A stretch of DNA of 64,000 nt from Bacteroidota bacterium (GCA_018266955.1 JAFDZI010000005.1:62001-126000), one strand, 5' to 3'. Shown: positions 1 through 64,000, counted from the stretch's first letter. Notes: a model not told the origin generated them from the sequence alone. Numbers and translations are program-made.

Positions 1-89
1 CCAATCTCAATAATTTATTGATCGACTTAAAAGCCAATCCTAAACGATATATCAATATCTCCGTGTTTGGTAAAAATAACAAAAACTAA
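1..89 (+). CDS. C-terminal end of an MlaD-like (MCE family) protein, partial
   Basis: Only the last 28 codons are present; the reading frame is open from the left edge and ends at TAA 87-89. The tail contains LKANPKRYINISVFGK, which resembles the end of Bacteroidota MCE/MlaD substrate-binding proteins of lipid transport to the outer membrane. In Flavobacteriia this gene usually precedes the iron-sulfur gene that starts 13 bp downstream, which supports the call. The MCE domain itself lies outside the window, so the identification rests on tail and context. Confidence 0.6.
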   Translation, partial: NLNNLLIDLKANPKRYINISVFGKNNKN

Positions 90-102
90 AATCACTCAAC
101 TT

Positions 103-1440
103 ATGCAATATCTTGATAATATTTTATTCGCCATACTGCTTATTGTAGGTTTTGGACTCTTTTTTAAAGGGTTAAAAGAAATTTATAGAAACATCCAATT
201 AGGAAGACCCATCAACCGTAGTGATAGGAAAAATGAACGATGGCAAACCATGGCCAGAGTTGCTATGGGACAAAGCAAAATGGGAAAAAGGCCCATCGCA
301 GGTTTTCTTCATGTACTGGTCTATGTAGGTTTTGTAATCATCAATATCGAGCTTATCGAAATTATTATTGATGGTATTTTCGGTACGCATCGCTTTCTTT
401 CCACCATTATGGGACATACTTTGTATGGCGTTTTTACAGCGTCTTTAGAAGTGCTGGCAATTTTGGTAGTCATTGCAGTAGTGTTGTTTTTTATTCGTAG
501 AAATATTCTCCATGTAAAGAGGGTAAGCTCTACTGCCAAAGATCTACAAGGCTGGGCAATTAGCGATGCTAATATTATTCTTATTATAGAATTTGCCTTG
601 ATGATGGCTTTCTTTAAAATGAATACAGCCGATTTTTTATTGCAACAAAGAGGGGTGCTACACGAAGTTGGTTCTTTCCCAATCAGTCAATGGCTTATGG
701 TGCCTATTTTTGAATGGTTCCATTTCTCCGATGGCTTCCTTATGTTTGTAGAAAAAGGAGCATGGTGGTTTCACTTTGTTGGGATTTTGGTCTTTATGAA
801 TTATCTGTACTACTCCAAGCATTTACACATAATATTTGCTTTTCCTAACACTTGGTATTCCAATTTAGAACCTAAAGGTAAATTCAATAATCTGGAATCT
901 GTTACCAAAGAAATCAAACTGATGATGGATCCCAACGCAGATCCGTACGCAGCACAACCGGAAGGGACAGAACCCCCTGCAAAATTTGGGGCAGAAGATA
1001 TATTTGACCTCAACCAGGTACAGTTGCTTAATGCCTATTCTTGTACCGAGTGTGGAAGATGTACCTCTGCATGTCCGGCCAATATTACCGGGAAAAAACT
1101 TTCGCCAAGAAAAATAATGATGTCCACCCGAGACAGAATAGAAGAAGTGGGTAAAAACATCAACAAAAACGGAAAATTTGTGGATGATGGTAAAAAATTA
1201 TTGGGCGATTACATAACCAAAGAAGAACTTTGGGCTTGTACCAGCTGCAACGCTTGTGTGGAAGAATGTCCAGTGCTTATTGATCCACTTTCCATTATTG
1301 TGGAAATGAGAAGATTTTTGGTGATGGAACAATCAGCAGCGCCACAAGAATTGAACCTTATGATGTCCAATATCGAAAACAATGCGGCGCCTTGGCAATA
1401 CAACCAAGCCGATCGTTTGAACTGGGCAAATGAAAATTAA
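103..1440 (+). CDS. Membrane-anchored (Fe-S)-binding protein, HdrD/GlpC-like
   Basis: A 445-residue protein with about five or six membrane helices in the first ~250 residues, like the gamma subunit of nitrate reductase, followed by a soluble ferredoxin-like part. Two 4Fe-4S motifs are visible: CTECGRCTSACP at about residues 314-325 and CTSCNACVEECP at about 379-390. It probably passes electrons between the membrane quinone or haem pool and the CCG-domain protein encoded next. I chose ATG 103; an in-frame TTG at 67 would overlap the preceding gene. Donor and acceptor are unknown. Family assignment is firm; the exact reaction is not known. Confidence 0.85.
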   Translation: MQYLDNILFAILLIVGFGLFFKGLKEIYRNIQLGRPINRSDRKNERWQTMARVAMGQSKMGKRPIAGFLHVLVYVGFVIINIELIEIIIDGIFGTHRFLSTIMGHTLYGVFTASLEVLAILVVIAVVLFFIRRNILHVKRVSSTAKDLQGWAISDANIILIIEFALMMAFFKMNTADFLLQQRGVLHEVGSFPISQWLMVPIFEWFHFSDGFLMFVEKGAWWFHFVGILVFMNYLYYSKHLHIIFAFPNTWYSNLEPKGKFNNLESVTKEIKLMMDPNADPYAAQPEGTEPPAKFGAEDIFDLNQVQLLNAYSCTECGRCTSACPANITGKKLSPRKIMMSTRDRIEEVGKNINKNGKFVDDGKKLLGDYITKEELWACTSCNACVEECPVLIDPLSIIVEMRRFLVMEQSAAPQELNLMMSNIENNAAPWQYNQADRLNWANEN

Positions 1441-1512
1441 TCATTAACGACTATTGTATTGCTTTCTTGGTACTTTGCAATAAGAAAGCAACACCAAATA
1501 AATTTAAAAACA

Positions 1513-2298
1513 ATGGATTTCAAAATAAAAACAATGGCAGAATATGCTGCCGAAGGTAAATTTCCTGAAGTATTGTTCTGGGTAGGTTGCTCAGGAAGTT
1601 TTGACGATAGAGCCAAAAAAATTACCCGTGCTTTTTGTAAAATTCTAAACCATATCGGAGTAGAATTTGCCGTTCTCGGACAAGAAGAATCTTGTACCGG
1701 AGACCCTGCCAAAAGAGCTGGGAACGAGTTTGTTTTTCAAATGATGGCCTTAACCAATATCGAAATTCTGAACGCCTACGAGGTGAAAAAAATCGTTACC
1801 GCATGTCCTCATTGTTTTAATACCATCGGTAACGAGTATCCAGAATTGGGTGGGAAGTATGAAGTACTGCACCATACCCAATTTTTGAAAAACTTAATGA
1901 ATGAAGGACGATTAAAGATAGAAGGAGGAAAATTTGAAGGGAAAAAAATTACCTACCACGATCCATGCTATCTGGGTAGAGCGAATGGAGAATACGAAGC
2001 GCCAAGAGATTTGCTATCAAAACTAGATGCCGAACTGGTGGAAATGAAACGATGCAAAAGCAGTGGACTTTGCTGTGGTGCAGGTGGTGCACAAATGTTT
2101 AAAGAACCCGAAAAAGGAAATAAAGACATCAACATCGAAAGAACGGAAGAAGCCCTGAACGAAAAACCAGACATCATTGCAACAGGATGCCCTTTCTGTA
2201 ACACCATGATTACTGATGGTGTGAAGCATTTCAATAAAAATGACGAAGTTGCAGTGAAAGATATTGCAGAACTTTTGGCTGAGGCTGAAGATTTATAA
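1513..2298 (+). CDS. CCG-domain (Fe-S)-binding oxidoreductase subunit, HdrD/GlpC C-terminal type
   Basis: A 261-residue soluble protein with two cysteine-rich CCG-type domains of the heterodisulfide reductase family. The first begins at GCSGS (about residue 25) and the second ends with CKSSGLCCGAGG (about residue 180). Such domains bind an unusual 4Fe-4S cluster and partner with proteins like the one encoded 72 bp upstream; together they rebuild a split HdrD/GlpC-like enzyme. ATG 1513 is preferred to an in-frame TTG at 1459 because family similarity starts there. The substrate is unknown. Confidence 0.85.
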   Translation: MDFKIKTMAEYAAEGKFPEVLFWVGCSGSFDDRAKKITRAFCKILNHIGVEFAVLGQEESCTGDPAKRAGNEFVFQMMALTNIEILNAYEVKKIVTACPHCFNTIGNEYPELGGKYEVLHHTQFLKNLMNEGRLKIEGGKFEGKKITYHDPCYLGRANGEYEAPRDLLSKLDAELVEMKRCKSSGLCCGAGGAQMFKEPEKGNKDINIERTEEALNEKPDIIATGCPFCNTMITDGVKHFNKNDEVAVKDIAELLAEAEDL

Positions 2299-2328
2299 AT
2301 TGAAATTAAAGTTTGAATTGTTGTCCCA

Positions 2329-2820
2329 ATGAAAATAGACGAATCCACCATCGTAGAAACCAACGACTATAGAATCTTGATATATCCAGCTTCTAGAGCT
2401 TTATCGGCAAAAGAAGTGATGAGAATTACCGAAAAATTATACGATTTTTTTCCCACTTGGAATGCTCATGGTAAAGCATTGACCTCCTCTTTTAAAATTG
2501 ATTTTTCACAGTTCATCATCATTTCTGTGGATGAGGAAAAAGTGCCGGCTTCGGGTTGCTCTATAGATTCTTTGAATGGTGTTTTAAAAGAATTAGATCA
2601 AGAATATCAATTAGGACTTTTTGATAGGATGAAGGCATGTTACTATCATGACAATACAGTGCATACACTTCCACTCAATGATTTTAAAACAGCCCTAAAG
2701 AACAAAGAACTTCCACAGGATATAGAGGTTTTTGATTTTTCTAAAAACACTTATGTCAATTACCTTTCGGATTTTAAATTACCTGTTAGGAGAAGTTGGG
2801 CAGGAATTTATTTGGACTAA
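2329..2820 (+). CDS. Conserved Flavobacteriia protein of unknown function downstream of the Fe-S pair
   Basis: A 163-residue soluble protein without signal peptide, membrane helix or nucleotide-binding motif. It starts 30 bp after the CCG protein, so it is probably co-transcribed. As I recall, relatives are often labelled 'ABC transporter ATPase' in databases, but no Walker A or B motif is visible and I do not accept that name. Visible features are a conserved-looking middle (SSFKIDFSQFIIISVDEEKV) and a C-terminus ending PVRRSWAGIYLD. The linkage to the redox pair suggests a helper role, which is inference. Confidence 0.7.
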   Translation: MKIDESTIVETNDYRILIYPASRALSAKEVMRITEKLYDFFPTWNAHGKALTSSFKIDFSQFIIISVDEEKVPASGCSIDSLNGVLKELDQEYQLGLFDRMKACYYHDNTVHTLPLNDFKTALKNKELPQDIEVFDFSKNTYVNYLSDFKLPVRRSWAGIYLD

Positions 2821-2855
2821 TTGATTTGCAAAACAAAAACACAAACCATATTTGA

Positions 2856-3311
2856 ATGACTGAAACTGATGAAATTAACGAAGAATTGAGAAATTATTAA
2901 TTGTTCAAAATTCAGCGTATTAAACTTAGAGAACAAGAATTTGATGAATTAAAAAAAGACCTACTTGAAATTAGGAAAAATGAAATAGTCAATTATGTTA
3001 TTTGTACGATTAATATAATTTCAATTTTTTTATTAGTTTATTTTTGTATAAAAGGTTTTTTTAATAAAGAATTTTATCAATTAAATAAGGAATTTATAAT
3101 TGGAAATCTTATTTTCAGTCTATCCTTTTCAATATATCTAACTTATCAATTTATCAAATATAATATCAAACTAAAGAAACATATTAAAACAAGCGAAAAG
3201 GCTGTTCAATATTTTGTTGACGAAAGTGAAAAACACAAGAACATTTATGAAAATTATGTTGATAACTATTTAGAAAAGCAGAACAAAAATAAAAATAATA
3301 GAAATTACTAA
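2856..3311 (+). pseudogene. Small two-helix membrane protein gene broken by an in-frame stop
   Basis: An ATG at 2856 opens a frame that reads 14 codons (MTETDEINEELRNY) and meets TAA at 2898-2900. The same frame then continues open for 136 codons to TAA at 3309-3311. The downstream part has no ATG of its own; its first possible start is the TTG directly after the stop. It encodes a charged N-terminus, two hydrophobic segments (about residues 33-52 and 68-88) and a Lys/Asn-rich tail. The simplest reading is a nonsense mutation in a ~151-codon gene; initiation at the TTG is the alternative. I recognise no family. Confidence 0.5.
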
Positions 3312-3480
3312 TGGTCTTTTGTCGTAATTGAGAGTGAAGTTCCTGTTTGGAAAATTTTATTATATTTGAAATATTGGAATTCTTCTCAAGTTTTGGGTTA
3401 TAACCCACGCCTACAGCCAAGCTAGACAACCATTATGTTATATTTTATCGAGATGTTCACTTTAAAAATAAAAATAGTGT

Positions 3481-3488
3481 TAAATTTG
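3481..3488 (+). promoter_or_regulatory. -7 element (TAAATTTG) for the toxin-antitoxin pair
   Basis: It matches the Bacteroidota consensus TAnnTTTG and lies 14 bp before the antitoxin ATG. No clear TTG -33 element is found at the usual distance. Confidence 0.5.
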
Positions 3489-3502
3489 ATAAAAGATTTA
3501 AA

Positions 3503-3745
3503 ATGGACACGGATTTACAAATACAGAATAAAAAGATAGAATTGATTCAATGGTTATCAACTATTGAAGATTTAAGTTTTCTAGAAAAAATATCTGATCT
3601 AATTTCTCGAGAAAACAAAAAAGATTGGGCTGATCAAATATCTGATGCTGAAAAACAATCAATTGAAAAAGGAATTGCACAAGCAAATGCAGGAAAATTA
3701 AATCCACATTCTAAGGCAAGAGAAATTTATGGAAAAAGATTATGA
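3503..3745 (+). CDS. Antitoxin of a RelE/ParE-type toxin-antitoxin pair
   Basis: An 80-residue acidic protein that overlaps the toxin gene by 17 bp, the usual antitoxin-first layout. The N-terminal half (residues 1-35) looks helical and could provide dimerisation or DNA binding. The C-terminal half (EKQSIEKGIAQANAGKLNPH) matches the toxin-wrapping tail seen in antitoxins of this small family. Antitoxins of this kind neutralise the toxin and often repress their own promoter; here the -7 element is just upstream. The neighbouring genes are unrelated and one is broken, so the pair sits in an accessory patch. Confidence 0.75.
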   Translation: MDTDLQIQNKKIELIQWLSTIEDLSFLEKISDLISRENKKDWADQISDAEKQSIEKGIAQANAGKLNPHSKAREIYGKRL

Positions 3746-4028
3746 AATTCTTTGGACTGATTTAGCTTTGGAAGAACTTTCTGAAACTGTTGAATACATT
3801 GAAAGAAAATTCACTCAAAAAGAAATTGACCGTTTAGGAAATGAAATTGAAAGAATTAGTTCAATAATTTCCCGTAATCCTACAATTTTTCCTTTTTCTG
3901 ACAAATTACAAACTAGAAAAGTAGTAATTTTAAAACTCAACACTTTATATTATAGAATTATGAATGAAACGGTTGAGATAATTTCTTTCTTTTCTAACAG
4001 ACAAAACCCCGAAAAAAGAAAGATATGA
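3729..4028 (+). CDS. RelE/ParE superfamily toxin
   Basis: A 99-residue protein of typical length for the RelE/ParE fold. The N-terminus (ILWTDLALEELSETVEYIE) is the two-helix start of ParE-like toxins, and the end (RKVVILKLNTLYYRIMNETVEIISFF followed by R-x-N-P) gives the beta strands and closing basic residues. RelE members cleave mRNA on the ribosome and ParE members poison gyrase; this sequence alone does not say which. The overlap with the antitoxin frame implies coupled translation. The frame is complete. Confidence 0.8.
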   Translation: MEKDYEILWTDLALEELSETVEYIERKFTQKEIDRLGNEIERISSIISRNPTIFPFSDKLQTRKVVILKLNTLYYRIMNETVEIISFFSNRQNPEKRKI

Positions 4029-4331
4029 ACAATTTGAAAACCCTTCAATATTGATCTATGCGTATTTTTTATGTTCCCATTTTCTATTTTACACTTGGGA
4101 TACTCATAGTTTTCGAGAGCAAAAATACTATTTTTGTTTCTAGTGAACGGACATTAATTATTAACAAAAGGGGTCAATGTATCTAGTATATGTCTAAACA
4201 TAGAGAAAACCTTTCTGAATTTCAATTTAGAAAGGTTTTTTTAATGATGATGTTAAAAAAATCTTAATGTTACTCTACGCATAAGGCAAACCTTTAAGAA
4301 AGCCCTAAATTGCGCCGAATTATTTTGAAGA
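4029..4331. other. 303-bp intergenic stretch with a terminator and an odd palindrome
   Basis: No gene is seen. At 4120-4136 the sequence CAAAAATAcTATTTTTG is a perfect 8+1+8 palindrome that carries a -7-like TAnnTTTG box on each strand. A terminator hairpin follows at 4206-4242. Just before the next ATG a near-match to the -7 element (TATTTTG, one base short) lies four bases from the start codon. Confidence 0.6.
4206..4242 (+). terminator. Rho-independent terminator after the toxin-antitoxin pair
   Basis: An 11-bp perfect stem, AAAACCTTTCT (4206-4216) with AGAAAGGTTTT (4229-4239), ends in a run of seven T residues. Confidence 0.75.
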
Positions 4332-5585
4332 ATGAAGAAGAAAGCCATGTTATTTTTGCTCAGCCTGAGTCTGTTTTCAGCATGCAAAAAAGAAGAAAAT
4401 TATATAGAAGTCCAAAAAACCAAATTGCCGAATTTTGGCAATGTGCAACTCGATAAAGTTTTTAATGATCAAGATTCAGCATTGCCCAATGCAGATTCTA
4501 TCCTTCCTTTTCTACAACAATATTATGCTAATGTTTGGGATAAAGGTGATTTAAGCGGTTCTTTTTTGGTAGCCAAAGGAGATCGGATATTAATTGAAAA
4601 ATACCGAGGCTTTGCCAGAGAAGGACAGCAAGAAAATATTGATGCAAATACGGCATTGCATGTAGCATCGGTATCCAAAACATTAACTGCAATGGCTATT
4701 TTGAAGTTGGTAGATGCGAAAAAAATATCCCTGAACGATCCGCTTACCAAGTTTTTCCCACAGTTTCCGTACCCTAAAGTAACGGTTTTCCATTTATTGA
4801 GCCAAAGAAGTGGGTTGCCCAAATACGAACATTTTATTGAAGAAATAAAACCTCAACCTGCGGAACTTACAAAGAATTATCTGACCAATTCAGATATTTT
4901 GAACCTTATGATTCGCTACCAACCCGCACTCGCCAGAGAAACCAATACTGGGTTTATGTACTGTAATACCAACTTTGCACTCTTGGCTTTAATACTAGAA
5001 AAAGTTACCGGAGTTTCTTTTCCGCAAGCCATGAAGGAAATGGTTTTTCAGCCCTTACACATGGAACATTCCTATATTTTTCAAGAAAAAGATATCCCAA
5101 CTGCGGCACAGTCGTTTTATAATTACGGAAATAGACTGTATCCTCTGGATCGGTTGGATTTAATTTATGGTGATAAAAATGTTTATACCACACCAAGAGA
5201 TTTGCTCAATTTTTCAAAGGCGATGTATGCCGATAATTTTTTGACTTCCGATTTGAAAAAGATGATTTTCCAACCTTATAGCAATGAGAAAAAGGGAATG
5301 AATAATTATGGCTTAGGATTTAGAATGAAAATTTTTGATAATGGTGAAAAATTAACTTATCATAATGGTTGGTGGCATGGGACCAATTCGGTGTTTGCCC
5401 ATTTGCTAAAATCGGATGTTACCATTATTGCCATAGGAAATAAATATTCTAACCGGGTATATTCCGCCTTGGCTCTTTCTGGGATGTTTGAGGACTTTCC
5501 TTTGGAAAAAGACAGACTTCAAAAAATAATTCATCAGAACGGATTAGAAAAAGACAGTGCAAGTGATAATTCAAACGGAGAATAA
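4332..5585 (+). CDS. Serine hydrolase lipoprotein, class C beta-lactamase fold
   Basis: A 417-residue protein with a lipoprotein signal (lipobox LFSAC, Cys18). It carries the catalytic motifs of the beta-lactamase/DD-peptidase (AmpC-like, esterase EstB) family: S-V-S-K at 113-116 (nucleophile Ser113), Y-C-N at 210-212, and H-N-G at 344-346. The substrate cannot be told; relatives include D-aminopeptidases, esterases and penicillin-binding-like hydrolases acting in the periplasm. A -7-like box, TATTTTG, ends four bases before the ATG. The next gene starts 16 bp downstream and also encodes a lipoprotein. Confidence 0.85.
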   Translation: MKKKAMLFLLSLSLFSACKKEENYIEVQKTKLPNFGNVQLDKVFNDQDSALPNADSILPFLQQYYANVWDKGDLSGSFLVAKGDRILIEKYRGFAREGQQENIDANTALHVASVSKTLTAMAILKLVDAKKISLNDPLTKFFPQFPYPKVTVFHLLSQRSGLPKYEHFIEEIKPQPAELTKNYLTNSDILNLMIRYQPALARETNTGFMYCNTNFALLALILEKVTGVSFPQAMKEMVFQPLHMEHSYIFQEKDIPTAAQSFYNYGNRLYPLDRLDLIYGDKNVYTTPRDLLNFSKAMYADNFLTSDLKKMIFQPYSNEKKGMNNYGLGFRMKIFDNGEKLTYHNGWWHGTNSVFAHLLKSDVTIIAIGNKYSNRVYSALALSGMFEDFPLEKDRLQKIIHQNGLEKDSASDNSNGE

Positions 5586-5589
5586 TTTC

Positions 5590-5597
5590 TAAATTTG
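5590..5597 (+). promoter_or_regulatory. -7 element (TAAATTTG) four bases from the ATG
   Basis: It matches TAnnTTTG exactly; the start codon at 5602 begins after only four more bases. If transcription starts the usual few bases after the element, the mRNA would begin at or next to the ATG. Confidence 0.55.
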
Positions 5598-5601
5598 CGA
5601 A

Positions 5602-7338
5602 ATGAAGAAATTAATTTTCCTTTTTATTCTCGCCTTGGTATTGCATTCTTGCGCAAGAGTTGGCTCGCCAGTAGGTGGCAAAAAGGATACAATTGCCCCT
5701 AAGTTTTTGTTTTCCACCATCGATTCCTCTAGGGTAAACATCCCTGTAACAACAAAGCAACTAAGGTTAGACTTTGATAAATACATCATTCTGAAAGATA
5801 TAAGTAAGAATTTAGTCATTTCGCCTCCCATTAAAAAAATTAAAAAAATACTTCCCAATAGTTTGGCTAATAAATTCATTCTCATTCAATGGGAAGATAG
5901 TTTGAAAGCCAATACTACCTATAATTTCAACTTTGGAAATGCCATTACGGATCATAATGAGGGAAATGTATTGCCCTATTTTAATTTTGCTTTCTCTACT
6001 GGAGAAAAATTAGATGACCTCTACATAAGTGGCGTAGTAAAAGATGCACTAAAAGTGACATCAAATAAAGATTCCAAACCCATAGTGGTTGGTTTATATC
6101 CAGAAAAAGATACCATGGACTATAAACAAAAACCCTATTATATTACAAAGGCAGATGATGATGGCTATTTTGAATTAAATTATCTCTCTCCTGGTAAATA
6201 CAGACTCATCTCTTTTGAAGATGATAATACCAATTCCATCTACGATGCAGGAAAAGAAAAAGTAGCTTTTTTATCATCAGCAATCGATGTACAGAAAAGT
6301 ATTTCCGGACTAAATTTAAATTTATTTCCATCCAAAAAGGCGGTTAAATTCAAAGAAGCAAAAGCGACATTGGGCGGTGTTGTCTTCCTTTTTGAAGGTC
6401 AGCCAGAGCATGTTGCCATAACGCCAATTACAGAGATTCTTAAGGATGTTAAAGTAGATCATAAGGTGAAATCCGATACCGCAATGGTGAGCTTTGATGC
6501 TAAAAAATTAAATATAGGAACCGAAAGTCCTATGTCCTTAAAGTTTGCTTATCAAATAAATGATTTACCAAAAAAAGAAACCTCCATTACCTATAAACAC
6601 AATGCAAAAGATGATTTAACATTGAATAGCGAAACAACGGTACTTGCGCCCAATGAAGCGCTAAAAATCAATAGTAATTATAGACTGCAATCCATTGATG
6701 CTTCAAAATGGTCATTGAAAGTGGATAGCCTTACGGCACAGTCCTTCATCGCTGAAATTTCAAAGACCAATCCTTACCAAATTCACATTCAATCGGATTT
6801 CAAAGCCGGGAAAAAGTATCAGCTCATTATCCCCAAAGAAAGTGTATTTTCCAATTTTCAAAGTAACGCAAAATCATATTTGTGGGATTTGAAGGCAGAT
6901 GCTATTGAGAATTATGGTCAACTGAAAATAAATATTTCACACTTGCCAAAGTCTTCTTTTTGGTTAAAATTATACAACGATGCCGATAAAGAAGTTTATA
7001 GTGTTTATTCAACTTCAAACGAAGTAAAATTCGACCTTGTGAAACCAGGAAATTATTTTATGAAAATTTTTGTTGATGAAAACAATAATGGAACTTGGGA
7101 TGTGGCAGATTTTGAAAAAAATAAACAAGCAGAGTTTGCAAAAGTCTTTTACAAACCCGTATTGGTAAAAGCCTTATGGGAAATTGTAGAAGATTGGGAC
7201 TTAAACGATACCCGTACCTTGGACGAAAGTGCATTGGCAAAGCCTAGCCCATCGTCTGTGCAGCAAAAGAAATCGACGCCAAATAATCCTATGCAAAACC
7301 AACCCAATACTTCTAGGGAAAATCTAAAGCTGAAATAG
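5602..7338 (+). CDS. Ig-like (Big_5 type) domain lipoprotein
   Basis: A 578-residue lipoprotein (lipobox LVLHSC, Cys17). The N-terminal part (about 25-135) is the bacterial Ig-like 'Big_5' domain with the typical opening GGKKDTIAP and TTYNFNFGNAITDHNEGN, common at the start of Bacteroidota surface lipoproteins. Later segments are beta-rich and contain two Asp/Asn calcium-loop-like motifs, DDNTNSIYDAGKE (about 212) and DENNNGTWDVADFE (about 491). The C-terminal ~45 residues are low-complexity, rich in Ser/Pro/Asn/Gln. The function is unknown; a role at the cell surface is likely. The next gene starts 2 bp downstream. Confidence 0.8.
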   Translation: MKKLIFLFILALVLHSCARVGSPVGGKKDTIAPKFLFSTIDSSRVNIPVTTKQLRLDFDKYIILKDISKNLVISPPIKKIKKILPNSLANKFILIQWEDSLKANTTYNFNFGNAITDHNEGNVLPYFNFAFSTGEKLDDLYISGVVKDALKVTSNKDSKPIVVGLYPEKDTMDYKQKPYYITKADDDGYFELNYLSPGKYRLISFEDDNTNSIYDAGKEKVAFLSSAIDVQKSISGLNLNLFPSKKAVKFKEAKATLGGVVFLFEGQPEHVAITPITEILKDVKVDHKVKSDTAMVSFDAKKLNIGTESPMSLKFAYQINDLPKKETSITYKHNAKDDLTLNSETTVLAPNEALKINSNYRLQSIDASKWSLKVDSLTAQSFIAEISKTNPYQIHIQSDFKAGKKYQLIIPKESVFSNFQSNAKSYLWDLKADAIENYGQLKINISHLPKSSFWLKLYNDADKEVYSVYSTSNEVKFDLVKPGNYFMKIFVDENNNGTWDVADFEKNKQAEFAKVFYKPVLVKALWEIVEDWDLNDTRTLDESALAKPSPSSVQQKKSTPNNPMQNQPNTSRENLKLK

Positions 7339-7339
7339 A

Positions 7340-7798
7340 ATGAAAAAAATCCTAAAATTTCTAGGAATTGCTATTGTAATTTTTGGTTTAATCCAGTTGA
7401 TTCCTGTAAATAAAGCTAATCCACCGGTACAAAAAACTGAGAATTTTGTGTCGGTTTTTCGCACCCCAGTTGAGGTTCAGGAAATGCTAAAATCTGCGTG
7501 TTATGACTGCCACTCCAATGAAACAAAGTATCCGGATTATGCCAAAATAGCCCCAGTTTCTTGGGCGATAAAAGAGCATGTAAACGAAGGAAGAGAGCAC
7601 CTTAATTTTTCGATTTGGTCTTCCTATAACCAAGATTTGAAAAAAAATATGCTCGAAAGTACCATTGCCGATTTGCAACAAAACCGTATGCCACTGGCTG
7701 GCTATATGGTTTATCATCCGGATGCAAACCTGAGCGATGCGCAAAAAAAAGTATTAATACAGTATTTTTCGGATATTTTAAAGTCCGGGAAATATTAA
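7340..7798 (+). CDS. Haem-binding domain protein with one CxxCH motif
   Basis: A 152-residue protein with an uncleaved or cleaved N-terminal helix (about 4-22) and one c-type haem motif, CYDCH, at about residues 54-58. This matches the 'haem-binding domain' family of small Bacteroidota periplasmic proteins (SNETKYPDYAKIAPVSW is characteristic). The only methionines that could act as distal ligand lie in the second half (NRMPLAGYM). It is probably translated together with the preceding lipoprotein gene, 2 bp upstream. It may act in electron transfer; the partner is unknown. Confidence 0.85.
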   Translation: MKKILKFLGIAIVIFGLIQLIPVNKANPPVQKTENFVSVFRTPVEVQEMLKSACYDCHSNETKYPDYAKIAPVSWAIKEHVNEGREHLNFSIWSSYNQDLKKNMLESTIADLQQNRMPLAGYMVYHPDANLSDAQKKVLIQYFSDILKSGKY

Positions 7799-7827
7799 TT
7801 GTTTATTTTTAAAAAAAAGTCACCAAG

Positions 7828-9423
7828 ATGTTAAAAGCTGATGTACTTGTAATTGGTTCCGGTATTTCTGGTTTGTCCTATGCCATTAAGATTTCCGAAA
7901 GAATGCCCGAAGCAAAAATTATTATTGTAACCAAATCCGATGAAGACGAAAGCAATACCAAGTATGCACAAGGTGGTTTGGCTGTTGTGACGGATTTTGA
8001 TAAAGACAATTTTGACAAGCATATAGAAGATACCATGAGAGCTGGGGATGGTGAAAATGATAGAGCCGTGGTAGAAATGGTCATTAAAGAAGGACCAGCC
8101 AGATTTAAAGAATTAGTCGATTGGGGAACTCGTTTCGATATGGACAACAACAGCCATTACAAACTCGGAAGAGAAGGAGGACATACCGAAAATAGAATTG
8201 TACACCACAAAGACATCACAGGTTTCGAGATTGAAAGAGCTTTATTGGAAACCATCAATACCTCAACCAATATCGAAATTTTGGATCACCATTATGTCAT
8301 AGATTTACTTACAGAACATCATGTGCCTGGAAAAACATTTAACGAAGAACAAATCAATTGCTACGGTGCATACATCTTGGATGAAAAGAAAAAAAAAATA
8401 AAAAAAATTACCGCCAAAATTACTTTAGTTGCCACTGGCGGGGCAGGTCATGTATATAAAAATACCACCAATCCCATCATAGCAACTGGCGACGGAATTG
8501 CTTTTGTGCACAGAGCCAGAGGAAAGGTGAGCAATATGCAATATCTACAGTTTCATCCAACAGCAATGTACTCTAAACATGATGGGATGTTGTTCTTAAT
8601 TTCCGAAGCTGTACGAGGTGATGGAGCAAAACTGAGAACCAAAGGAGGAGCACCTTTTATGCAGAAATACGACGAAAGACAAGAGCTTGCCTCCAGAGAT
8701 ATTGTTGCTAGGGCTATTGATAACGAACTGAAGATATCAGGAGACGAATATGTAGGATTGGATTGTAGAGCGATGGATAGGGAAAAATTTATTGAACATT
8801 TCCCCAATATTTATCAAAAATGCCTTTCGGAAGGGATAGACCCTTTTAAACAATTGATTCCTGTGGTGCCTGCTTGTCATTATTTAATGGGCGGAATAGA
8901 GGTGGACAAAGACGGCCAAAGTGCCATCAATAATTTATTTGCAGTAGGAGAGTGTACCAATTCAGGACTACATGGAGCCAATCGTTTGGCCTCCAATTCC
9001 TTGTTGGAAGGTTTGGTTTTTGGCCATAATGCAGCCTTGAAAACCATAGAACTTCTACAAGAAAATAAATTTAATTTTGATGATTTAAAGGCTATTCCCG
9101 AATGGAATGAAGAGGGAATGAAAATGATGGACGAAATGGTCTTGGTATCCTATCTTAGAAAGCAATTACAAGAAATGATGAGTGATTTGGTTGGAATTGT
9201 TAGGAGCAATGCCAGATTAGAATTGGCTAAGAAAAAACAGTCAGAAATTTATGAAGCGGTTAATGAGTTATACCATTATTCCATCTTGTCGCCTCAGTTG
9301 ATTGAATTAAGAAATTTGGTGAACATTTCCTATTTGATCATCCAACAATCGTTACAAATGAAGGAAAACAAAGGAGCCTTTTTTAATAAGGATTTAACGA
9401 GTCAATCTTTAATTATCCAGTAG
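7828..9423 (+). CDS. nadB: L-aspartate oxidase
   Basis: A 531-residue FAD enzyme that oxidises L-aspartate to iminoaspartate, the first step of de novo NAD synthesis. The dinucleotide-binding GSGISGLSYA is at residues 9-18. Signature segments include NTKYAQGGLAVV, the substrate region HTENRIVHHKDITG, LQFHPTAMY, and the flavin-contact segment GLHGANRLASNSLLEG. The length is normal. The partner quinolinate synthase (nadA) is not in this window. It lies 29 bp after the haem-binding gene on the same strand and may be read through from it. Confidence 0.95.
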   Translation: MLKADVLVIGSGISGLSYAIKISERMPEAKIIIVTKSDEDESNTKYAQGGLAVVTDFDKDNFDKHIEDTMRAGDGENDRAVVEMVIKEGPARFKELVDWGTRFDMDNNSHYKLGREGGHTENRIVHHKDITGFEIERALLETINTSTNIEILDHHYVIDLLTEHHVPGKTFNEEQINCYGAYILDEKKKKIKKITAKITLVATGGAGHVYKNTTNPIIATGDGIAFVHRARGKVSNMQYLQFHPTAMYSKHDGMLFLISEAVRGDGAKLRTKGGAPFMQKYDERQELASRDIVARAIDNELKISGDEYVGLDCRAMDREKFIEHFPNIYQKCLSEGIDPFKQLIPVVPACHYLMGGIEVDKDGQSAINNLFAVGECTNSGLHGANRLASNSLLEGLVFGHNAALKTIELLQENKFNFDDLKAIPEWNEEGMKMMDEMVLVSYLRKQLQEMMSDLVGIVRSNARLELAKKKQSEIYEAVNELYHYSILSPQLIELRNLVNISYLIIQQSLQMKENKGAFFNKDLTSQSLIIQ

Positions 9424-9503
9424 AAATATTTTTCGGAAAAACTGTCACATTTTTTGGTATGGTCTGTTTTTGGAGAACAATACTCTATTAAAACCCAAAT
9501 ACT

Positions 9504-9809
9504 ATGTCACAAAAATTTAATGAACTCATTCAGTCCGAAAGACCTGTATTAATCGATTTTTTTGCCACTTGGTGCCAACCATGTAAGGTTCAGTCTTCTG
9601 TGTTGAATTCCGTAAAAGAAAATGTGGGCAATGCGGCAAGAATTGTAAAGATAGACATCGATCAATTTCCGCAAATTGCTGCAGAAAACGGAGTGCGTGG
9701 TGTGCCTACTTTAGCGCTATACAAAAACGGACAGTTGCTTTGGAAAGAATCTGGAGTACACGATGTACAAACCCTTACCCACTTAATTCAGCAACATACA
9801 GAATCATAA
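9504..9809 (+). CDS. Thioredoxin
   Basis: A 101-residue cytoplasmic thioredoxin-fold protein. The active site WCQPCK (about residues 24-29) has both cysteines, with Gln-Pro instead of the common Gly-Pro between them. The cis-proline is in GVRGVPTL (about 68-75). No signal peptide is present, so it should act as a general disulfide reductant in the cytoplasm. Thioredoxin reductase is not nearby. It is shorter than E. coli TrxA by a few residues at both ends, which is common in the 'thioredoxin family protein' group. Confidence 0.9.
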   Translation: MSQKFNELIQSERPVLIDFFATWCQPCKVQSSVLNSVKENVGNAARIVKIDIDQFPQIAAENGVRGVPTLALYKNGQLLWKESGVHDVQTLTHLIQQHTES

Positions 9810-9885
9810 ATTTTTGCTTTTACAATCTAGCATTATTGGTTAGGAATACCCCAATCCAAATAGAGAATATTCCGAATTTAAACTT

Positions 9886-9893
9886 TACTTTTG
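9886..9893 (+). promoter_or_regulatory. -7 element (TACTTTTG) for the downstream membrane protein
   Basis: It matches TAnnTTTG, 17 bp before the ATG at 9911. No good -33 TTG is found at the usual spacing. Confidence 0.5.
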
Positions 9894-9910
9894 CGTAAAT
9901 TTTTTTATCT

Positions 9911-10642
9911 ATGATTACAACATCAACGCCAAGCCTAGAAGTTATTTTTAACGATGCTTTTAGTTATTGGAAGAAAACATTATTGTTTCAAATGCTCTTT
10001 AGCTTGCTGTTTTTCAGTATTCTTTTTACTGTTGTTTTTTTTGCGGCTAATCAGTTTGGTATATTCGAACAATACATGGAAATTTTCAAAAACAACCAAG
10101 GAGATATGGCAGGTCTTCAGCAGGAAATGAAAACACTGGTTCAGTCGCCTGGTTATATGAATATGGCTTGGACACTGATCGCGACTATGGTTTTTCTTTT
10201 CCCTTTGAATATGGGTTTCTTTAAAATTTTCAGAAAAATAGACCTACAAGAAAAGGTAGAATTACAAGATCTTTTTTCTGGTTATTCTGGAATCAATTTT
10301 TTAATTTACATTAGTTATTATTTGTTTTGGAATATTGTTTATAATTATACCATACCTACCATTATACTGGGAATTTTATGGGTAATGGTTACTTTATTTG
10401 TCGCTCCCCTAATGTTTTTTGAAAACAAAAAAATTTGGGAATCTATCCGTATTGGTTTCACTGTACTGAAGAAACACTTCCTGGTGGTGCTGGTGGGTGT
10501 TTTGGCTTCAGTAATCATTAAATATTCGGGGATATTAATCTTTGGAATTGGAATATTCTTTACTTTCCCATTTTTTAACGCAATGATTTATTCGATGTAT
10601 AAAAATATTTTTACAGAAGCTACAACCGCAGATTTACCATAG
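9911..10642 (+). CDS. Integral membrane protein of unknown function
   Basis: A 243-residue protein with about five hydrophobic segments (around residues 25-50, 84-106, 128-150, 153-172 and 187-220). The N-terminus (LEVIFNDAFSYWKKTLLFQMLFSLLF) resembles the start of DUF975/GPDPase-membrane-domain-like proteins, a loose resemblance only. It has its own -7 element and ends 20 bp before a bidirectional terminator, so it looks monocistronic. No catalytic motif is visible. Confidence 0.7.
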   Translation: MITTSTPSLEVIFNDAFSYWKKTLLFQMLFSLLFFSILFTVVFFAANQFGIFEQYMEIFKNNQGDMAGLQQEMKTLVQSPGYMNMAWTLIATMVFLFPLNMGFFKIFRKIDLQEKVELQDLFSGYSGINFLIYISYYLFWNIVYNYTIPTIILGILWVMVTLFVAPLMFFENKKIWESIRIGFTVLKKHFLVVLVGVLASVIIKYSGILIFGIGIFFTFPFFNAMIYSMYKNIFTEATTADLP

Positions 10643-10661
10643 ATTTGAGTTTATGGCCAAT

Positions 10662-10697
10662 AAAAAAGAGTTTCAACAAAAATTGAAACTCTTTTTT
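10662..10697. terminator. Bidirectional terminator between convergent genes
   Basis: Arms AAAAAAGAGTTTCAA (10662-10676) and its perfect complement (10683-10697) flank a 6-base loop. The A and T tracts at the outer ends let it work on both strands, for the membrane-protein gene and for psd. Confidence 0.8.
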
Positions 10698-10703
10698 TAT
10701 TAC

Positions 10704-11357
10704 TTATTTTCTTAACTCGGCTATAACATCCATTCCTCCGGTAGTGATGTCGCCAATTTTGCATTTTATTTCTGTATTTAGAGGTAGAAAAACATCCATT
10801 CTAGAACCAAATTTTATAAAGCCAAATTCGTGTCCTGCCTTTGCCGTATCGCCTTCATTGCAATAAAAAACTATTCTTCGGGCTACATATCCAGCAATTT
10901 GTCTAAATAATACTTTGTGCTGGCTTACCGTTTCTACGGCTACTGAAGTTCTCTCATTTTCAGTTGACGATTTCTCATGCCAAGCGACTAAGTATTTTCC
11001 TGGGTGATATTTCTTGTATATTACATTTCCAGTAACCGGATATCTACAAATATGTACATTGAGCGGTGACATAAAAATAGAAATTTGTAGGCATTTTTCT
11101 TTTAGAAATTCATCCTCCATTACTTCTTTTATCATCACTACTTTGCCATCCACCGGAGCGATAACTTCTGTTGTTCTGTCCATAATTTTTCTTGCCGGAA
11201 CCCTGAAGAACCAAAATACCAAGGCATACATAACCAAAAGAGGTACAAGAATGATAAGTGATAATGTTTTCAGAAAATAAATGGCAGGAAGACCAATAAG
11301 CAGTACTGCAATTGTTGCAATCTGTAGGGTTCCTTTAGATTCCTTGTGAAGTTTCAT
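10704..11357 (-). CDS. psd: Phosphatidylserine decarboxylase proenzyme, short form
   Basis: A 217-residue proenzyme that makes phosphatidylethanolamine from phosphatidylserine. Two membrane-embedded helices lie in the first ~55 residues, followed by the conserved VIAPVDGKV (about 65-73) and MSPLNVHICRYP. Self-cleavage should occur within FIKFGSRMD (about residues 178-186): the Ser after Gly becomes the pyruvoyl group. The length fits the short Bacteroidota/archaeal-type enzyme. It is the last gene of the minus-strand run with cdsA, which makes the CDP-diacylglycerol precursor of this pathway. Confidence 0.92.
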   Translation of the reverse strand: MKLHKESKGTLQIATIAVLLIGLPAIYFLKTLSLIILVPLLVMYALVFWFFRVPARKIMDRTTEVIAPVDGKVVMIKEVMEDEFLKEKCLQISIFMSPLNVHICRYPVTGNVIYKKYHPGKYLVAWHEKSSTENERTSVAVETVSQHKVLFRQIAGYVARRIVFYCNEGDTAKAGHEFGFIKFGSRMDVFLPLNTEIKCKIGDITTGGMDVIAELRK

Positions 11358-11437
11358 AATCGTTTTTTTTAAATTTTAGTGAGAAGTCTTTGGCGTGATT
11401 CTCAAATTTGAAGATCGGCAAAAATACAAAGTTTTTT

Positions 11438-12313
11438 TTAGAAGAGCCTTTCTACAATAAAATAAAGGTAAATAACTGGAACACAGATAATAAAGCTATC
11501 CAAACGATCCAATACACCACCATGGCCTGGAATGATGTTGCCACTGTCTTTTACGCCAAAAGTTCTTTTCAGTTGGCTTTCTACTAAATCTCCTAATGGG
11601 GCAAATACAGCTACTAAAAAGCCAATAATCATCCAATTTCCACGGAGCTCTGGGGAATATTGCTCGATGAAAAAGCCCAAAATAAGGGTTAAAATAACTC
11701 CTCCAGCAAATCCTTCCCAAGTTTTCTTTGGTGATATTTTAGGAGCCATTTTATGTTTGCCAAATAACCTTCCTGAAAAATAGGCAAACGAATCCGAACT
11801 CCATATTAAGACAAATAGCATAAATACTTCGGAGGTAAAAGAGGTTTCTGAGTTGGCATTGTATTTTGGTAATCCTAAAGCCAATCCAAAAGGAATTGCT
11901 AGATAAACCACAGTAAAAATTAATTTACCATTGTCAAAATACAATTCTTTGCTATAACGAAATAGGGTGACAATACCTATAATTAAAAGGAAAATAGCCA
12001 ATAATTCCGATATATTTGGGTCAAAAAAGAAGGTTTGATTAAAATATTTTTTGGAAAATCGATAAAAAATTAAGCCAACAATGGGATAGGTAATCCATTT
12101 TTCCCAACCTTTTGGGTCGAATTTCATGATGTTGATGCATTCCCAAGTTCCAACGGCCAAAAGAAAAGTAATTAGGCCGTAGTAGAGATATTCTTGTCGG
12201 ATATTGGAGTATAAAGGTTTTATGACTTCTACGCCCATTGTGGTGGTGCATAGGAAAATAATTAATCCATAAATAAAGCCTGAAATAAGGCGTTGTATAA
12301 GATTTTTATCCAA
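11438..12313 (-). CDS. cdsA: Phosphatidate cytidylyltransferase
   Basis: A 291-residue membrane enzyme that makes CDP-diacylglycerol from phosphatidate and CTP. About eight helices are visible. The family signature is clear near the C-terminus: KKTWEG (about 197-202), GDLVESQLKR, and KDSGNIIPGHGGVLDRLDS, which carries the metal- and CTP-binding Asp residues. It precedes psd in the same direction, so substrate supply and use are linked. The gene order LUD-cdsA-psd is usual in Flavobacteriia. Confidence 0.95.
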   Translation of the reverse strand: MDKNLIQRLISGFIYGLIIFLCTTTMGVEVIKPLYSNIRQEYLYYGLITFLLAVGTWECINIMKFDPKGWEKWITYPIVGLIFYRFSKKYFNQTFFFDPNISELLAIFLLIIGIVTLFRYSKELYFDNGKLIFTVVYLAIPFGLALGLPKYNANSETSFTSEVFMLFVLIWSSDSFAYFSGRLFGKHKMAPKISPKKTWEGFAGGVILTLILGFFIEQYSPELRGNWMIIGFLVAVFAPLGDLVESQLKRTFGVKDSGNIIPGHGGVLDRLDSFIICVPVIYLYFIVERLF

Positions 12314-12347
12314 AGTGTATAATTTATATTAACAACGAGAACGAGTT

Positions 12348-12929
12348 TTAGTCTTCCAATAAAAGAAGAAATAATTTGGTGTTATTGGGAGTACTCAAAC
12401 CGAGTTTTGATTGATTGCCAGAGATGGAGGTTAGATTTTTGGTGTTGCCACTTCTTTTTATCTTGGTCATGGCATCGGTTAAGTTGTTCACAATTTGAGA
12501 AACATTGGCCATAATGATTATTTTTTCAGGTAGTCGGGTTGAGTCGTAATGTTGAATGTTGTTGTACGACAATACAATTTTCCCATCATAAGCAATTAGA
12601 TACTCACATGTAATAAAGGCGGCATCATTGGTTGTTCTTAAATCTTGCGTGTAGGATGTATTGATGACTTTTAAAAAATTGACCAAATCCTCATCATAAC
12701 AGAAAATGGATTGTATGCCCTCTATTTTAATAATTTGATTGAGGGTTTGTAAGGCTTCGGACTCATCGGAACAATAATTAAAGAAGCCACCAGAATGGGT
12801 AAATAATTGTGCAAACTTGTAGTCCAAATCTGCATTTTTGAGTTGGTCGCCTAGTTTCACCAAATCCTGTTGAGGTACTTCCTCAGGTTGGTTCATTAAT
12901 ATATTAACAATTTTTTTAAATAGACTCAA
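12348..12929 (-). CDS. LUD-domain protein (LutC/YkgG-like)
   Basis: A 193-residue protein with the fold of LutC/YkgG lactate-utilisation proteins: a conserved acidic N-terminal half, then TTNDAAFITCEYLIAYDGKIVLS (about 105-127) and PEKIIIMANVSQIVNNLTDAM. LutA and LutB partners are not next to it; instead it sits between ftsH and cdsA, the conserved Flavobacteriia position, so a role in lactate oxidation is doubtful. It has its own -7 element behind the ftsH terminator. Confidence 0.8.
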   Translation of the reverse strand: MSLFKKIVNILMNQPEEVPQQDLVKLGDQLKNADLDYKFAQLFTHSGGFFNYCSDESEALQTLNQIIKIEGIQSIFCYDEDLVNFLKVINTSYTQDLRTTNDAAFITCEYLIAYDGKIVLSYNNIQHYDSTRLPEKIIIMANVSQIVNNLTDAMTKIKRSGNTKNLTSISGNQSKLGLSTPNNTKLFLLLLED

Positions 12930-12955
12930 GGTTTGGTGGGTTTTATTGCTCTTTA

Positions 12956-12963
12956 CAAAAATA
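12956..12963 (-). promoter_or_regulatory. -7 element (TATTTTTG) upstream of the LUD-domain gene
   Basis: Read on the minus strand it matches TAnnTTTG and lies 26 bp before the ATG at 12929, downstream of the ftsH terminator. Confidence 0.45.
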
Positions 12964-12995
12964 GAAAATTATTCTCAAAACCATTGGTTTAAACC

Positions 12996-13030
12996 AAAAA
13001 AAATGCATATCCTGATAGAATATGCATTTT
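12996..13030 (-). terminator. Terminator after ftsH
   Basis: Arms AAAATGCATAT (13000-13010) and ATATGCATTTT (13020-13030) form an 11-bp perfect stem. On the minus strand the stem is followed by eight T residues (plus-strand A run 12996-13003). Confidence 0.75.
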
Positions 13031-13055
13031 GTTTTTATTTTCACTTTTTTTTTAC

Positions 13056-15056
13056 CTACGGTAATGGGTTCTCTTCCTCTTTGGTTTCTTCTTTGGAAGG
13101 AGTACTTTCTGCAAGGGGAGTAGTTTCGGTTTCCGTAGCGTTGCTCAATGGTTTCTCAGTTAGTTCGGGATCCCAAGCTCTTTTACCGAAAATTTCTTCT
13201 AAATCTTCTCGGAAAATAACTTCTTTTTCAAGTAGTTTTTCTGATAATGCATGGAGCTTGTCCGAATTTTCTGTTAAGATCTTTAACGCTCTTTCGTACT
13301 GATTTTCGATGATATCTTTAATCTCTGCATCAATTTTTTTGGCGGTTTCTTCGGAGTAAGGTTTGCTGAAACTGTATTCTGATTGTCCAGAAGAGTCGTA
13401 ATAAGAGATATTGCCAATATTTTTGCTCAAACCGTAAATGGTAACCATGGCTTGGGCTTGTTTGGTCACTTTTTCTAAGTCAGACAAGGCACCCGTTGAG
13501 ATATTTCCAAAAATGGTTTGTTCCGCGGCTCTACCTCCAAGTGTAGCACATATTTCGTCCAGCATTTGCTCGGTAGTCGTAAGTTGTCTTTCTTCAGGTA
13601 AATACCAAGCTGCACCTAAGGATCGTCCTCGTGGTACAATGGTTACTTTTAGCAAAGGAGCGGCGTGTTCTACCAACCAAGAGATGGTTGCATGTCCGGC
13701 TTCGTGATAAGCTACTCTTTTCTTTTCCGATGGTTTGATGGCTTTGTTTTTCTTTTCCAATCCACCAATGATTCTGTCCACAGCATCCAAGAAATCTTGT
13801 TTGGTTACATTTTCTCTGCTGTTTCTAGCCGCTACCAAAGCAGCTTCATTACATACATTGGCAATATCTGCACCTGAGAAACCAGGAGTTTGTTTTGCCA
13901 AAAATTCTTTATCTACATCGTCATTCAGTTTTATTTTTGCTAAATGAACTTCAAAAATTTCTTTTCTTTCGTGTAATTCAGGCAAATCAACATAAATAGA
14001 ACGGTCAAACCTTCCGGCTCTGAGTAAAGCTTTATCCAAGATATCGGCACGGTTGGTGGCAGCCATAATAATTACATTGGTATCAGTGCCAAAACCATCC
14101 ATTTCGGTTAATAATTGGTTCAGCGTGTTTTCTCTTTCGTCGTTTCCACCAGTTATATTTTTTCCACCTCTGGCTCTTCCAATGGCATCAATTTCGTCAA
14201 TAAAAATAATGGCTGGAGATTTTGCTTTGGCTTGTGCGAATAAATCTCTAACCCTAGAGGCACCAACACCTACAAACATTTCTACAAAGTCAGATCCAGA
14301 AAGCGAAAAGAACGGAACTTTTGCTTCTCCAGCAACGGCTTTGGCCAAGAGGGTTTTTCCTGTTCCTGGAGGCCCAACCAATAAAACTCCTTTTGGGATT
14401 TTTCCGCCCAATCGGGTATATTTTTCAGAATTTTTTAAGAAATCGACCACTTCTTGTACTTCTTCTTTAGCTCCTTCTAATCCTGCTACATCTTTAAAAG
14501 TAACTTGGATTTTGTCTTTATCATCAAATAATTTAGCTCTGGATTTTCCAATGCTAAAGATTTGTCCACCAGGACCACCTGCTCCCCCCATTCTTCTGAA
14601 GAAAATATAGTAAATAAGGAACATAATTCCGAACCAAATAGCTGCTTGAATAAGGATGCCTTGCATTTCGGTACCTTGCTCACTTAGTTCCATTTGGGTT
14701 TTTACCTCAGGATTTTCTTTTTTAAAGGTGTCAAATTTTTGTTGGAAATATTGCAAATCCCCATATCTAAAAGAATAATCTGGCTTGGGAGCCATATCCA
14801 TACCAGGAAGTAAGCTCTGGTTTTGATCTTTATTTATGGTTTGTGCTTTTGCCTCTTTGGTAAGAAAAACATCTGCTTCTTTGGCGTCGGTATAGGTAAT
14901 AACATTTTTTACCTTACCGGCTTTCATTAAATTAAAAAAGCCTTCCTCATTAATGCTTTTTGCGTCTGGTTGCCCCATAAATCCTTTTCCGAAAAAGAAA
15001 AAAAGGATAGCGGCTAGAGCAATAGGAAAGAACCAATTGAATCCTTTATTGTTCAT
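13056..15056 (-). CDS. ftsH: ATP-dependent zinc metalloprotease FtsH
   Basis: A 666-residue membrane AAA+ protease for quality control of membrane and regulatory proteins. The first helix is at residues 8-25 and the second at about 135-152, flanking a periplasmic domain. Visible motifs are Walker A GPPGTGKT (about 230), Walker [17 protein letters not shown], the second region of homology with R-A-G-R-F-D-R, and the zinc site HEAGH (about 455). The C-terminal ~40 residues are Glu/Pro/Thr-rich. It follows rsfS by 23 bp and has its own terminator. Confidence 0.97.
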
Positions 15057-15079
15057 TTTTTTTAGATTATTTTTTGGAA

Positions 15080-15442
15080 TTAATCTTCGATTTTAGTGAT
15101 TTGTGCATCGCCCCAAAGTTCTTCGATGTCATAGTACTCACGGATGTGTTTTTGAAAAATATGCACCACAACAGAAACATAATCCACCAATACCCATGTA
15201 GCAGTCTCTGTGCCTTCTACATGCCATGGTCTTTCTTTAAGGTCGTTTCTTACCTTTTTTTCTATGTTTCCAGCAATGGCCGAAACCTGGGTGTTGGAGT
15301 TTGCACTACAAATGATGAATGTTTCTGCAACAGAATTTTCAATTTTGGAAAGGTCAAATAATAAAATGTCTTCCCCTTTAGTATCTTGAATTGCGTCGAT
15401 GATTTTTTCGACGAGTGCTTGTTTTTCTAGTGTTTGAATCAT
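15080..15442 (-). CDS. rsfS: Ribosome silencing factor RsfS
   Basis: A 120-residue member of the RsfS/Iojap family, which binds ribosomal protein L14 and blocks subunit joining when nutrients are scarce. The signature stretch is GTETATWVLVDYVSVVVHIF (about 77-96), followed by R-E-Y-Y-D-I-E-E-L-W-G-D-A. Length and order (rsfS then ftsH) are normal for Flavobacteriia. The gene starts opposite birA with a promoter element between them. Confidence 0.95.
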   Translation of the reverse strand: MIQTLEKQALVEKIIDAIQDTKGEDILLFDLSKIENSVAETFIICSANSNTQVSAIAGNIEKKVRNDLKERPWHVEGTETATWVLVDYVSVVVHIFQKHIREYYDIEELWGDAQITKIED

Positions 15443-15463
15443 TAAAAAATATTATATAATTTG

Positions 15464-15471
15464 CAAATTTA
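15464..15471 (-). promoter_or_regulatory. -7 element (TAAATTTG) for rsfS-ftsH
   Basis: On the minus strand it matches TAnnTTTG 21 bp before the rsfS ATG. A small hairpin CCCTA-tttt-TAGGG lies further upstream (about 15490-15504), between this promoter and birA. Confidence 0.5.
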
Positions 15472-15531
15472 TTGTTTTTTCTTTACTTAAACCCTATTTT
15501 TAGGGCGACAAAACTCTTAAAGTTTTCTTAA

Positions 15532-16245
15532 ATGAACCCACTTATCTACCTTCATCAATGCGAATCTACCAATTCCAGCATTTTAGATTATTTACAACCC
15601 GACCATTTGGATTTTCTAGCAGTTTATACTGGATGTCAAACCAAAGGCAGAGGACAATATGGTAATGTTTGGCAGTCAGGAAATAATATTAATTTAGCAT
15701 ATAGCTTGGGAATAAAGTGTTCCTCCATTCACTACTCTGCTCAAACCTTCAATTTTCATACCGCAGTTTTATCCAGAAGATTTATTGACAAATTGACTGA
15801 TGCTAAAGTGGAGATTAAATGGCCCAATGATTTAATTATGAACAATAAAAAAATATCGGGCATGTTGGTTGAAAAAGTAAGACTGAATGGGGTAGAGTAT
15901 TATATTTTTGGCATTGGAATTAATCTTTTGCAGAAAGAGTTTCCAGAACTTTCCTCAGCAGGATCTTTATGGACACAGACGGGGAAATCTTTTGGTTTGA
16001 AAGAAGTGGCAGTAGCGTTGCATGAGTTTTTATGTACTCATCTATCTTTTTGTACATCCGAGGAAATACTACAGGAATTTAATTGTCATTTATTTAGGAA
16101 AAAAAGTATTTCAGTTTTTGAAATTAATGGAATACGACAAAATGGCATAATTCAGTCCGTGGATCTTGATGGGTTTTTGTGGGTTGAACTAGAACATAAT
16201 GGACTGAAGAAATTTGCTTATAAAGAACTGAGGTTGCTTTATTGA
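15532..16245 (+). CDS. birA: Biotin-[acetyl-CoA-carboxylase] ligase
   Basis: A 237-residue enzyme that activates biotin with ATP and attaches it to the biotin carrier protein of acetyl-CoA carboxylase. The catalytic part is visible: CESTNSSILDYL (about 9-20), TKGRGQYGNVWQS (the biotinyl-AMP loop, about 37-49), IKWPNDLIMNNKKISGML (about 99-116) and the GIGINL strand. No N-terminal DNA-binding domain is present, so this is the monofunctional class without repressor activity. Its end overlaps the convergent lptF/G-like gene by 7 bp. Confidence 0.93.
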   Translation: MNPLIYLHQCESTNSSILDYLQPDHLDFLAVYTGCQTKGRGQYGNVWQSGNNINLAYSLGIKCSSIHYSAQTFNFHTAVLSRRFIDKLTDAKVEIKWPNDLIMNNKKISGMLVEKVRLNGVEYYIFGIGINLLQKEFPELSSAGSLWTQTGKSFGLKEVAVALHEFLCTHLSFCTSEEILQEFNCHLFRKKSISVFEINGIRQNGIIQSVDLDGFLWVELEHNGLKKFAYKELRLLY

Positions 16246-17333
16246 TTGGCTCTTTTTAAATATAAATACAAAGCCAAAGGAGCAAAAACGATGTTAGGTA
16301 GCCACATGGCAAGTAATGGAGGTAAGGTTTTGTTTTCCGAAACCACCTTCAAAGCCTCAAATGAGAATACGAAAATAAATGCCAAGGCAATACCAATGGC
16401 TAAATTCATTCCAAGGCCTCCTCTCTTTTTTTGTGATGCAAGCGATAGGGCCAAAAAAGTTAAAATAACCACAGAAGCAGGCATTGAGGTTCTTTGGTAT
16501 AACTCGTTCAGGTAGGTGTTTAGATTGCCATTCCCTTTGTCTTTTTCTCTTTTTATAAATTTTAATAACTCGGGGGTTGTTTTGTTTTGACCCAATAATT
16601 GATCCGGAAATAATTCTTCTGGAGGATGGCCAAAGCTCAGTTCCATGATGTTTCCTTCGTTCAGCTTTTCGGTGTCATTAGTCCAAATTTTCTTTTCTTG
16701 AAAATTGGTTAAAGTGAATTTTTTGGTCTTTGCATTCCATCTGCCTTCTGCTGAAGTCAGCTGATAAGTCATTTTCTTGTTTTTGTCGAATTTTTGGTAA
16801 GTAAATCCGGTTCCTCTTTTCTCTTTTTTGTTGTAACTGGCAAAAAACAAATATTCATTTGGATTAATTTGAGCGGAAACAGGGCTGCTTCCTAAGGTTT
16901 TTTCCTTGTTCACCTCATTGTAGGTGTAAGCTTCTAGTGCATTCTTCTTTATATTCGCCCATGGTAAAACAAAATGGTTGATGGCCAAGCAAATAAGAGC
17001 GATAAATAATGAAGTGTATAGATAAGGTTTGGCAAATCTGTGGAAACTGGTACCACTACTTATGATGGCAACAATTTCCGTATTGTTCGCCATTCTGGAG
17101 GTGAAGTAAATTACCGAAATGAAAATCAAAATTGACATAAAAGTCATCACGAGATAAATAATCCAGAATGGATAATAATGGGTAAGGAAGTAGCTTACTG
17201 TAAAGCCACTTCTTTCTATTCTGGGTGATTTTTCCTGCACATCGATCACCAATACTACGATAGACAATAGCAATAGCATGAAACCAAAAGTTCCAAGATA
17301 TTTTTTGATGATGTATCGGTCTATGATTTTCAC
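16239..17333 (-). CDS. LptF/LptG family permease
   Basis: A 364-residue inner-membrane protein of the YjgP/YjgQ family, the permease half of the ABC exporter that lifts lipopolysaccharide to the outer membrane. It starts MKIIDRYIIKKYLGTF, a typical family start, has three helices in the first ~120 residues, a periplasmic beta-jellyroll domain (about 120-265) and three C-terminal helices. Whether it is LptF or LptG cannot be decided. It follows tgt by 18 bp, as in other Flavobacteriia. Confidence 0.88.
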   Translation of the reverse strand: MKIIDRYIIKKYLGTFGFMLLLLSIVVLVIDVQEKSPRIERSGFTVSYFLTHYYPFWIIYLVMTFMSILIFISVIYFTSRMANNTEIVAIISSGTSFHRFAKPYLYTSLFIALICLAINHFVLPWANIKKNALEAYTYNEVNKEKTLGSSPVSAQINPNEYLFFASYNKKEKRGTGFTYQKFDKNKKMTYQLTSAEGRWNAKTKKFTLTNFQEKKIWTNDTEKLNEGNIMELSFGHPPEELFPDQLLGQNKTTPELLKFIKREKDKGNGNLNTYLNELYQRTSMPASVVILTFLALSLASQKKRGGLGMNLAIGIALAFIFVFSFEALKVVSENKTLPPLLAMWLPNIVFAPLALYLYLKRANQ

Positions 17334-17351
17334 TAGGGTAAATATAATAGA

Positions 17352-18488
17352 TTAAAGTCTTTGTTTCAAAACAGGAATAATGCTGTCTTTCCAAGAATAA
17401 AAATCGCCTGCTAGGATGTGTTCTCTGGCAACTTTTACCAAGTCTAAATAGAAAGCTAAATTGTGTATGGATGCGATTTGTTTGGCTAGATATTCCTTAG
17501 AAACAAATAGATGTCGCACATAGGCTTTGGAGTATTCTCTATCAACATAGCTGGTACCCATTTCGTCTAATGGAGAGAAGTCTCTTTTCCATTTTTCATT
17601 TTTTAAGTTCATTACTCCTTGCCAAGTAAAGAGCATTGCATTTCTTGCATTTCTTGTAGGCATTACGCAATCCATCATGTCGATTCCCAAACCAATGCTT
17701 TCCAGAATATTCCAAGGGGTTCCTACGCCCATCAGGTATCTTGGTTTTTCTTTTGGAAGTATATCGGTAACTTCGTTGGTTATTCTGTACATTTCTTCTT
17801 CAGGTTCTCCTACGGACAAGCCACCAATGGCATTTCCTTCAGCGTTTTGTTCCGAGACAAATTCAGCAGATATTTTTCTTAAATCCGAAAAAGTAGAACC
17901 TTGAACAATTGGGAAAAGTCTTTGCTTGTGGGCATAGAGTTCTGGGTTTTCCTCTGTCCATTGTATGCATCTTTTTAGCCAACGGTGCGTCATTTCCATT
18001 GATTCCTTTGCTTGGTTGTATTCGCAAGGGTAAGGGGTGCATTCGTCAAAGGCCATGAAGATATCTCCTCCGATTTGTCTTTGGATTTCCATTGATTTTT
18101 CTGGGGAAATAAAATGATAGCTACCATCGATGTGGGATTTGAATTTTACTCCCTCTTCAGACATTTTTCGTGTATTGGAAAGCGAAAATACTTGGAAACC
18201 TCCTGAATCGGTTAGGATGGGTAAGTCCCAGTTCATGAATTGGTGGAGCCCACCGGCTTCCTGCATAATATCCATGGTGGGTCTTAGGTAAAGGTGGTAG
18301 GTGTTTCCCAAAATAATTTGGGCTTTTATGTCTTCTTTTAATTCTCTCTGGTGTACAGTTTTTACAGAAGCTACCGTGCCTACAGGCATAAAAATTGGTG
18401 TCTGAATGCTGCCGTGATCTGTATGGATTACTCCTGCTCTGGCTTTGCTTTCTGTATTTTGTTCAATTTCAAAAAAAGTCTTCTTCAT
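17352..18488 (-). CDS. tgt: tRNA-guanine (queuine) transglycosylase
   Basis: A 378-residue enzyme that exchanges guanine-34 for the queuosine precursor in GUN-anticodon tRNAs. Substrate and catalytic motifs are intact: DSGGFQVFSL (about 93-102), GGLSVGE (about 222-228) and DCVMPTRNARN (about 273-283), which holds the nucleophilic Asp. The usual C-terminal zinc site is altered: where most bacterial enzymes have CxCxxC before the YSxAYxRHL segment, this one reads GTSYVD. The His of H-N-L-A-F-Y is kept. I recall this loss in other Flavobacteriia enzymes. It overlaps the DUF4296 gene by one base. Confidence 0.93.
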   Translation of the reverse strand: MKKTFFEIEQNTESKARAGVIHTDHGSIQTPIFMPVGTVASVKTVHQRELKEDIKAQIILGNTYHLYLRPTMDIMQEAGGLHQFMNWDLPILTDSGGFQVFSLSNTRKMSEEGVKFKSHIDGSYHFISPEKSMEIQRQIGGDIFMAFDECTPYPCEYNQAKESMEMTHRWLKRCIQWTEENPELYAHKQRLFPIVQGSTFSDLRKISAEFVSEQNAEGNAIGGLSVGEPEEEMYRITNEVTDILPKEKPRYLMGVGTPWNILESIGLGIDMMDCVMPTRNARNAMLFTWQGVMNLKNEKWKRDFSPLDEMGTSYVDREYSKAYVRHLFVSKEYLAKQIASIHNLAFYLDLVKVAREHILAGDFYSWKDSIIPVLKQRL

Positions 18489-18865
18489 TACTTCAGGGGC
18501 TCTATTTTGGTGTCGTTATTTTTTTCTACTTTTAATTTATCCAATATGTATTGTTTGGATTTGGGGTCTTTGTCTAAGATGATTTCTTGGGCGTCATCAT
18601 ATATATCATTAATTTGGTTGTTGATGATATAATACTGATAACTATCAATAAAATCTTTGCCTTTTATTTTGTGTTGTTGTAAAATGTACCGAGTGCCTGC
18701 TTCTAAATTACTGCTTGGATTAATGAAACTGGCCTGATTGTTCATGGCAAGGTCAACCAAAATTTCTGTCATTACTTTTTTAGAAATTAAGTTTTTAGGT
18801 TTGTCGGATAAAGACTCACAGGAAATGGCAATAATCAAAATAAATCCTAAGATGAACTTTTTCAT
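18488..18865 (-). CDS. DUF4296 lipoprotein
   Basis: A 125-residue protein with a lipoprotein signal (FILIIAISCES, Cys about 16) and the DUF4296 pattern: PKNLISKKVMTEILVDLAM, then a helical segment with DFIDSYQYYIIN. The function is unknown. Placement directly before tgt is conserved in Flavobacteriia. Its start overlaps the end of the glycosyltransferase gene by 4 bp, so these genes form one translationally coupled unit. Confidence 0.8.
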   Translation of the reverse strand: MKKFILGFILIIAISCESLSDKPKNLISKKVMTEILVDLAMNNQASFINPSSNLEAGTRYILQQHKIKGKDFIDSYQYYIINNQINDIYDDAQEIILDKDPKSKQYILDKLKVEKNNDTKIEPLK

Positions 18866-19578
18866 AATTTTCCAAAGATTGATTTTAATTTTAAATTGAG
18901 TACACCAAAAATAGCTTCGCCGATAATTCCGCCATTCATTTTGCTTTCGCCTAAAATCCTATTGGTGAATATGATTGGGACTTCCACAATTTTAAATTTC
19001 TTTTTAAAGGTTCTGAATTTTATTTCTACTTGAAAGCCGTAGCCTTTTAGTTTTATTTTTTCTAATCCAATTTGCTCTAATACTTTTCTAGAAAAGCAAA
19101 CAAAACCAGCCGTGGTATCGTGTATCGGAATACCTAAAATTGTTCGAACATATTTAGATGCGAAATAAGAAAGCAAAACCCTGCCCATAGGCCAGTTCAC
19201 CACATTTACCCCGGTGCAATATCGGGACCCTACAGCCATGTCTGCATTTAGGCAAGCGTCAAATAGCTTGGGTAAATCCTGTGGATTGTGTGAGAAGTCG
19301 GCATCCATTTCGAAAATATAGTCGTAGTCGTTTTGTAAAGCCCATTGAAATCCGTGGATGTATGCTTTCCCTAAGCCATCTTTGTTTTTCCGAACAGTAA
19401 GATGTAAAAAATGGGGATGTTCTTTTTGGATATTTCTTACAATATCGGCTGTCCCATCTGGAGAAGAATCATCTACTACTAAGATATGAAATTCTTGTTC
19501 TAGTTGGAATACAGCAGAAATAATCGCTTCGATATTTTCCTTTTCGTTGTAGGTGGGTATGATGACTAATTTCTTCAT
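18862..19578 (-). CDS. Polyprenol-phosphate mannosyltransferase-like glycosyltransferase (GT2)
   Basis: A 238-residue GT2 enzyme of the dolichol/polyprenol phosphate mannose synthase type. Motifs: IIPTYNEKENIE (6-17), VVDDSSPDGTADIV (about 35-48), the DAD metal site in EMDADFSHNPQDLP (about 91-104), and GSRYC. No C-terminal membrane helices are present, as in the short DPM1 form. The product, a lipid-linked sugar, could feed surface glycosylation. I chose ATG 19578; a TTG four codons earlier lies too close to the -7 element at 19588-19595. Confidence 0.88.
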   Translation of the reverse strand: MKKLVIIPTYNEKENIEAIISAVFQLEQEFHILVVDDSSPDGTADIVRNIQKEHPHFLHLTVRKNKDGLGKAYIHGFQWALQNDYDYIFEMDADFSHNPQDLPKLFDACLNADMAVGSRYCTGVNVVNWPMGRVLLSYFASKYVRTILGIPIHDTTAGFVCFSRKVLEQIGLEKIKLKGYGFQVEIKFRTFKKKFKIVEVPIIFTNRILGESKMNGGIIGEAIFGVLNLKLKSIFGKL

Positions 19579-19587
19579 TTTCGTTTG

Positions 19588-19595
19588 CAAAGATA
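19588..19595 (-). promoter_or_regulatory. -7 element (TATCTTTG) for the glycosyltransferase-DUF4296-tgt-lptF/G run
   Basis: It matches TAnnTTTG on the minus strand, nine bases before ATG 19578, so the leader would be only a few bases long. Confidence 0.55.
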
Positions 19596-19637
19596 AGTAT
19601 TTCTCTTTTTTAGACTTAAAGAGATTGAAATATTCTC

Positions 19638-19645
19638 TACTTTTG
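19638..19645 (+). promoter_or_regulatory. -7 element (TACTTTTG) for DUF4271-hemD
   Basis: It matches TAnnTTTG, 21 bp before the ATG at 19667. It is divergent from the element at 19588-19595. Confidence 0.5.
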
Positions 19646-19666
19646 CAAAAATTGTTCCTTTATTGA

Positions 19667-20329
19667 ATGTTAATAGTGGCGTATAATTCCATACGATGGG
19701 TTGAAAATAACGACTGGGTTATTTTTATTTTACTTGTTTGCTTGTTTATTTATGTATTCATGTTGAGAACATTGAATAGGGATGCTAGTTTGCTAGAGTT
19801 TATTACCCAGCCCATTACCGAAGGTGCCAATGTGTTGGTCAATTGGTTGGCAGTATCCGTAGTTTATGTATTGTCTTTTACTGTACTGGTGTCGCAGTAT
19901 GTACCCATTGTTCCAAAATGGTTGGCTCAGTATCAGGTGTTAGGTTGGCAACTCAATAAATTTGGTTTTAGCTTGGGGGTGATTTTTCTTTTTTACCTGT
20001 CAAAATCCTTTTTAACTTTTTTATTTTATATGAGCATAGGAGAGGGAAAACGATGGTCGCCTCTCATTTTTGTTGCTACTAAATTTTATTTTGTATGTTC
20101 TTTTGTGCTTATTATTGCCAATATTATTCATTATTATTTTGGGATAGATAACAAGCTGGTTATGCAGTATTATGTCTTGATTCTTGTGTTTTTGTTTGTG
20201 TTTAAGCTTTTTTATTATAAATTTAATAAAAACATAACATTACCTAAAGATTGGTACTATAAAATTTTGTATATTTGCACACTTCAAATTATACCCCTCT
20301 GGGTACTTTGGAAAATCTTGTTTATTTAA
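19667..20329 (+). CDS. DUF4271 membrane protein
   Basis: A 220-residue protein with about six helices (first at 17-34, last at 200-218). It belongs to the DUF4271 family, which in Flavobacteriia sits directly before uroporphyrinogen-III synthase; the same order is seen here with a 23-bp gap. The function is unknown. The segment after the first helix (LRTLNRDASLLEFITQP) is typical of the family. Confidence 0.8.
   Translation: MLIVAYNSIRWVENNDWVIFILLVCLFIYVFMLRTLNRDASLLEFITQPITEGANVLVNWLAVSVVYVLSFTVLVSQYVPIVPKWLAQYQVLGWQLNKFGFSLGVIFLFYLSKSFLTFLFYMSIGEGKRWSPLIFVATKFYFVCSFVLIIANIIHYYFGIDNKLVMQYYVLILVFLFVFKLFYYKFNKNITLPKDWYYKILYICTLQIIPLWVLWKILFI
20270..20277 (+). promoter_or_regulatory. Possible internal -7 element (TATATTTG) before hemD
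   Basis: It matches TAnnTTTG inside the end of the DUF4271 gene, 75 bp before the hemD ATG. A TTG lies 16 bp upstream, shorter than the usual ~19-21. Confidence 0.35.
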
Positions 20330-20352
20330 GAAAAAACTATAGATATTGTGTG

Positions 20353-21093
20353 ATGAAAATAAAGTCTATTCTGGTTTCACAACCCAAGCCTAGCGAGTCG
20401 TCTCCATATTTGGAAATCGCTAAAAAAGAAAAGGTTAATATAGAATTTAGACCTTTTATTCATGTAGAAGGAGTGGATTCAAAAGAATTAAGAACCCAAA
20501 AAATTGATCTATCCCAATATACTGGGGTCATATTGACCAGTAAAAATGCGGTAGATCATTATTTCCGTTTAGCGGAAGAAATGCGCTTTGCTGTGCCCGA
20601 TACCATGAGGTATATTTGCCAATCCGAAGCCATTGCCAATTACTTACAAAAACATGTGGTGTACAGAAAAAGAAAAATCTCTTTTGGAGAGAAAACCTTT
20701 GCTGATTTGGCACCTTTGTTTAAAAAATATCCAGACGAAAAATATCTATTACCCTCTGCAGATGTGTTGTCTGAAACCATCGTTTCTGTACTTGAGAAAT
20801 CCGGAATCGATTGGACTCGTGCAATAATGTACAGAACGGTAAGTTCCGACTTGTCCGATATCAAAATAAAAGATTTTGATATGTTGGTGTTCTTTAGCCC
20901 TCAAGAAATAAAATCTCTTCAGTGTAATTTTAAAAATTTCAAACAAGGCGAAATGAAAATTTGTGTCTTTGGAGCCAATACCCAAAAAGCGCTAGAAGAT
21001 GTCGGGTATCGAGTAGATGTGATGGCACCTACCAAAGAAACGCCAAGCATGACCATGGCCATAGAAAAATACATAAGAGAACTGAATAAATAA
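20353..21093 (+). CDS. hemD: Uroporphyrinogen-III synthase
   Basis: A 246-residue HemD-family enzyme that closes hydroxymethylbilane into uroporphyrinogen III for haem and cobalamin-type tetrapyrroles. The family is diverse; visible marks are VSQPKPSESSPYLEIAKKE near the start, the hinge region YTGVILTSKNAVDHYF (about 56-71), a second half-domain with YRTVSSDLSDI, and FFSPQEIKSL. ATG 20353 gives the normal N-terminus; an upstream in-frame ATG (20275) lies inside the preceding gene. It ends just before a terminator. Confidence 0.88.
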   Translation: MKIKSILVSQPKPSESSPYLEIAKKEKVNIEFRPFIHVEGVDSKELRTQKIDLSQYTGVILTSKNAVDHYFRLAEEMRFAVPDTMRYICQSEAIANYLQKHVVYRKRKISFGEKTFADLAPLFKKYPDEKYLLPSADVLSETIVSVLEKSGIDWTRAIMYRTVSSDLSDIKIKDFDMLVFFSPQEIKSLQCNFKNFKQGEMKICVFGANTQKALEDVGYRVDVMAPTKETPSMTMAIEKYIRELNK

Positions 21094-21116
21094 TAATCAG
21101 TACAATTATCAAAAAT

Positions 21117-21149
21117 AAAAACATCTTCAGCTAAGAAGGTGTTTTTTTA
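21117..21149 (+). terminator. Terminator after hemD
   Basis: Arms AAAAACATCTTC (21117-21128) and GAAGGTGTTTTT (from 21135) pair with one G-T wobble and end in a T tract. Confidence 0.75.
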
Positions 21150-21245
21150 TTATTCAATAGCTTTCCTTTTAAAGATGGTTATCGAAAAGAAGGCTTAATT
21201 GAAAGGGGGTAAGTCATTCATTAAGTATAGAATAATGAATTCGGG

Positions 21246-21875
21246 CTATAAAAACTCAAACAAGTCAAGTTCGTCTTTTCTAACTTTTTTATGATGTTGG
21301 AAGTCGTCATCTATAGCTCTAAAACCCAAGGCGAGGGTTACAGTTATTTTCTCAATTTCCTTTGGGATTTCCAGCAAATCTTCCAATACATCCTGTCTGA
21401 AGCCTTCCATGGGGCAGGTGTCCACGCCTTCCAATGCCGCTGCAAACATTAGGTTACTTAGTAAAATATAGCCTTGTTTTTCGTTCCAATTCATAACTTC
21501 ATCGCTGCTACTTCTGTCGATGTGGCTGCTGATGCTTTTGCGGAAAGGCTCCAATTGTTGCAACGGAGTACTTCGGATGGCATTTATCTGTCTAAAATAA
21601 CCATTGATGTACTGCTCATCAATCCCTTTTTTACTTACAATAACCAAAAGGTGTGAGCAAGTGGAAATTTGAGAAGGATTGTAAAACGCAGGAATTAGTT
21701 TCTTTTTAGATTCTTCACTGGCAACAACCAAAATCCTATAGGGCTGTAAGCCCAAAGAACTAGCAGAAAGCTTCCCCGCCTGCAAGATATTGTCCAAGTT
21801 TTCCTTAGAAATTGTTTTGCTGGAATCAAATTTTTTAACCGAATATCTTTCTTGTAACGCCTTTATGTAGTTCAT
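21246..21875 (-). CDS. Nitroreductase-family NAD(P)H oxidoreductase
   Basis: A 209-residue FMN-dependent protein of the NfsB-like nitroreductase family. It starts with the typical QERYSVKKFDSSKTIS (9-24) that contacts FMN phosphate, followed by AGKLSASSLGLQPYRILVV (about 33-51) and, near the end, LGFRAIDDDFQHHKKVRK. Members reduce quinones, nitro compounds or enones; the natural substrate cannot be told. The gene stands alone, and its -7 element ends four bases before the ATG. Confidence 0.88.
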   Translation of the reverse strand: MNYIKALQERYSVKKFDSSKTISKENLDNILQAGKLSASSLGLQPYRILVVASEESKKKLIPAFYNPSQISTCSHLLVIVSKKGIDEQYINGYFRQINAIRSTPLQQLEPFRKSISSHIDRSSSDEVMNWNEKQGYILLSNLMFAAALEGVDTCPMEGFRQDVLEDLLEIPKEIEKITVTLALGFRAIDDDFQHHKKVRKDELDLFEFL

Positions 21876-21879
21876 GCCT

Positions 21880-21887
21880 CAAAATTA
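21880..21887 (-). promoter_or_regulatory. -7 element (TAATTTTG) four bases from the nitroreductase ATG
   Basis: It matches TAnnTTTG on the minus strand; four bases separate it from ATG 21875, the same geometry as at 5590 and 44758. Confidence 0.55.
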
Positions 21888-21917
21888 ATACTTTTCCCAT
21901 CCTTATCCATGGGTGAG

Positions 21918-22406
21918 TTATGGGTTTATCCTATTCTTACGACTTCTTTTTTCTAAAATTATATAAGAAGAAAAACCACCAATAAGCGATAGGCTCAATC
22001 CCAAAATTATTGTCCCAATCATGTACTGATACAAATGAGCTTGGATGTACGCAACCGAAAATACCTGTGCTTGATCTGTAGCGGGTTTTTCAACAAAAGG
22101 CGCTCCCAAAAACATCGCTCCAGTTATAATAAAAGGAAAAACCGGAGGGATGGAAATCCTAGTAAACAGAAAAGAAATCACCTTATTCAGCCGAAATATC
22201 GTAGCCAAAAATAAAATAATAAAAGTATGGAAGCCATAAAAAGGAGTAACGCCCACCAATATCCCACAAGAAATGGACAAAGCCTTCGTTCTATTGCTGC
22301 CTTGGCTTTCCAAAATATTTTCCACCAGAAATCTCTTCCAACCTTTTCTGCGGAAATATCGAAACATAATCAAAGGCTGTCGGATAATCTTTTTGATGAT
22401 GTACAA
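21918..22406 (-). CDS. DUF2062 membrane protein
   Basis: A 162-residue protein with three or four helices. It has the DUF2062 marks: SISCGILVGVTPFYGFHTFIILFLATIFRLNKV (split here as SISCGILVGVTPFYG and HTFIILFLATIF) and a late helix near 125-148. Family members are sometimes fused to glycosyltransferases; this one stands alone. The basic N-terminus (IIRQPLIMFRYFRRKGWKR) suggests membrane-edge contact. The function is unknown. A -7 element and a repeat element lie upstream. Confidence 0.8.
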   Translation of the reverse strand: MYIIKKIIRQPLIMFRYFRRKGWKRFLVENILESQGSNRTKALSISCGILVGVTPFYGFHTFIILFLATIFRLNKVISFLFTRISIPPVFPFIITGAMFLGAPFVEKPATDQAQVFSVAYIQAHLYQYMIGTIILGLSLSLIGGFSSYIILEKRSRKNRINP

Positions 22407-22418
22407 AATTTAGAACCG

Positions 22419-22426
22419 CAAAAGTA
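22419..22426 (-). promoter_or_regulatory. -7 element (TACTTTTG) for the DUF2062 gene
   Basis: It matches TAnnTTTG on the minus strand, 12 bp before the ATG at 22406. The repeat element at 22452-22567 lies just upstream of it. Confidence 0.45.
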
Positions 22427-22451
22427 AACAAAATATTTTTTTATTTTTTTT

Positions 22452-22567
22452 GGGCGTGCCCCTCGCACAATTACACTGCACAAGGCTCGGGTCGTGCTTT
22501 CCGTTGCAATCTTTTGCTCGTTCCTCGCAAAAGGATTTCCACTACAATCACTCACGCAAGTAGCGTT
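22452..22567. repeat. Dispersed intergenic structured element, copy 1
   Basis: About 116 bp that recur at 48210-48326. Shared blocks include AAGGCTCGGGTCGTGCTTTC and GGATTTCCACT-R-CAATCACTCAC. The central hairpin has arms CTTTTGC (22511-22517) and GCAAAAG (22527-22533) around loop TCGTTCCTC; copy 2 has CTTGGGC and GCCCAAG, so two base pairs have changed on both sides. The element lies between the divergent DUF2062 and topA genes. Short open frames across it are not gene-like. It may be a non-coding RNA or a small mobile repeat; an Rfam comparison (for example flavo-1 RNA) would test this. Confidence 0.7.
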
Positions 22568-22650
22568 ATAAAAGTGGAAGAGCGTCCCATTTATGTTGGT
22601 ACACCCCTCCAGAATTGTCTCGTCGTCTATTTTAAATTAAAGACATAAAA

Positions 22651-22680
22651 TTTGTGAATCAAAAAAAACTTCTACTTTTG
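22651..22680 (+). promoter_or_regulatory. topA promoter
   Basis: TTTG (22651-22654), an 18-bp spacer and TACTTTTG (22673-22680) fit the Bacteroidota -33/-7 pattern. The ATG follows 15 bp later. Confidence 0.65.
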
Positions 22681-22695
22681 CAAAAAAATTGAAGA

Positions 22696-25161
22696 ATGTC
22701 TAAAAATTTAGTAATCGTAGAGTCCCCGGCAAAAGCCAAAACTATTCAAAAGTTTTTGGGAGCCGATTTCGAAGTTAAATCCAGCTTCGGACATATTAGA
22801 GATTTGCCCAAAAAAGGCATGGGGATAGACCTATCTTCTTTTACTCCGGATTATGAAGTTTCTGCAGATAAAAAGAAATTAGTTGCCGAACTGAAATCAG
22901 CCGCTAAAAAAGCCGAATGGGTTTGGCTCGCTTCCGATGAGGACCGCGAAGGGGAAGCTATTGCTTGGCATTTGGCACAAGAATTAAAATTAAAGCCAGA
23001 AAAAACCAAAAGAATCGTCTTTCACGAGATCACCAAAAATGCAATATTAAAAGCGGTTGAAAACCCTAGAGATATAGACCAGAATTTAGTCAATGCCCAG
23101 CAAGCTCGTAGAGTATTGGACAGGATTGTGGGTTTCGAAATGTCTCCTGTGCTCTGGAAAAAAGTGAAAACAGGCCTTTCAGCTGGTCGTGTTCAGTCGG
23201 TTGCTGTGAGACTAATTGTGGAAAGAGAACAAGAAATTCGACAATTTCAACCAACGGCATCATTTAAAGTTGAAGGACTTTTCCTTAACGACGATAAAAA
23301 AGAAATTGCAGCCAAACTGAAAAAAGATTTCACCAAGGAATCCGACGCCGAGCAATTTTTAATTCAAGCTAAAAATACACAATTCAAAGTATTAAATGTA
23401 GAAGTAAAACCAGGGTCGAGAACGGCATCTGCACCATTTACCACATCTACATTGCAACAAGAAGCCTCCAACCGTTTGGGATATGGTGTTACCACCACCA
23501 TGAGGGTAGCACAAAGATTATATGAAGAAGGGTTTATCACTTATATGAGAACAGACTCGGTTAATCTCTCCAATGATGCCATAAATGCAGCGCAACATCA
23601 TATAGTATCAGAATTTGGTGAACAATATTCTAATCCGAGAAATTATACAACAAAAAATTCTTCTGCACAAGAAGCCCACGAAGCAATTAGACCTACCGAT
23701 TTTGCTGTGAAATCTATTGGAGATGTGCAGTTGAACAAATTGTATCAATTGATTTACAAAAGAACGCTTGCCTCGCAAATGACCAATGCCAAAATCGAAA
23801 AAACCGTAATCGAAATAGGCGACAATCAATTACCACAATCGTTTGAAGCGCAGGGTGAAGTAATTGTATTTGATGGTTTTCTAAAGGTGTATGGTGTGGC
23901 CAAAAGCAATGAAGAAGAGGAAGAAAGCAACGAAAAACTTCTGCCAAAAGTGAAAATAGGCGAATCTATAGACTACAAAAAAATAACTGCTACCCAAAAA
24001 TTCTCCAAACCTTCGGCTCGATATACCGAGGCAGGACTCGTGAAAAAATTGGAAGAATTGGGAATTGGTCGTCCTTCTACTTATGCTCCTACCATACAAA
24101 CGATTCAACATAGAGAATATGTGGACAAAAGAGAAATATTGCCTCAAGAACGAGAAATTCTAAAAATGACATTGGGCAAGAAAGAAGTGAAGAAGGAGAT
24201 GCTCGTGGAAAAATTTGGTGGCGATAAAAATAAATTTGTCCCAACCGATATTGGTGAAGTAGTCAATGAATTTCTTATTTCCCATTTCAATGAAGTTCTA
24301 GATTATGGCTTTACGGCAAAAGTAGAGCAAGATTTTGATCATATTGCCAGTGGAAGTGAAGAATGGAAACAGGTATTAAAAGGATTTTATAATAATTTCC
24401 ATCCGATTATTCAAGATGTGGAAGTGAATGCGGAAAGAGCAAATGGAGAAAGAGAATTAGGAGTTGATCCAAAATCTGGTAAAAAGGTATATGCCCGAAT
24501 TGGTCGTTTTGGCCCTATGATACAAATTGGAGAATCTGATGACGAAGAAAAACCAAGTTTTGCTTCTTTGCTTTCAACACAAAATATTGCCACCATTTCG
24601 TTGAATGAAGCGTTGGAGCTTTTTAAAATTCCATTTGACTTGCAAGAATTTGAAGGTAAAGCCGTCTCTGTTGGTGTTGGTAGATATGGGCCTTATGTAA
24701 AATGGGGTGATGCTTTTATCTCTTTGGGGAGAGCAACCGATCCGTTTTCAGTCACACAAGAAGTGGCCGAAAGTTTGATCAAGGAAAAACAAAAAGCTGA
24801 TGCACCTGTTGCTAGCTACAAGGGCGAACCAATAACAAAAGGAACGGGAAGATTTGGTCCATTTATCAAATATAAAGATTTGTATGTAAATGTGCCCAAA
24901 AAATATAATTTTGATCAATTAACGGTTGAGGAAATGCACGAATTGATCGAAGCGAAAATTGAAAAAGAAAACAACCGCTATATACAACAATGGGAAAAAG
25001 AAAAAATCTCCATAGAAAATGGGCGATGGGGACCTTTTGTAAAAGCCGGTAAAAAAATGGTGAAAATACCGAAAAAAGAAAATGGTGAAAAGTACGAGGC
25101 AGAGGAACTGAAAACCGTTTCCCTAGAAATGGTGAAAAAGTGGATAGAAGCTTCTAAATAA
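22696..25161 (+). CDS. topA: DNA topoisomerase I
   Basis: An 821-residue type IA topoisomerase that relaxes negative supercoils. The Toprim domain begins IVESPAKAKTIQKFLG (6-21) and contains the metal site SDEDREGEAIAWHLA (about 79-93). The cleavage tyrosine is Tyr283 in YMRTDSVNLS. The C-terminus lacks four-Cys zinc fingers and instead has four repeats of a G-R-x-G-P-x-[VI] module: GRFGPMIQIG, GRYGPYVKWG, GRFGPFIKYK and GRWGPFVKAG (about residues 605-790). This repeat-type tail is usual in Bacteroidota. Confidence 0.97.
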   Translation: MSKNLVIVESPAKAKTIQKFLGADFEVKSSFGHIRDLPKKGMGIDLSSFTPDYEVSADKKKLVAELKSAAKKAEWVWLASDEDREGEAIAWHLAQELKLKPEKTKRIVFHEITKNAILKAVENPRDIDQNLVNAQQARRVLDRIVGFEMSPVLWKKVKTGLSAGRVQSVAVRLIVEREQEIRQFQPTASFKVEGLFLNDDKKEIAAKLKKDFTKESDAEQFLIQAKNTQFKVLNVEVKPGSRTASAPFTTSTLQQEASNRLGYGVTTTMRVAQRLYEEGFITYMRTDSVNLSNDAINAAQHHIVSEFGEQYSNPRNYTTKNSSAQEAHEAIRPTDFAVKSIGDVQLNKLYQLIYKRTLASQMTNAKIEKTVIEIGDNQLPQSFEAQGEVIVFDGFLKVYGVAKSNEEEEESNEKLLPKVKIGESIDYKKITATQKFSKPSARYTEAGLVKKLEELGIGRPSTYAPTIQTIQHREYVDKREILPQEREILKMTLGKKEVKKEMLVEKFGGDKNKFVPTDIGEVVNEFLISHFNEVLDYGFTAKVEQDFDHIASGSEEWKQVLKGFYNNFHPIIQDVEVNAERANGERELGVDPKSGKKVYARIGRFGPMIQIGESDDEEKPSFASLLSTQNIATISLNEALELFKIPFDLQEFEGKAVSVGVGRYGPYVKWGDAFISLGRATDPFSVTQEVAESLIKEKQKADAPVASYKGEPITKGTGRFGPFIKYKDLYVNVPKKYNFDQLTVEEMHELIEAKIEKENNRYIQQWEKEKISIENGRWGPFVKAGKKMVKIPKKENGEKYEAEELKTVSLEMVKKWIEASK

Positions 25162-25181
25162 ATTAATATCACCAATGAATG

Positions 25182-25216
25182 AACCATGTCGGATTTTATC
25201 TGATGTGGTTTTTTTT
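25182..25216 (+). terminator. Terminator after topA
   Basis: Arms AACCATGTCGG (25182-25192) and CTGATGTGGTT (25200-25210) pair over 11 positions, three of them G-T wobbles, followed by a T tract. Confidence 0.65.
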
Positions 25217-25233
25217 GTTATAATTTTTATTTT

Positions 25234-26241
25234 ATGAACATCAAAGAAATAATACAACAAAAAATAAATAATAAAACCAAGCCTCTAGGTTCTCTTGGGC
25301 AATTGGAATCTTTAGCAATGCAAATTGCAATGGTACAAAAAACAGACACACCAAAGTTGATCAAACCTAACATCGTCGTATTTGCAGCAGATCATGGGAT
25401 AGCCTCCGAAGGAGTTAGTGCATATCCTGCAGAAGTTACCCCGCAAATGGTGTACAATTTCCTAAATGGTGGAGCTGCCATTAATGTTTTTTGCAAACAA
25501 AATGGAATTAATCTTTCCGTGGTCGATTCTGGGGTTAATGCGGATTTTAATGAAACAGATCTTGTGATACGACATAAAATAGCATACGGCACTCGGTCTT
25601 TTTTGAGCGATCGAGCGATGGATTATGAACAACTAATGCAATGTTTTTCTTATTCAGAAAAGTTAATTCGGTCAATTGCATTAGAGGGTTGTACCGTGAT
25701 TGGTTTTGGAGAAATGGGCATCGGGAATACTTCTTCAGCAGCACTCATTGTACATTCTTTGTCATCTCTAAGTTTAGAACAATCTGTAGGACGAGGAACA
25801 GGAATGGATAATGATGGGTTGAAGCGTAAATTGGAAATTCTTCAGAAGGCCAAAGATTTTCATGGCTCTATTGAAGATCCTCTCTTGGTGCTCCAAACTT
25901 ACGGTGGGTTTGAAGTAGCACAGATGACTGCTGCTATGTTGGAAGCTTATAGAAATGGAATGTTGATAATGGTGGATGGGTATATTGCGAGTGCTGCATT
26001 TTTGGTGGCTTACAAAATAAATCCCAATATTTTAGGCTCTGCCGTATTTTGCCACTGTAGTCAAGAAAACGGACATAGGATTTTGTTGAAAGAACTGGGA
26101 GTAACGGCTATGTTGGATTTAGAGCTAAGACTTGGGGAAGGTACAGGGTGTGCATTGGCTTATCCTCTATTACAGGCGGCGGTTAATTTTTTGAACGAAA
26201 TGGCTAGTTTTGAAACGGCAGGAGTAAGCAATAAAGCATAA
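25234..26241 (+). CDS. cobT: Nicotinate-nucleotide--dimethylbenzimidazole phosphoribosyltransferase
   Basis: A 335-residue enzyme that makes alpha-ribazole phosphate, the lower-ligand nucleotide of cobalamin, from 5,6-dimethylbenzimidazole and nicotinate mononucleotide. Motifs: KTKPLGSLGQLESLA (about 15-29), FAADHGIASEGVSAYP (about 50-65), GFGEMGIGNTSSAA (about 156-169) and the catalytic-region Glu near the C-terminus (RLGEGTGCALAYPL). First gene of a tight cobT-cobS-cobC run. No cobalamin riboswitch is visible in the 72-bp gap after topA, and no cobU gene is present here. Confidence 0.95.
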   Translation: MNIKEIIQQKINNKTKPLGSLGQLESLAMQIAMVQKTDTPKLIKPNIVVFAADHGIASEGVSAYPAEVTPQMVYNFLNGGAAINVFCKQNGINLSVVDSGVNADFNETDLVIRHKIAYGTRSFLSDRAMDYEQLMQCFSYSEKLIRSIALEGCTVIGFGEMGIGNTSSAALIVHSLSSLSLEQSVGRGTGMDNDGLKRKLEILQKAKDFHGSIEDPLLVLQTYGGFEVAQMTAAMLEAYRNGMLIMVDGYIASAAFLVAYKINPNILGSAVFCHCSQENGHRILLKELGVTAMLDLELRLGEGTGCALAYPLLQAAVNFLNEMASFETAGVSNKA

Positions 26242-26242
26242 A

Positions 26243-27028
26243 ATGAAAAGAGAATTAGATATTTTAATCACTGCTTTTATTTTCTTTACCAGAATCCCTT
26301 TGAAAACAATTGGGGAGTATAAGGAAGAAAACCTCAATCGTTGTACTCGATATTTTCCAATAGTAGGCTGGTTTGTTGGAGCGGTTTCTTTTTTGGTGTT
26401 TTATCTTTGCTCGTTTTTGTTTAGTCCGACTATTTCTGTTTCATTTTCTATATTGGTAGGGATATTAATTACGGGTGCTTTTCATGAAGATGGTTTGGGA
26501 GATGTTTTTGATGGATTTGGAGGAGGTTGGACTAAAACTAAAATTTTAAATATAATGAAGGACAGTAGGCTTGGAACCTACGGTACACTTGCTTTGGTCT
26601 TTATGATGTTGCTTAAATTTTATGCATTGTCAGAGTTGGTTCTCTATTTTTCTGGACAGTGGGTTTTTCTTTTTTTAGTTTTTGTTAACTATCATACTAC
26701 TTCCCGAGTTGCCGGAATAATAGTAAGTTTTCTCATCCCTTATTCTAGGGAAGATGAAAGCAGTAAAAGCAAGCCTTTAGCTAAATCTTTTACTTGGAAA
26801 GAGGTTGTTATGGTTTTACTATTTGGTGGGATTCCATTTGTTTTTTTAATCGATTATTCTTCGCTCTACCTTTTGATAATTCCTGTATTGATGTCCGTAG
26901 TAGTATATGCCAGATACTATTTCATGAAATGGATAGATGGCTATACTGGAGATTGTCTTGGCGCGGTAGAGCAATTTTCTGAGTTATTTTTTTTATTGTC
27001 ACTATTGGCGTTATGCAAGTTTATTTAA
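26243..27028 (+). CDS. cobS: Adenosylcobinamide-GDP ribazoletransferase (cobalamin synthase)
   Basis: A 261-residue membrane enzyme that joins adenosylcobinamide-GDP with alpha-ribazole (phosphate). It shows about six helices and the metal-binding signature FHEDGLGDVFDGFGGGWT (about 80-97), plus MKDSRLGTYG and, near the end, DGYTGDCLGAVEQ. It starts one base after cobT and overlaps cobC by 16 bp, so the three are translated together. Its substrate requires CobU/CobP, which must be encoded elsewhere. Confidence 0.95.
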   Translation: MKRELDILITAFIFFTRIPLKTIGEYKEENLNRCTRYFPIVGWFVGAVSFLVFYLCSFLFSPTISVSFSILVGILITGAFHEDGLGDVFDGFGGGWTKTKILNIMKDSRLGTYGTLALVFMMLLKFYALSELVLYFSGQWVFLFLVFVNYHTTSRVAGIIVSFLIPYSREDESSKSKPLAKSFTWKEVVMVLLFGGIPFVFLIDYSSLYLLIIPVLMSVVVYARYYFMKWIDGYTGDCLGAVEQFSELFFLLSLLALCKFI

Positions 27029-27561
27029 TTAGACATACCGAGGTCTCTGTATCGGATGGTTTGTGCTACGGAAAATTGGATGTTCCATTGAAAGAAAATT
27101 TTCTTGAAGATTTTATTAAAATTCGTAATAAATTACCTGTTAACATAGAAAAGGTGTTGACAAGTCCAAGCAGCCGATGTGTGAAGTTGGCAAATTATCT
27201 TAACGATCATCCAGTACTTGATCGTCGATTGTTAGAAATGAATTTCGGAGATTGGGAGGGAAAACATTGGTCAGAAATTGATGCGCAATCATGGTTTGAT
27301 GATTATGTGAACCAACCAACTCCAGATGGGGAATCCTTCGTTCAATTATATCATCGGGTACAAAGTTTTTTGATGGATTTGAGAGAATTAAATGGAAAAT
27401 CGGTTGTTATTATTACACATGCTGGGGTGATTCGGTGTATTTTGGCATTAATTCTTAATGTTCCACTTGAGCATGTCTTTAAATTAAAAATTCATTTTGG
27501 ACAGGTTATTACAATGGAAATTAATGACAATCCTGCACTAGATATGATTGATTTTCTGTAA
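27013..27561 (+). CDS. cobC: Alpha-ribazole phosphatase, histidine phosphatase family
   Basis: A 182-residue phosphoglycerate-mutase-like phosphatase. The catalytic RHTE is at residues 7-10, with TSPSSRCVKLA (about 51-61), the acid region EMNFGDWEG (about 76-84) and the second catalytic His in ITHAGVIRCIL (about 135-145). The family alone would be general, but its overlap with cobS assigns it to removing the phosphate from alpha-ribazole phosphate or adenosylcobalamin phosphate. Confidence 0.9.
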   Translation: MQVYLIRHTEVSVSDGLCYGKLDVPLKENFLEDFIKIRNKLPVNIEKVLTSPSSRCVKLANYLNDHPVLDRRLLEMNFGDWEGKHWSEIDAQSWFDDYVNQPTPDGESFVQLYHRVQSFLMDLRELNGKSVVIITHAGVIRCILALILNVPLEHVFKLKIHFGQVITMEINDNPALDMIDFL

Positions 27562-27826
27562 GATGTTGCTCTGCTGTTTTATTTTTCATTGTTTTTTTTG
27601 GGGTCTCCATCTGTATTTGATGTTGATATTTTTTTTAATCAAATGTTCGATGGTTGATGAAATTCGTTTATTTATCAATGTTTGTGGATATATTGTTTGT
27701 TTTTTTTAGTTGGGTTAACATGGTTATTACAAATAATTAATCTATTTGATTGCTATTATTTCAAAAAAATACTTTAAAAAATATTAAATTTTATTGTGTA
27801 ATTCATTATTATTGTCTATAATTGCT

Positions 27827-27853
27827 TTGTGAAAATGTGAATTATTTTCACAA
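27827..27853. repeat. Inverted repeat, possible operator or hairpin
   Basis: TTGTGAAAAT and ATTTTCACAA are perfect complements separated by 7 bases. Such a symmetric site in a long leader may bind a regulator; no T tract follows, so it is not a terminator. Confidence 0.5.
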
Positions 27854-27864
27854 TACACAATGCT

Positions 27865-27908
27865 GATGTTGAAAAATTTATTATTAAAGCAATAATAAAA
27901 TTTTTAAC
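27865..27908 (+). repeat. Leader direct repeat, upstream copy
   Basis: It matches 28059-28100 with a few indels. Each copy contains a near-perfect or perfect hairpin with arm AAATTTATTATT. After this copy the similarity continues as TGAAGAGAATAG versus TGAAGAAAATAG, the start of the real gene, so it looks like a relic of a duplicated gene start. Confidence 0.65.
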
Positions 27909-28058
27909 TTTTTTGAAGAGAATAGAAACCATAGAAATTACTCCATCCTTTATGTTCTGTAAAGGATACCATCATTAAAGTTATTATTTTTTATTTGAGA
28001 CATTCATAGAATGGCTTTGGGTATAGAGATGTGCCTATATTAAACTAAACGCAAAACC

Positions 28059-28100
28059 GATGTGAAAAAATTTATTATTAAATCAATAATAAATTTTAAC
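28059..28100 (+). repeat. Leader direct repeat, downstream copy next to the ATG
   Basis: It holds a perfect 12-bp hairpin, AAATTTATTATT and AATAATAAATTT with a 5-base loop, ending a few bases before ATG 28103. In mRNA this would cover the translation start region. Confidence 0.65.
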
Positions 28101-28102
28101 TA

Positions 28103-31100
28103 ATGAAGAAAATAGTACTTATTCTTGCTTTGGCTGGTGTTGAGCTATCTGCTCAAACCATCGATTACAAAAAAGCACCCAATAGCTATATTTATGATAT
28201 GGCATTGGCACAATCCAACAACTATGGTGGCTTGTATATCCCTGTAAAAAAGGCCTATGAAATGTGGGCGAACTATGCGTATTTAAAAACCAATGGTATT
28301 TCGATTCCTATTCCTGCGGGAGCGCAATCGGCATCTTTATATTGGGAAGATAACCCAGGGCTTGTTTCCAATGTGGAAATAGAAGCAGGGGCGACTCCGG
28401 ATTTGTCCAGAATTAAAGTAAACATCAGAAAGGCTAAAAAATCAGGAAATGCAGTTATTGCCTTCAAGGTAAACGGGCAAATTTATTGGAGTTGGCATGT
28501 TTGGGTAACCGACGATCCTAGTAATGGTGTTGCTTATGCACAAGACTTTGAAACAGATGTTAACGGTCAGCCTTTTTCAGTTCAATATATGGATAGAAAT
28601 CTAGGAGCTACTGCAGCTAGTTTTCTAGGAAACGACTGGCAAAAATCCGGTGGGCTTTTATACCAATGGGGAAGGAAGGATCCTTTTCCTAGCTTGGTGT
28701 ACAAAGACAACGATTTCTACGAAATATCTGGAGAAGTTGGAACTTTAAGACACAAGCAAATAGATGCAACGAATACCATTGCTGTTAAACAAAGGGAATT
28801 TAATGAAATTGAAAAAAATATTCAAGATGCAGTTAAAAACCCTTTAACCTATATTATCAATACAGATGCTACTGGTAATTGGTTTTCTAATAGCCGGTAT
28901 AAAGTTGCCGGGACAAGTCCAAATTATACCAACTGGGATTTGTGGTCGGACAATGCAAAAGGAGGCAATAGTAATGCTAATAGTTCCAGCACAACATTGA
29001 AAAGTGAAAGCAGATCCTATGAGTTGAAATCTGAATTGGATCCATGTCCTAATGGTTGGCGTGTACCGTCTTATTACGGTAGAGAAACTCAGAATAATAA
29101 CTTGGCTTTCTTTGGGCGAAAAGATTGGAACAATAGCGATTCTAATGTGGCGACAAGACAATTGTTTCCCGATAGTCAAAATGCGCAATTATCAGGGGTT
29201 AAAGTCTATCCAGGATTAGGTGTAGATTTTGAAGAAGCGGATAATGGAGGGAGAAACTTAGGAAATGTTCCTATTGCGGGTACTTATGTTTATTATCCTA
29301 ATTCCGTTGCGCCCAATGCTCCAGTGGGAATTACTTACCAAGATCAGGGTGCTGTAACGGGTATTTGGAGTGCCACTTATGGCTATGATGGTGCTCGATT
29401 GTTCTCCTTAATTTCAGATCCATTAAGAACGAACACATTGGTTGGATTGCATGCTTTGTATAACAATCAGACCAATCCGACAAAAGCAGGAAATTCTGTG
29501 CGTTGTATGCGGGATCCTAATTTGTCGAAAATTGGGAATTTTACTACCGCTTATGTAACGGAATCAAGAGAGAATTATACCAAAGGTTTGCAAAATCCTA
29601 ACTCTTATTTGTCCACAGATGGATCTGCAATTATTATTCCCGTGAGTAAAGCTTTTGCTGTACACAACCAATATCTTTCGGAACAAGGAATGTTGGATTC
29701 TGATGCGTTGGTGTCCAAAGTTTTGTGGACAACCAATCCTAATTTGGTGCAAAGCATACAGATTGTTCCTACTTCTTATGATCCTAGAGATTCTAATATT
29801 GTGGTTCAATTAAATCCGAACGAAAAAGGAAATGCAGTTGTTTCACTGCACAACAATGACACTACATCTAGCGCCTATTGGAGTTGGTTAATTTGGGCTC
29901 CGGAAGAAAATCCAAGTTCAGTTTCTTATTTAACGGAAGCCAATCTCAATGCTCAGTATAATTTTGTGAATCCTACCAAAAGTACTTTGCCTCCTTTGGC
30001 AACCACTTTTATGGACAGAAATCTCGGTGCTATAAAATCGATGCCTTCACAATTGGATGCTGCAACAGCAGATTTAGCCCAAGGGTTACACTACCAATGG
30101 GGAAGAAAAGATCCGATTCCGGCATTTAACCAAAGAGGAGCAGGAACGCAAACTATTTATATAGGCTCAGAAAACTCCTCTGCGAATGGTATTCTTAATT
30201 ATACAGCTATAAATGCAGCGGAGTATGAAAATACCATGGCGGTTCCTTATGCGAATTATGCTTTAAATTTTGGAACTAGTTTTGAAAAAACAAAAACCAG
30301 CATTTTATTTTCTGTACAAAATCCAATGAAATACATGTACCAAACAGGTGTGGGAACTTTGTATAATGGTGGAAATCACTATTCGAATGATTTAAATCAA
30401 GTGAGAGATTGGGTTTCTTCCGATAGAGGACAAGCCCAAGAAAGATGGGGACATGGTACCACTAAATCCGTGTACGATCCTTGTCCACTAGGTTGGAGAG
30501 TACCAGATACTAGTTTTACGAATTTGTATTCTGGCTCCAAAGGAAACTCGCCTTGGTACAATGGTTATGTGAATGACGCTACAGGAAAACAAGGAATTAT
30601 TCAAGATCAATGGTATGATGTTGCTGGTTCTTATCTGGGTTCTAATGTAGGAGGGAGAGGTTGGTCTTTTCAAAATTCCTTATACAAAATAGGTAATTTT
30701 GCCAATGATGGTATTCGAGGTGAACTCGGAGGCAAAAGCATTTCTATGGATAGATCTGGCGTGTGGACTTCTTCTATGGCGGATATGAGAACGGGTTATG
30801 CTTTGGCAATGCAGTTTCAGAACAATAATAATAAAATGCAAACAGCAACGGGAGTTTATCCACAAGCTGCTATGGGAGTTCGATGTGCAAAAGATGAAAA
30901 CCGATTGCTCGGAGTACCAGTGGCGAATATTCCTGTGAGTAATCCTGGAGGGACACTTGGGACCAACGAAACAGTATCGGACAGAGATGGAGTGCAGGTA
31001 TATCCTAACCCTTTTCATTCGGAAATTAATGTTAATAATAAGCAATTTAGAACATTTGAGATGTTCGATGCTTCTGGCAAAATGGTGCTTTCTGGTGATT

Positions 31101-31207
31101 TAAAAGATGGGAAAATATATGCCGCCCATTTACAAAATGGAATTTATATTCTGAAATTAATGACCAACAATGGTACAATAGAAGTGAAAAAAGTAATTAA
31201 AAATTAG
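28103..31207 (+). CDS. T9SS-secreted surface protein with two tandem FISUMP-like units
   Basis: A 1034-residue secreted protein with a short signal peptide (to about residue 18, LSAQ) and a type IX secretion C-terminal domain (VQVYPNPFHSEINV, about 968-981, ending in ENGIYILKL-like NGIYILKLM and KKVIKN). The body is one ~460-residue unit present twice (about 25-475 and 485-935). Each unit has a beta-rich part ending YWSWHVW or YWSWLIW, then MDRNLGA, YQWGRKDP and DPCP-x-GWRVP, the Fibrobacter succinogenes major paralogous (FISUMP) pattern. It is probably a surface adhesin or binding protein; the ligand is unknown. It should need the T9SS machinery encoded elsewhere. Confidence 0.88.
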   Translation: MKKIVLILALAGVELSAQTIDYKKAPNSYIYDMALAQSNNYGGLYIPVKKAYEMWANYAYLKTNGISIPIPAGAQSASLYWEDNPGLVSNVEIEAGATPDLSRIKVNIRKAKKSGNAVIAFKVNGQIYWSWHVWVTDDPSNGVAYAQDFETDVNGQPFSVQYMDRNLGATAASFLGNDWQKSGGLLYQWGRKDPFPSLVYKDNDFYEISGEVGTLRHKQIDATNTIAVKQREFNEIEKNIQDAVKNPLTYIINTDATGNWFSNSRYKVAGTSPNYTNWDLWSDNAKGGNSNANSSSTTLKSESRSYELKSELDPCPNGWRVPSYYGRETQNNNLAFFGRKDWNNSDSNVATRQLFPDSQNAQLSGVKVYPGLGVDFEEADNGGRNLGNVPIAGTYVYYPNSVAPNAPVGITYQDQGAVTGIWSATYGYDGARLFSLISDPLRTNTLVGLHALYNNQTNPTKAGNSVRCMRDPNLSKIGNFTTAYVTESRENYTKGLQNPNSYLSTDGSAIIIPVSKAFAVHNQYLSEQGMLDSDALVSKVLWTTNPNLVQSIQIVPTSYDPRDSNIVVQLNPNEKGNAVVSLHNNDTTSSAYWSWLIWAPEENPSSVSYLTEANLNAQYNFVNPTKSTLPPLATTFMDRNLGAIKSMPSQLDAATADLAQGLHYQWGRKDPIPAFNQRGAGTQTIYIGSENSSANGILNYTAINAAEYENTMAVPYANYALNFGTSFEKTKTSILFSVQNPMKYMYQTGVGTLYNGGNHYSNDLNQVRDWVSSDRGQAQERWGHGTTKSVYDPCPLGWRVPDTSFTNLYSGSKGNSPWYNGYVNDATGKQGIIQDQWYDVAGSYLGSNVGGRGWSFQNSLYKIGNFANDGIRGELGGKSISMDRSGVWTSSMADMRTGYALAMQFQNNNNKMQTATGVYPQAAMGVRCAKDENRLLGVPVANIPVSNPGGTLGTNETVSDRDGVQVYPNPFHSEINVNNKQFRTFEMFDASGKMVLSGDLKDGKIYAAHLQNGIYILKLMTNNGTIEVKKVIKN

Positions 31208-31231
31208 CATTTACAATTGTTTTTAAATAAA

Positions 31232-31259
31232 AAAGGCACAGGTTTCTGTGCCTTTTTTT
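31232..31259 (+). terminator. Terminator after the T9SS protein
   Basis: Perfect 10-bp stem AAAGGCACAG (31232-31241) with CTGTGCCTTT (31246-31255), loop of 4, followed by T residues. Confidence 0.85.
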
Positions 31260-31293
31260 GTATGTTTGCTTTAGTGTATTTATTCCTTTCTAT

Positions 31294-32358
31294 ATGAATT
31301 TTAATGACTTTATTATACCTCCACCAACCATTGAAGTGGAGCCATGGCAATTAGGCTCGTTACTGACCCAAGACATAGAAGCTGGAACCATTGTTCTAAT
31401 TTTTGTTTCCGATTATCGTGGAGCTGGGTATAGTGCTGAAAGTATTCTCTTTTCCGGTCTTAGGAAAAAATTATATCGCTTATCCAAATCGGATTTTCAC
31501 ACGAAAATATGCGATTTAGGTGATTTGGTCTCCTGTAAAACCCTGCAGGATACACATTATTTCTTACAAGAAACCCTATTGACCTGCCATCAACTAAAAG
31601 CGATTCCAATTGTGATAGGCGGGGGAAATGATATTTCGTATTCACTTTTCAATGCGCTCCATGCCGAAAATAAAACCATTAATTTCACTCAGATTTCTCC
31701 AATGATTTCTTTGTCGGATGAGGGTGAGGAGATTTCTGATGCTAATTTTTTAGCTAAAATTTTAGGCATTCCAGATTTTTCTATTGGTCAATATAATTTT
31801 TTAGGACTTCAAAGGCATGCACAAGACAAGGAGGCGATGCGCTTGTTGAAAGATGTGGATTTTGAAGTTGTTCCATTGTCCAAAATGATGGATACGACAA
31901 GTAGTGTAGAGCCTTATTTTAGAAAAGCAGATTTGGTAACGCTTAATTGTGATGCGGTGGAGAGTTTTGCTGAACCCTTTTCCTTGCATCCTCAAGTTAA
32001 TGGACTGAATAGGCGAGAAATTTGTGCTTATATGAAAGAAATTGGACTTTCTGGCCAGTTAAAATCTGTAGGTATTTTTAATTTTAATTTTTATGAAAAA
32101 AGCTATCTGAACCAGCAACTTTTGTCGCAAATGCTATGGTATTTATTAGAGGGAATTAATATACAAATGACACATCCTAAAAACAATCCTTTAGAACAAT
32201 ATGTTGTCGTGTTGGGGTATCAGACATATACATTTCAGAGAGATGTATTTAAAGATTTGTGGTATTTTGGAGAGGGTGATGTAGCGCAATGCAAACCATG
32301 TTCTAAAGAGGATTATGAACAAGCCAAAAAAGGTTTTCTCAATCAAAGATTTTTATAA
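31294..32358 (+). CDS. Arginase/formimidoylglutamase-fold protein with degenerate metal site
   Basis: A 354-residue member of the ureohydrolase family group found in Flavobacteriia near topA. Fold marks are VFVSDYRGAGYSAES, IVIGGGNDISYSLF (about 109-122) and a late SVGIFNFNFYE. The metal ligands of true arginases are mostly absent: the GGGHD or GGDHS histidine is Asn (GGGND), no DAHxD is seen, and the DxD of the last motif reads LNCDAVES. I infer it is not a normal manganese hydrolase. ATG 31294 is chosen because the ATG 12 codons earlier lies in the terminator T run. Confidence 0.7.
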   Translation: MNFNDFIIPPPTIEVEPWQLGSLLTQDIEAGTIVLIFVSDYRGAGYSAESILFSGLRKKLYRLSKSDFHTKICDLGDLVSCKTLQDTHYFLQETLLTCHQLKAIPIVIGGGNDISYSLFNALHAENKTINFTQISPMISLSDEGEEISDANFLAKILGIPDFSIGQYNFLGLQRHAQDKEAMRLLKDVDFEVVPLSKMMDTTSSVEPYFRKADLVTLNCDAVESFAEPFSLHPQVNGLNRREICAYMKEIGLSGQLKSVGIFNFNFYEKSYLNQQLLSQMLWYLLEGINIQMTHPKNNPLEQYVVVLGYQTYTFQRDVFKDLWYFGEGDVAQCKPCSKEDYEQAKKGFLNQRFL

Positions 32359-32376
32359 AAATAAATCACAATCTTT

Positions 32377-33378
32377 ATGCAAAAACAACCTTTAGTGTCG
32401 GCGATCGTTCCGGTTTATAATGTAGCTCCTTATTTAGAGAAATGTTTGAATTCTCTTGTCAATCAGGATTTACAAGATATAGAAATCATCGTTGTAAATG
32501 ATGGAAGTACGGACAATTCTCAGTCCATCATCGATGATTTCCAACTGAAATATCCGCACAAAATTAAATCCTATGCTAAGGCGAATGGTGGGCTAAGTGA
32601 TGCGAGAAATTTTGGTCTGAATAAAGCTTGTGGGAATTACATAGGCTTTGTGGATAGCGACGATTATGTGACTACCAAGATGTATAGGGAAATGTACACT
32701 TTGGCGGTTAAGCACAATGCAGACATGGTGATTTGTAATTTGCAAAAAATTGATGAAAATGGAAATGTGATTCAAAAACTCACTCAGATACCCAATTTGC
32801 CAGAAAGTATTGATGTTGCCAAGCATATTTCTCTTTTTTCGGATTTAAGTTACTTTGCGTGTAATAAATTATTTAAAAAAGAACTTTTTCAACAGGCTAA
32901 ATTTCAGAAAGATTTGCATTTTGAAGACATACAGCTTGTTCCTCAATTATTGCTCAAATGCTCTATTGTTGCTCAAACCCAGGCTTATCATTATCAATAT
33001 TTGGAAAGGGTGAATTCAATTTCCAAAACACATACCACCAAAGGTTTGGATATACTAAAGGCAGTAGAAGATGTCTCTCATGCATTTAGGCAATCTCAAT
33101 ACAAGCATCATGAAAAAGCTTTGAAAAACTTTCAAATCTTAGAAGGGGTCTATACTTATTTAGCCTATTTGGCATTTGTAAAAAAAGAAGACGATTACCA
33201 AATGATGTCCCAACAATTGAGAAAATTCATCAAAGAAAATGGGATAAAATTTAAAGAAATTTTAACATATACTCGTTTTGGTCAGAATTATCTGTTATCT
33301 TTGCCTTTGAGAAAAAAAATTTACTACTTATTGTACTTCTTCCATCAGGAAAGCTTGCTAAGAAGATTATTAAGGTAA
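32377..33378 (+). CDS. Family 2 glycosyltransferase
   Basis: A 333-residue GT2 enzyme, first gene of the exopolysaccharide run. The GT-A fold is clear: SAIVPVYNVAPYLEKCLNSL (about 8-27), IEIIVVNDGSTDNSQ (about 35-49), NGGLSDARNFGLNKA (about 70-84) and the DxD motif in FVDSDDYVT (about 91-99). No membrane helix is obvious. It should add one sugar to the growing lipid-linked repeat unit; donor and acceptor cannot be told. It is the only typical repeat-unit glycosyltransferase in this run. Confidence 0.9.
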   Translation: MQKQPLVSAIVPVYNVAPYLEKCLNSLVNQDLQDIEIIVVNDGSTDNSQSIIDDFQLKYPHKIKSYAKANGGLSDARNFGLNKACGNYIGFVDSDDYVTTKMYREMYTLAVKHNADMVICNLQKIDENGNVIQKLTQIPNLPESIDVAKHISLFSDLSYFACNKLFKKELFQQAKFQKDLHFEDIQLVPQLLLKCSIVAQTQAYHYQYLERVNSISKTHTTKGLDILKAVEDVSHAFRQSQYKHHEKALKNFQILEGVYTYLAYLAFVKKEDDYQMMSQQLRKFIKENGIKFKEILTYTRFGQNYLLSLPLRKKIYYLLYFFHQESLLRRLLR

Positions 33379-33394
33379 CAAAAACACAACCTCG

Positions 33395-34528
33395 ATGCAT
33401 ATTCTACATCCGATTTTCATCGTTATATTTCTGTTTCTTGCTATTGCAAGTTACTATGAGGTATTTCGTTTGGAAAAAAAGCAACCCATATTTCCTTGGA
33501 TTGCCGGAATATTGATGTTGATTGCCGTAGGATTCAGAATTAATGTTGGCGCCGACTATCCGGTGTACAAACAATTATTTACCGATTTTTCCATTTATGT
33601 TAATTATTCCGATGTATGGGATAAGGCTCTTTTTATTCCTAATAAACTCGAAATAGAATGGCTTTTTGTATTAATTAATAAAGTTGTTTTTAATCTAGGT
33701 TTCCCTTTCTATATTGTCACCTTCATTATGGCTTTAATTGCTATAGGGCTGAAGTTTACTACAATATACGAAAATGTAGAATTCCCAGCACTGGCCTTAT
33801 TGTTTTACTTCATGCCTATTATGTTTTTCGAAGACAGTGGACAGATGCGACAAGGGATTGGGATAGCAATCAGTGTTTATTCATTCAAGTATATTAAAAG
33901 CCGAGAATTATGGAAGTTTTTGGTTCTTATTTACTTCGCATTGGCTTTTCACAAAACAAGTATCGTCTTTTTACCTGCCTATTGGTTGGTAAGAATTCCT
34001 ATGAATTCTCAAAGGATATTTTGGGTGCTGGTTATTGCGCTAATTACTTCTCCACTAGAATTGTACCGTTTGGGAGGTGATTTATTTACTTCGGTTACAC
34101 CACAGGAAATTTCTGGTGCATATACCGGGTATTTGGACGATAGGTATTACGGTACCGAAGTAGAAACCGGATTAAATGATATTGTAAAGTTGGTATGGAT
34201 TTTTATCCTTATTCGGTATGATAGGAAAGGTTGTGAAGAGGTTTGGTGGTATGAGTATATGCGAAATTTAGCTGTTTTTGGAATGGCATTGTTCTATTTT
34301 TTTAGGGCCAACGAAATTTTCGCAGTTCGTTTACCAGGAGCCTATATGTTTTTTGTAGCAATGTTTTGTTTACCCAATTTGGTGTATGCAGTGCAAGATA
34401 GATACAAGCAGATTTTGTATCTGTTATTTATGACCTATTTTACAATGATGTTTTTCTATTTTGGTAATGGAAATGGTTTTAGAGGTGGTTTTACCTCTGA
34501 TAGGTATCAAAATGCATTATGGAAATAA
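33395..34528 (+). CDS. EpsG/Wzy-like polysaccharide polymerase
   Basis: A 377-residue membrane protein with about ten helices. It shows the EpsG-family pattern: ILMLIAVGFRINVGADYPVYKQLF near residues 32-55 (R-x-x-x-G-x-D-Y-x-x-Y), then EIEWLFVLINK and DSGQMRQGIGIAIS. Such proteins polymerise repeat units of exopolysaccharide or capsule in the outer leaflet of the inner membrane. Position between the glycosyltransferase and the WecA-like gene supports this. The gap to the next gene is 3 bp. Confidence 0.85.
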   Translation: MHILHPIFIVIFLFLAIASYYEVFRLEKKQPIFPWIAGILMLIAVGFRINVGADYPVYKQLFTDFSIYVNYSDVWDKALFIPNKLEIEWLFVLINKVVFNLGFPFYIVTFIMALIAIGLKFTTIYENVEFPALALLFYFMPIMFFEDSGQMRQGIGIAISVYSFKYIKSRELWKFLVLIYFALAFHKTSIVFLPAYWLVRIPMNSQRIFWVLVIALITSPLELYRLGGDLFTSVTPQEISGAYTGYLDDRYYGTEVETGLNDIVKLVWIFILIRYDRKGCEEVWWYEYMRNLAVFGMALFYFFRANEIFAVRLPGAYMFFVAMFCLPNLVYAVQDRYKQILYLLFMTYFTMMFFYFGNGNGFRGGFTSDRYQNALWK

Positions 34529-34531
34529 ATT

Positions 34532-35653
34532 ATGTTGGCAATAAGTAATTTTTTAGATGAAGTAGGCTTGTCCTTTTTTTATATAAAACTATTTTTTAGT
34601 TTTATATTATCTTTTGCTATTGTCTATTGGTCTATTCCAACCATTATAAAAATATCCAGAAGAAAAAACCTGATGGACGAACCCGTTGGTCGAAGTTCGC
34701 ACATGAGAAAAATACCCAATTTGGGAGGGGTTGCAATTTTTTATGCCATAGGAATTTGTGCCTCAATTTTTGCATTCGAATTATTTGAAATTTATAAATT
34801 TCTATTTGCCTCACTTGTTATTTTACTGTTTATAGGCGTAATGGATGATATAGTGGTGATGCGCGCTTATAAAAAGCTGTTGGCACAAGTAATTGTTTCT
34901 ATCCTTATAGTAATTGGTTCCGATGTAAGAATTCGGAGTTTATTTGGCGTGTTTGGGGTGTATGAAATAAATTATTATGTATCGGTTTTGGTGAGTATAT
35001 TTATTTTCATTATCCTAATCAATGCATTTAATTTAATCGATGGAATTGATGGTTTGGCTGGGATTTATTCATTTATCTGTTCAGCGTTTTTCGGCATTTC
35101 TTATTTCCGTTTGGGAGAATATAATTACCCGTTGGTTATATTATCAGCCGTTATTATGGGGAGTGTTTTAGCATTTTTGTACTATAATTTGTCCAATTAT
35201 AGGCACAATAAAATTTTCATGGGCGATACAGGCTCCATGATATTGGGCTTCTTACTTGCTTTTACAGCCTTTTGTTTTATCGATTTGTTTATTAGTAAAC
35301 AAACAGCAGATTATACTTATTATCATTTGCAATCGGCACCTGCGGTAGCTGTAGCCATTCTAATTTTGCCCATTGTCGATACATTGAATGTAATTATTAT
35401 TCGATTAAAAAATAAAAAATCACCTTTCGAAGCCGATAAAAATCACATCCACCACAAATTACTCAATTTAGGACTTACCCACAGACGATCCTCCGTGTAT
35501 ATTGTGTTGTATTATATAATGATTGTTAGTGTTGCCTATAGTTTAAGACATTGGAATGTGAATTTATTGCTTCTCATTATCGTAATTCTCGGTTTTATGG
35601 GGGCATATTTGCCGGATTTTATTATTAAATTAAAGAAAAATAGAATAAAATAG
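34532..35653 (+). CDS. MraY/WecA-like undecaprenyl-phosphate sugar-1-phosphate transferase
   Basis: A 373-residue polyprenyl-phosphate transferase with about ten helices. Family motifs: PVGRSSHMRKIPNLGGVAIF (about 51-70), the DD pair in GVMDDIVVM, NAFNLIDGIDGLAG (about 163-176), FMGDTGSMILGF (about 229-240) and the HIHHKLLNLGLTHR (about 307-320). It starts repeat-unit assembly by loading the first sugar-phosphate on undecaprenyl phosphate; the sugar is likely a HexNAc but not proven. It also resembles teichoic/O-antigen TagO/WecA enzymes. Confidence 0.92.
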   Translation: MLAISNFLDEVGLSFFYIKLFFSFILSFAIVYWSIPTIIKISRRKNLMDEPVGRSSHMRKIPNLGGVAIFYAIGICASIFAFELFEIYKFLFASLVILLFIGVMDDIVVMRAYKKLLAQVIVSILIVIGSDVRIRSLFGVFGVYEINYYVSVLVSIFIFIILINAFNLIDGIDGLAGIYSFICSAFFGISYFRLGEYNYPLVILSAVIMGSVLAFLYYNLSNYRHNKIFMGDTGSMILGFLLAFTAFCFIDLFISKQTADYTYYHLQSAPAVAVAILILPIVDTLNVIIIRLKNKKSPFEADKNHIHHKLLNLGLTHRRSSVYIVLYYIMIVSVAYSLRHWNVNLLLLIIVILGFMGAYLPDFIIKLKKNRIK

Positions 35654-35674
35654 TATTTTTGTTAAATATATCCT

Positions 35675-36547
35675 ATGATGAAAAATATTAACCACCTACT
35701 GCTTGTTGTATTGGCCTTATTGCTAACCTCTTGTGTTACAATGAAGGAAGTGAGATACAACCAACCGACTGAGAGTTTAGTAGTCAACGAAGAAGGCTTA
35801 GTACCCTACAATATTCAGCCCTATCGAGTGACCAAAAATGATATTTTGAAACTGAATATCGTCACAACACCCAAAGGAGATGCCGCTCAATTTTACTCTG
35901 CATACAATACGAGTTCAACCGGAACGGGAACCACCAATGTAAATGCCATGGTAAACCAAGGGAATGTCGGTATGGGCTCTGCAAATAGCCAAGGAGGAAA
36001 TGCCAATTTCTATTTCAATGGACTAAAAGTGGATTCTAACGGAGATATCAACATCATGGGAATAGGCTATGTAAAAGCCGAAGGAAGAACATTGGCCGAT
36101 ATTTCCAAAGAAATTCAAGATAAAGTGAATGAAAACTTCCTTGAAGGCAAATCCCAAGTACGATTGGACACAGACGGTATCACCTATTATATTATTGGCG
36201 ATGTAGAAACTGTTGGGATTACTGGAGAAAAAGTGACGCATAAAAATACCTTAAATATTTTTGAAGCCCTTTCCATCAATGGTGGGCTCAACCGTACAGT
36301 AGATAGAAAAATGGTAGAGATCCATAGAAAATATCCAGAAGGAATAAAAATTGTAAAATTGGATTTAACAAGACAAGATGTAATGAACTCTCCTTATTAT
36401 TGGATACAAAATGGTGATGAATTGTACCTTAATACCCGTGGTAAAAACTTGAACGGATTCGGAAAAGATCCGGTACAATCGCTCACCACTGGCGTGTCTA
36501 TACTTACCACTGTAATGTCTATTTATCTAATCCTTACAAGACTTTAA
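35675..36547 (+). CDS. Polysaccharide export lipoprotein (Wza/BexD-like)
   Basis: A 290-residue outer-membrane lipoprotein (lipobox LLTSC, Cys20). The polysaccharide-export domain starts at PYRVTKNDILKLNIV (about 49-63), is interrupted by a Gly/Asn/Ser/Thr-rich insertion (about 75-113), continues with DGDI-like NGDINIMGIGYVKAEGRTLADI, and an SLBB-like part follows (ITYYIIGDVETVGIT). A C-terminal hydrophobic segment (about 270-288) could close the channel, as the Wza alpha-helical barrel does. It ends 2 bp before the Wzc-like kinase gene, the normal partner. Confidence 0.9.
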   Translation: MMKNINHLLLVVLALLLTSCVTMKEVRYNQPTESLVVNEEGLVPYNIQPYRVTKNDILKLNIVTTPKGDAAQFYSAYNTSSTGTGTTNVNAMVNQGNVGMGSANSQGGNANFYFNGLKVDSNGDINIMGIGYVKAEGRTLADISKEIQDKVNENFLEGKSQVRLDTDGITYYIIGDVETVGITGEKVTHKNTLNIFEALSINGGLNRTVDRKMVEIHRKYPEGIKIVKLDLTRQDVMNSPYYWIQNGDELYLNTRGKNLNGFGKDPVQSLTTGVSILTTVMSIYLILTRL

Positions 36548-36549
36548 TC

Positions 36550-39039
36550 ATGATACCTGAAAAAGTTAATAAAACAAACACTAAGGATCATGTAGGTTCA
36601 TTTTCCTTATTTGATGTCGAACATTTTTTAAGAAGAGTAATCTCTGGGTGGTACTGGTTTGTATTGCTGGGTCTCCTAGGTTATGGGATTGCTTATTTTT
36701 ATAGTAAATACTACGCACAAAGAGTTTATGCGTCTAATCTCACACTCAGTATTTCTAATAATACTGCGAGTTACTTTACACCCAACCAGTCCATCAATTT
36801 TATTTGGGGACAAGGAGGAAACCAAGATGGTGTATTGCTGAAAAAATTGTTGCTTTCCAGAACGCACAATGAATACTTGGTAAAGCAATTGGATTTATAC
36901 ACCAACTATACTACCAAAGGATTAATTAAAGAAACTTATTTGGATAAATTCGACTCTCCTGTTCTATTGGAAGTGGATAAAAGCCACACACAACAAATTA
37001 ATATCCCAATTACTTTAATGCCAAAAGGTAAAGACCGTTATGAAGTGGTACTCCCAGTAGAAGTAGAGACTGTTTCATTGTATAACTACACAACGGAAGA
37101 GTTAAAGTATGGTCCGGCTTATGTAAAACCACAAAACAAAATCATAACCCTTGGTGAATGGTTTGAAACACCACATTTAAAGTTTCGTTTGGTAAAAAAC
37201 CCCAACCCTTCTCCAATAATTTTTGATAATATCATTGTTTCTTTATCCACGGTTAATGATGCGGTGAATGGAATTATCAATACTTTAAGTGTTGAATTTG
37301 ATCAAGAAATTAATTCTATGATGGTGATTTCTAAAAAAGGATTTAATCTGAATGGAACGGTAAATTTCTTAAATATCTCTGTAGATGAGTTGATTAAGAA
37401 AAGATTGAAAGACCAAAATGTGGTGGATAAAAATACGGAATCCTATTTGGCAGAGAACCTTAATGCAATGAGAAAAAAATTGGACTCTAGTGCAGATAAG
37501 CTCAATCAATTGAAAGTAAATGAAAAGCTCTATGATATAAAAGACCGAGACGAAAAGTCCATACAACAGATTAATGAATTGGATAGTAAAAAAGCAGAAT
37601 TACTCACCAAGATTAATTCATTAAACAATATTCGATCAACGGTTTCTAGTGCTAATTTGGATAAACTAATCAGCATGAACGCTGCTGGAATAGAAGACGG
37701 AATATTTACAGCAACCATGTCGGAATTAAAAGCGTTGTACGAAAAGAAAAGGGAAATGGCCAATATTTATACGCCTAATTCTGAACCAATGAAGGAGATT
37801 AACCGAATGATAGCGCAAGCCAAAGGAGGTTCTCAAGGTGCATTGGAAAAATATTACCAAATGTATGTGAATGATCTGAACCGACTGAATGCCAAAATTT
37901 CGGAAATAGAAACTGGAATGGAGTCGTTTCCAGAAAAACAAAGAAAATATCTGGATGTGGAAAGAGGCTATAATATGATTGAAACCGCATATAATAGCTT
38001 ATTGTCCAAGCAAAATGAAACACAGCTAAGGGTTGCCGGTAACAAGTCGGATATTAATGTTATCGATAAAGCGAAAAATTTAAACCAAGCACCCATTGCC
38101 CCTAATATAATCGGGACCAAATACACGATTATCGGGACACTTCTCGCAATACCGCTATTGTTTTTCTTAGGTGCAGAATTTTTGGATAATAAAATAAGAA
38201 ATATTAAGGAATTGCTTAATGCAACCAAAATACCACTCCTAGGTGTCATTGGATCCAACCAGCACGATTCTAATTTAACCGTTTTGGAGCAAACAAAATC
38301 TTCGGTTTCTGAAGCGTTTAGGGGAATTAGAGCCAATCTTCGTTTCTTGCATAACGAAGATCAGAAATCAAAAGTTATCCTGGTAACTTCTTCCATTTCT
38401 GGAGAAGGAAAAACCTATATCTCTATCAACATCGCTTCTGTATTAGCATTGAGTGGGAAGAAAACAATTTTATTAGGAATGGACCTTAGAAAGCCTAAGA
38501 TATTTGGCGATTTTAAAGTAGATAATAAATATGGGATTTCCAATTTTCTATCTGGTGAAGCAACCTTAGAACAGGTGATCAACAAAACTCAAATTCCTGA
38601 ATTGTTTGTGGTAACATCTGGGCCTATTCCTCCCAATCCATCAGAACTATTGATGAGCGAAAAAAATATGAAGTTTATAGAGGATTTGAAAAAAGAATTT
38701 GACTATGTAATCATCGATTCGCCACCAGTAGGGCTTGTTGCAGATTCGTACGAGTTAATGAAAATTTCAGATGCCAATATATATGTAGTAAGACATGAAT
38801 ATACCGAAAAGTATATGTTGAAGATGATTTCTGAAAAATATTTTAACAAAGAAGTAAGTCATTTAGGTTTGGTGTACAACGATTACCATATCAAACAAGG
38901 CTATGGTTACGGCTATGGTTATGGTTACGGCTACGGTTATGGCTACGGTTATGGTTATTTTGATGAAGACAAAGATTATAAAGAACCAGCCTTTATAAAA
39001 ATTAGAAATAAATTTAGAGAAATATTCAATAAAAATTAA
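36550..39039 (+). CDS. Wzc-like tyrosine autokinase for polysaccharide export
   Basis: An 829-residue inner-membrane BY-kinase. N-terminal helix about 35-52, Wzz-type periplasmic domain with coiled coil (about 290-490), second helix about 527-545, then the cytoplasmic kinase: Walker A SSISGEGKTYISIN (about 612-625), Walker A' ILLGMDLRKPKIFGD, and Walker B FDYVIIDSPPVGLVAD. The C-terminal tyrosine cluster is extreme: ten Gly-Tyr pairs in a row, then F-D-E-D-K-D-Y. Autophosphorylation of this tail normally cycles the kinase and controls chain length. It forms the export complex with the preceding lipoprotein. Confidence 0.93.
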   Translation: MIPEKVNKTNTKDHVGSFSLFDVEHFLRRVISGWYWFVLLGLLGYGIAYFYSKYYAQRVYASNLTLSISNNTASYFTPNQSINFIWGQGGNQDGVLLKKLLLSRTHNEYLVKQLDLYTNYTTKGLIKETYLDKFDSPVLLEVDKSHTQQINIPITLMPKGKDRYEVVLPVEVETVSLYNYTTEELKYGPAYVKPQNKIITLGEWFETPHLKFRLVKNPNPSPIIFDNIIVSLSTVNDAVNGIINTLSVEFDQEINSMMVISKKGFNLNGTVNFLNISVDELIKKRLKDQNVVDKNTESYLAENLNAMRKKLDSSADKLNQLKVNEKLYDIKDRDEKSIQQINELDSKKAELLTKINSLNNIRSTVSSANLDKLISMNAAGIEDGIFTATMSELKALYEKKREMANIYTPNSEPMKEINRMIAQAKGGSQGALEKYYQMYVNDLNRLNAKISEIETGMESFPEKQRKYLDVERGYNMIETAYNSLLSKQNETQLRVAGNKSDINVIDKAKNLNQAPIAPNIIGTKYTIIGTLLAIPLLFFLGAEFLDNKIRNIKELLNATKIPLLGVIGSNQHDSNLTVLEQTKSSVSEAFRGIRANLRFLHNEDQKSKVILVTSSISGEGKTYISINIASVLALSGKKTILLGMDLRKPKIFGDFKVDNKYGISNFLSGEATLEQVINKTQIPELFVVTSGPIPPNPSELLMSEKNMKFIEDLKKEFDYVIIDSPPVGLVADSYELMKISDANIYVVRHEYTEKYMLKMISEKYFNKEVSHLGLVYNDYHIKQGYGYGYGYGYGYGYGYGYGYFDEDKDYKEPAFIKIRNKFREIFNKN
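38899..38958 (+). repeat. Ten tandem Gly-Tyr codon pairs in the kinase tail
   Basis: A 6-bp unit (GGY TAY) is repeated ten times with mixed third positions (GGC/GGT, TAT/TAC). The unit is coding and in frame; copy number could change by slippage without breaking the gene. Confidence 0.9.
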
Positions 39040-39045
39040 TACATT

Positions 39046-39072
39046 TAGTCCCTCGTAAAAAGGGACTTTTTT
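39046..39072 (+). terminator. Terminator after the exopolysaccharide run
   Basis: AGTCCC (39047-39052) pairs with GGGACT (39062-39067), followed by T residues. The stem is short, so efficiency is uncertain. Confidence 0.6.
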
Positions 39073-39189
39073 AAATTTAAAATAATTAAACAAAAATAAA
39101 AACAATTTTTTTGCGTTGTTGTTGATGATATTTTGTTATTTGATCGTATTTAACATATTATTATGAATTTCATTAATGCAAAAAAGTTT

Positions 39190-39197
39190 TATATTTG
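39190..39197 (+). promoter_or_regulatory. -7 element (TATATTTG) for the DUF6089-uppS-bamA run
   Basis: It matches TAnnTTTG, 45 bp before the ATG at 39243, behind the terminator of the previous run. Confidence 0.55.
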
Positions 39198-39242
39198 CAG
39201 AAATTAAGATTTTTTATATATAACCATAAACCAATTTCTTCT

Positions 39243-40136
39243 ATGAATAAAAAATTATTATATGGCCTTATGGCGGCTTTTGTCTCTGTTACAGGTTTCA
39301 AAGCACAACGACATGAAATAGGATTGCGTGCAGGGATGAGTAATTTGGTGGGAGATATTGGGCAAACCAGCTTTATATTACAAGAGCCAATGAGCCTTAG
39401 CAACCTTTCGGATAATGGGATACCTGGCTATATAGGCGCATTGTATAGAATGAACTTTAACCCTTATCAAACCCTTCGTTTTGATGTAGGCTATAGCCAT
39501 ATTCAGTTTGATGATAAACTGGCCAAAGAGGAATATAGAAGAAATAGAAAAATGTGGGGAACCAACAATCTTCTTACGGCAAGCGCAATCTTCGAATATA
39601 ATTTCCTGCCGGTAAACAATGAGCAAAAAAGCATGTTGAGTCCTTATATTTTTGGAGGAATCGGTGGAATGGTTTTTGATGTAACCCAGGCCACGCTCAA
39701 CCATGATTTCAAAAGAGATCCTAGTGGAGTGGCTTTGGCACCACAAAATGAAATTGACTACAACACAACTGCAGAATACTCCACCGGAAAAAGAGTGACC
39801 ATGTATGTTCCTTTTGGTGTGGGGTTAAAGTATAAATTTAATAATAATTGGTCCTTGTTTGGAGAATTAATGTTCAGTCCAACCATTACGGACCAGTTGG
39901 ATTATAGTAAATTGATTTCAAAAGATGTGAAATCAAACTATAACGGAGATATCATCGATCCTACTACTGGAAAATCGTTGCTATTGTCTGCGCCCTACTT
40001 TAATGTTTCAAAAGAAAGAGAGGAGTATTTCCTTGGGCAAAGAACCGTTGGGAATACAAAATCCAAAGATTGGGTAAATAGCGTAACTATAGGGTTGTCT
40101 TACTCTTTCGGAAGACCACCATGTTATTGTGATTAA
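39243..40136 (+). CDS. DUF6089 outer-membrane beta-barrel protein
   Basis: A 297-residue secreted protein with a signal peptide (to about residue 20, GFKAQ) and the beta-barrel pattern of the DUF6089 family: HEIGLRAGMSNLVGDIGQT, repeated aromatic strands, and a final SVTIGLSYSFGRPPCYCD. In Flavobacteriia it stands directly before uppS and bamA, as here, so it may help outer-membrane assembly, although this is inferred from order only. ATG 39243 gives the correct signal peptide; an upstream frame start would fall in the promoter. Confidence 0.8.
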   Translation: MNKKLLYGLMAAFVSVTGFKAQRHEIGLRAGMSNLVGDIGQTSFILQEPMSLSNLSDNGIPGYIGALYRMNFNPYQTLRFDVGYSHIQFDDKLAKEEYRRNRKMWGTNNLLTASAIFEYNFLPVNNEQKSMLSPYIFGGIGGMVFDVTQATLNHDFKRDPSGVALAPQNEIDYNTTAEYSTGKRVTMYVPFGVGLKYKFNNNWSLFGELMFSPTITDQLDYSKLISKDVKSNYNGDIIDPTTGKSLLLSAPYFNVSKEREEYFLGQRTVGNTKSKDWVNSVTIGLSYSFGRPPCYCD

Positions 40137-40143
40137 TAAAAAT

Positions 40144-40890
40144 ATGTCATCCATTAAAGAACAATTAGATCTAGAAAAATTGCCTCAACATGTTGCCATC
40201 ATTATGGATGGCAACGGTAGATGGGCTAAAACAAAAGGCGAAGAACGATCCTTCGGACATAAAAATGCCATTGATGCCGTAAGAGACGCCATCAATGCAT
40301 GTAACGAAATTCATATTCCTTACCTCACCCTTTATACCTTTTCTTCAGAGAATTGGAATAGACCAAAGGATGAGGTTAATAATTTAATGAATTTACTTTC
40401 AGAAACCTTGCTGCTAGAAGCTGAAGTTATCTTTAAGAAAGGGCTGAAACTCCATGTGATAGGAGATATTTCAAAACTGCCAGCCTTAGTCAGTGACCAA
40501 TTGCATAGCTTAATGGAGATTACCAAAGACAATACCCGAGGCAATTTAGTATTGGCACTCAGCTATGGATCCAAAGAAGAAATTATACAAGCAGTACGCA
40601 ATATTTCCAAGCAAGTACAATTGGGAGCCCTACAACCAGAAGAAATTAACGAAGAACTTTTTGAAAGCTATTTATACACCAAAGACATACCACCGGTTGA
40701 TTTGTTGATAAGAACCAGTGGCGAAATTCGGATCAGTAACTTTTTGCTCTGGCAAATTGCCTATGCAGAAATGCAGTTTTTGGATGTATTATGGCCAGAT
40801 TTTAATAGAGATACTTTCTTTCAATGCATTCTGAATTATCAAAATAAAGAAAGAAGATTCGGCAAAACCAGCGAACAACTTATTCCCTAG
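40144..40890 (+). CDS. uppS: Isoprenyl transferase (undecaprenyl diphosphate synthase)
   Basis: A 248-residue cis-prenyltransferase that makes the C55 carrier for peptidoglycan and surface polysaccharides, including the exopolysaccharide encoded upstream. Motifs: AIIMDGNGRWAKTKGEERSFGHK (split: MDGNGRWAK at about 20-28 with catalytic Asp, then R-x-x-G-H), TLYTFSSENWNRP (about 62-74), and DLLIRTSGEIRISNFLLWQ (about 187-205). In the last motif most relatives have Gln or His where Ile stands. ATG 40144 is preferred; a GTG five codons earlier overlaps the previous gene. Confidence 0.95.
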   Translation: MSSIKEQLDLEKLPQHVAIIMDGNGRWAKTKGEERSFGHKNAIDAVRDAINACNEIHIPYLTLYTFSSENWNRPKDEVNNLMNLLSETLLLEAEVIFKKGLKLHVIGDISKLPALVSDQLHSLMEITKDNTRGNLVLALSYGSKEEIIQAVRNISKQVQLGALQPEEINEELFESYLYTKDIPPVDLLIRTSGEIRISNFLLWQIAYAEMQFLDVLWPDFNRDTFFQCILNYQNKERRFGKTSEQLIP

Positions 40891-40933
40891 TGTTCCCCAA
40901 TAATAGAAAATTTATAAAGTAAGATACATTATA

Positions 40934-43471
40934 ATGAAGTTTAAATTCATCCCTGTCCTTATGTTTGCGGCATCAGCTCATTTCTATGCCCAAGTAAGTC
41001 CACCTACAACGCATAAAGACGATCAGCCAGTTTATGAACAATTGCAAACTGGTAAATATATTCTAAAAGACATCGTAATAGATGGAGTTAAAAGATTTAG
41101 CCCAACTCAGGTACTTAGGTTTACCGGATTGAATAAAGGTGAAAATGTAGAAATCCCAGGGACCAAAATTTCCAACGCCATCAAAAAACTTTGGGATACA
41201 CAATCTTTTTCAGAAGTAGAAGTCTATGTACAAAGCATTGAAGGAGAAAATATTATCCTAAGGTTTCATTTACAAGATTTAAAAGAATTGGGTGAAGTGA
41301 AATTTACAGGCAAAGGAATCGGAAAGTCTAAAAATGAAAAACTCATCAAGGACAATAAACTAAAACCTGGAATAAAAATTACTCAAGATTTAGTGTCCAA
41401 CCTAAAAACCAATGTCCCAAAAGACTATGTGAAAAAAGGTTATGCCGATGCTAAAATAGCAATTACTGAAAAACCGAATGCCCAAAACCAAGAAATGGTG
41501 GATTGGACTATTGAGGTGGATAAAGGTAAAAGAATTAAAATCGATAAAATAATCTTTGAAGGGAATAAAGAAATTTCTAGTGCTAAACTAAAGAAGAAAG
41601 CTTTTAAAGAAACAAAAGAGAAAAGATTTGGAATTGGTGGTATCCTGAAGTCTTCTAAATTTATTCGAGAAAAATACGACGAAGACAAAGAGAACTTAGT
41701 AAATTACTATAACTCTCTAGGCTATAGAGATGCTACCATAGTATCGGATTCGGTATATCGTAACCAAAAAAATAATTACGAAATTAATGTAAAACTCTCC
41801 GAAGGTAAAAAATACTATATTGGGGATATTTCCTTCGTAGGAAATACAGCATTTTCTACCGAAGCTTTAGAAAAAATACTCGGATATAAAAAAGGAGACA
41901 TCTATGATGCTGTTGGATTCAACAAGAAAGTGGGTGAAGATGGTGGTAAGGAAGATGATTCCGACATCAAATCCGTGTATATGAATAACGGGTATCTTTT
42001 CTCTTCTGTAACTCCAGTTGAAAAATCGGTTTCTGGAGATTCCATTAACTTGGAAGTACGCATCAACGAAGGCGAAAAAGCAAGCTGGAACCATGTAACT
42101 TGGAATGGAAATACCACCACGCATGACCATGTTGTCCTAAGATCTTTAAGAACCAAACCGGGTGCATTGTTTAGAAAGGGAGACATCAAAAGAACTTATT
42201 TTGACCTTGCTTCCATGCAGTTTTTTGATCCACAGCAAATTAAATACGATATTAATCCCAACCCTCAAGACAATACTGTAGATGTTAACTGGGGATTGGT
42301 AGAAAAAGGTTCCTCGCAAGTACAATTGCAAGCAGGATACGGCGGAAACTCTTTCATCGGAACTTTAGGGCTTACTTTTAATAATTTTTCATTAAGAAAT
42401 TTCTTGAAGTTTAAAGACTTTAAACCTGTACCACAAGGAGATGGGCAAACTTTATCCATCCAAGCGCAAGCTGGTGTTTATTTCCAAAATTATGGCTTGT
42501 CTTTTACCGAGCCTTGGCTTTTCGGCACCAAACCAACCGCACTAACAGTAAGTGTGAACCAATCTTTAGTGAACTACAAAGATTATTTGGGCGCTTCACA
42601 GAAACTCAATATCTTCTCTGCAAGTGCTGGGCTTAATCGTTTGTTAAAATGGCCGGATGATTATTTCTCCCTTTATACAGGATTGCAATTCCAGTCGTAT
42701 AATTTTAACAATTATCCTTTCAACTTCGGAAATACTGTGGAATACAACGGAACGGCCAATAACTTTAGTTTGAATCTTGGTTTGAGCAGAAACTCCGCCG
42801 GTTACGACCCGATTTTCCCTACGGAAGGTTCCAACATCGAAGCGTCATTAAAGATTACGCCGCCTTATTCCTTGTTTTCGAAAAAAGATTATTCTACCAT
42901 GGCTCCTATGGACAAATACAAATGGTTAGAGTTTTATAAAATTAAATTTAAAGCCGATACTTATAACCAAATCGTAGGTAAATTGGTGTTGAGAACAACA
43001 GGAGAAATGGGCTTCTTGAGTGGTTTGAATAGCGAATTAGGAGCACCACCTTTCGAGCGGTTTTATGTAGGGGGTACCGGATTATTCGGGGGTAGATATG
43101 ATGGTAGAGAACTTATCCCACTGAGAGGATACGAAAACGCTTCTACTACCGGAGGTACACTGGAAGACATTACCCAAGCAGGAGGAGGAACCATTTATAA
43201 CCGATTCTCCATGGAATTAAGATACCCGATTTCCTTAAACCAAACGGCCAAAATTTATGCTTTATCTTTCCTTGAAGGGGGTAATGTTTGGAATTCTTGG
43301 TCCAACTACAACCCTTTCCAACTGAAAAGATCCATCGGGGTTGGCGTTAGGGTGTATATGGGTGCTTTCGGACTTATTGGTTTCGATTTTGCGTACGGAT
43401 TCGACAAAACTCTATATGGCAACGAACCGTCTGGTTGGAAAACACATTTCTTAATGAACCAAAACTTGTAA
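40934..43471 (+). CDS. bamA: Outer-membrane protein assembly factor BamA
   Basis: An 845-residue Omp85 protein. Signal peptide to about residue 20 (AHFYAQ), then POTRA domains in series (starting at ILKDIVIDGVKRFSPTQVL, about 43-61; others at ELGEVKFTGKGIG, RIKIDKIIFEGNKEISS, YYIGDISFVGNTAFSTEAL and ASWNHVTWNGNTTTHDHVV), and a C-terminal 16-strand barrel (about 480-845). The substrate-pin region shows GGTGLFGGRYDGRELIPLRGYE. It inserts beta-barrel proteins into the outer membrane and is expected to be essential. Two Skp-like chaperones follow it. Confidence 0.95.
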   Translation: MKFKFIPVLMFAASAHFYAQVSPPTTHKDDQPVYEQLQTGKYILKDIVIDGVKRFSPTQVLRFTGLNKGENVEIPGTKISNAIKKLWDTQSFSEVEVYVQSIEGENIILRFHLQDLKELGEVKFTGKGIGKSKNEKLIKDNKLKPGIKITQDLVSNLKTNVPKDYVKKGYADAKIAITEKPNAQNQEMVDWTIEVDKGKRIKIDKIIFEGNKEISSAKLKKKAFKETKEKRFGIGGILKSSKFIREKYDEDKENLVNYYNSLGYRDATIVSDSVYRNQKNNYEINVKLSEGKKYYIGDISFVGNTAFSTEALEKILGYKKGDIYDAVGFNKKVGEDGGKEDDSDIKSVYMNNGYLFSSVTPVEKSVSGDSINLEVRINEGEKASWNHVTWNGNTTTHDHVVLRSLRTKPGALFRKGDIKRTYFDLASMQFFDPQQIKYDINPNPQDNTVDVNWGLVEKGSSQVQLQAGYGGNSFIGTLGLTFNNFSLRNFLKFKDFKPVPQGDGQTLSIQAQAGVYFQNYGLSFTEPWLFGTKPTALTVSVNQSLVNYKDYLGASQKLNIFSASAGLNRLLKWPDDYFSLYTGLQFQSYNFNNYPFNFGNTVEYNGTANNFSLNLGLSRNSAGYDPIFPTEGSNIEASLKITPPYSLFSKKDYSTMAPMDKYKWLEFYKIKFKADTYNQIVGKLVLRTTGEMGFLSGLNSELGAPPFERFYVGGTGLFGGRYDGRELIPLRGYENASTTGGTLEDITQAGGGTIYNRFSMELRYPISLNQTAKIYALSFLEGGNVWNSWSNYNPFQLKRSIGVGVRVYMGAFGLIGFDFAYGFDKTLYGNEPSGWKTHFLMNQNL

Positions 43472-43571
43472 TTTAGCAAGATAAATTCGGCAATAGTCAA
43501 AGGGTGTTTATCATGCAATTCTTGACTAAACAAAGTTTTTATAGGATTAATTTTAAAATAAATATCTACAT

Positions 43572-44144
43572 ATGAAATTATTAAAATCATTATTTATCCT
43601 TGTAGTAGGCATTGCTTTTACTAATGTTCAAGCTCAGAAAATTGGGGTTGTAGATACCGAATATATCCTGAACAAAATTCCGGAATATAAAGATGCCGAA
43701 TCCAGATTGAATACTCAGATTAGTACTTGGCAAACCAATTTGCAAAATTTACAATCTGAATATGAAAAGAAAAGAACGGCGTTCGAGAATGAAAAAGTTT
43801 TGTTAATAGGCGATCAACTCAAACAAAGGGAAAAAGAAGTACTGGACTTAGAGAAAAATATAAAAACAACCACCAGTCTTCGATTTAGCACCAATGGAGA
43901 AATCAATCAGCTAAGACAGAACTTGGTGCAGCCTTTCCAAGATAAAATTTGGAATGCCATCAAAACCATTTCCGAGAAAAATGGCTTGGGCATAGTTCTT
44001 GATAAGAGCAATAATGTTAATGTCATTTTCTTGCAAAAAAGATTTGACTATACAGATAAAGTGCTGGACTTCTTATTAAAAGGAGATGCCGCCAGCAAAA
44101 AAAAGAAAGAAAATGAAAGAAAAACGAAGACAAAAGAAAATTAA
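43572..44144 (+). CDS. OmpH/Skp-family periplasmic chaperone, first copy
   Basis: A 190-residue secreted protein (signal to about residue 20, NVQAQ) with the Skp start IGVVDTEYILNKIPEY and a long coiled coil (about 40-120) that would form the tentacles holding unfolded outer-membrane proteins. The C-terminal ~20 residues are almost all Lys, Glu, Asn and Thr. It follows bamA, its expected functional partner, and is paralogous to the next gene. Confidence 0.9.
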   Translation: MKLLKSLFILVVGIAFTNVQAQKIGVVDTEYILNKIPEYKDAESRLNTQISTWQTNLQNLQSEYEKKRTAFENEKVLLIGDQLKQREKEVLDLEKNIKTTTSLRFSTNGEINQLRQNLVQPFQDKIWNAIKTISEKNGLGIVLDKSNNVNVIFLQKRFDYTDKVLDFLLKGDAASKKKKENERKTKTKEN

Positions 44145-44148
44145 TTTC

Positions 44149-44156
44149 TACTTTTG
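44149..44156 (+). promoter_or_regulatory. -7 element (TACTTTTG) before the second ompH gene
   Basis: It matches TAnnTTTG, starting 5 bp after the first ompH gene and 46 bp before the ATG at 44203. Confidence 0.45.
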
Positions 44157-44202
44157 AATGTTTTTCATTAAATCGTAACCTTTAAATTATTTTAATCATA
44201 TT

Positions 44203-44703
44203 ATGAAAAAACTAAGTGTATTATTTACAGCAGTATTGATGTTTTTGGCTGTAGGAGTTGTAAAAGCGCAACAAAAAATAGCTCATTTGGATTATCAAGA
44301 AATCTTGGCTCAAATGCCGGAAACTAAAAAAGTAACCACCGATTTAGAAACTTTTACCAAAACCAAAGAAGCTGAACTTAAAAAATTGGGCGATGCTTTC
44401 CAAGCGGACATCAAAAAATACCAAGATGAAGCTCCTAAATTAACCGAAGCGCAAAGAGCTGCTAAAGAAACTGAATTCCAAAAAACGCAACAAAACCTAC
44501 AACAAATGGCAACAACAGCTCAAGCTGACTTGTTGAAAAAGAGAGAAACACTTCTAAAACCAGTGGTTGATAAATTGAACGCTGCCATTGCTAAAGTTGC
44601 CAAAGCCAACCTTTGGGATTATGTAGTGGACAACCAAGCGCTTATCTACCATGCAGGGATTGATGCAAGCCCGGATGTAAAAAAAGAATTAGGAATTAAA
44701 TAA
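44203..44703 (+). CDS. OmpH/Skp-family periplasmic chaperone, second copy
   Basis: A 166-residue secreted Skp-like protein. Signal peptide to about residue 22 (VVKAQ), then KIAHLDYQEILAQMPETKK, a coiled coil with many Lys/Glu/Gln, and a conserved end (LWDYVVDNQALIYHAG). It is shorter than its neighbour and lacks the charged tail. It is the last gene of the run before a terminator, and may also be made from its own promoter. Confidence 0.9.
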   Translation: MKKLSVLFTAVLMFLAVGVVKAQQKIAHLDYQEILAQMPETKKVTTDLETFTKTKEAELKKLGDAFQADIKKYQDEAPKLTEAQRAAKETEFQKTQQNLQQMATTAQADLLKKRETLLKPVVDKLNAAIAKVAKANLWDYVVDNQALIYHAGIDASPDVKKELGIK

Positions 44704-44730
44704 TTTATTCCTCAATAAATCTTCAATTAA

Positions 44731-44758
44731 AATCACCTTTTTGTAAGGTGGTTTTTTT
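44731..44758 (+). terminator. Terminator after the ompH pair
   Basis: AATCACCTT (44731-44739) pairs with AAGGTGGTT (44744-44752-region) with one wobble, followed by seven T residues. The T tract merges into the -7 element of the next gene. Confidence 0.7.
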
Positions 44759-44765
44759 ATTTTTG
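44758..44765 (+). promoter_or_regulatory. -7 element (TATTTTTG) four bases from the thioesterase ATG
   Basis: It matches TAnnTTTG; four bases (TGCC) separate it from ATG 44770. It uses the last T of the preceding terminator. Confidence 0.5.
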
Positions 44766-44769
44766 TGCC

Positions 44770-45264
44770 ATGCTTAAAGAAGTCTCCACACAAGCCAAAG
44801 TACGATTCGCCGATTGCGACCCCATCGGTCATCTGAATAATGTGAAATACCTGGAATATATGCTGAATGCCAGAGAAGACCATGTAGAAATGCAATACGG
44901 TTTTTCTTATGAAGAATATTCCCGAAAAACTGGTTGCACTTGGGTAGCCATACAAAATGAAATCGCCTATTTAAAAGAAGTACGATACAATACCGTTGTA
45001 GCCATTAGTAGTACCCTCATCAACATTGGCGATAGAACCTCCATGGTGGAAATGAAAATGACCAGCCCCGACAAAAGTATTACCTATGCCGTGCTTTGGA
45101 TTACCGCAATTTATTTCAATTTAAAAACCAGAAAATCCGAAGTTCAACCTACAGAAATCCTACAAAAATTTCAACCTTTTGTACAAGAAATTCCAGAAAA
45201 ATTGTTTTCGGAACGAGTTTCTACCCTAAGGTTGAACAACAAAAATAATCAACCAACAGTATAA
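44770..45264 (+). CDS. Acyl-CoA thioesterase, 4HBT (hotdog) family
   Basis: A 164-residue hotdog-fold protein. The 4HBT signature RFADCDPIGHLNNVKYLEYM (about 12-31) includes the catalytic Asp. Members hydrolyse acyl-CoA or acyl-ACP thioesters in the cytoplasm; the chain type is not evident. The C-terminal ~30 residues (RVSTLRLNNKNNQPTV) extend past the core. It is a single gene with its own -7 element, apparently leaderless. Confidence 0.88.
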   Translation: MLKEVSTQAKVRFADCDPIGHLNNVKYLEYMLNAREDHVEMQYGFSYEEYSRKTGCTWVAIQNEIAYLKEVRYNTVVAISSTLINIGDRTSMVEMKMTSPDKSITYAVLWITAIYFNLKTRKSEVQPTEILQKFQPFVQEIPEKLFSERVSTLRLNNKNNQPTV

Positions 45265-45354
45265 AATCATTTTCCTATTGCCTTTGTTGAATTACCCACA
45301 CCCATGAGGCTAGGCAATAACCAATGAACAATTAATACCCAAAAATAGCTACGA

Positions 45355-46212
45355 ATGAAAATTTTAGTCACAGGAAGCAACGGACAATTGGGTCTTTGCT
45401 TACAAAATATAGCCCAACAATATTCCGAACATGATTTTGTGTTTTTGGATTCTACCTCTTTGGATATTACCAATCGAAGCCAAATAGAAGATACATTTGA
45501 AGAATACAAACCTCAAATATGCATTAATGCAGCAGCTTATACCGCTGTAGATAAAGCAGAAACCGAATTTGAAAAAGCTTTTGCTGTAAATGCCTATGGT
45601 GTGGAAAATTTGGCCAGTTTATGCGAAGAATACAAAGCATTACTCATCCATATTTCTACCGACTATGTTTTTGATGGGACAACCGAATTGCCTTATTCTG
45701 AAGACGATTTTACCTCGCCACTCGGCGTGTATGGCGCATCTAAATTGTTGGGTGAAGAATTGGCCATGGAAAACAATCCTAAAACAATAATCATTAGAAC
45801 TTCTTGGTTATATTCCGAACATCAAAAAAATTTCGTGAAAACCATGCTCCATTTATTCAACCAAAAGAAAGAATTGGGCATAGTGAATGATCAGTTTGGG
45901 CAGCCAACCAATGCCAACGATTTGGCCACGGCCATCATGGAAATCATTTCTAGAGAAAGACAAAAAATGGGAATTTATCATTTCTCCAATTATCCTGAAA
46001 CTACATGGTATCATTTCGCTCAAAAAATTGCGGAATTTTCCCATGCTGAGGTACAATTAAATCCCATTACCACTGCTGAATACCCAACACCAGCACAAAG
46101 ACCTATGCGCAGTACTTTTTGCTTGGATAAAATTGAAACCGACTATGGTATAGAAGCTCAATACTGGGAAAACTCTTTGGAAGACTGTATTGCAATATTA
46201 ACACAAAAATAA
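45355..46212 (+). CDS. rfbD: dTDP-4-dehydrorhamnose reductase
   Basis: A 285-residue short-chain dehydrogenase that makes dTDP-L-rhamnose in the last step of the RmlABCD pathway. NAD(P) site GSNGQLG at 7-13, the family segment NAAAYTAVDKAE (about 59-70), ISTDYVFDG (about 98-106) and the catalytic YGASK (about 123-127). The genes rmlA, rmlB and rmlC are not in the window, so the pathway is dispersed. The product could supply the exopolysaccharide encoded at 32-39 kb. Confidence 0.93.
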   Translation: MKILVTGSNGQLGLCLQNIAQQYSEHDFVFLDSTSLDITNRSQIEDTFEEYKPQICINAAAYTAVDKAETEFEKAFAVNAYGVENLASLCEEYKALLIHISTDYVFDGTTELPYSEDDFTSPLGVYGASKLLGEELAMENNPKTIIIRTSWLYSEHQKNFVKTMLHLFNQKKELGIVNDQFGQPTNANDLATAIMEIISRERQKMGIYHFSNYPETTWYHFAQKIAEFSHAEVQLNPITTAEYPTPAQRPMRSTFCLDKIETDYGIEAQYWENSLEDCIAILTQK

Positions 46213-46304
46213 ATTGAATTCGCCATCTGGAAAATGTACGCTTCACAATAATAATGATAAAGCAAGCCGATTTCAAATGACCTTTAAAAAACAAATAGCT
46301 ACCA

Positions 46305-46988
46305 ATGAAATTAAAACCCCTTTTTTTTTGTGTTTTTTTGATGTGCTTTTTGCACCTCAATGCACAGGAAGTATTTCTTAGAACCATGAAGGACATACAG
46401 AAAGAACACAAAGATTCGTTTTTGTACGCCTTAGACTCTGCCACTGCTGATGCTCAGTTTTTAGGAGAATTAGAAGTGATAGGTTTGGGTACAGACACCC
46501 AAAAAAGCTTTGTGGCCATCTACAATAAAGCCAAAGAAATAGGGGCCAATACTTATGTTGTCCGACGATTTGAAAACATCGATGGTTCTTTTCAAGACTT
46601 TGATCCCACGCATTTTAAGTTGAATCTTTATTACACCCCAGCCGATAAAATTACGCAACATCCCAATAGGGTGTTCGTTATTTCATCATCGGACAAACCT
46701 CAAAAAATTCGACTGAATGATGATTTGTTGGAAATCAACCCCCAACACTATCTCCTTCGTACTTTGCAACCCGGACAAAGCTTAAAAATTGCCACCCGTA
46801 AAATATTGGGTTCCAGCATCCATCATACTGCTGATGCCAAACAAGCATCTTATTACCAAGTATTTGGTTTCAGTATGAAAAAAGGGACTTATGGCTCGGA
46901 AGGTTTGCTTTTTAAAACCGGCGATGTACAAAAACTAGATGCTTCTTATGGACAATTCTTGGTCACCATCTTCCAAAATCAACCCTAA
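46305..46988 (+). CDS. Secreted protein of unknown function
   Basis: A 227-residue protein with a clear signal peptide (MKLKPLFFCVFLMCFLHLNAQ). No family is recognised. The middle region (DTQKSFVAIYNKAKEIGANTYVVRRFE) resembles small periplasmic domains with alternating helix and strand, and no cysteine is left in the mature part. No type IX sorting tail is present, so a periplasmic or outer-membrane-facing location is more likely than full export. It ends before a bidirectional terminator. Confidence 0.7.
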   Translation: MKLKPLFFCVFLMCFLHLNAQEVFLRTMKDIQKEHKDSFLYALDSATADAQFLGELEVIGLGTDTQKSFVAIYNKAKEIGANTYVVRRFENIDGSFQDFDPTHFKLNLYYTPADKITQHPNRVFVISSSDKPQKIRLNDDLLEINPQHYLLRTLQPGQSLKIATRKILGSSIHHTADAKQASYYQVFGFSMKKGTYGSEGLLFKTGDVQKLDASYGQFLVTIFQNQP

Positions 46989-47011
46989 ATTTATTTTGAC
47001 ATCATAATAAT

Positions 47012-47059
47012 AAAGCCTGTCATCGTTTTTATAAAACAAATGGCAGGCTTTAATTTTTT
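47012..47059. terminator. Bidirectional terminator between the unknown secreted protein and pyrD
   Basis: AAAGCCTGTCAT (47012-47023) pairs with ATGGCAGGCTTT (47040-47051) with one wobble. T-rich flanks are present on the plus strand; the minus-strand flank is less T-rich. Confidence 0.65.
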
Positions 47060-47072
47060 TATCTAAGGTGAT

Positions 47073-48110
47073 TTATTTCCCTATTCTCGAACTTCTTTTT
47101 AGGATTTCTTTATTGATGGCTTGTATCAGTTCTGGTCCTTCATAAATAAAACCGGTATATAATTGCAATAGACTTGCGCCGGCATCCAGTTTTTCCATCG
47201 CATCTTCAGCCGAATGAATGCCTCCAACACCAATAATTGGGAAGGAGCCTCCACTTTTTTCGTGCAAATATCTAATTACCCTAGTACTTCTGTCCTTTAT
47301 CGGTTTTCCACTCAGTCCGCCATTGCCTATTTCATTCAATCTTTCGTGGGTTGTTTTCAGTCCTTCACGGTTCACAGAAGTGTTGGTGGCCACAATACCA
47401 TCAATTTTTGTTTCGGCAACCAAGGCAATTATTTCGTCCAATTGACCATCATTTAGGTCCGGAGCAATTTTCAATAAGATGGGTTTTGGTTTTTGTTTTA
47501 ATCGATTGATCTTTTGTACTTCTACAATTAATTCTTTCAGATAATCGGCATCTTCCAATTTAGCGTGGCTGCTCACATTTGGGCAACTCACATTCAACAC
47601 AAAATAATCTACGAAATTGTGTAAACCTTCGAAGCATGTTAAATAATCCTCAGTATAGTGTTCGGGAGCCGTTTGCGTATTTTTTCCGATATTCCCGCCA
47701 ATCAGGATTTTCCCCTTGTTTTTTTTAAGTTGAACAATGGCAGCTTCCAAACCTTCGTTGTTAAAGCCCATACGGTTTATGATGCCTCCGTCTTCTATCA
47801 GTCGGAAAAGTCTTTTCTTAGGATTTCCAGCTTGGCCTTTCGGTGTTACGGTTCCTATTTCTACAAATCCAAATCCTAGATCGGCCAATTCATCGTACAA
47901 AACAGCATTTTTGTCAAATCCGGCTGCTAAACCTACAGGGTTTTTGAAGGTTAGGCCGAATACATTTCTTTCCAATCTTTTGTCCACCACAGGTTGAGGT
48001 AAAAATAACTTGGCGAGAAAACCAAAATTCTTTAAAATCGAAAACGAAAAATGATGGGCTTGTTCTGGATCTAGTTTAAATAAGAACGGACGAATAATGC
48101 TTTTGTACAT
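47073..48110 (-). CDS. pyrD: Quinone-dependent dihydroorotate dehydrogenase
   Basis: A 345-residue class 2 enzyme that oxidises dihydroorotate to orotate in pyrimidine synthesis and passes electrons to quinone. The N-terminal ~40 residues are the membrane-binding helices of class 2. Motifs: [13 protein letters not shown] (about 57-69, FMN), [20 protein letters not shown] (about 83-102), NVSCPN with the catalytic Ser (about 177-182), and [16 protein letters not shown] near the end. The gene stands alone with its own consensus promoter. Confidence 0.96.
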
Positions 48111-48125
48111 CAGAAAAAAGTTTTA

Positions 48126-48157
48126 CAAAAATACTTATTTATCCCTATTGCCACCAA
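48126..48157 (-). promoter_or_regulatory. pyrD promoter
   Basis: Minus-strand TTG (48155-48157), 21-bp spacer and TATTTTTG (48126-48133) fit the Bacteroidota pattern; the ATG is 15 bp downstream. Confidence 0.65.
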
Positions 48158-48209
48158 GCATACCCGTCTATTTTTACCATGGGCGTATTCAATGAGTGTA
48201 TGTTTTTTT

Positions 48210-48326
48210 GGGGGTGCCCCTTGCCCAAGCTTTTCCCAAGGCTCGGGTCGTGCTTTCCGTTACAATCTTGGGCTCGTTGCCTCGCCCAAGGATTTCCACT
48301 GCAATCACTCACCCGGGAAGTGCGTC
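48210..48326. repeat. Dispersed intergenic structured element, copy 2
   Basis: Second copy of the element at 22452-22567. The central hairpin here is CTTGGGC (48267-48273) and GCCCAAG (48284-48290) with loop TCGTTGCCTC; an outer extension AAT/ATT with one bulged C is kept in both copies. The first part may also pair (CCTTG with CAAGG, about 48218-48242). As in copy 1, the element lies upstream of a minus-strand gene (pyrD) in a divergent gap. Confidence 0.7.
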
Positions 48327-48556
48327 ACCCTTTAGAGGGCTTGCCTTAGATTTTATTTTTAGATCATCCATCAATTTATTTTAAAAAATGCCAAAGCTCT
48401 TTTATCGTTCGTTCTTGTACTGCGATTATTGTTTCAAACCTACGGTAAAGACAATGGGTGGTTTTTATCCTTATTAGCATTATATTTATCCTGTTTTTTT
48501 CTTTGATGAATCCAAATTGATTTTATTTTTTCTACCACTTTCTCAAAAAAAGAATT

Positions 48557-48564
48557 TACATTTG
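48557..48564 (+). promoter_or_regulatory. -7 element (TACATTTG) for the hemerythrin-like gene
   Basis: It matches TAnnTTTG, 34 bp before ATG 48599. No -33 TTG at the usual spacing. Confidence 0.45.
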
Positions 48565-48598
48565 AACTGTCTTTACATTCATTCCAAAAAATAAAAAA

Positions 48599-49117
48599 AT
48601 GAATTTACCCTTACACGACTTTTTTACCCAAGACCATAGACGATTAGAATCCATTTTAGAAAAAGCCATTCAAACTCAACCTGAGATTGATTTGGCTTTA
48701 TATTCAGAATTTAGAATAGGCTTGCTCACCCACATCAAAATGGAAGAAAAAATATTTTTTCTTGCCGCACAAAGGGCCAATGACAATGTGCCATTGCCTT
48801 TTGCTGCCCAACTCAGGCTAGAACACGGTGCCATTACCGCATTATTGGTGCCTAGTCCCACCCAAGAATTGGTGCATGTTCTCATGCATGTTTTGGACAA
48901 ACACGACGAAGTGGAAGAAAAACAAGGAGGCATGTACGAGGCTTGCGAAAAACTTACCCAACAAGAAACCCAAGAACTCCTGCTTCAGCTAAAAGCCGTA
49001 ACTCCAGTGCCGGTGCATCCGCACAACGATGCGCCCATCGCCATGGAAGCAGCCAAAAGAGCTTTGCTAAGGGCGGGTTACAATTATGATGAGATTGTAC
49101 AACATCTCAATCAGTAA
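48599..49117 (+). CDS. Hemerythrin HHE-domain protein
   Basis: A 172-residue cytoplasmic four-helix protein. Likely iron ligands are in DHRRLE (about 12-17), THIKMEEKIFF (about 43-53), RLEHGAITALL (about 78-88) and HVLMHVLDKHDEVEE (about 95-109), the HHE pattern of a di-iron site. Relatives bind oxygen or nitric oxide, or help repair iron-sulfur centres. The C-terminus (about 143-172) forms a separate helix with HPHND before it. It is a single gene between its own -7 element and a terminator. Confidence 0.85.
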   Translation: MNLPLHDFFTQDHRRLESILEKAIQTQPEIDLALYSEFRIGLLTHIKMEEKIFFLAAQRANDNVPLPFAAQLRLEHGAITALLVPSPTQELVHVLMHVLDKHDEVEEKQGGMYEACEKLTQQETQELLLQLKAVTPVPVHPHNDAPIAMEAAKRALLRAGYNYDEIVQHLNQ

Positions 49118-49134
49118 ACAATGAAACAAAAAAA

Positions 49135-49160
49135 AGCGAGCCTTTTCGGCTCGCTCTCTT
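49135..49160. terminator. Bidirectional terminator after the hemerythrin-like gene
   Basis: Perfect 8-bp GC-rich stem AGCGAGCC (49135-49142) with GGCTCGCT (49148-49155), loop TTTTC. The A run before it gives a T run on the minus strand for the facing gene. Confidence 0.8.
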
Positions 49161-49178
49161 TCTATCAACTTCAAACAA

Positions 49179-49784
49179 CTAGGGTGCCCAATAGGTCCAT
49201 TTGGCTCCATTGAAGACCGCTAATCTTTTATTGGTTGCTCCATTCACATAGACCATCATTCCCGGTGCAGGATTGATGACATCATCGGTTGAAGCTACCT
49301 GTGGCAAAACCATGGCTTTGGCACCAGCTGCAGTACCGTTGGATTCCAACACCAAAACACCACCTTTGGCCGTTGATGTTTCAGCACCAATGATGGCTCT
49401 TGCGTTGGTAAGTTCGGTAACTTGTGCTGTGGTAGGCTGTTTTGCCATATAATCTGTCGGAGAGGTAAGATTGGCTTTATTGCCATTGCTCAAGTCCACC
49501 CAACCATTGGCATCGGCTAAGGTATTTCCTGGTGCATAATATTTTACAGCCGAGGAAGTCGCAGTAGAAGCATCGACCAAAATAGTTCCCGGTTCTACCG
49601 AAGTAGTTGGTGTAGAAGCCATCGTTCTTACATAAGGCAATATAATACCTTTGTTTTCTCCCGGTTTAAAATCCAATAAAACCGAAGTTTGATTGGTAGC
49701 CGTTCCGGAAGTTCCACCGATAATGACTTGGGCAGAACCCATAGCCACCATTCCTAAACATATACTTGTGATTATTTTTTTCAT
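49179..49784 (-). CDS. Secreted protein with two 'GMMVY'-type modules
   Basis: A 201-residue secreted protein (signal to about residue 18, GSAQV). It contains the Bacteroidota pattern where a beta strand (ALVLES or VLLDF) leads to 'GxxLPxV', then 'P-x-x-G-x-[ML]-V' and a Trp near the end. Copy A spans about 34-98 (SVLLDFKPGENKGIILPYV) and copy B about 143-201 (GVLVLESNG, INPAPGMMVYVNG, FNGAKWTYW). Copy B resembles the end of the 895-residue protein upstream. It may be a surface or fibre-end module; the function is unknown. It follows that gene by 102 bp and is probably in its operon. Confidence 0.6.
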   Translation of the reverse strand: MKKIITSICLGMVAMGSAQVIIGGTSGTATNQTSVLLDFKPGENKGIILPYVRTMASTPTTSVEPGTILVDASTATSSAVKYYAPGNTLADANGWVDLSNGNKANLTSPTDYMAKQPTTAQVTELTNARAIIGAETSTAKGGVLVLESNGTAAGAKAMVLPQVASTDDVINPAPGMMVYVNGATNKRLAVFNGAKWTYWAP

Positions 49785-49886
49785 TTCTTTTTTAATTAAT
49801 GGGTTAGAAAGTGGTGAATGGTGAATGGTAAATAGTGAATGGTATAAGGTAATTCAAAATTTAAAATTCATCATTCAAAATTCTAT

Positions 49887-52574
49887 TTACGGACAACTAG
49901 GGGTGTTAAAACATTTCCAAGCCCCTGCGGTATAGATTTTCAAGCACTTGTCTGTAGTATCATATACCATCATCCCTTCTTGTGGTTGGGCAATGTTTCC
50001 TAAGTCTGCTTTTGCAATTCTTGTTGGTACAAAACCTTGGGTATTGGATTCCAAAGCGATGTGGCCTCCTTTTCTTATCATTGGCCAGTTGTCCGCATTA
50101 TCTGCACCTGCTCTTTTTAGTAGTGTGATTCCTACTTTGGTGTCTTTTGCTGGCCCCGTAGTAATAGGGTCGTTGTAACAAGCACAAGTGTTATATCCTG
50201 CATCTGCAGGGGTGTAGTAAGATACCGTCATCGGCGTAGGACATTTTACTACAAGACCTTCATATGTTGCATAATATGTACCCGGACCTACAGCTGCAGG
50301 ATTGGTCACAGGAATGGTTCCTGCAGCATCTGTCCACCAATTAATTCCGGTTGCACTTGGAGGTAAAGTTGCAGGTTCTGCATTGGCTAAATTTGCTGTT
50401 GTGCCATCGCAAACTTTAAGATTCTCTACCACAGGAGCTGAAACAGCACCACAAATAGATAATACAGCAGTATCACTAAAGTTAAATTCTGTTTCTGTAC
50501 CAGAATCAGTAGTGTTGTTGGCCATACTACCTCGGATTTTGTGTCCTACATATCCAAATTTTATAGAACATTGTTTAATGGTTAGTGTAGTGTGCCCACC
50601 GGTTTCCACAGCGATTAATTTGTCGGATGTGTTCAGTTTTCCGGGGTTATAAGCTCCCGTAGTACTACCCGGCATATAGGTTGGGTTTATTGTACCAGAA
50701 GCTCCTAACATACCAGTATCACTATTTCCCCAAGCCCAAAGTTTACCATCATTGGTAATAATATTGATGGCTGCATAGTTACCTCCTTCGTGTTCTTGAG
50801 GGCTGATCCAAGCGATGTTTCCACCCAATGTATTGGTGCCGGAGGTAGCCGTAACAAGTTGCCACTCACTATAGTCCGTAGTATTCCCAGTCCCTAATTG
50901 TCTGGATTCATTTTCACCCATTGAATATAAGTTACCGTTGGTTGCCAATAGGTAATACGATTTACCATTAGTAGAACGAGTCATCCCAATCATTTTAGGT
51001 GTGATCCCTGCAGGTTTGTTCATTAGTGTAGCATACTGTCTGATTGAAGCATTACCTGCTGTACCTGTTGCACTAATACGAGTTCCGACACCCCAAGTAT
51101 ATATATTACCATCAGAAGTAAGTGCAAACATAGTTTGGTAGGTTCCTCTCACCGCCACTACATTATTCAAAGGTGTATTGGCAGCAGTGCTTACTCTGTG
51201 CCATACTAGATCATTAGCGGCACTGTCCGTTACACCATCGCCATAGGTATTACCATTGCTACTTAATACCCAAGCAGCTCCGGTACAAGTAACAATGGCC
51301 AAACCATCTCGAGTACCGAACATCATTTTCACATCCGAAGGATTTACACCTAGCGGTAGTCCGTCTGCTTTATAGCCTGAAGCTCCATAAGTTTCTACTT
51401 TTGCTTTTCTGAAAGCACCAGAGTTCACATTATTGGCTCCATCGGTTAAAGGAACCATCACCCCTTGATCTCCCCAGAAATATAAACCATCTGTGGTTAG
51501 TACTGCAAACTGTTGTGTATTTGAACTACTTCCTGCTGCAAATCGTAGTACGGTCCCAGAGAGTTGGTTGGTACCTGTTCCGTAATTTGCAGCATTCAAT
51601 AATTGTGGAGGAGCTACATTACCAGATGTTCCATATCCGTCTTGAGCAATACCTTGTCCCCAAACTTTTATTTTCCCATCAAATTCCCTAACGATGGTAG
51701 AGTGAAATACAGAGACCATATTGTCGTACTCTATGGTATTGGGATCTAGAGAATTAATGTAGGTATTATCGTTACAACCTGTAACGCAAAATGAACCAGT
51801 AGTACCTCCGCCACTTAAATTTTGTGCAATAGTCATTGCTTGATCACAAACGGAACCCGTAGTCAGTCCAGTTGGCCAGCTACCACATGTTGCCGCTGTT
51901 GCATTGGGACCACAATAGGTTGCGCTACCATTAGATAATGATGTTACAGTATTCATCGCTATCCAGTTGATTTCAGCGTTGTTAGAGAACTGTGATCCAG
52001 CTCCGCCATTCGCTTGTGCTCTTACGATAAAATAAGATTTTGCTCCTGCTGAACCTGTATATATAACTGGGGCATAAGTGGTCGCTTGTTGTGTATAGGT
52101 AGCACATACTTCAATAACACTCCCCGCATCTTGTTTAATTAATGATGTTGTAGAGTAAACTCCATTGAACGAATTATCTTGTTGAACAAAAGAGCCTGTA
52201 ATAGAAAAATAAGATTTTTTTCCCATTTGAAGTAAGCTGCTATAGGTAGCTTGACCAAACGCACCTACAAATGCTGATCCTGTAAGGACAACGCCAGAGT
52301 TGTCTTGAATTTCTAATGTTCCATTAACTTGGAAATTACCACTAGCGGTTAATTTCGCTCCATTGGTCACGACAACTTTACCACCATTATTAATGGTGAG
52401 TGAACCTCCGGTTAAAGTTAAGTCAGAGGAGACACAATAAGTTGTGCCCGAGGGAACAGTGGTTGTGTTGGCAGGCATACTTGTTGAGCCTGTAGGACAT
52501 TGTGCAAAGAAATTGGTAAATAAGAATACCAATGCCAATGCAAAAATGTTTTTAAAGATTTTTATTTTCTTCAT
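49887..52574 (-). CDS. Large secreted protein with RCC1-like propeller
   Basis: An 895-residue secreted protein (signal to about residue 24, TNFFAQ). Order: a Gly/Thr-rich beta-solenoid-like part (about 30-130), a Cys-containing linker, an RCC1-like beta propeller (about 290-660) with repeated DG-x-[IL]-x-x-W/F-G (GKIKVWGQG, GLYFWGDQG, GNIYTWGVG, GKLWAWGNS), an Ig-like module (about 700-790) and a C-terminal 'GMMVYDTTDKCLKIY' module. No standard T9SS tail is seen. It resembles Flavobacteriia surface proteins. A TATCCC-GGGATA hairpin (52589-52606) lies in its leader. It is downstream of a decayed gene on the same strand. Confidence 0.75.
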   Translation of the reverse strand: MKKIKIFKNIFALALVFLFTNFFAQCPTGSTSMPANTTTVPSGTTYCVSSDLTLTGGSLTINNGGKVVVTNGAKLTASGNFQVNGTLEIQDNSGVVLTGSAFVGAFGQATYSSLLQMGKKSYFSITGSFVQQDNSFNGVYSTTSLIKQDAGSVIEVCATYTQQATTYAPVIYTGSAGAKSYFIVRAQANGGAGSQFSNNAEINWIAMNTVTSLSNGSATYCGPNATAATCGSWPTGLTTGSVCDQAMTIAQNLSGGGTTGSFCVTGCNDNTYINSLDPNTIEYDNMVSVFHSTIVREFDGKIKVWGQGIAQDGYGTSGNVAPPQLLNAANYGTGTNQLSGTVLRFAAGSSSNTQQFAVLTTDGLYFWGDQGVMVPLTDGANNVNSGAFRKAKVETYGASGYKADGLPLGVNPSDVKMMFGTRDGLAIVTCTGAAWVLSSNGNTYGDGVTDSAANDLVWHRVSTAANTPLNNVVAVRGTYQTMFALTSDGNIYTWGVGTRISATGTAGNASIRQYATLMNKPAGITPKMIGMTRSTNGKSYYLLATNGNLYSMGENESRQLGTGNTTDYSEWQLVTATSGTNTLGGNIAWISPQEHEGGNYAAINIITNDGKLWAWGNSDTGMLGASGTINPTYMPGSTTGAYNPGKLNTSDKLIAVETGGHTTLTIKQCSIKFGYVGHKIRGSMANNTTDSGTETEFNFSDTAVLSICGAVSAPVVENLKVCDGTTANLANAEPATLPPSATGINWWTDAAGTIPVTNPAAVGPGTYYATYEGLVVKCPTPMTVSYYTPADAGYNTCACYNDPITTGPAKDTKVGITLLKRAGADNADNWPMIRKGGHIALESNTQGFVPTRIAKADLGNIAQPQEGMMVYDTTDKCLKIYTAGAWKCFNTPSCP

Positions 52575-52646
52575 AGTTTAAAATTTTTTATCCCTATTTT
52601 GGGATAGGAATAATGGTAAAGATTAAATGATGGTTATTCGTTTGGT

Positions 52647-53299
52647 TTAAACCAAAGCCGGTGGCGGTCTTAGAAAATTGACTTTTTGTTTTCTTTTAGA
52701 ATGAAAACTTATTGTATAGCGTAATGTACGCTGATTTTTAAAAGAAAAACCAAACCATTGAATGTTGATTCCCCGTGAAACAATTGCTTTCTTACCGGTT
52801 GCGGTGCTTGGGTTAATTGCAATACGAGATGAACTGTTTTTTTGTGCAAAATGCTGGTCGCTGCTGCAAGATTTGCACTCCGTTTTTATGGGAGTATGAG
52901 CAAGAATTTTTTTCTCATGATGCTCGGTGTTTTTCTTTCTTTTAATTTTTACAAGCGGCTGTTCTTCTTTTGATACCGATTTTTTATACTCGTATTTTCC
53001 TCAACAATGTGTATGCCTTCCTTGTTTGTGATTACTGTTTCGTTTTCAACATACAGTAGGGCAGATTGTACTTTTTACTCTGTGTTTTTTTGGAGCATCG
53101 GTACATTGGAAATTGTTTTTTCGCCAATCGTAATGTTTTCATTGCCAATAATGATGGGTGTTTGGTACTCCTTCACTGGTGGGGCTGTTGTTGCAACGCC
53201 TAAGAAAGGGAAAAAGCTCAAGACAAAACACAAAACAAACTCCATGCGAATATGCAAAGAGTATATTTTTTTTTGTGTTTTTTTGAACCCTAGATTCAT
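52647..53299 (-). pseudogene. Decayed small secreted-protein gene (one stop, one frameshift)
   Basis: On the minus strand a frame from ATG 53299 (or 53245) encodes a signal-peptide-like start, MEFVLCFVLSFFPFLGVAT, and stops at TAA 53075-53077. The same frame stays open with sense-like sequence (LLYVENETVITNKEGIHIVE) to a run of six T (52980-52985, plus strand). One extra base there restores a frame that reads on through KSCSSDQHFAQ and GINIQWFGFSF to FLRPPPALV and a stop at 52647. Joined, it would be a ~215-residue secreted protein of the RPPP-ending type I recall before large secreted-protein genes in Flavobacteriia. Its promoter is intact. Confidence 0.65.
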
Positions 53300-53368
53300 T
53301 TGTGTGCTTTTAAAGGGTGTTCAATAAAAATCGCCTATCGTACTTTTTAAGTAATTGTTATTGAATTG

Positions 53369-53400
53369 CAAATATATCTATTTAAAATTAATATTTTCAA
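53369..53400 (-). promoter_or_regulatory. Promoter of the minus-strand secreted-protein run
   Basis: Minus-strand TTG (53398-53400), 21-bp spacer and TATATTTG (53369-53376) fit the -33/-7 consensus. It would transcribe the decayed gene and then the 895- and 201-residue protein genes. Confidence 0.65.
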
Positions 53401-53430
53401 TAGATTTTTATCTACAAATCATGGTCATAT

Positions 53431-53460
53431 AAAAATCCGCCTCAAATTATGAAGCGGATA
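53431..53460 (-). terminator. Terminator after aspS
   Basis: ATCCGC (53435-53440) pairs with GCGGAT (53454-53459); on the minus strand five T residues follow. Confidence 0.65.
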
Positions 53461-53485
53461 GGTATTTTTTTAATTAAAAGCCGTA

Positions 53486-55237
53486 TTATTTTAAATTCAA
53501 TAGTAGTTCTAACTCATCCAACTGTTCGTCTGCAATCGGGCTAGGTGCATCAATCATCACATCTCGCCCGGAATTGTTTTTCGGGAAAGCGATGTAATCT
53601 CTAATGACTTCATTGCCATCCAAAATAGCCACCAATCTATCGAAACCTAATGCCAAACCTGCATGTGGCGGAGCTCCGTATTGGAAAGCATTCATCAAGA
53701 ATCCGAACTGTGCTTCGGCATCTTCTTTGGAAAATCCTAATAAATTGAACATTTTCGCCTGCAAATCTTTATCAAAAATTCGCACCGAACCGCCACCAAT
53801 TTCGTTGCCATTCAGGATTAAATCATAAGCATTGGCTCTGGCTTTTCCGGGGTTGGTTGCTAATAGATGAATGTCTTCCGGTTTTGGCGAGGTGAACGGG
53901 TGGTGCATGGCGTGGTATCTTTCGGTGTCTTCGTCCCATTCCAAGAGTGGGAAATCTACTACCCAAAGCGGAGCAAATTCGTTTCCTTTTCTCAATCCTA
54001 ATCGGTTGCCCAATTCCATTCTTAGGGCGGAAAGTTGGGTTCTTACTTTGTTTTCGTTTCCGGACATGAGGAAAATTAAATCTCCCGCTTTTGCTCCGAA
54101 TTTTTCTGTAATTTTCTTTAAATCTTCTTCAGAATAAAATTTATTAACCGAAGAAGTTACGGTACCATCATTTTGAAATTTAATCCAAACCATTCCCGAA
54201 GCGCCAATTTGAGGGCGTTTTACCCAGTCAATCAGTTCGTCAATTTGTTTTCGGGTATAATCGGCACAACCTTCTACATTAATTCCTACAACCAATTCGG
54301 CTTCGTCGAAGATTTTGAAATCTCTTCCTTTTACCAAATCATTTACCTCCACAAATTGCATCCCGAAACGGATGTCGGGCTTGTCGTTTCCGTAGGTTTT
54401 CATGGCATGGTCAAAAGTCATTCTTGGGAATTTTCCAAATTCTTTTCCTGTAATATCTTTCAATAAAGTGGCGGTCATTCCTTCAAAAATTTCCAACACA
54501 TCTTCTTGCTCTACAAAGGCCATTTCGCAATCGATTTGCGTGAATTCTGGCTGTCTGTCGGCTCGCAAATCTTCGTCACGGAAACATTTCACAATCTGGA
54601 AATACCGATCCATTCCGCCAATCATTAAGAGTTGTTTGAAAGTTTGTGGCGATTGAGGTAGGGCATAAAACTGTCCCGGATTCATACGGCTTGGTACCAC
54701 GAAATCTCTCGCTCCTTCGGGGGTCGATTTTATTAGAACCGGCGTTTCTACTTCAATAAAATTTTGGTCCGACAAATAATTTCTCACTTTCTGCGCCATT
54801 TTGTGTCGGAAAATCAATTTGTCTTTTACTGGATTTCTACGGATGTCCAGGTAACGGTATTTCATTCTCAATTCTTCGCCACCATCGGTTTCATCTTCTA
54901 TGGTGAAAGGTGGGAGCTGAGATTCATTTAATATAGTAAGATTTTCCACCAAAATTTCTATCTCTCCTGTTGGGATTTTAGGGTTTTTGGAGGCTCTTTC
55001 AATCACTTTTCCTTTCACCTGAATTACAAATTCTCTGCCCAATTTTTTGGCTTCCGCTATCAATTCTTCAGAAGAACGATCTTGGTCAAAAACCAATTGA
55101 GTAATTCCGTAACGATCTCGAAGGTCGATCCAAATCATAAAACCTTTGTCTCTGATGGTTTGTACCCAACCGGAAAGGGTAACTTCTTCGTTTAGATTTT
55201 TTAGCGATAACTCGCCGTTGGTGTGTGTACGGAACAT
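53486..55237 (-). CDS. aspS: Aspartyl-tRNA synthetase
   Basis: A 583-residue class II aminoacyl-tRNA synthetase. The N-terminal OB-fold binds the anticodon ([21 protein letters not shown] split: [10 protein letters not shown] at about 23-32 and F-I-D-L-R-D). Class II motif 2 is in [18 protein letters not shown] (about 217-234) and motif 3 in [13 protein letters not shown] (about 525-537). A GAD insertion domain (about 280-420) marks the bacterial type. The length is normal. It has a -7 element upstream and its own terminator. Confidence 0.97.
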
Positions 55238-55276
55238 ATAATTGTCTTGTTGTTAATTTGAATTAAAAAATGATGG

Positions 55277-55284
55277 CAAAGATA
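55277..55284 (-). promoter_or_regulatory. -7 element (TATCTTTG) for aspS
   Basis: It matches TAnnTTTG on the minus strand, 39 bp before the ATG at 55237. Confidence 0.5.
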
Positions 55285-55655
55285 ATCATTCCTAAGGATT
55301 ATTTTTTTTATGAACTCATAATTTGTCCACTAAAATAGTTTTGGTCATCGTACGATTAAAGGTTGTTTCGCTGTTGATGGAATTAATATTTTCTGTTGAA
55401 GCAGGATGTTTTTTATTTTCGTCTTCTTGTATTTGAATTGTGTTTGGGTGTTATTTCTTTCTTATTGTTAAATAAAATTTGAACAAAATAGCTTGGAAAG
55501 GATGATAAATACTAGGTTTTTGAAATTAAATGAAAAAAAAATTTGGAGATGTCCATATTATTGATATATTTGAATAAGGTTTTGCGGCAATAAGATTGAT
55601 TTTTTAAATCGATTTTGTAAAAGTTAGAAATGCTTGCAATTTATTTTTAAAAACA

Positions 55656-55687
55656 TTTGTTTAATATAATAGATTGTTCTATCTTTG
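55656..55687 (+). promoter_or_regulatory. Promoter of the fimbria-like operon
   Basis: TTTG (55656-55659), a 20-bp spacer and TATCTTTG (55680-55687) are a very good fit to the Bacteroidota consensus. The first ATG (55726) follows 38 bp later. Confidence 0.75.
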
Positions 55688-55725
55688 CGGTCGCTTTTTT
55701 TGCTTTTGATGTTAAATTTAAGTAT

Positions 55726-56331
55726 ATGAAAAACAGCAGTTTGCTCAAGTATTTCATTGCGTTTTTTTTGCCTGCGGTCTATAGTGCTCAGTCCACTAGT
55801 TCGGCTATGGTTAGTATTCATTTGGGGGATTTTCACCAGATGGCGCTTCCTAAGTTGAATGACCAGATGGTGTTCTTAGATTTTAATTCAACAAAAGATT
55901 TTAACGGAAAAGAAGGGGAAGGGACTCCGGTGCTTTTGTCTTCTACGGGGATATTTAATTTGTTTGCCAGAACGGCCAACCAAGAGTTTTCCACCGTCAA
56001 TGCACATCTAACGGATGCTCCAACTTTGTTGGCGCTACAGGTGAATGGTGATGAGGTGTTGGGGCAAGGATTGGTGCAAATAGGGAATCGTTTTTCTTCA
56101 GGTTTTAATGAGGTGAAGGACGGACAGGTCTCTAAGGAATATACCCGTGCATTGCAATCCCAAGAGTTAATTGTGGCCAGCCAACCGTTGATAGGCTATG
56201 GAAGGCCAATGATGGGCAAAGCGTTAAAATTAAAATATGTGGTGTCTTCCGCGAAGGCGTATCAGTTTTTTCAGGATACAGACCCCGAAAGCGCCAATAA
56301 AGCGGTAATTTATACCATTACCTCCAACTAA
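55726..56331 (+). CDS. Pilin-like minor subunit (predicted)
   Basis: A 201-residue secreted protein, signal peptide to about residue 20 (VYSAQ). It has the same skeleton as the next gene's product: an N-terminal VSIHLGDF, matching VKITLADF there; a middle VLLSSTGIFNLFARTANQEF, matching LKVTATKTFSVVVKANAADF; and an end KAVIYTITSN, matching QTVVYTFSQP. It is longer between these blocks and more divergent, so a minor or tip-adaptor subunit is likely. It opens the operon behind the consensus promoter. ATG 55726 is chosen by the signal peptide; an in-frame upstream ATG falls in the promoter. The role is inferred. Confidence 0.6.
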   Translation: MKNSSLLKYFIAFFLPAVYSAQSTSSAMVSIHLGDFHQMALPKLNDQMVFLDFNSTKDFNGKEGEGTPVLLSSTGIFNLFARTANQEFSTVNAHLTDAPTLLALQVNGDEVLGQGLVQIGNRFSSGFNEVKDGQVSKEYTRALQSQELIVASQPLIGYGRPMMGKALKLKYVVSSAKAYQFFQDTDPESANKAVIYTITSN

Positions 56332-56378
56332 GAGTTCAATTAAACTAAAATAATAACAACTTAAAACAATTTTAAAAA

Positions 56379-56933
56379 ATGAAAAAAATTCTTTTCGCAG
56401 TAGTAATGATCGCAGGAACTTTCGCAGTGTCTAACAATGCTAAAGCTCAATCCGCTTCAACAACAGCTTCAACCAATGTAAAAATTACATTAGCTGATTT
56501 TATTACTGCTCATGATGGTAACGGTACAACTGCTGCTGCTACGCCAGGTGCAGGTGCCGAAGTTGCATTCTCTTATCCAGATGCAGCGTCTTATACAGTA
56601 GATCAAACCGTTTCTAAGGCAGGTCACTTGAAAGTTACTGCTACTAAAACTTTTAGCGTTGTAGTAAAAGCGAATGCTGCTGACTTTACTAATGGTTCGA
56701 ACACAATCCCTGTAAGTGTAATGGATGTAATCGCTACAGCACCAGGAAGTGGTACTGCAACAACAGTAACATTGTCCAATGCAGATCAACAAATTTTGTC
56801 TGGAGTAAATTCAGGGATCAAATCCATTGATGTAGCGTATAAAATTCCATTTGCTAAAGCACAATCTGATATTTTAGGTAAAGCTGCAGGAGCATACAAC
56901 CAAACCGTTGTTTACACTTTCTCTCAACCGTAA
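56379..56933 (+). CDS. Pilin-like major subunit (predicted)
   Basis: A 184-residue secreted protein, signal peptide to about residue 23 (NNAKAQ). The mature part is Ala/Thr/Ser/Val-rich with no cysteine, almost wholly beta, as expected for an Ig-like fibre subunit. Blocks: VKITLADF (about 34-41), VAFSYPDAASYTVD, HLKVTATKTFSVVVKANAADF (in part), NTIPVSV and the ending VVYTFSQP. Similar proteins in Chryseobacterium are, as I recall, annotated loosely (for example 'LysM'), but no LysM motif is seen. A hairpin terminator follows directly, consistent with high expression of this gene over those after it. Confidence 0.65.
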   Translation: MKKILFAVVMIAGTFAVSNNAKAQSASTTASTNVKITLADFITAHDGNGTTAAATPGAGAEVAFSYPDAASYTVDQTVSKAGHLKVTATKTFSVVVKANAADFTNGSNTIPVSVMDVIATAPGSGTATTVTLSNADQQILSGVNSGIKSIDVAYKIPFAKAQSDILGKAAGAYNQTVVYTFSQP

Positions 56934-56961
56934 TAGACGCTTTGAAATGAACATTTAAATG

Positions 56962-57003
56962 AGTTTCTGCATTTTATTAATTTAATTTGCAGAAACTTTT
57001 TTT
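56962..57003 (+). terminator. Hairpin with T tract after the subunit gene (attenuator)
   Basis: AGTTTCTGCA (56962-56971) and TGCAGAAACT (56988-56997) are perfect 10-bp complements, followed by seven T residues. It lies inside the operon, so partial read-through would give less chaperone, adhesin and usher mRNA than subunit mRNA. Confidence 0.75.
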
Positions 57004-57024
57004 ACTTTGCTAAAAACTATTCTT

Positions 57025-57843
57025 ATGGCTCAATCCATTTTCAAATTTTTCTCTTCCCTTTTACTTTTGGTATTCGGTATTTTTGCACATGCCCAAGGGG
57101 TAACGGTTTCGCCTACCCGTCTATTTTTCTCCGGAGATCCAGGAACGGTACAAACGCAAACGGTGAGCATTAAAAACGATACAGCTTTTCCGGTGTCCTT
57201 TAGTGTAGGTTTTAACGATTGGTACCGAGATGCCAATGGTCAAAAGCTATATTTTGCACCCAACACCTTGCCACAGTCCAATTCGGCATGGCTAAAAGCT
57301 TCAGAAAAAAATATTACCATTGCACCGGGAGCAACTAAAGAATTACAGCTTACCATGACGGTACCGGCAAATTCGCCTTCCAAATCGGTGACCAATTCCA
57401 TGTTGATGCTCACGCAAATTGCCAGACAAGACGACCATTTTTCCAAAGAAAAAAGCATAGGGATAAAGATTTTATTCGAATTTGCCCTGCATGTATTTCA
57501 CACTCCGAAAGGAAATACCAACGAAGACTTGGACTTTACCGGTATTGAATATCTGAAAAAGAAAGACGAAAATAGTGGCAATGAATTGAAATTTGTCGCT
57601 GCAAAAATTAAAAATCTAGGCAATATGAATTCCGATTCTACCGTAGAATTTGAGTTGATGAACAATGCAACCGGTGAAGAGATAAAACTAAACCCACAAT
57701 CGATTTCTATGATGCCTGGCGCTGAACAAACGGTTACTTTCCAAATTCCTACTGCCTTAAAAGGAGCCTATAAAGGAGTGGCCATTATCCGTGTGGGGAA
57801 TGAAGCCAATGTGAGAGTGGGAGAAAAAGAATTTAATTTCTAG
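57025..57843 (+). CDS. PapD-like periplasmic fimbrial chaperone (predicted)
   Basis: A 272-residue secreted protein (signal to about residue 23, FAHAQG). Domain 1 starts VTVSPTRLFFSGDPGTVQTQTVSI, the usual strand order of PapD-like chaperones (V-x-P-x-R-x-x-F), continues with SAWLKASEKNITIAPGATKELQL, and closes with a strand ILFEFALHVFHTPKG that matches the xVFxxP strand of the family. Domain 2 (about 155-272) is a second Ig-like fold. The Lys of PapD strand G1 is not clearly kept, as in archaic chaperones. It would hold unfolded subunits in the periplasm. A TTG six codons earlier is a weaker start. Confidence 0.72.
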   Translation: MAQSIFKFFSSLLLLVFGIFAHAQGVTVSPTRLFFSGDPGTVQTQTVSIKNDTAFPVSFSVGFNDWYRDANGQKLYFAPNTLPQSNSAWLKASEKNITIAPGATKELQLTMTVPANSPSKSVTNSMLMLTQIARQDDHFSKEKSIGIKILFEFALHVFHTPKGNTNEDLDFTGIEYLKKKDENSGNELKFVAAKIKNLGNMNSDSTVEFELMNNATGEEIKLNPQSISMMPGAEQTVTFQIPTALKGAYKGVAIIRVGNEANVRVGEKEFNF

Positions 57844-57872
57844 TTTCTTTTTACTTCAAAATTCCGTTGGGT

Positions 57873-57909
57873 AACCAAGGATTCTCTTTAGAATCCCAAG
57901 GTTTTTTTT
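57873..57909 (+). terminator. Hairpin with T tract after the chaperone gene
   Basis: Inner stem GGATTCT/AGAATCC (57879-57885 with 57890-57896) and outer AACC/GGTT, then eight T residues. It precedes the adhesin gene within the operon. Confidence 0.7.
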
Positions 57910-57927
57910 GAAATTAAATTGCAGCAC

Positions 57928-59367
57928 ATGAAAAAAACACAGTCTATACATCTATTCATCCTCTTTTTGCTTTGTTTTGGCTACTCAGTCAAAGCACAAT
58001 CGGTAGATGTTTATCTTACGGAGGATAATATTATTAATTATACAAGCTATGATCAGACTTTAAATTCAGGTTATTTAAACTTGGGTTGGGGTGGAGGCTG
58101 GAGAAATGGATCAGCTGCAAAAATAAGAGCTAAATTTGCTCAATTTTCATTAAATTCATCATTGAAAGTGTCGAGTCAGGCTATAGAGTTTCAATTGGTA
58201 AGTATTAATGGAAGGACACCAGGAACAAAAGAGTTGGAAGGAACAATTCCTGGGTATAAGGTTTTAAATACCAATGAGGAAGCTTTTTTTCAGCCTAAAG
58301 ATTGGGCGTCCGAAGCAGAGCCTGGACCTATACAGATGAATTATAGAATTTCTACAAGTTCATTACAACAAGAAGCTTGGGTAGGTGGTGTTTATGGAAA
58401 TACAATTGAACATAACCAAGATCAAACATTTTTGAACTATTATAAATACATAAGTCCTGGTCAGTGGACCATGAACATCCATGTTCCTTCCTTTGTGAAA
58501 TGGCGAATGGGTCAGAATTCGTTTACCAAAAATTATACATCCAAATCGGAATTTAGCAGTCCTAGTGATTTAATTTTCGATATGTCCGATTTTCAGTTTG
58601 TACATACAGTGAATGCCAATTTGGAAATTAAAAGTCAAGGGAATATACAGTTCACCCCTCATGGAGGAGGAGCGGCAACCAACTTGCCCATATCTTTGGT
58701 AGAAGCCTTCGGTACTAATCTAAGCACCAAAACACTCAGTACTTCCTATCAAAAGCTCAATTCGAGTGCTTATCCTGTTGCTGTAGGGAATAGAACCACC
58801 GTGCCTTTAAAACTCAGAATAAAATCAGCAGATATAAAACAAAATTTTTACAAAGCGGGTACCTATACCTTCAATGCGGATGTACGCGTGATTTCCACCA
58901 ATGGAAGCCCGTCCGATGTAAAATCGGTAAGTTTTACCATTGTTACCAGTCCCTTCAATACCATTACTGTTCAAGGGTCTTCAGATGTTAATTTCTCCTT
59001 TTCTAGTCCGTCAGATTATCAGTTGGGAAAAGAACAAAATATACCCAACCACCTCTTGGTGACCAACAATAAGCCGTTTGAGATTTATGTGAAAAGTGCT
59101 ACGGCCAATTTCACTTTGAATGGAACGCCCACCACCATTCCGGCTTCTATTGTCCAATTGAGCAATGGCTCCGGACAAAGCGGAATTATTACCCGCAATC
59201 TGAGTACTACTGCACAAGCGCTTATGACGGGAGCAACTCCCGTGCTGGACCAAAATGTATCGTTGAAGTACAGTATTCCGGCGGCACAAACTTCGGTATT
59301 GCTTGGGCAAACCACTGGGGCGACACCTTATCTTTTAAATGTTATCTATAGTTTTACCAATCAATAA
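57928..59367 (+). CDS. Two-domain tip-adhesin-like protein (predicted)
   Basis: A 479-residue secreted protein, signal peptide to about residue 23 (YSVKAQ). Residues ~25-220 form a unique Trp/Tyr/Asn-rich domain (LNLGWGGGWRNGS near 55). A middle beta domain spans about 225-340. The last ~135 residues repeat the subunit pattern: VNFSFSSPSDYQLG, HLLVTNNKPFEIYVKSATANF, TTIPASIV, LKYSIPAAQTSVLLG and the end NVIYSFTNQ. A unique N-terminal domain joined to a subunit-like C-terminal domain is the layout of tip adhesins such as FimH. The ligand is unknown. ATG 57928 is chosen over a TTG three codons earlier. Confidence 0.65.
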   Translation: MKKTQSIHLFILFLLCFGYSVKAQSVDVYLTEDNIINYTSYDQTLNSGYLNLGWGGGWRNGSAAKIRAKFAQFSLNSSLKVSSQAIEFQLVSINGRTPGTKELEGTIPGYKVLNTNEEAFFQPKDWASEAEPGPIQMNYRISTSSLQQEAWVGGVYGNTIEHNQDQTFLNYYKYISPGQWTMNIHVPSFVKWRMGQNSFTKNYTSKSEFSSPSDLIFDMSDFQFVHTVNANLEIKSQGNIQFTPHGGGAATNLPISLVEAFGTNLSTKTLSTSYQKLNSSAYPVAVGNRTTVPLKLRIKSADIKQNFYKAGTYTFNADVRVISTNGSPSDVKSVSFTIVTSPFNTITVQGSSDVNFSFSSPSDYQLGKEQNIPNHLLVTNNKPFEIYVKSATANFTLNGTPTTIPASIVQLSNGSGQSGIITRNLSTTAQALMTGATPVLDQNVSLKYSIPAAQTSVLLGQTTGATPYLLNVIYSFTNQ

Positions 59368-59378
59368 TTTAGTTGGGA

Positions 59379-62159
59379 ATGAAGGTTGAAATGATGAAGT
59401 ATAAATTCTTCTTTTTATTGTTTGTGTTATTTTCTGTTGGTGCTTTTGGGCAAGATAAAATGCACATGAATCTGGATGCTTATTTTGCTCAAGATACCAT
59501 AAAACTTCAAGCGGGTAAGGCTTTTTCTAATACCATAGTGCTTAAAAATAACAGTGGCGATCCCATAAAAATAGACAGTATAAAAGCAGAGAAAAACTAT
59601 CCTGGAATGTTGTTTTCTCCTGCGTATAAAGGCTTTGTACAGAATTCTGAAAATACAGAGCTTAAAATACGAATGATTGCCAGTAAGGAACTGCTTATGT
59701 CTTCGTTTTCTGAAATTGCATTTTGGGTTTATAGTAAAATAGGAGGGCAAGCCCAAAAGCAGATGATTTCTTTTAAAATAAAGAGAGAGAAAATGGACTT
59801 TGTTGCGGTTGCGGCGGTGGGAGATTTGTTTTACAATCCAACAGCGCAAGAAAATATGCTCCGTTTTTTTGTGGAAAATCAATCGTATGAGTCCAGAGTA
59901 GTTCGTGTGAAACTGAAGTTGGTGCCCGATGATTTTATCTCCGTTTTTCCAGATGAACAAATTGTACAGCTCAATTCCAAAGAGAAACAAATACTGACGG
60001 TACAATTGAAAAAAAGGCAAAATATCAACTATTATCCGGATTATAACTTGTCGGTGGAAGTATTGGACAATGACCTGAATACTACCGTATCAACCGTTAT
60101 TTTGCCCATTCGTTCTTTGTCTTCTTATAGGATGATGAATTATGATGCCAACATACAGCAATACAAAAACTATGTAGAAGCATCATACAACAACAGCAAC
60201 AATCTTAATAATTTTTATAAATTCCGAACCAATTACGAAACTAAAGTGGGCAGTAAGGCTACGGTAGGGATCAATTCTACGGTGGACTATTATCAGGAAA
60301 GTAAAAATGTCAATATCTATGATACTCGTTTGGATCTTAATTTTTCTAAATTTTCTGCCGGACTAGGGAATGTTTATGGACAGGATTACGATTTTAACAT
60401 CAGCGGTAGAGGCGTAAAGTTGGGCGCACGATTAAGTCCCAAAAGTACGGTTGAAGTCTTAGGATTGGACAATAATTATATGTTGTACACCGATTTTTCT
60501 AATGGTTTTTCTGCCGGGAAAACTGCTGCCATGCAATTGAGGCATCTTTGGAAAAAGAACCGATCTGCACAACTGAATTATGTTTTTAACCAAAACAATT
60601 TCTCTAAAGTAGACACCCAACTTTTCAATATAAAAACGCCTATTTATTCGGATTCCATACAAGTGTTAAGTTTGGAATCGGGTTTGAGTTTTGAAAATTT
60701 ATCCACAGACAATCACCAGTTGGACAAAATGGGTTGGGCCAGTGGATTGCAATATCAATACAATAAAAATCGCTGGGCAGTACAATCGAATAATTTCTAT
60801 AGTTCTCCCTATTATTCCGGTATTAGAAGAGGAGCTTTGTATTTGGACGAATCGTTACAATATCGAGCTTCGGAAAAAGATATGGTCTATCTTCGGTACA
60901 ACCAATCGCTCAATCAATCCGGTTATTTGAATGATGCGGAACCTTTGGGTTTTACAGAAAATTCAAAGTTTAACAACTTCTTGGTAGAAGCGGGTTGGGC
61001 AAAGAATGGAGTATTGCGATGGAGTATTTCGCCCAATTACATCTATCAGTACATCCATACGCCGTATAATATTTTGGAATATACCGCCTACAGGATGCGA
61101 TTGAATGTTGGGAAGTCTTTTCATCAACATAATGTCAATTTTTCTTGGGATGGGGGTTGGTCTCAATTCAACCAAAATCAAGAGTCTATTTTTGCCCAAC
61201 GATTGGTGCTGAATTATGCATACAAATTTTTGAATGTGTCCACCATGGCAGATATTAATCCAACCAATGCCTATGATCTCAACTGGTACCAAGGTGGGAC
61301 TTATGTAAATTATACTGCAAGTTTGGGAACTCGATTGGTTGCTTTAAGGAAAAAGATGATAGGCTATGTTAATTTAGGATATTCATTTTTAAATACACAA
61401 AAAACCGACAGCTTTTATCTGAATTCTAATGTAGATTATAAACTATCGCCAATGTGGTCGTTGACGGGGATGGCGTATTATAATTTCTACCATAATTCGG
61501 GTGTAATGGGTAATCCGGGTTTTCAGAATTCTAATCTTCAATTCAAAATAGGACTAAGAATGTCTTTGGGAAATTCAGCACAAGGAAATAAATTATCCTT
61601 AAAAGTCTTTGAAGACGATAACTTCAATCAAAAATTTGATGCAGGCGAAAAAGTAATTCCTAATGCGATTGTGAAGCTTAACCAGCAAATTATCGCCATT
61701 ACCAATGAAAAGGGACTTGTGAAATATGCCAATATGAAGGAAGGGGAATATGAATTATCCATTTCCAAAAACAACCAGCCAATTCCGTTGTTGGGATTGG
61801 GTAAAATTAAATTATCCAACAATACAAAATTGGAAATTCCGGTGGTAAAAACCATTCATCTACTTGGGACACTCAAGGAGCTAAAGGATAAATACGATGT
61901 GCAGCAAGCGGATCTTATGGGTATAAATATTTATGCTCAGAACCTGGAAACAGGAAAAATAACGACTTCGATAACGGAGCTGGACGGAAGTTTTAATTTT
62001 CAATTAATAGAAGGGAAATATAAATTCTATATTCAAAACGACCGTTATGAAATCCTGAACAACAACCAAGAGCTTACTTTGAAAAACAATTCAGAACCCG
62101 AAAAGTTGATATTTAACTTTAAAAATAAAGAACTCAAAATTCGTAAAAAACAATTCTAA
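59379..62159 (+). CDS. Usher-like outer-membrane beta-barrel protein (predicted)
   Basis: A 926-residue secreted protein, signal to about residue 25 (GAFGQ). Two Ig-like domains (about 28-130 and 135-245) precede a long barrel region (about 250-735) of alternating aromatic strands such as YVEASYNN and SGLQYQYNKNRWAVQSNNFY. The C-terminus has two CNA-B/regulatory-like domains; the first starts LKVFEDDNFNQKFDAGEKV (about 740-758). Position after chaperone and adhesin, and size, match an usher, but the canonical usher N-terminal domain is not recognisable. It could also be another fibre-anchoring porin. Alternative starts are ATG 59391 and 59394. Confidence 0.6.
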   Translation: MKVEMMKYKFFFLLFVLFSVGAFGQDKMHMNLDAYFAQDTIKLQAGKAFSNTIVLKNNSGDPIKIDSIKAEKNYPGMLFSPAYKGFVQNSENTELKIRMIASKELLMSSFSEIAFWVYSKIGGQAQKQMISFKIKREKMDFVAVAAVGDLFYNPTAQENMLRFFVENQSYESRVVRVKLKLVPDDFISVFPDEQIVQLNSKEKQILTVQLKKRQNINYYPDYNLSVEVLDNDLNTTVSTVILPIRSLSSYRMMNYDANIQQYKNYVEASYNNSNNLNNFYKFRTNYETKVGSKATVGINSTVDYYQESKNVNIYDTRLDLNFSKFSAGLGNVYGQDYDFNISGRGVKLGARLSPKSTVEVLGLDNNYMLYTDFSNGFSAGKTAAMQLRHLWKKNRSAQLNYVFNQNNFSKVDTQLFNIKTPIYSDSIQVLSLESGLSFENLSTDNHQLDKMGWASGLQYQYNKNRWAVQSNNFYSSPYYSGIRRGALYLDESLQYRASEKDMVYLRYNQSLNQSGYLNDAEPLGFTENSKFNNFLVEAGWAKNGVLRWSISPNYIYQYIHTPYNILEYTAYRMRLNVGKSFHQHNVNFSWDGGWSQFNQNQESIFAQRLVLNYAYKFLNVSTMADINPTNAYDLNWYQGGTYVNYTASLGTRLVALRKKMIGYVNLGYSFLNTQKTDSFYLNSNVDYKLSPMWSLTGMAYYNFYHNSGVMGNPGFQNSNLQFKIGLRMSLGNSAQGNKLSLKVFEDDNFNQKFDAGEKVIPNAIVKLNQQIIAITNEKGLVKYANMKEGEYELSISKNNQPIPLLGLGKIKLSNNTKLEIPVVKTIHLLGTLKELKDKYDVQQADLMGINIYAQNLETGKITTSITELDGSFNFQLIEGKYKFYIQNDRYEILNNNQELTLKNNSEPEKLIFNFKNKELKIRKKQF

Positions 62160-62163
62160 TGAT

Positions 62164-62202
62164 AAGCCGAACCAAACCTAGAGTTTCGTTCGGCTTTTTT
62201 TT
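62164..62202. terminator. Terminator after the fimbria-like operon
   Basis: AAGCCGAAC and GTTCGGCTT form the base stem, continued by AAAC/GTTT after one mismatch, followed by eight T residues on the plus strand. It overlaps the last codons of the convergent nuclease gene. Confidence 0.8.
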
Positions 62203-62660
62203 GACTTTCGCCATTCCCAAGGGGCAATAGGATACTGATCTTGCCAAAGCCCAATTCTTTTTTCTCTAGCAATGTTTTCTAATGTGGCATATACATCGCT
62301 GTTTGAATACTTTATGTAATGCCAAGCCAATCCATTTCGTACCAGTTCTTTATTAAGATTTTGATGATTATAGTAGATTTCGGCAATCCATCTTCCGTTT
62401 CTGTCGGGTTTTCCGGCGATAACAATCTGTACGGTTTTGCCAAAACAAAAATCAGAAACAAATTTTTTTGCACTGCTTCCAAAGGCTTGCTTCTTCTCAG
62501 GACAGTCGATGTGGGCCAATCGTATCGCTTGTTCCTTGCCATTCCATAAGATGCCTACCGTGTCTCCATCTTTTACAGCGACTACTTTTGCTGTAATGCT
62601 CTGTGATAAAGTAAATTGAATAAAAAATAAAACAACAAAAGTAAATCGTAAAGCCATCAT
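62178..62660 (-). CDS. Secreted thermonuclease-family (SNase) nuclease
   Basis: A 160-residue protein with signal peptide (to about residue 21, TLSQS) and the staphylococcal-nuclease OB-fold: VVAVKDGDTV (about 27-36), IRLAHIDCPEKKQAFG (about 47-62), with the catalytic Arg in the first part and a second in DRNGRWIAEIYYN. It should cut DNA and RNA in the presence of calcium outside the cytoplasm. The frame is complete. Its ATG lies 145 bp from that of the divergent TlpA-like gene. Confidence 0.88.
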   Translation of the reverse strand: MMALRFTFVVLFFIQFTLSQSITAKVVAVKDGDTVGILWNGKEQAIRLAHIDCPEKKQAFGSSAKKFVSDFCFGKTVQIVIAGKPDRNGRWIAEIYYNHQNLNKELVRNGLAWHYIKYSNSDVYATLENIAREKRIGLWQDQYPIAPWEWRKSKKSRTKL

Positions 62661-62774
62661 TTTTTTTTGTTAAATGTAAAGAGATACAATGGGACAGGCA
62701 AGTTGGGATTGATGTATTTATTGTTAAAGTTTTGATAATTAAGTCTTGCTATTTCATGGATTTAACTAAAAATG

Positions 62775-62782
62775 TATCTTTG
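62775..62782 (+). promoter_or_regulatory. -7 element (TATCTTTG) for the TlpA-like gene
   Basis: It matches TAnnTTTG, 23 bp before ATG 62806. Confidence 0.5.
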
Positions 62783-62805
62783 CGAAATTAATTTTTAAAC
62801 TATAA

Positions 62806-64000
62806 ATGAAAAAGTATTTATTGTTGCTATTGTTAGCAATTTCGTTTGTTTCTTGCTCCAAAAAAGTAGAGGTAACAGGTAAAGTGACGGGAGGGTCGCC
62901 TTTAGAAAGAATAGAATTTATTGAAGGTTCTGGAGTAGCCACGCTACCACTTATTAATATTGGATTAGATAAAGACGGTAAGTTTTCCGGAAGCTTTGAT
63001 GCGCCGAAAGATGGAATTTATGTTTTGTCTTATGGAGGGAAACAAAATTTAATCTACCTAAAAGGTGGAGAAAAGGTAAATATTTCCGGTAATGCACAGA
63101 ATTTCCCAATGGAATATGTGGTAACAGGAGATGCTAAAACCAACAACGATTTCTTAAAACAAACCCAAAGATTTTTGCAATCCTATGCGCAAAAATTCAA
63201 TATGCAAGAATTGGTGACCAAAAAAGAACCTGAATTTTTGAAAGCCATACAAAAAATAGAAACAGACCTAAGTAAAAACATTGATGAAGTTGCCAAAACA
63301 ACCAAAGCAGATAGCGATGTTATCCAATGGAAAAAGAATGATTTGGCTTCTACTTTGTTGAATGTGATGGCTCAATATAAACTCAATTATGGAAAATTGA
63401 CCAATAACCCATCTTTCAAAGTGTCTAAAATCTTCACCGATTATGAAAATAAATTACAACCCAATAAAGAAGATTTGCTAAAGCAAAGTCCTTCCTATAG
63501 AAACTATTTGCTAAGTTCAATGGGCGATGAGTATATGAAGTTTTCTGCAACCAAAATGAAGACCAATGTGGATGCCACAACAGCAGAAATTTTTGCAGAC
63601 TTCTTAAATTCGAAAAAGGAAATTTCTCAACTTGAAAAAGATTATCTATTGGCCTATGTAATTGCACAATCCGACATTAGTCCAAGTGCCGATGAAAAAA
63701 TAATTGCTAAGGTGAATGCCGTAATCGAAAAAAATATTAAAGACGCTACGGTTAAAAAAGATATCCAACATCTACAGTTCGTTATTTCTGGAATTAAAAA
63801 AGGAGAACCAGCTCCAGAACCAGCTTTAGAAAAAGATAATGGTTCATTTAAGTTTTCAGAACTGAAAGGAAAACCAAGCCTAGTGATGTTTTATGCCTCT
63901 TGGAATCCTTACATTGCCGAATCTACAGTTTCTGTATTAAAGGATGTGGCACAACATTATAAAGGGAAAATAAATTTCGTCTTTGTGAATATGGACGATA
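62806..64000 (+). CDS. TlpA-like thioredoxin-fold lipoprotein, partial, without the CxxC motif
   Basis: The first 398 codons of a lipoprotein (lipobox FVSC, Cys17) that runs off the right edge. Residues ~20-105 match the DUF4369 N-terminal domain of Bacteroidota TlpA-family proteins (VTGKVTGGSPLERIEFIEG). A helical linker follows, and the thioredoxin domain starts at about 340 with GKPSLVMFYASW. Where active members read WCxxC, this one reads WNPYI, so both redox cysteines are missing. It may have a binding or chaperone role rather than disulfide reduction. The C-terminus is not visible. Confidence 0.8.
   Translation, partial: MKKYLLLLLLAISFVSCSKKVEVTGKVTGGSPLERIEFIEGSGVATLPLINIGLDKDGKFSGSFDAPKDGIYVLSYGGKQNLIYLKGGEKVNISGNAQNFPMEYVVTGDAKTNNDFLKQTQRFLQSYAQKFNMQELVTKKEPEFLKAIQKIETDLSKNIDEVAKTTKADSDVIQWKKNDLASTLLNVMAQYKLNYGKLTNNPSFKVSKIFTDYENKLQPNKEDLLKQSPSYRNYLLSSMGDEYMKFSATKMKTNVDATTAEIFADFLNSKKEISQLEKDYLLAYVIAQSDISPSADEKIIAKVNAVIEKNIKDATVKKDIQHLQFVISGIKKGEPAPEPALEKDNGSFKFSELKGKPSLVMFYASWNPYIAESTVSVLKDVAQHYKGKINFVFVNMDD

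Follow-up and report, generated by a model that had tools for sequence, protein, structure and literature searches.

A probable chaperone-usher-like fibre operon of Bacteroidota

The known usher barrel has 24 strands interrupted by a plug domain, and in PapD two basic residues (Arg8 and Lys112) anchor the subunit C-terminus. To our knowledge, the only pili usually attributed to Bacteroidota are those of type V. These are the FimA/Mfa1 pili for which the phylum is known (PMC11316588). Archaic chaperone-usher systems were reported from Proteobacteria, Cyanobacteria and Deinococcus-Thermus, and Bacteroidota were not mentioned there (PMC4654587). In the WxL clusters, one small and one large protein share a C-terminal domain; in AF2 predictions a WxLIP strand completes the WxL sandwich, and the paper makes no mention of chaperones, ushers or PapD (PMC10599100).

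Here, a five-gene operon was analyzed by computation. The gene set was conserved, the product of gene 3 had a chaperone fold, and that of gene 5 a barrel with C-terminal domains. The operon very probably encodes a chaperone-usher-like pathway of fibre assembly, in a Bacteroidota variant.

Layout of the locus

The window (the whole stretch of 64,000 nucleotides that was analyzed, with positions counted from its first base) lies in a genome of 2.45 Mb and 59 contigs. Five secreted-protein ORFs with ATG starts follow each other on the + strand, encoding 201, 184, 272, 479 and 926 aa; the gene number, strand and lengths given in an earlier sequence-only reading were confirmed from the ORFs. The left flank is an aspartyl-tRNA synthetase-type gene (53486-55237) and the right flank an SNase-domain gene (62178-62660), both on the minus strand. 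Each of the five products starts with a hydrophobic segment that runs up to an AQ or GQ, read by eye as a signal peptide. The five genes, or counterparts of them, are found together again in dozens of genomes, so the operon is more than a chance arrangement.

A Bacteroidota-type promoter-like string, TTTG-N20-TATCTTTG, was located at 55656..55687 (+ strand), 38 nt upstream of the ATG of gene 1. The consensus promoter of the sequence-only reading is well placed, but the window contains the pattern no less often than chance predicts (9 found vs. 6.6 expected), and only the position supports it. Directly 3' of gene 2, a hairpin with a T-run (56961..57004, + strand) was compared with shuffled sequences by folding (11-bp stem, -17.2 kcal/mol, z = -6.55, 0/200 shuffles as stable). 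It is probably an attenuating terminator, which would give high pilin and lower downstream expression; a strong hairpin at this place is expected if gene 2 encodes an abundant pilin. A weaker terminator-like hairpin was found in the gap between genes 3 and 4 (57879..57904, + strand; folding z only -1.77).

None of the five proteins reached the cut-offs of the fimbrial chaperone, usher or pilin models of Pfam and NCBIfam. In the same databases, gene 3 matched fn3_5 and WxLIP_PGBD just above the cut-offs (WxLIP_PGBD 2e-6), and gene 5 matched SdrD_B near its C-terminus. Across 198 Bacteroidota genomes, PF00577 (Usher) was above its curated cut-off in none (best 20.1 bits vs. cut-off 27.1). As no curated model fits, standard annotation misses the pathway. 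A plasmid search with the usher gave no match.

Candidate subunits, chaperone and barrel

Gene 1 (55726..56331, + strand) encodes a minor pilin-like subunit by pilin-family alignment, and gene 2 (56379..56933, + strand) the probable major pilin; neither contains Cys. Gene 1 scored 175 bits against a pilin-family model that included it and 40 bits against a model built without it, and has a counterpart in L016. The gene 2 family is kept in most loci, often in 2-5 copies. The two small proteins align with each other and with the C-terminus of the gene 4 product. The blocks that the sequence-only reading saw in the two small products are present (VSIHLGDF/VKITLADF near the start, VIYTITSN/VVYTFSQP at the end), and the same alignments bear out its division of the fourth protein into a unique part and a subunit-like C-terminal part. 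The alternating VKITL pattern is no more than suggestive of an N-terminal donor strand.

Gene 4 (57928..59367, + strand) consists of a unique N-terminal part, a middle part and a pilin-like C-terminal domain (about residues 355-479, the last ~125), and from the alignments and AF2 of its C-terminal part is a probable tip adhesin. The C-terminal part was modeled with pLDDT mostly 80-97, while the N-terminal part was not resolved in the model.

Two cysteines were found in 0/71 pilins, and the pilins gave no match to E. coli FimA-type pilins in hhalign. An archaic-type pathway, which the sequence-only reading had offered as one option, was not supported: the pilins did not match CsuA/B or CupE1 (hhalign prob 0.1; the CsuA/B query sequence was confirmed identical to 7zl4), nor PF05229 (SCPU-type pilins).

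The window pilin family matched the clade-C pilins of the same operon type (prob 97.6, E 4.5e-12, 111 columns including the signal peptide), and a clade-C pilin in turn matched TLP-1 and TLP-2 (PDB 9ikj, 9ikk; 16 chains each) at about E 1e-40; L069:4913-5701 is among the TLP-matching pilins. The window's own pilin family is distant from TLP (E 0.03). By this sequence comparison, the pilins match a Bacteroidota pilin family that includes TLP-1/TLP-2, and a relative is thus already in the PDB. The 16 chains of these entries suggest a filament.

The product of the operon is most likely a thin adhesive fibre, presumably on the cell surface, with the gene 4 protein at its tip. The same mechanism could instead yield a thin capsule-like or amorphous polyadhesin with no rigid rod (cf. 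F1/Caf1), since shape is not fixed by sequence and Caf1M was also among the VIA-align matches of the gene 3 model. We regard this as unlikely, as the large tip-adhesin-like gene and the 16-chain TLP relatives favour a linear fibre.

Gene 3 (57025..57843, + strand) was folded as a read-through fusion with gene 4, with which it shares a frame (alignment A13). Both parts of this chaperone-adhesin model folded well (pTM 0.44), the gene 3 part with pLDDT about 95. VIA-align of the gene 3 model returned SfaE (Z 14.4, 2.9 A, 177 residues), FimC (14.2), CsuC (13.8) and PapD (12.0). In hhalign, the chaperone family matched ten E. coli chaperones (prob 96.4, E 1.2e-9, 203 collinear columns); as a control, the N-terminal Ig pair of the usher was run against the same chaperones (prob 1.5). 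From the model, gene 3 is a chaperone with the PapD/FimC/CsuC fold and two Ig-like domains. The sequence-only reading had pointed to VTVSPTRLFF and HVFHTP, both present in the product, and had named the lack of a PapD-like double Ig fold in the 272-residue protein as evidence against itself. The fold was found, in its favour (AF2 pLDDT about 95, Z 12-14, profile prob 96).

On sequence, the closest relative of gene 3 is the WxLIP of Gram-positive bacteria and not PapD. A 35-member chaperone profile matched EfmWxLIP1 at 2.6e-6 over both domains and PapD-type chaperones at noise level only (FaeE 0.23). The Enterococcus faecium WxLIP also gave Z 16.9 in VIA-align (rmsd 6.3 over 230 residues). Gene 3 was not recognized by the PapD_N model at its curated cut-off; the same model matched 2/35 members of the chaperone family (best E 0.0023). 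A phmmer search of the PDB with the single chaperone returned only antibody noise. The Arg of SP(T/P)R is present in most clade A and B chaperones and was lost in several others. At the C-terminus of gene 3, the sequence is beta-rich and shows no long hydrophobic stretch.

The kinship with WxLIP is the starting point of the main rival reading of the function. In a WxL-like non-fibrous surface complex, the gene 3 product would be a WxLIP-type partner in lasting contact with the small and large beta-sandwich proteins, which the barrel would only anchor or export. Its sequence is indeed nearer WxLIP than PapD, by the values above, and WxL clusters likewise pair small and large proteins with a common C-terminal domain (PMC10599100). 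However, gene 3 has no C-terminal transmembrane helix, the pilins have no WxL domain match, a dedicated outer-membrane barrel is present, and related pilins occur in 16-chain PDB entries. Such a complex is accordingly judged improbable.

Gene 5 (59379..62159, + strand) was modeled by AF2 from 44 sequences (mean pLDDT 85.8). Two Ig-like domains (30-252) precede a barrel (265-729) and two beta-sandwiches (737-834 and 850-916). The predicted barrel has about 26 strands and no inserted plug, the longest inter-strand gap being about 17 residues. In Foldseek, FimD took ranks 1-5 (best 3.3e-12) and PapC rank 12 (1.6e-8, ahead of BtuB at 1.8e-7), with unrelated multi-Ig cilia proteins interspersed among the barrel matches; the FimD and PapC alignments span the barrel into the C-terminal domains (model 263-915). 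VIA-align placed MtrB first (Z 20.6, 415 residues), with PapC and FimD at about 15-16 and many porins and receptors at 13-16. Among the VIA-align matches listed, usher alignments alone reach the C-terminal domains; they start only at the barrel and not in residues 30-252. The profile match of the gene 5 family to E. coli ushers was weak (prob 66 and 33 with two alignments, A1 and A5), and the usher assignment therefore depends on the structure and the gene context.

The MtrB score and the many porin and receptor matches are what would be seen if gene 5 were an unrelated porin or transporter (MtrB- or BtuB-like) that merely adjoins surface-protein genes. We consider this very unlikely, given the usher-like C-terminal sandwiches, FimD at the top in Foldseek, its constant association with chaperone and pilins from clade to clade, and an operon without a cytochrome gene. 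A barrel alone is no proof of an usher, but the barrel together with the C-terminal sandwiches and the constant company makes an usher-like outer-membrane assembly pore the likely reading of the gene 5 model. Of the usher that the sequence-only reading expected in its 926-residue protein, the barrel stood, with ushers as best Foldseek matches, whereas about 26 strands, no plug and a different N-terminus depart from it. The N-terminal Ig pair (59460-60143) resembles the chaperone (prob 91.7) and could be a docking site. In relatives, a likeness of this Ig pair to FixG_C Ig domains was seen.

A Bacteroidota type V pilus (FimA/Mfa1) would suit a phylum known for such pili (PMC11316588) and can be set aside with near certainty, as no FimA-family (PF06321) match was found anywhere in the genome, these proteins included, no lipoprotein-type signal was seen in the subunits, and type V pili involve neither a PapD-like chaperone nor a barrel.

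Distribution in Bacteroidota

A search with the single usher protein found it in 12/119 relatives, and a search with the single chaperone in one MAG and two Niabella genomes. With an usher profile, it was found in at least 121/296 genomes of the family and at least 41/395 of the class, and with a broader profile in at least 24/395 genomes of the phylum at E 1e-10. These counts are lower bounds because few candidates per genome were scored. The profile searches at all three ranks agree with a lineage widespread in Bacteroidota.

The chaperone was present in the same stretch as the usher in 52/54 usher loci inspected. Of the two others, L020 stops at a contig end and L019 is an assembly without genes 2 and 3. 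A ten-sequence chaperone model found a chaperone in 16/16 of loci L062-L077, all outside its training set; the test of pairing is less circular for that reason. Usher and chaperone distances were correlated (0.96, 48 loci, shared descent uncorrected).

In the L019 locus, from a genome of the same genus, the beginning of gene 1 is joined to the C-terminal domain of gene 4 (L019:5930-6671), and the usher is intact; either the DNA between repeated pilin domains was deleted or the assembly collapsed there. The operon of Niabella defluvii (L018) is split into several ORFs, owing either to frameshifts or to errors of sequencing.

Three groups of loci were distinguished, between which gene order varies and the gene set persists. 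Group A comprises the operon of this window together with those of Niabella and of many genomes in the family. In group B, several loci adjoin AraC-type regulators, and group C has ushers of about 1000-1300 residues and pilins with DVTITMDLQPILQLNM. By eye, AraC-type regulator-like genes and a conserved alpha-amylase-like/DinB-like pair adjoin four group B loci (L022, L026, L028 and L029). The usher ORF of L164 carries both a partial, sub-threshold Pfam Usher match (E 3e-4) and a family-profile match. In this deeper form of the operon (L164:6098-9082 and L165:5770-8766), the usher ORF is in part like the present family, and the neighbouring genes read like MotA/MotB-type proteins.

Assembly model and comparison with described systems

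In the proposed mechanism, genes 1 and 2 would supply the pilins. The gene 4 product, which ends in a pilin domain, would be the tip adhesin; the gene 3 product would act as the periplasmic chaperone and the gene 5 product as the assembly pore in the outer membrane. The chaperone would lend a strand of its first Ig domain to complete each incomplete subunit, and the chaperone-subunit complex would dock on the pore at its periplasmic Ig-like domains and its C-terminal sandwiches, with the adhesin entering first. Subunits would then be joined as the chaperone strand is swapped for the N-terminal strand of the next subunit (TNVKITLADF), and the fibre would grow outward through the barrel to the surface. 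The strand lending and exchange, the order of assembly, the passage through the pore and the fibre on the surface are inferred.

The open-access literature searched on chaperone-usher systems and Bacteroidota, as far as its accessible text goes, contained no description of such an operon. The sequence-only view that the pathway may not have been described stands to that extent, and is narrowed by the solved structures that already exist for the related pilin TLP. Several defining features of the described chaperone-usher clades were tested and found absent, and the operon is for this reason not assigned to any of them. A second, chaperone-assisted fibre pathway across Bacteroidota is indicated.

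A bolder proposal is put forward tentatively, and we think it may well prove wrong. The operon would represent a separate usher class, with a wider barrel that lacks a plug and has a chaperone-related Ig pair as its periplasmic entrance; its chaperone would be a bridge in sequence between PapD and WxLIP, and pili and wall-bound adhesins would derive from one strand-lending chaperone. A plug-less usher, if true, bears on the roles of the plug and the N-terminal domain, and the WxLIP link, if true, connects Gram-negative pili with Gram-positive surface adhesins.

Compared with Fim/Pap pili, the operon has the same set of parts, namely pilins, a two-part tip adhesin, a double-Ig chaperone and an outer-membrane barrel with two C-terminal beta-sandwiches. 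It differs in that the Pfam models are unmatched, the barrel is predicted to be plug-less with about 26 strands and is preceded by an Ig pair, and the pilins have no cysteine pairs and no detectable FimA-type similarity. With the Csu/CupE archaic (sigma) pili it shares a chaperone for which CsuC is a close fold match (Z 13.8), but its pilins match neither CsuA/B nor CupE1. The chaperone is a sequence and fold relative of WxLIP over both domains, and the small and large partners with a common C-terminal domain recur in WxL clusters. In contrast, WxLIP carries a transmembrane helix and is not paired with a barrel, while gene 3 lacks the helix and its operon has a barrel; WxL domains are also reported to bind peptidoglycan. 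TLP-1 and TLP-2 are matched closely by clade-C pilins of the same operon type and only distantly by the window's own pilin family, which is linked to them through clade C.
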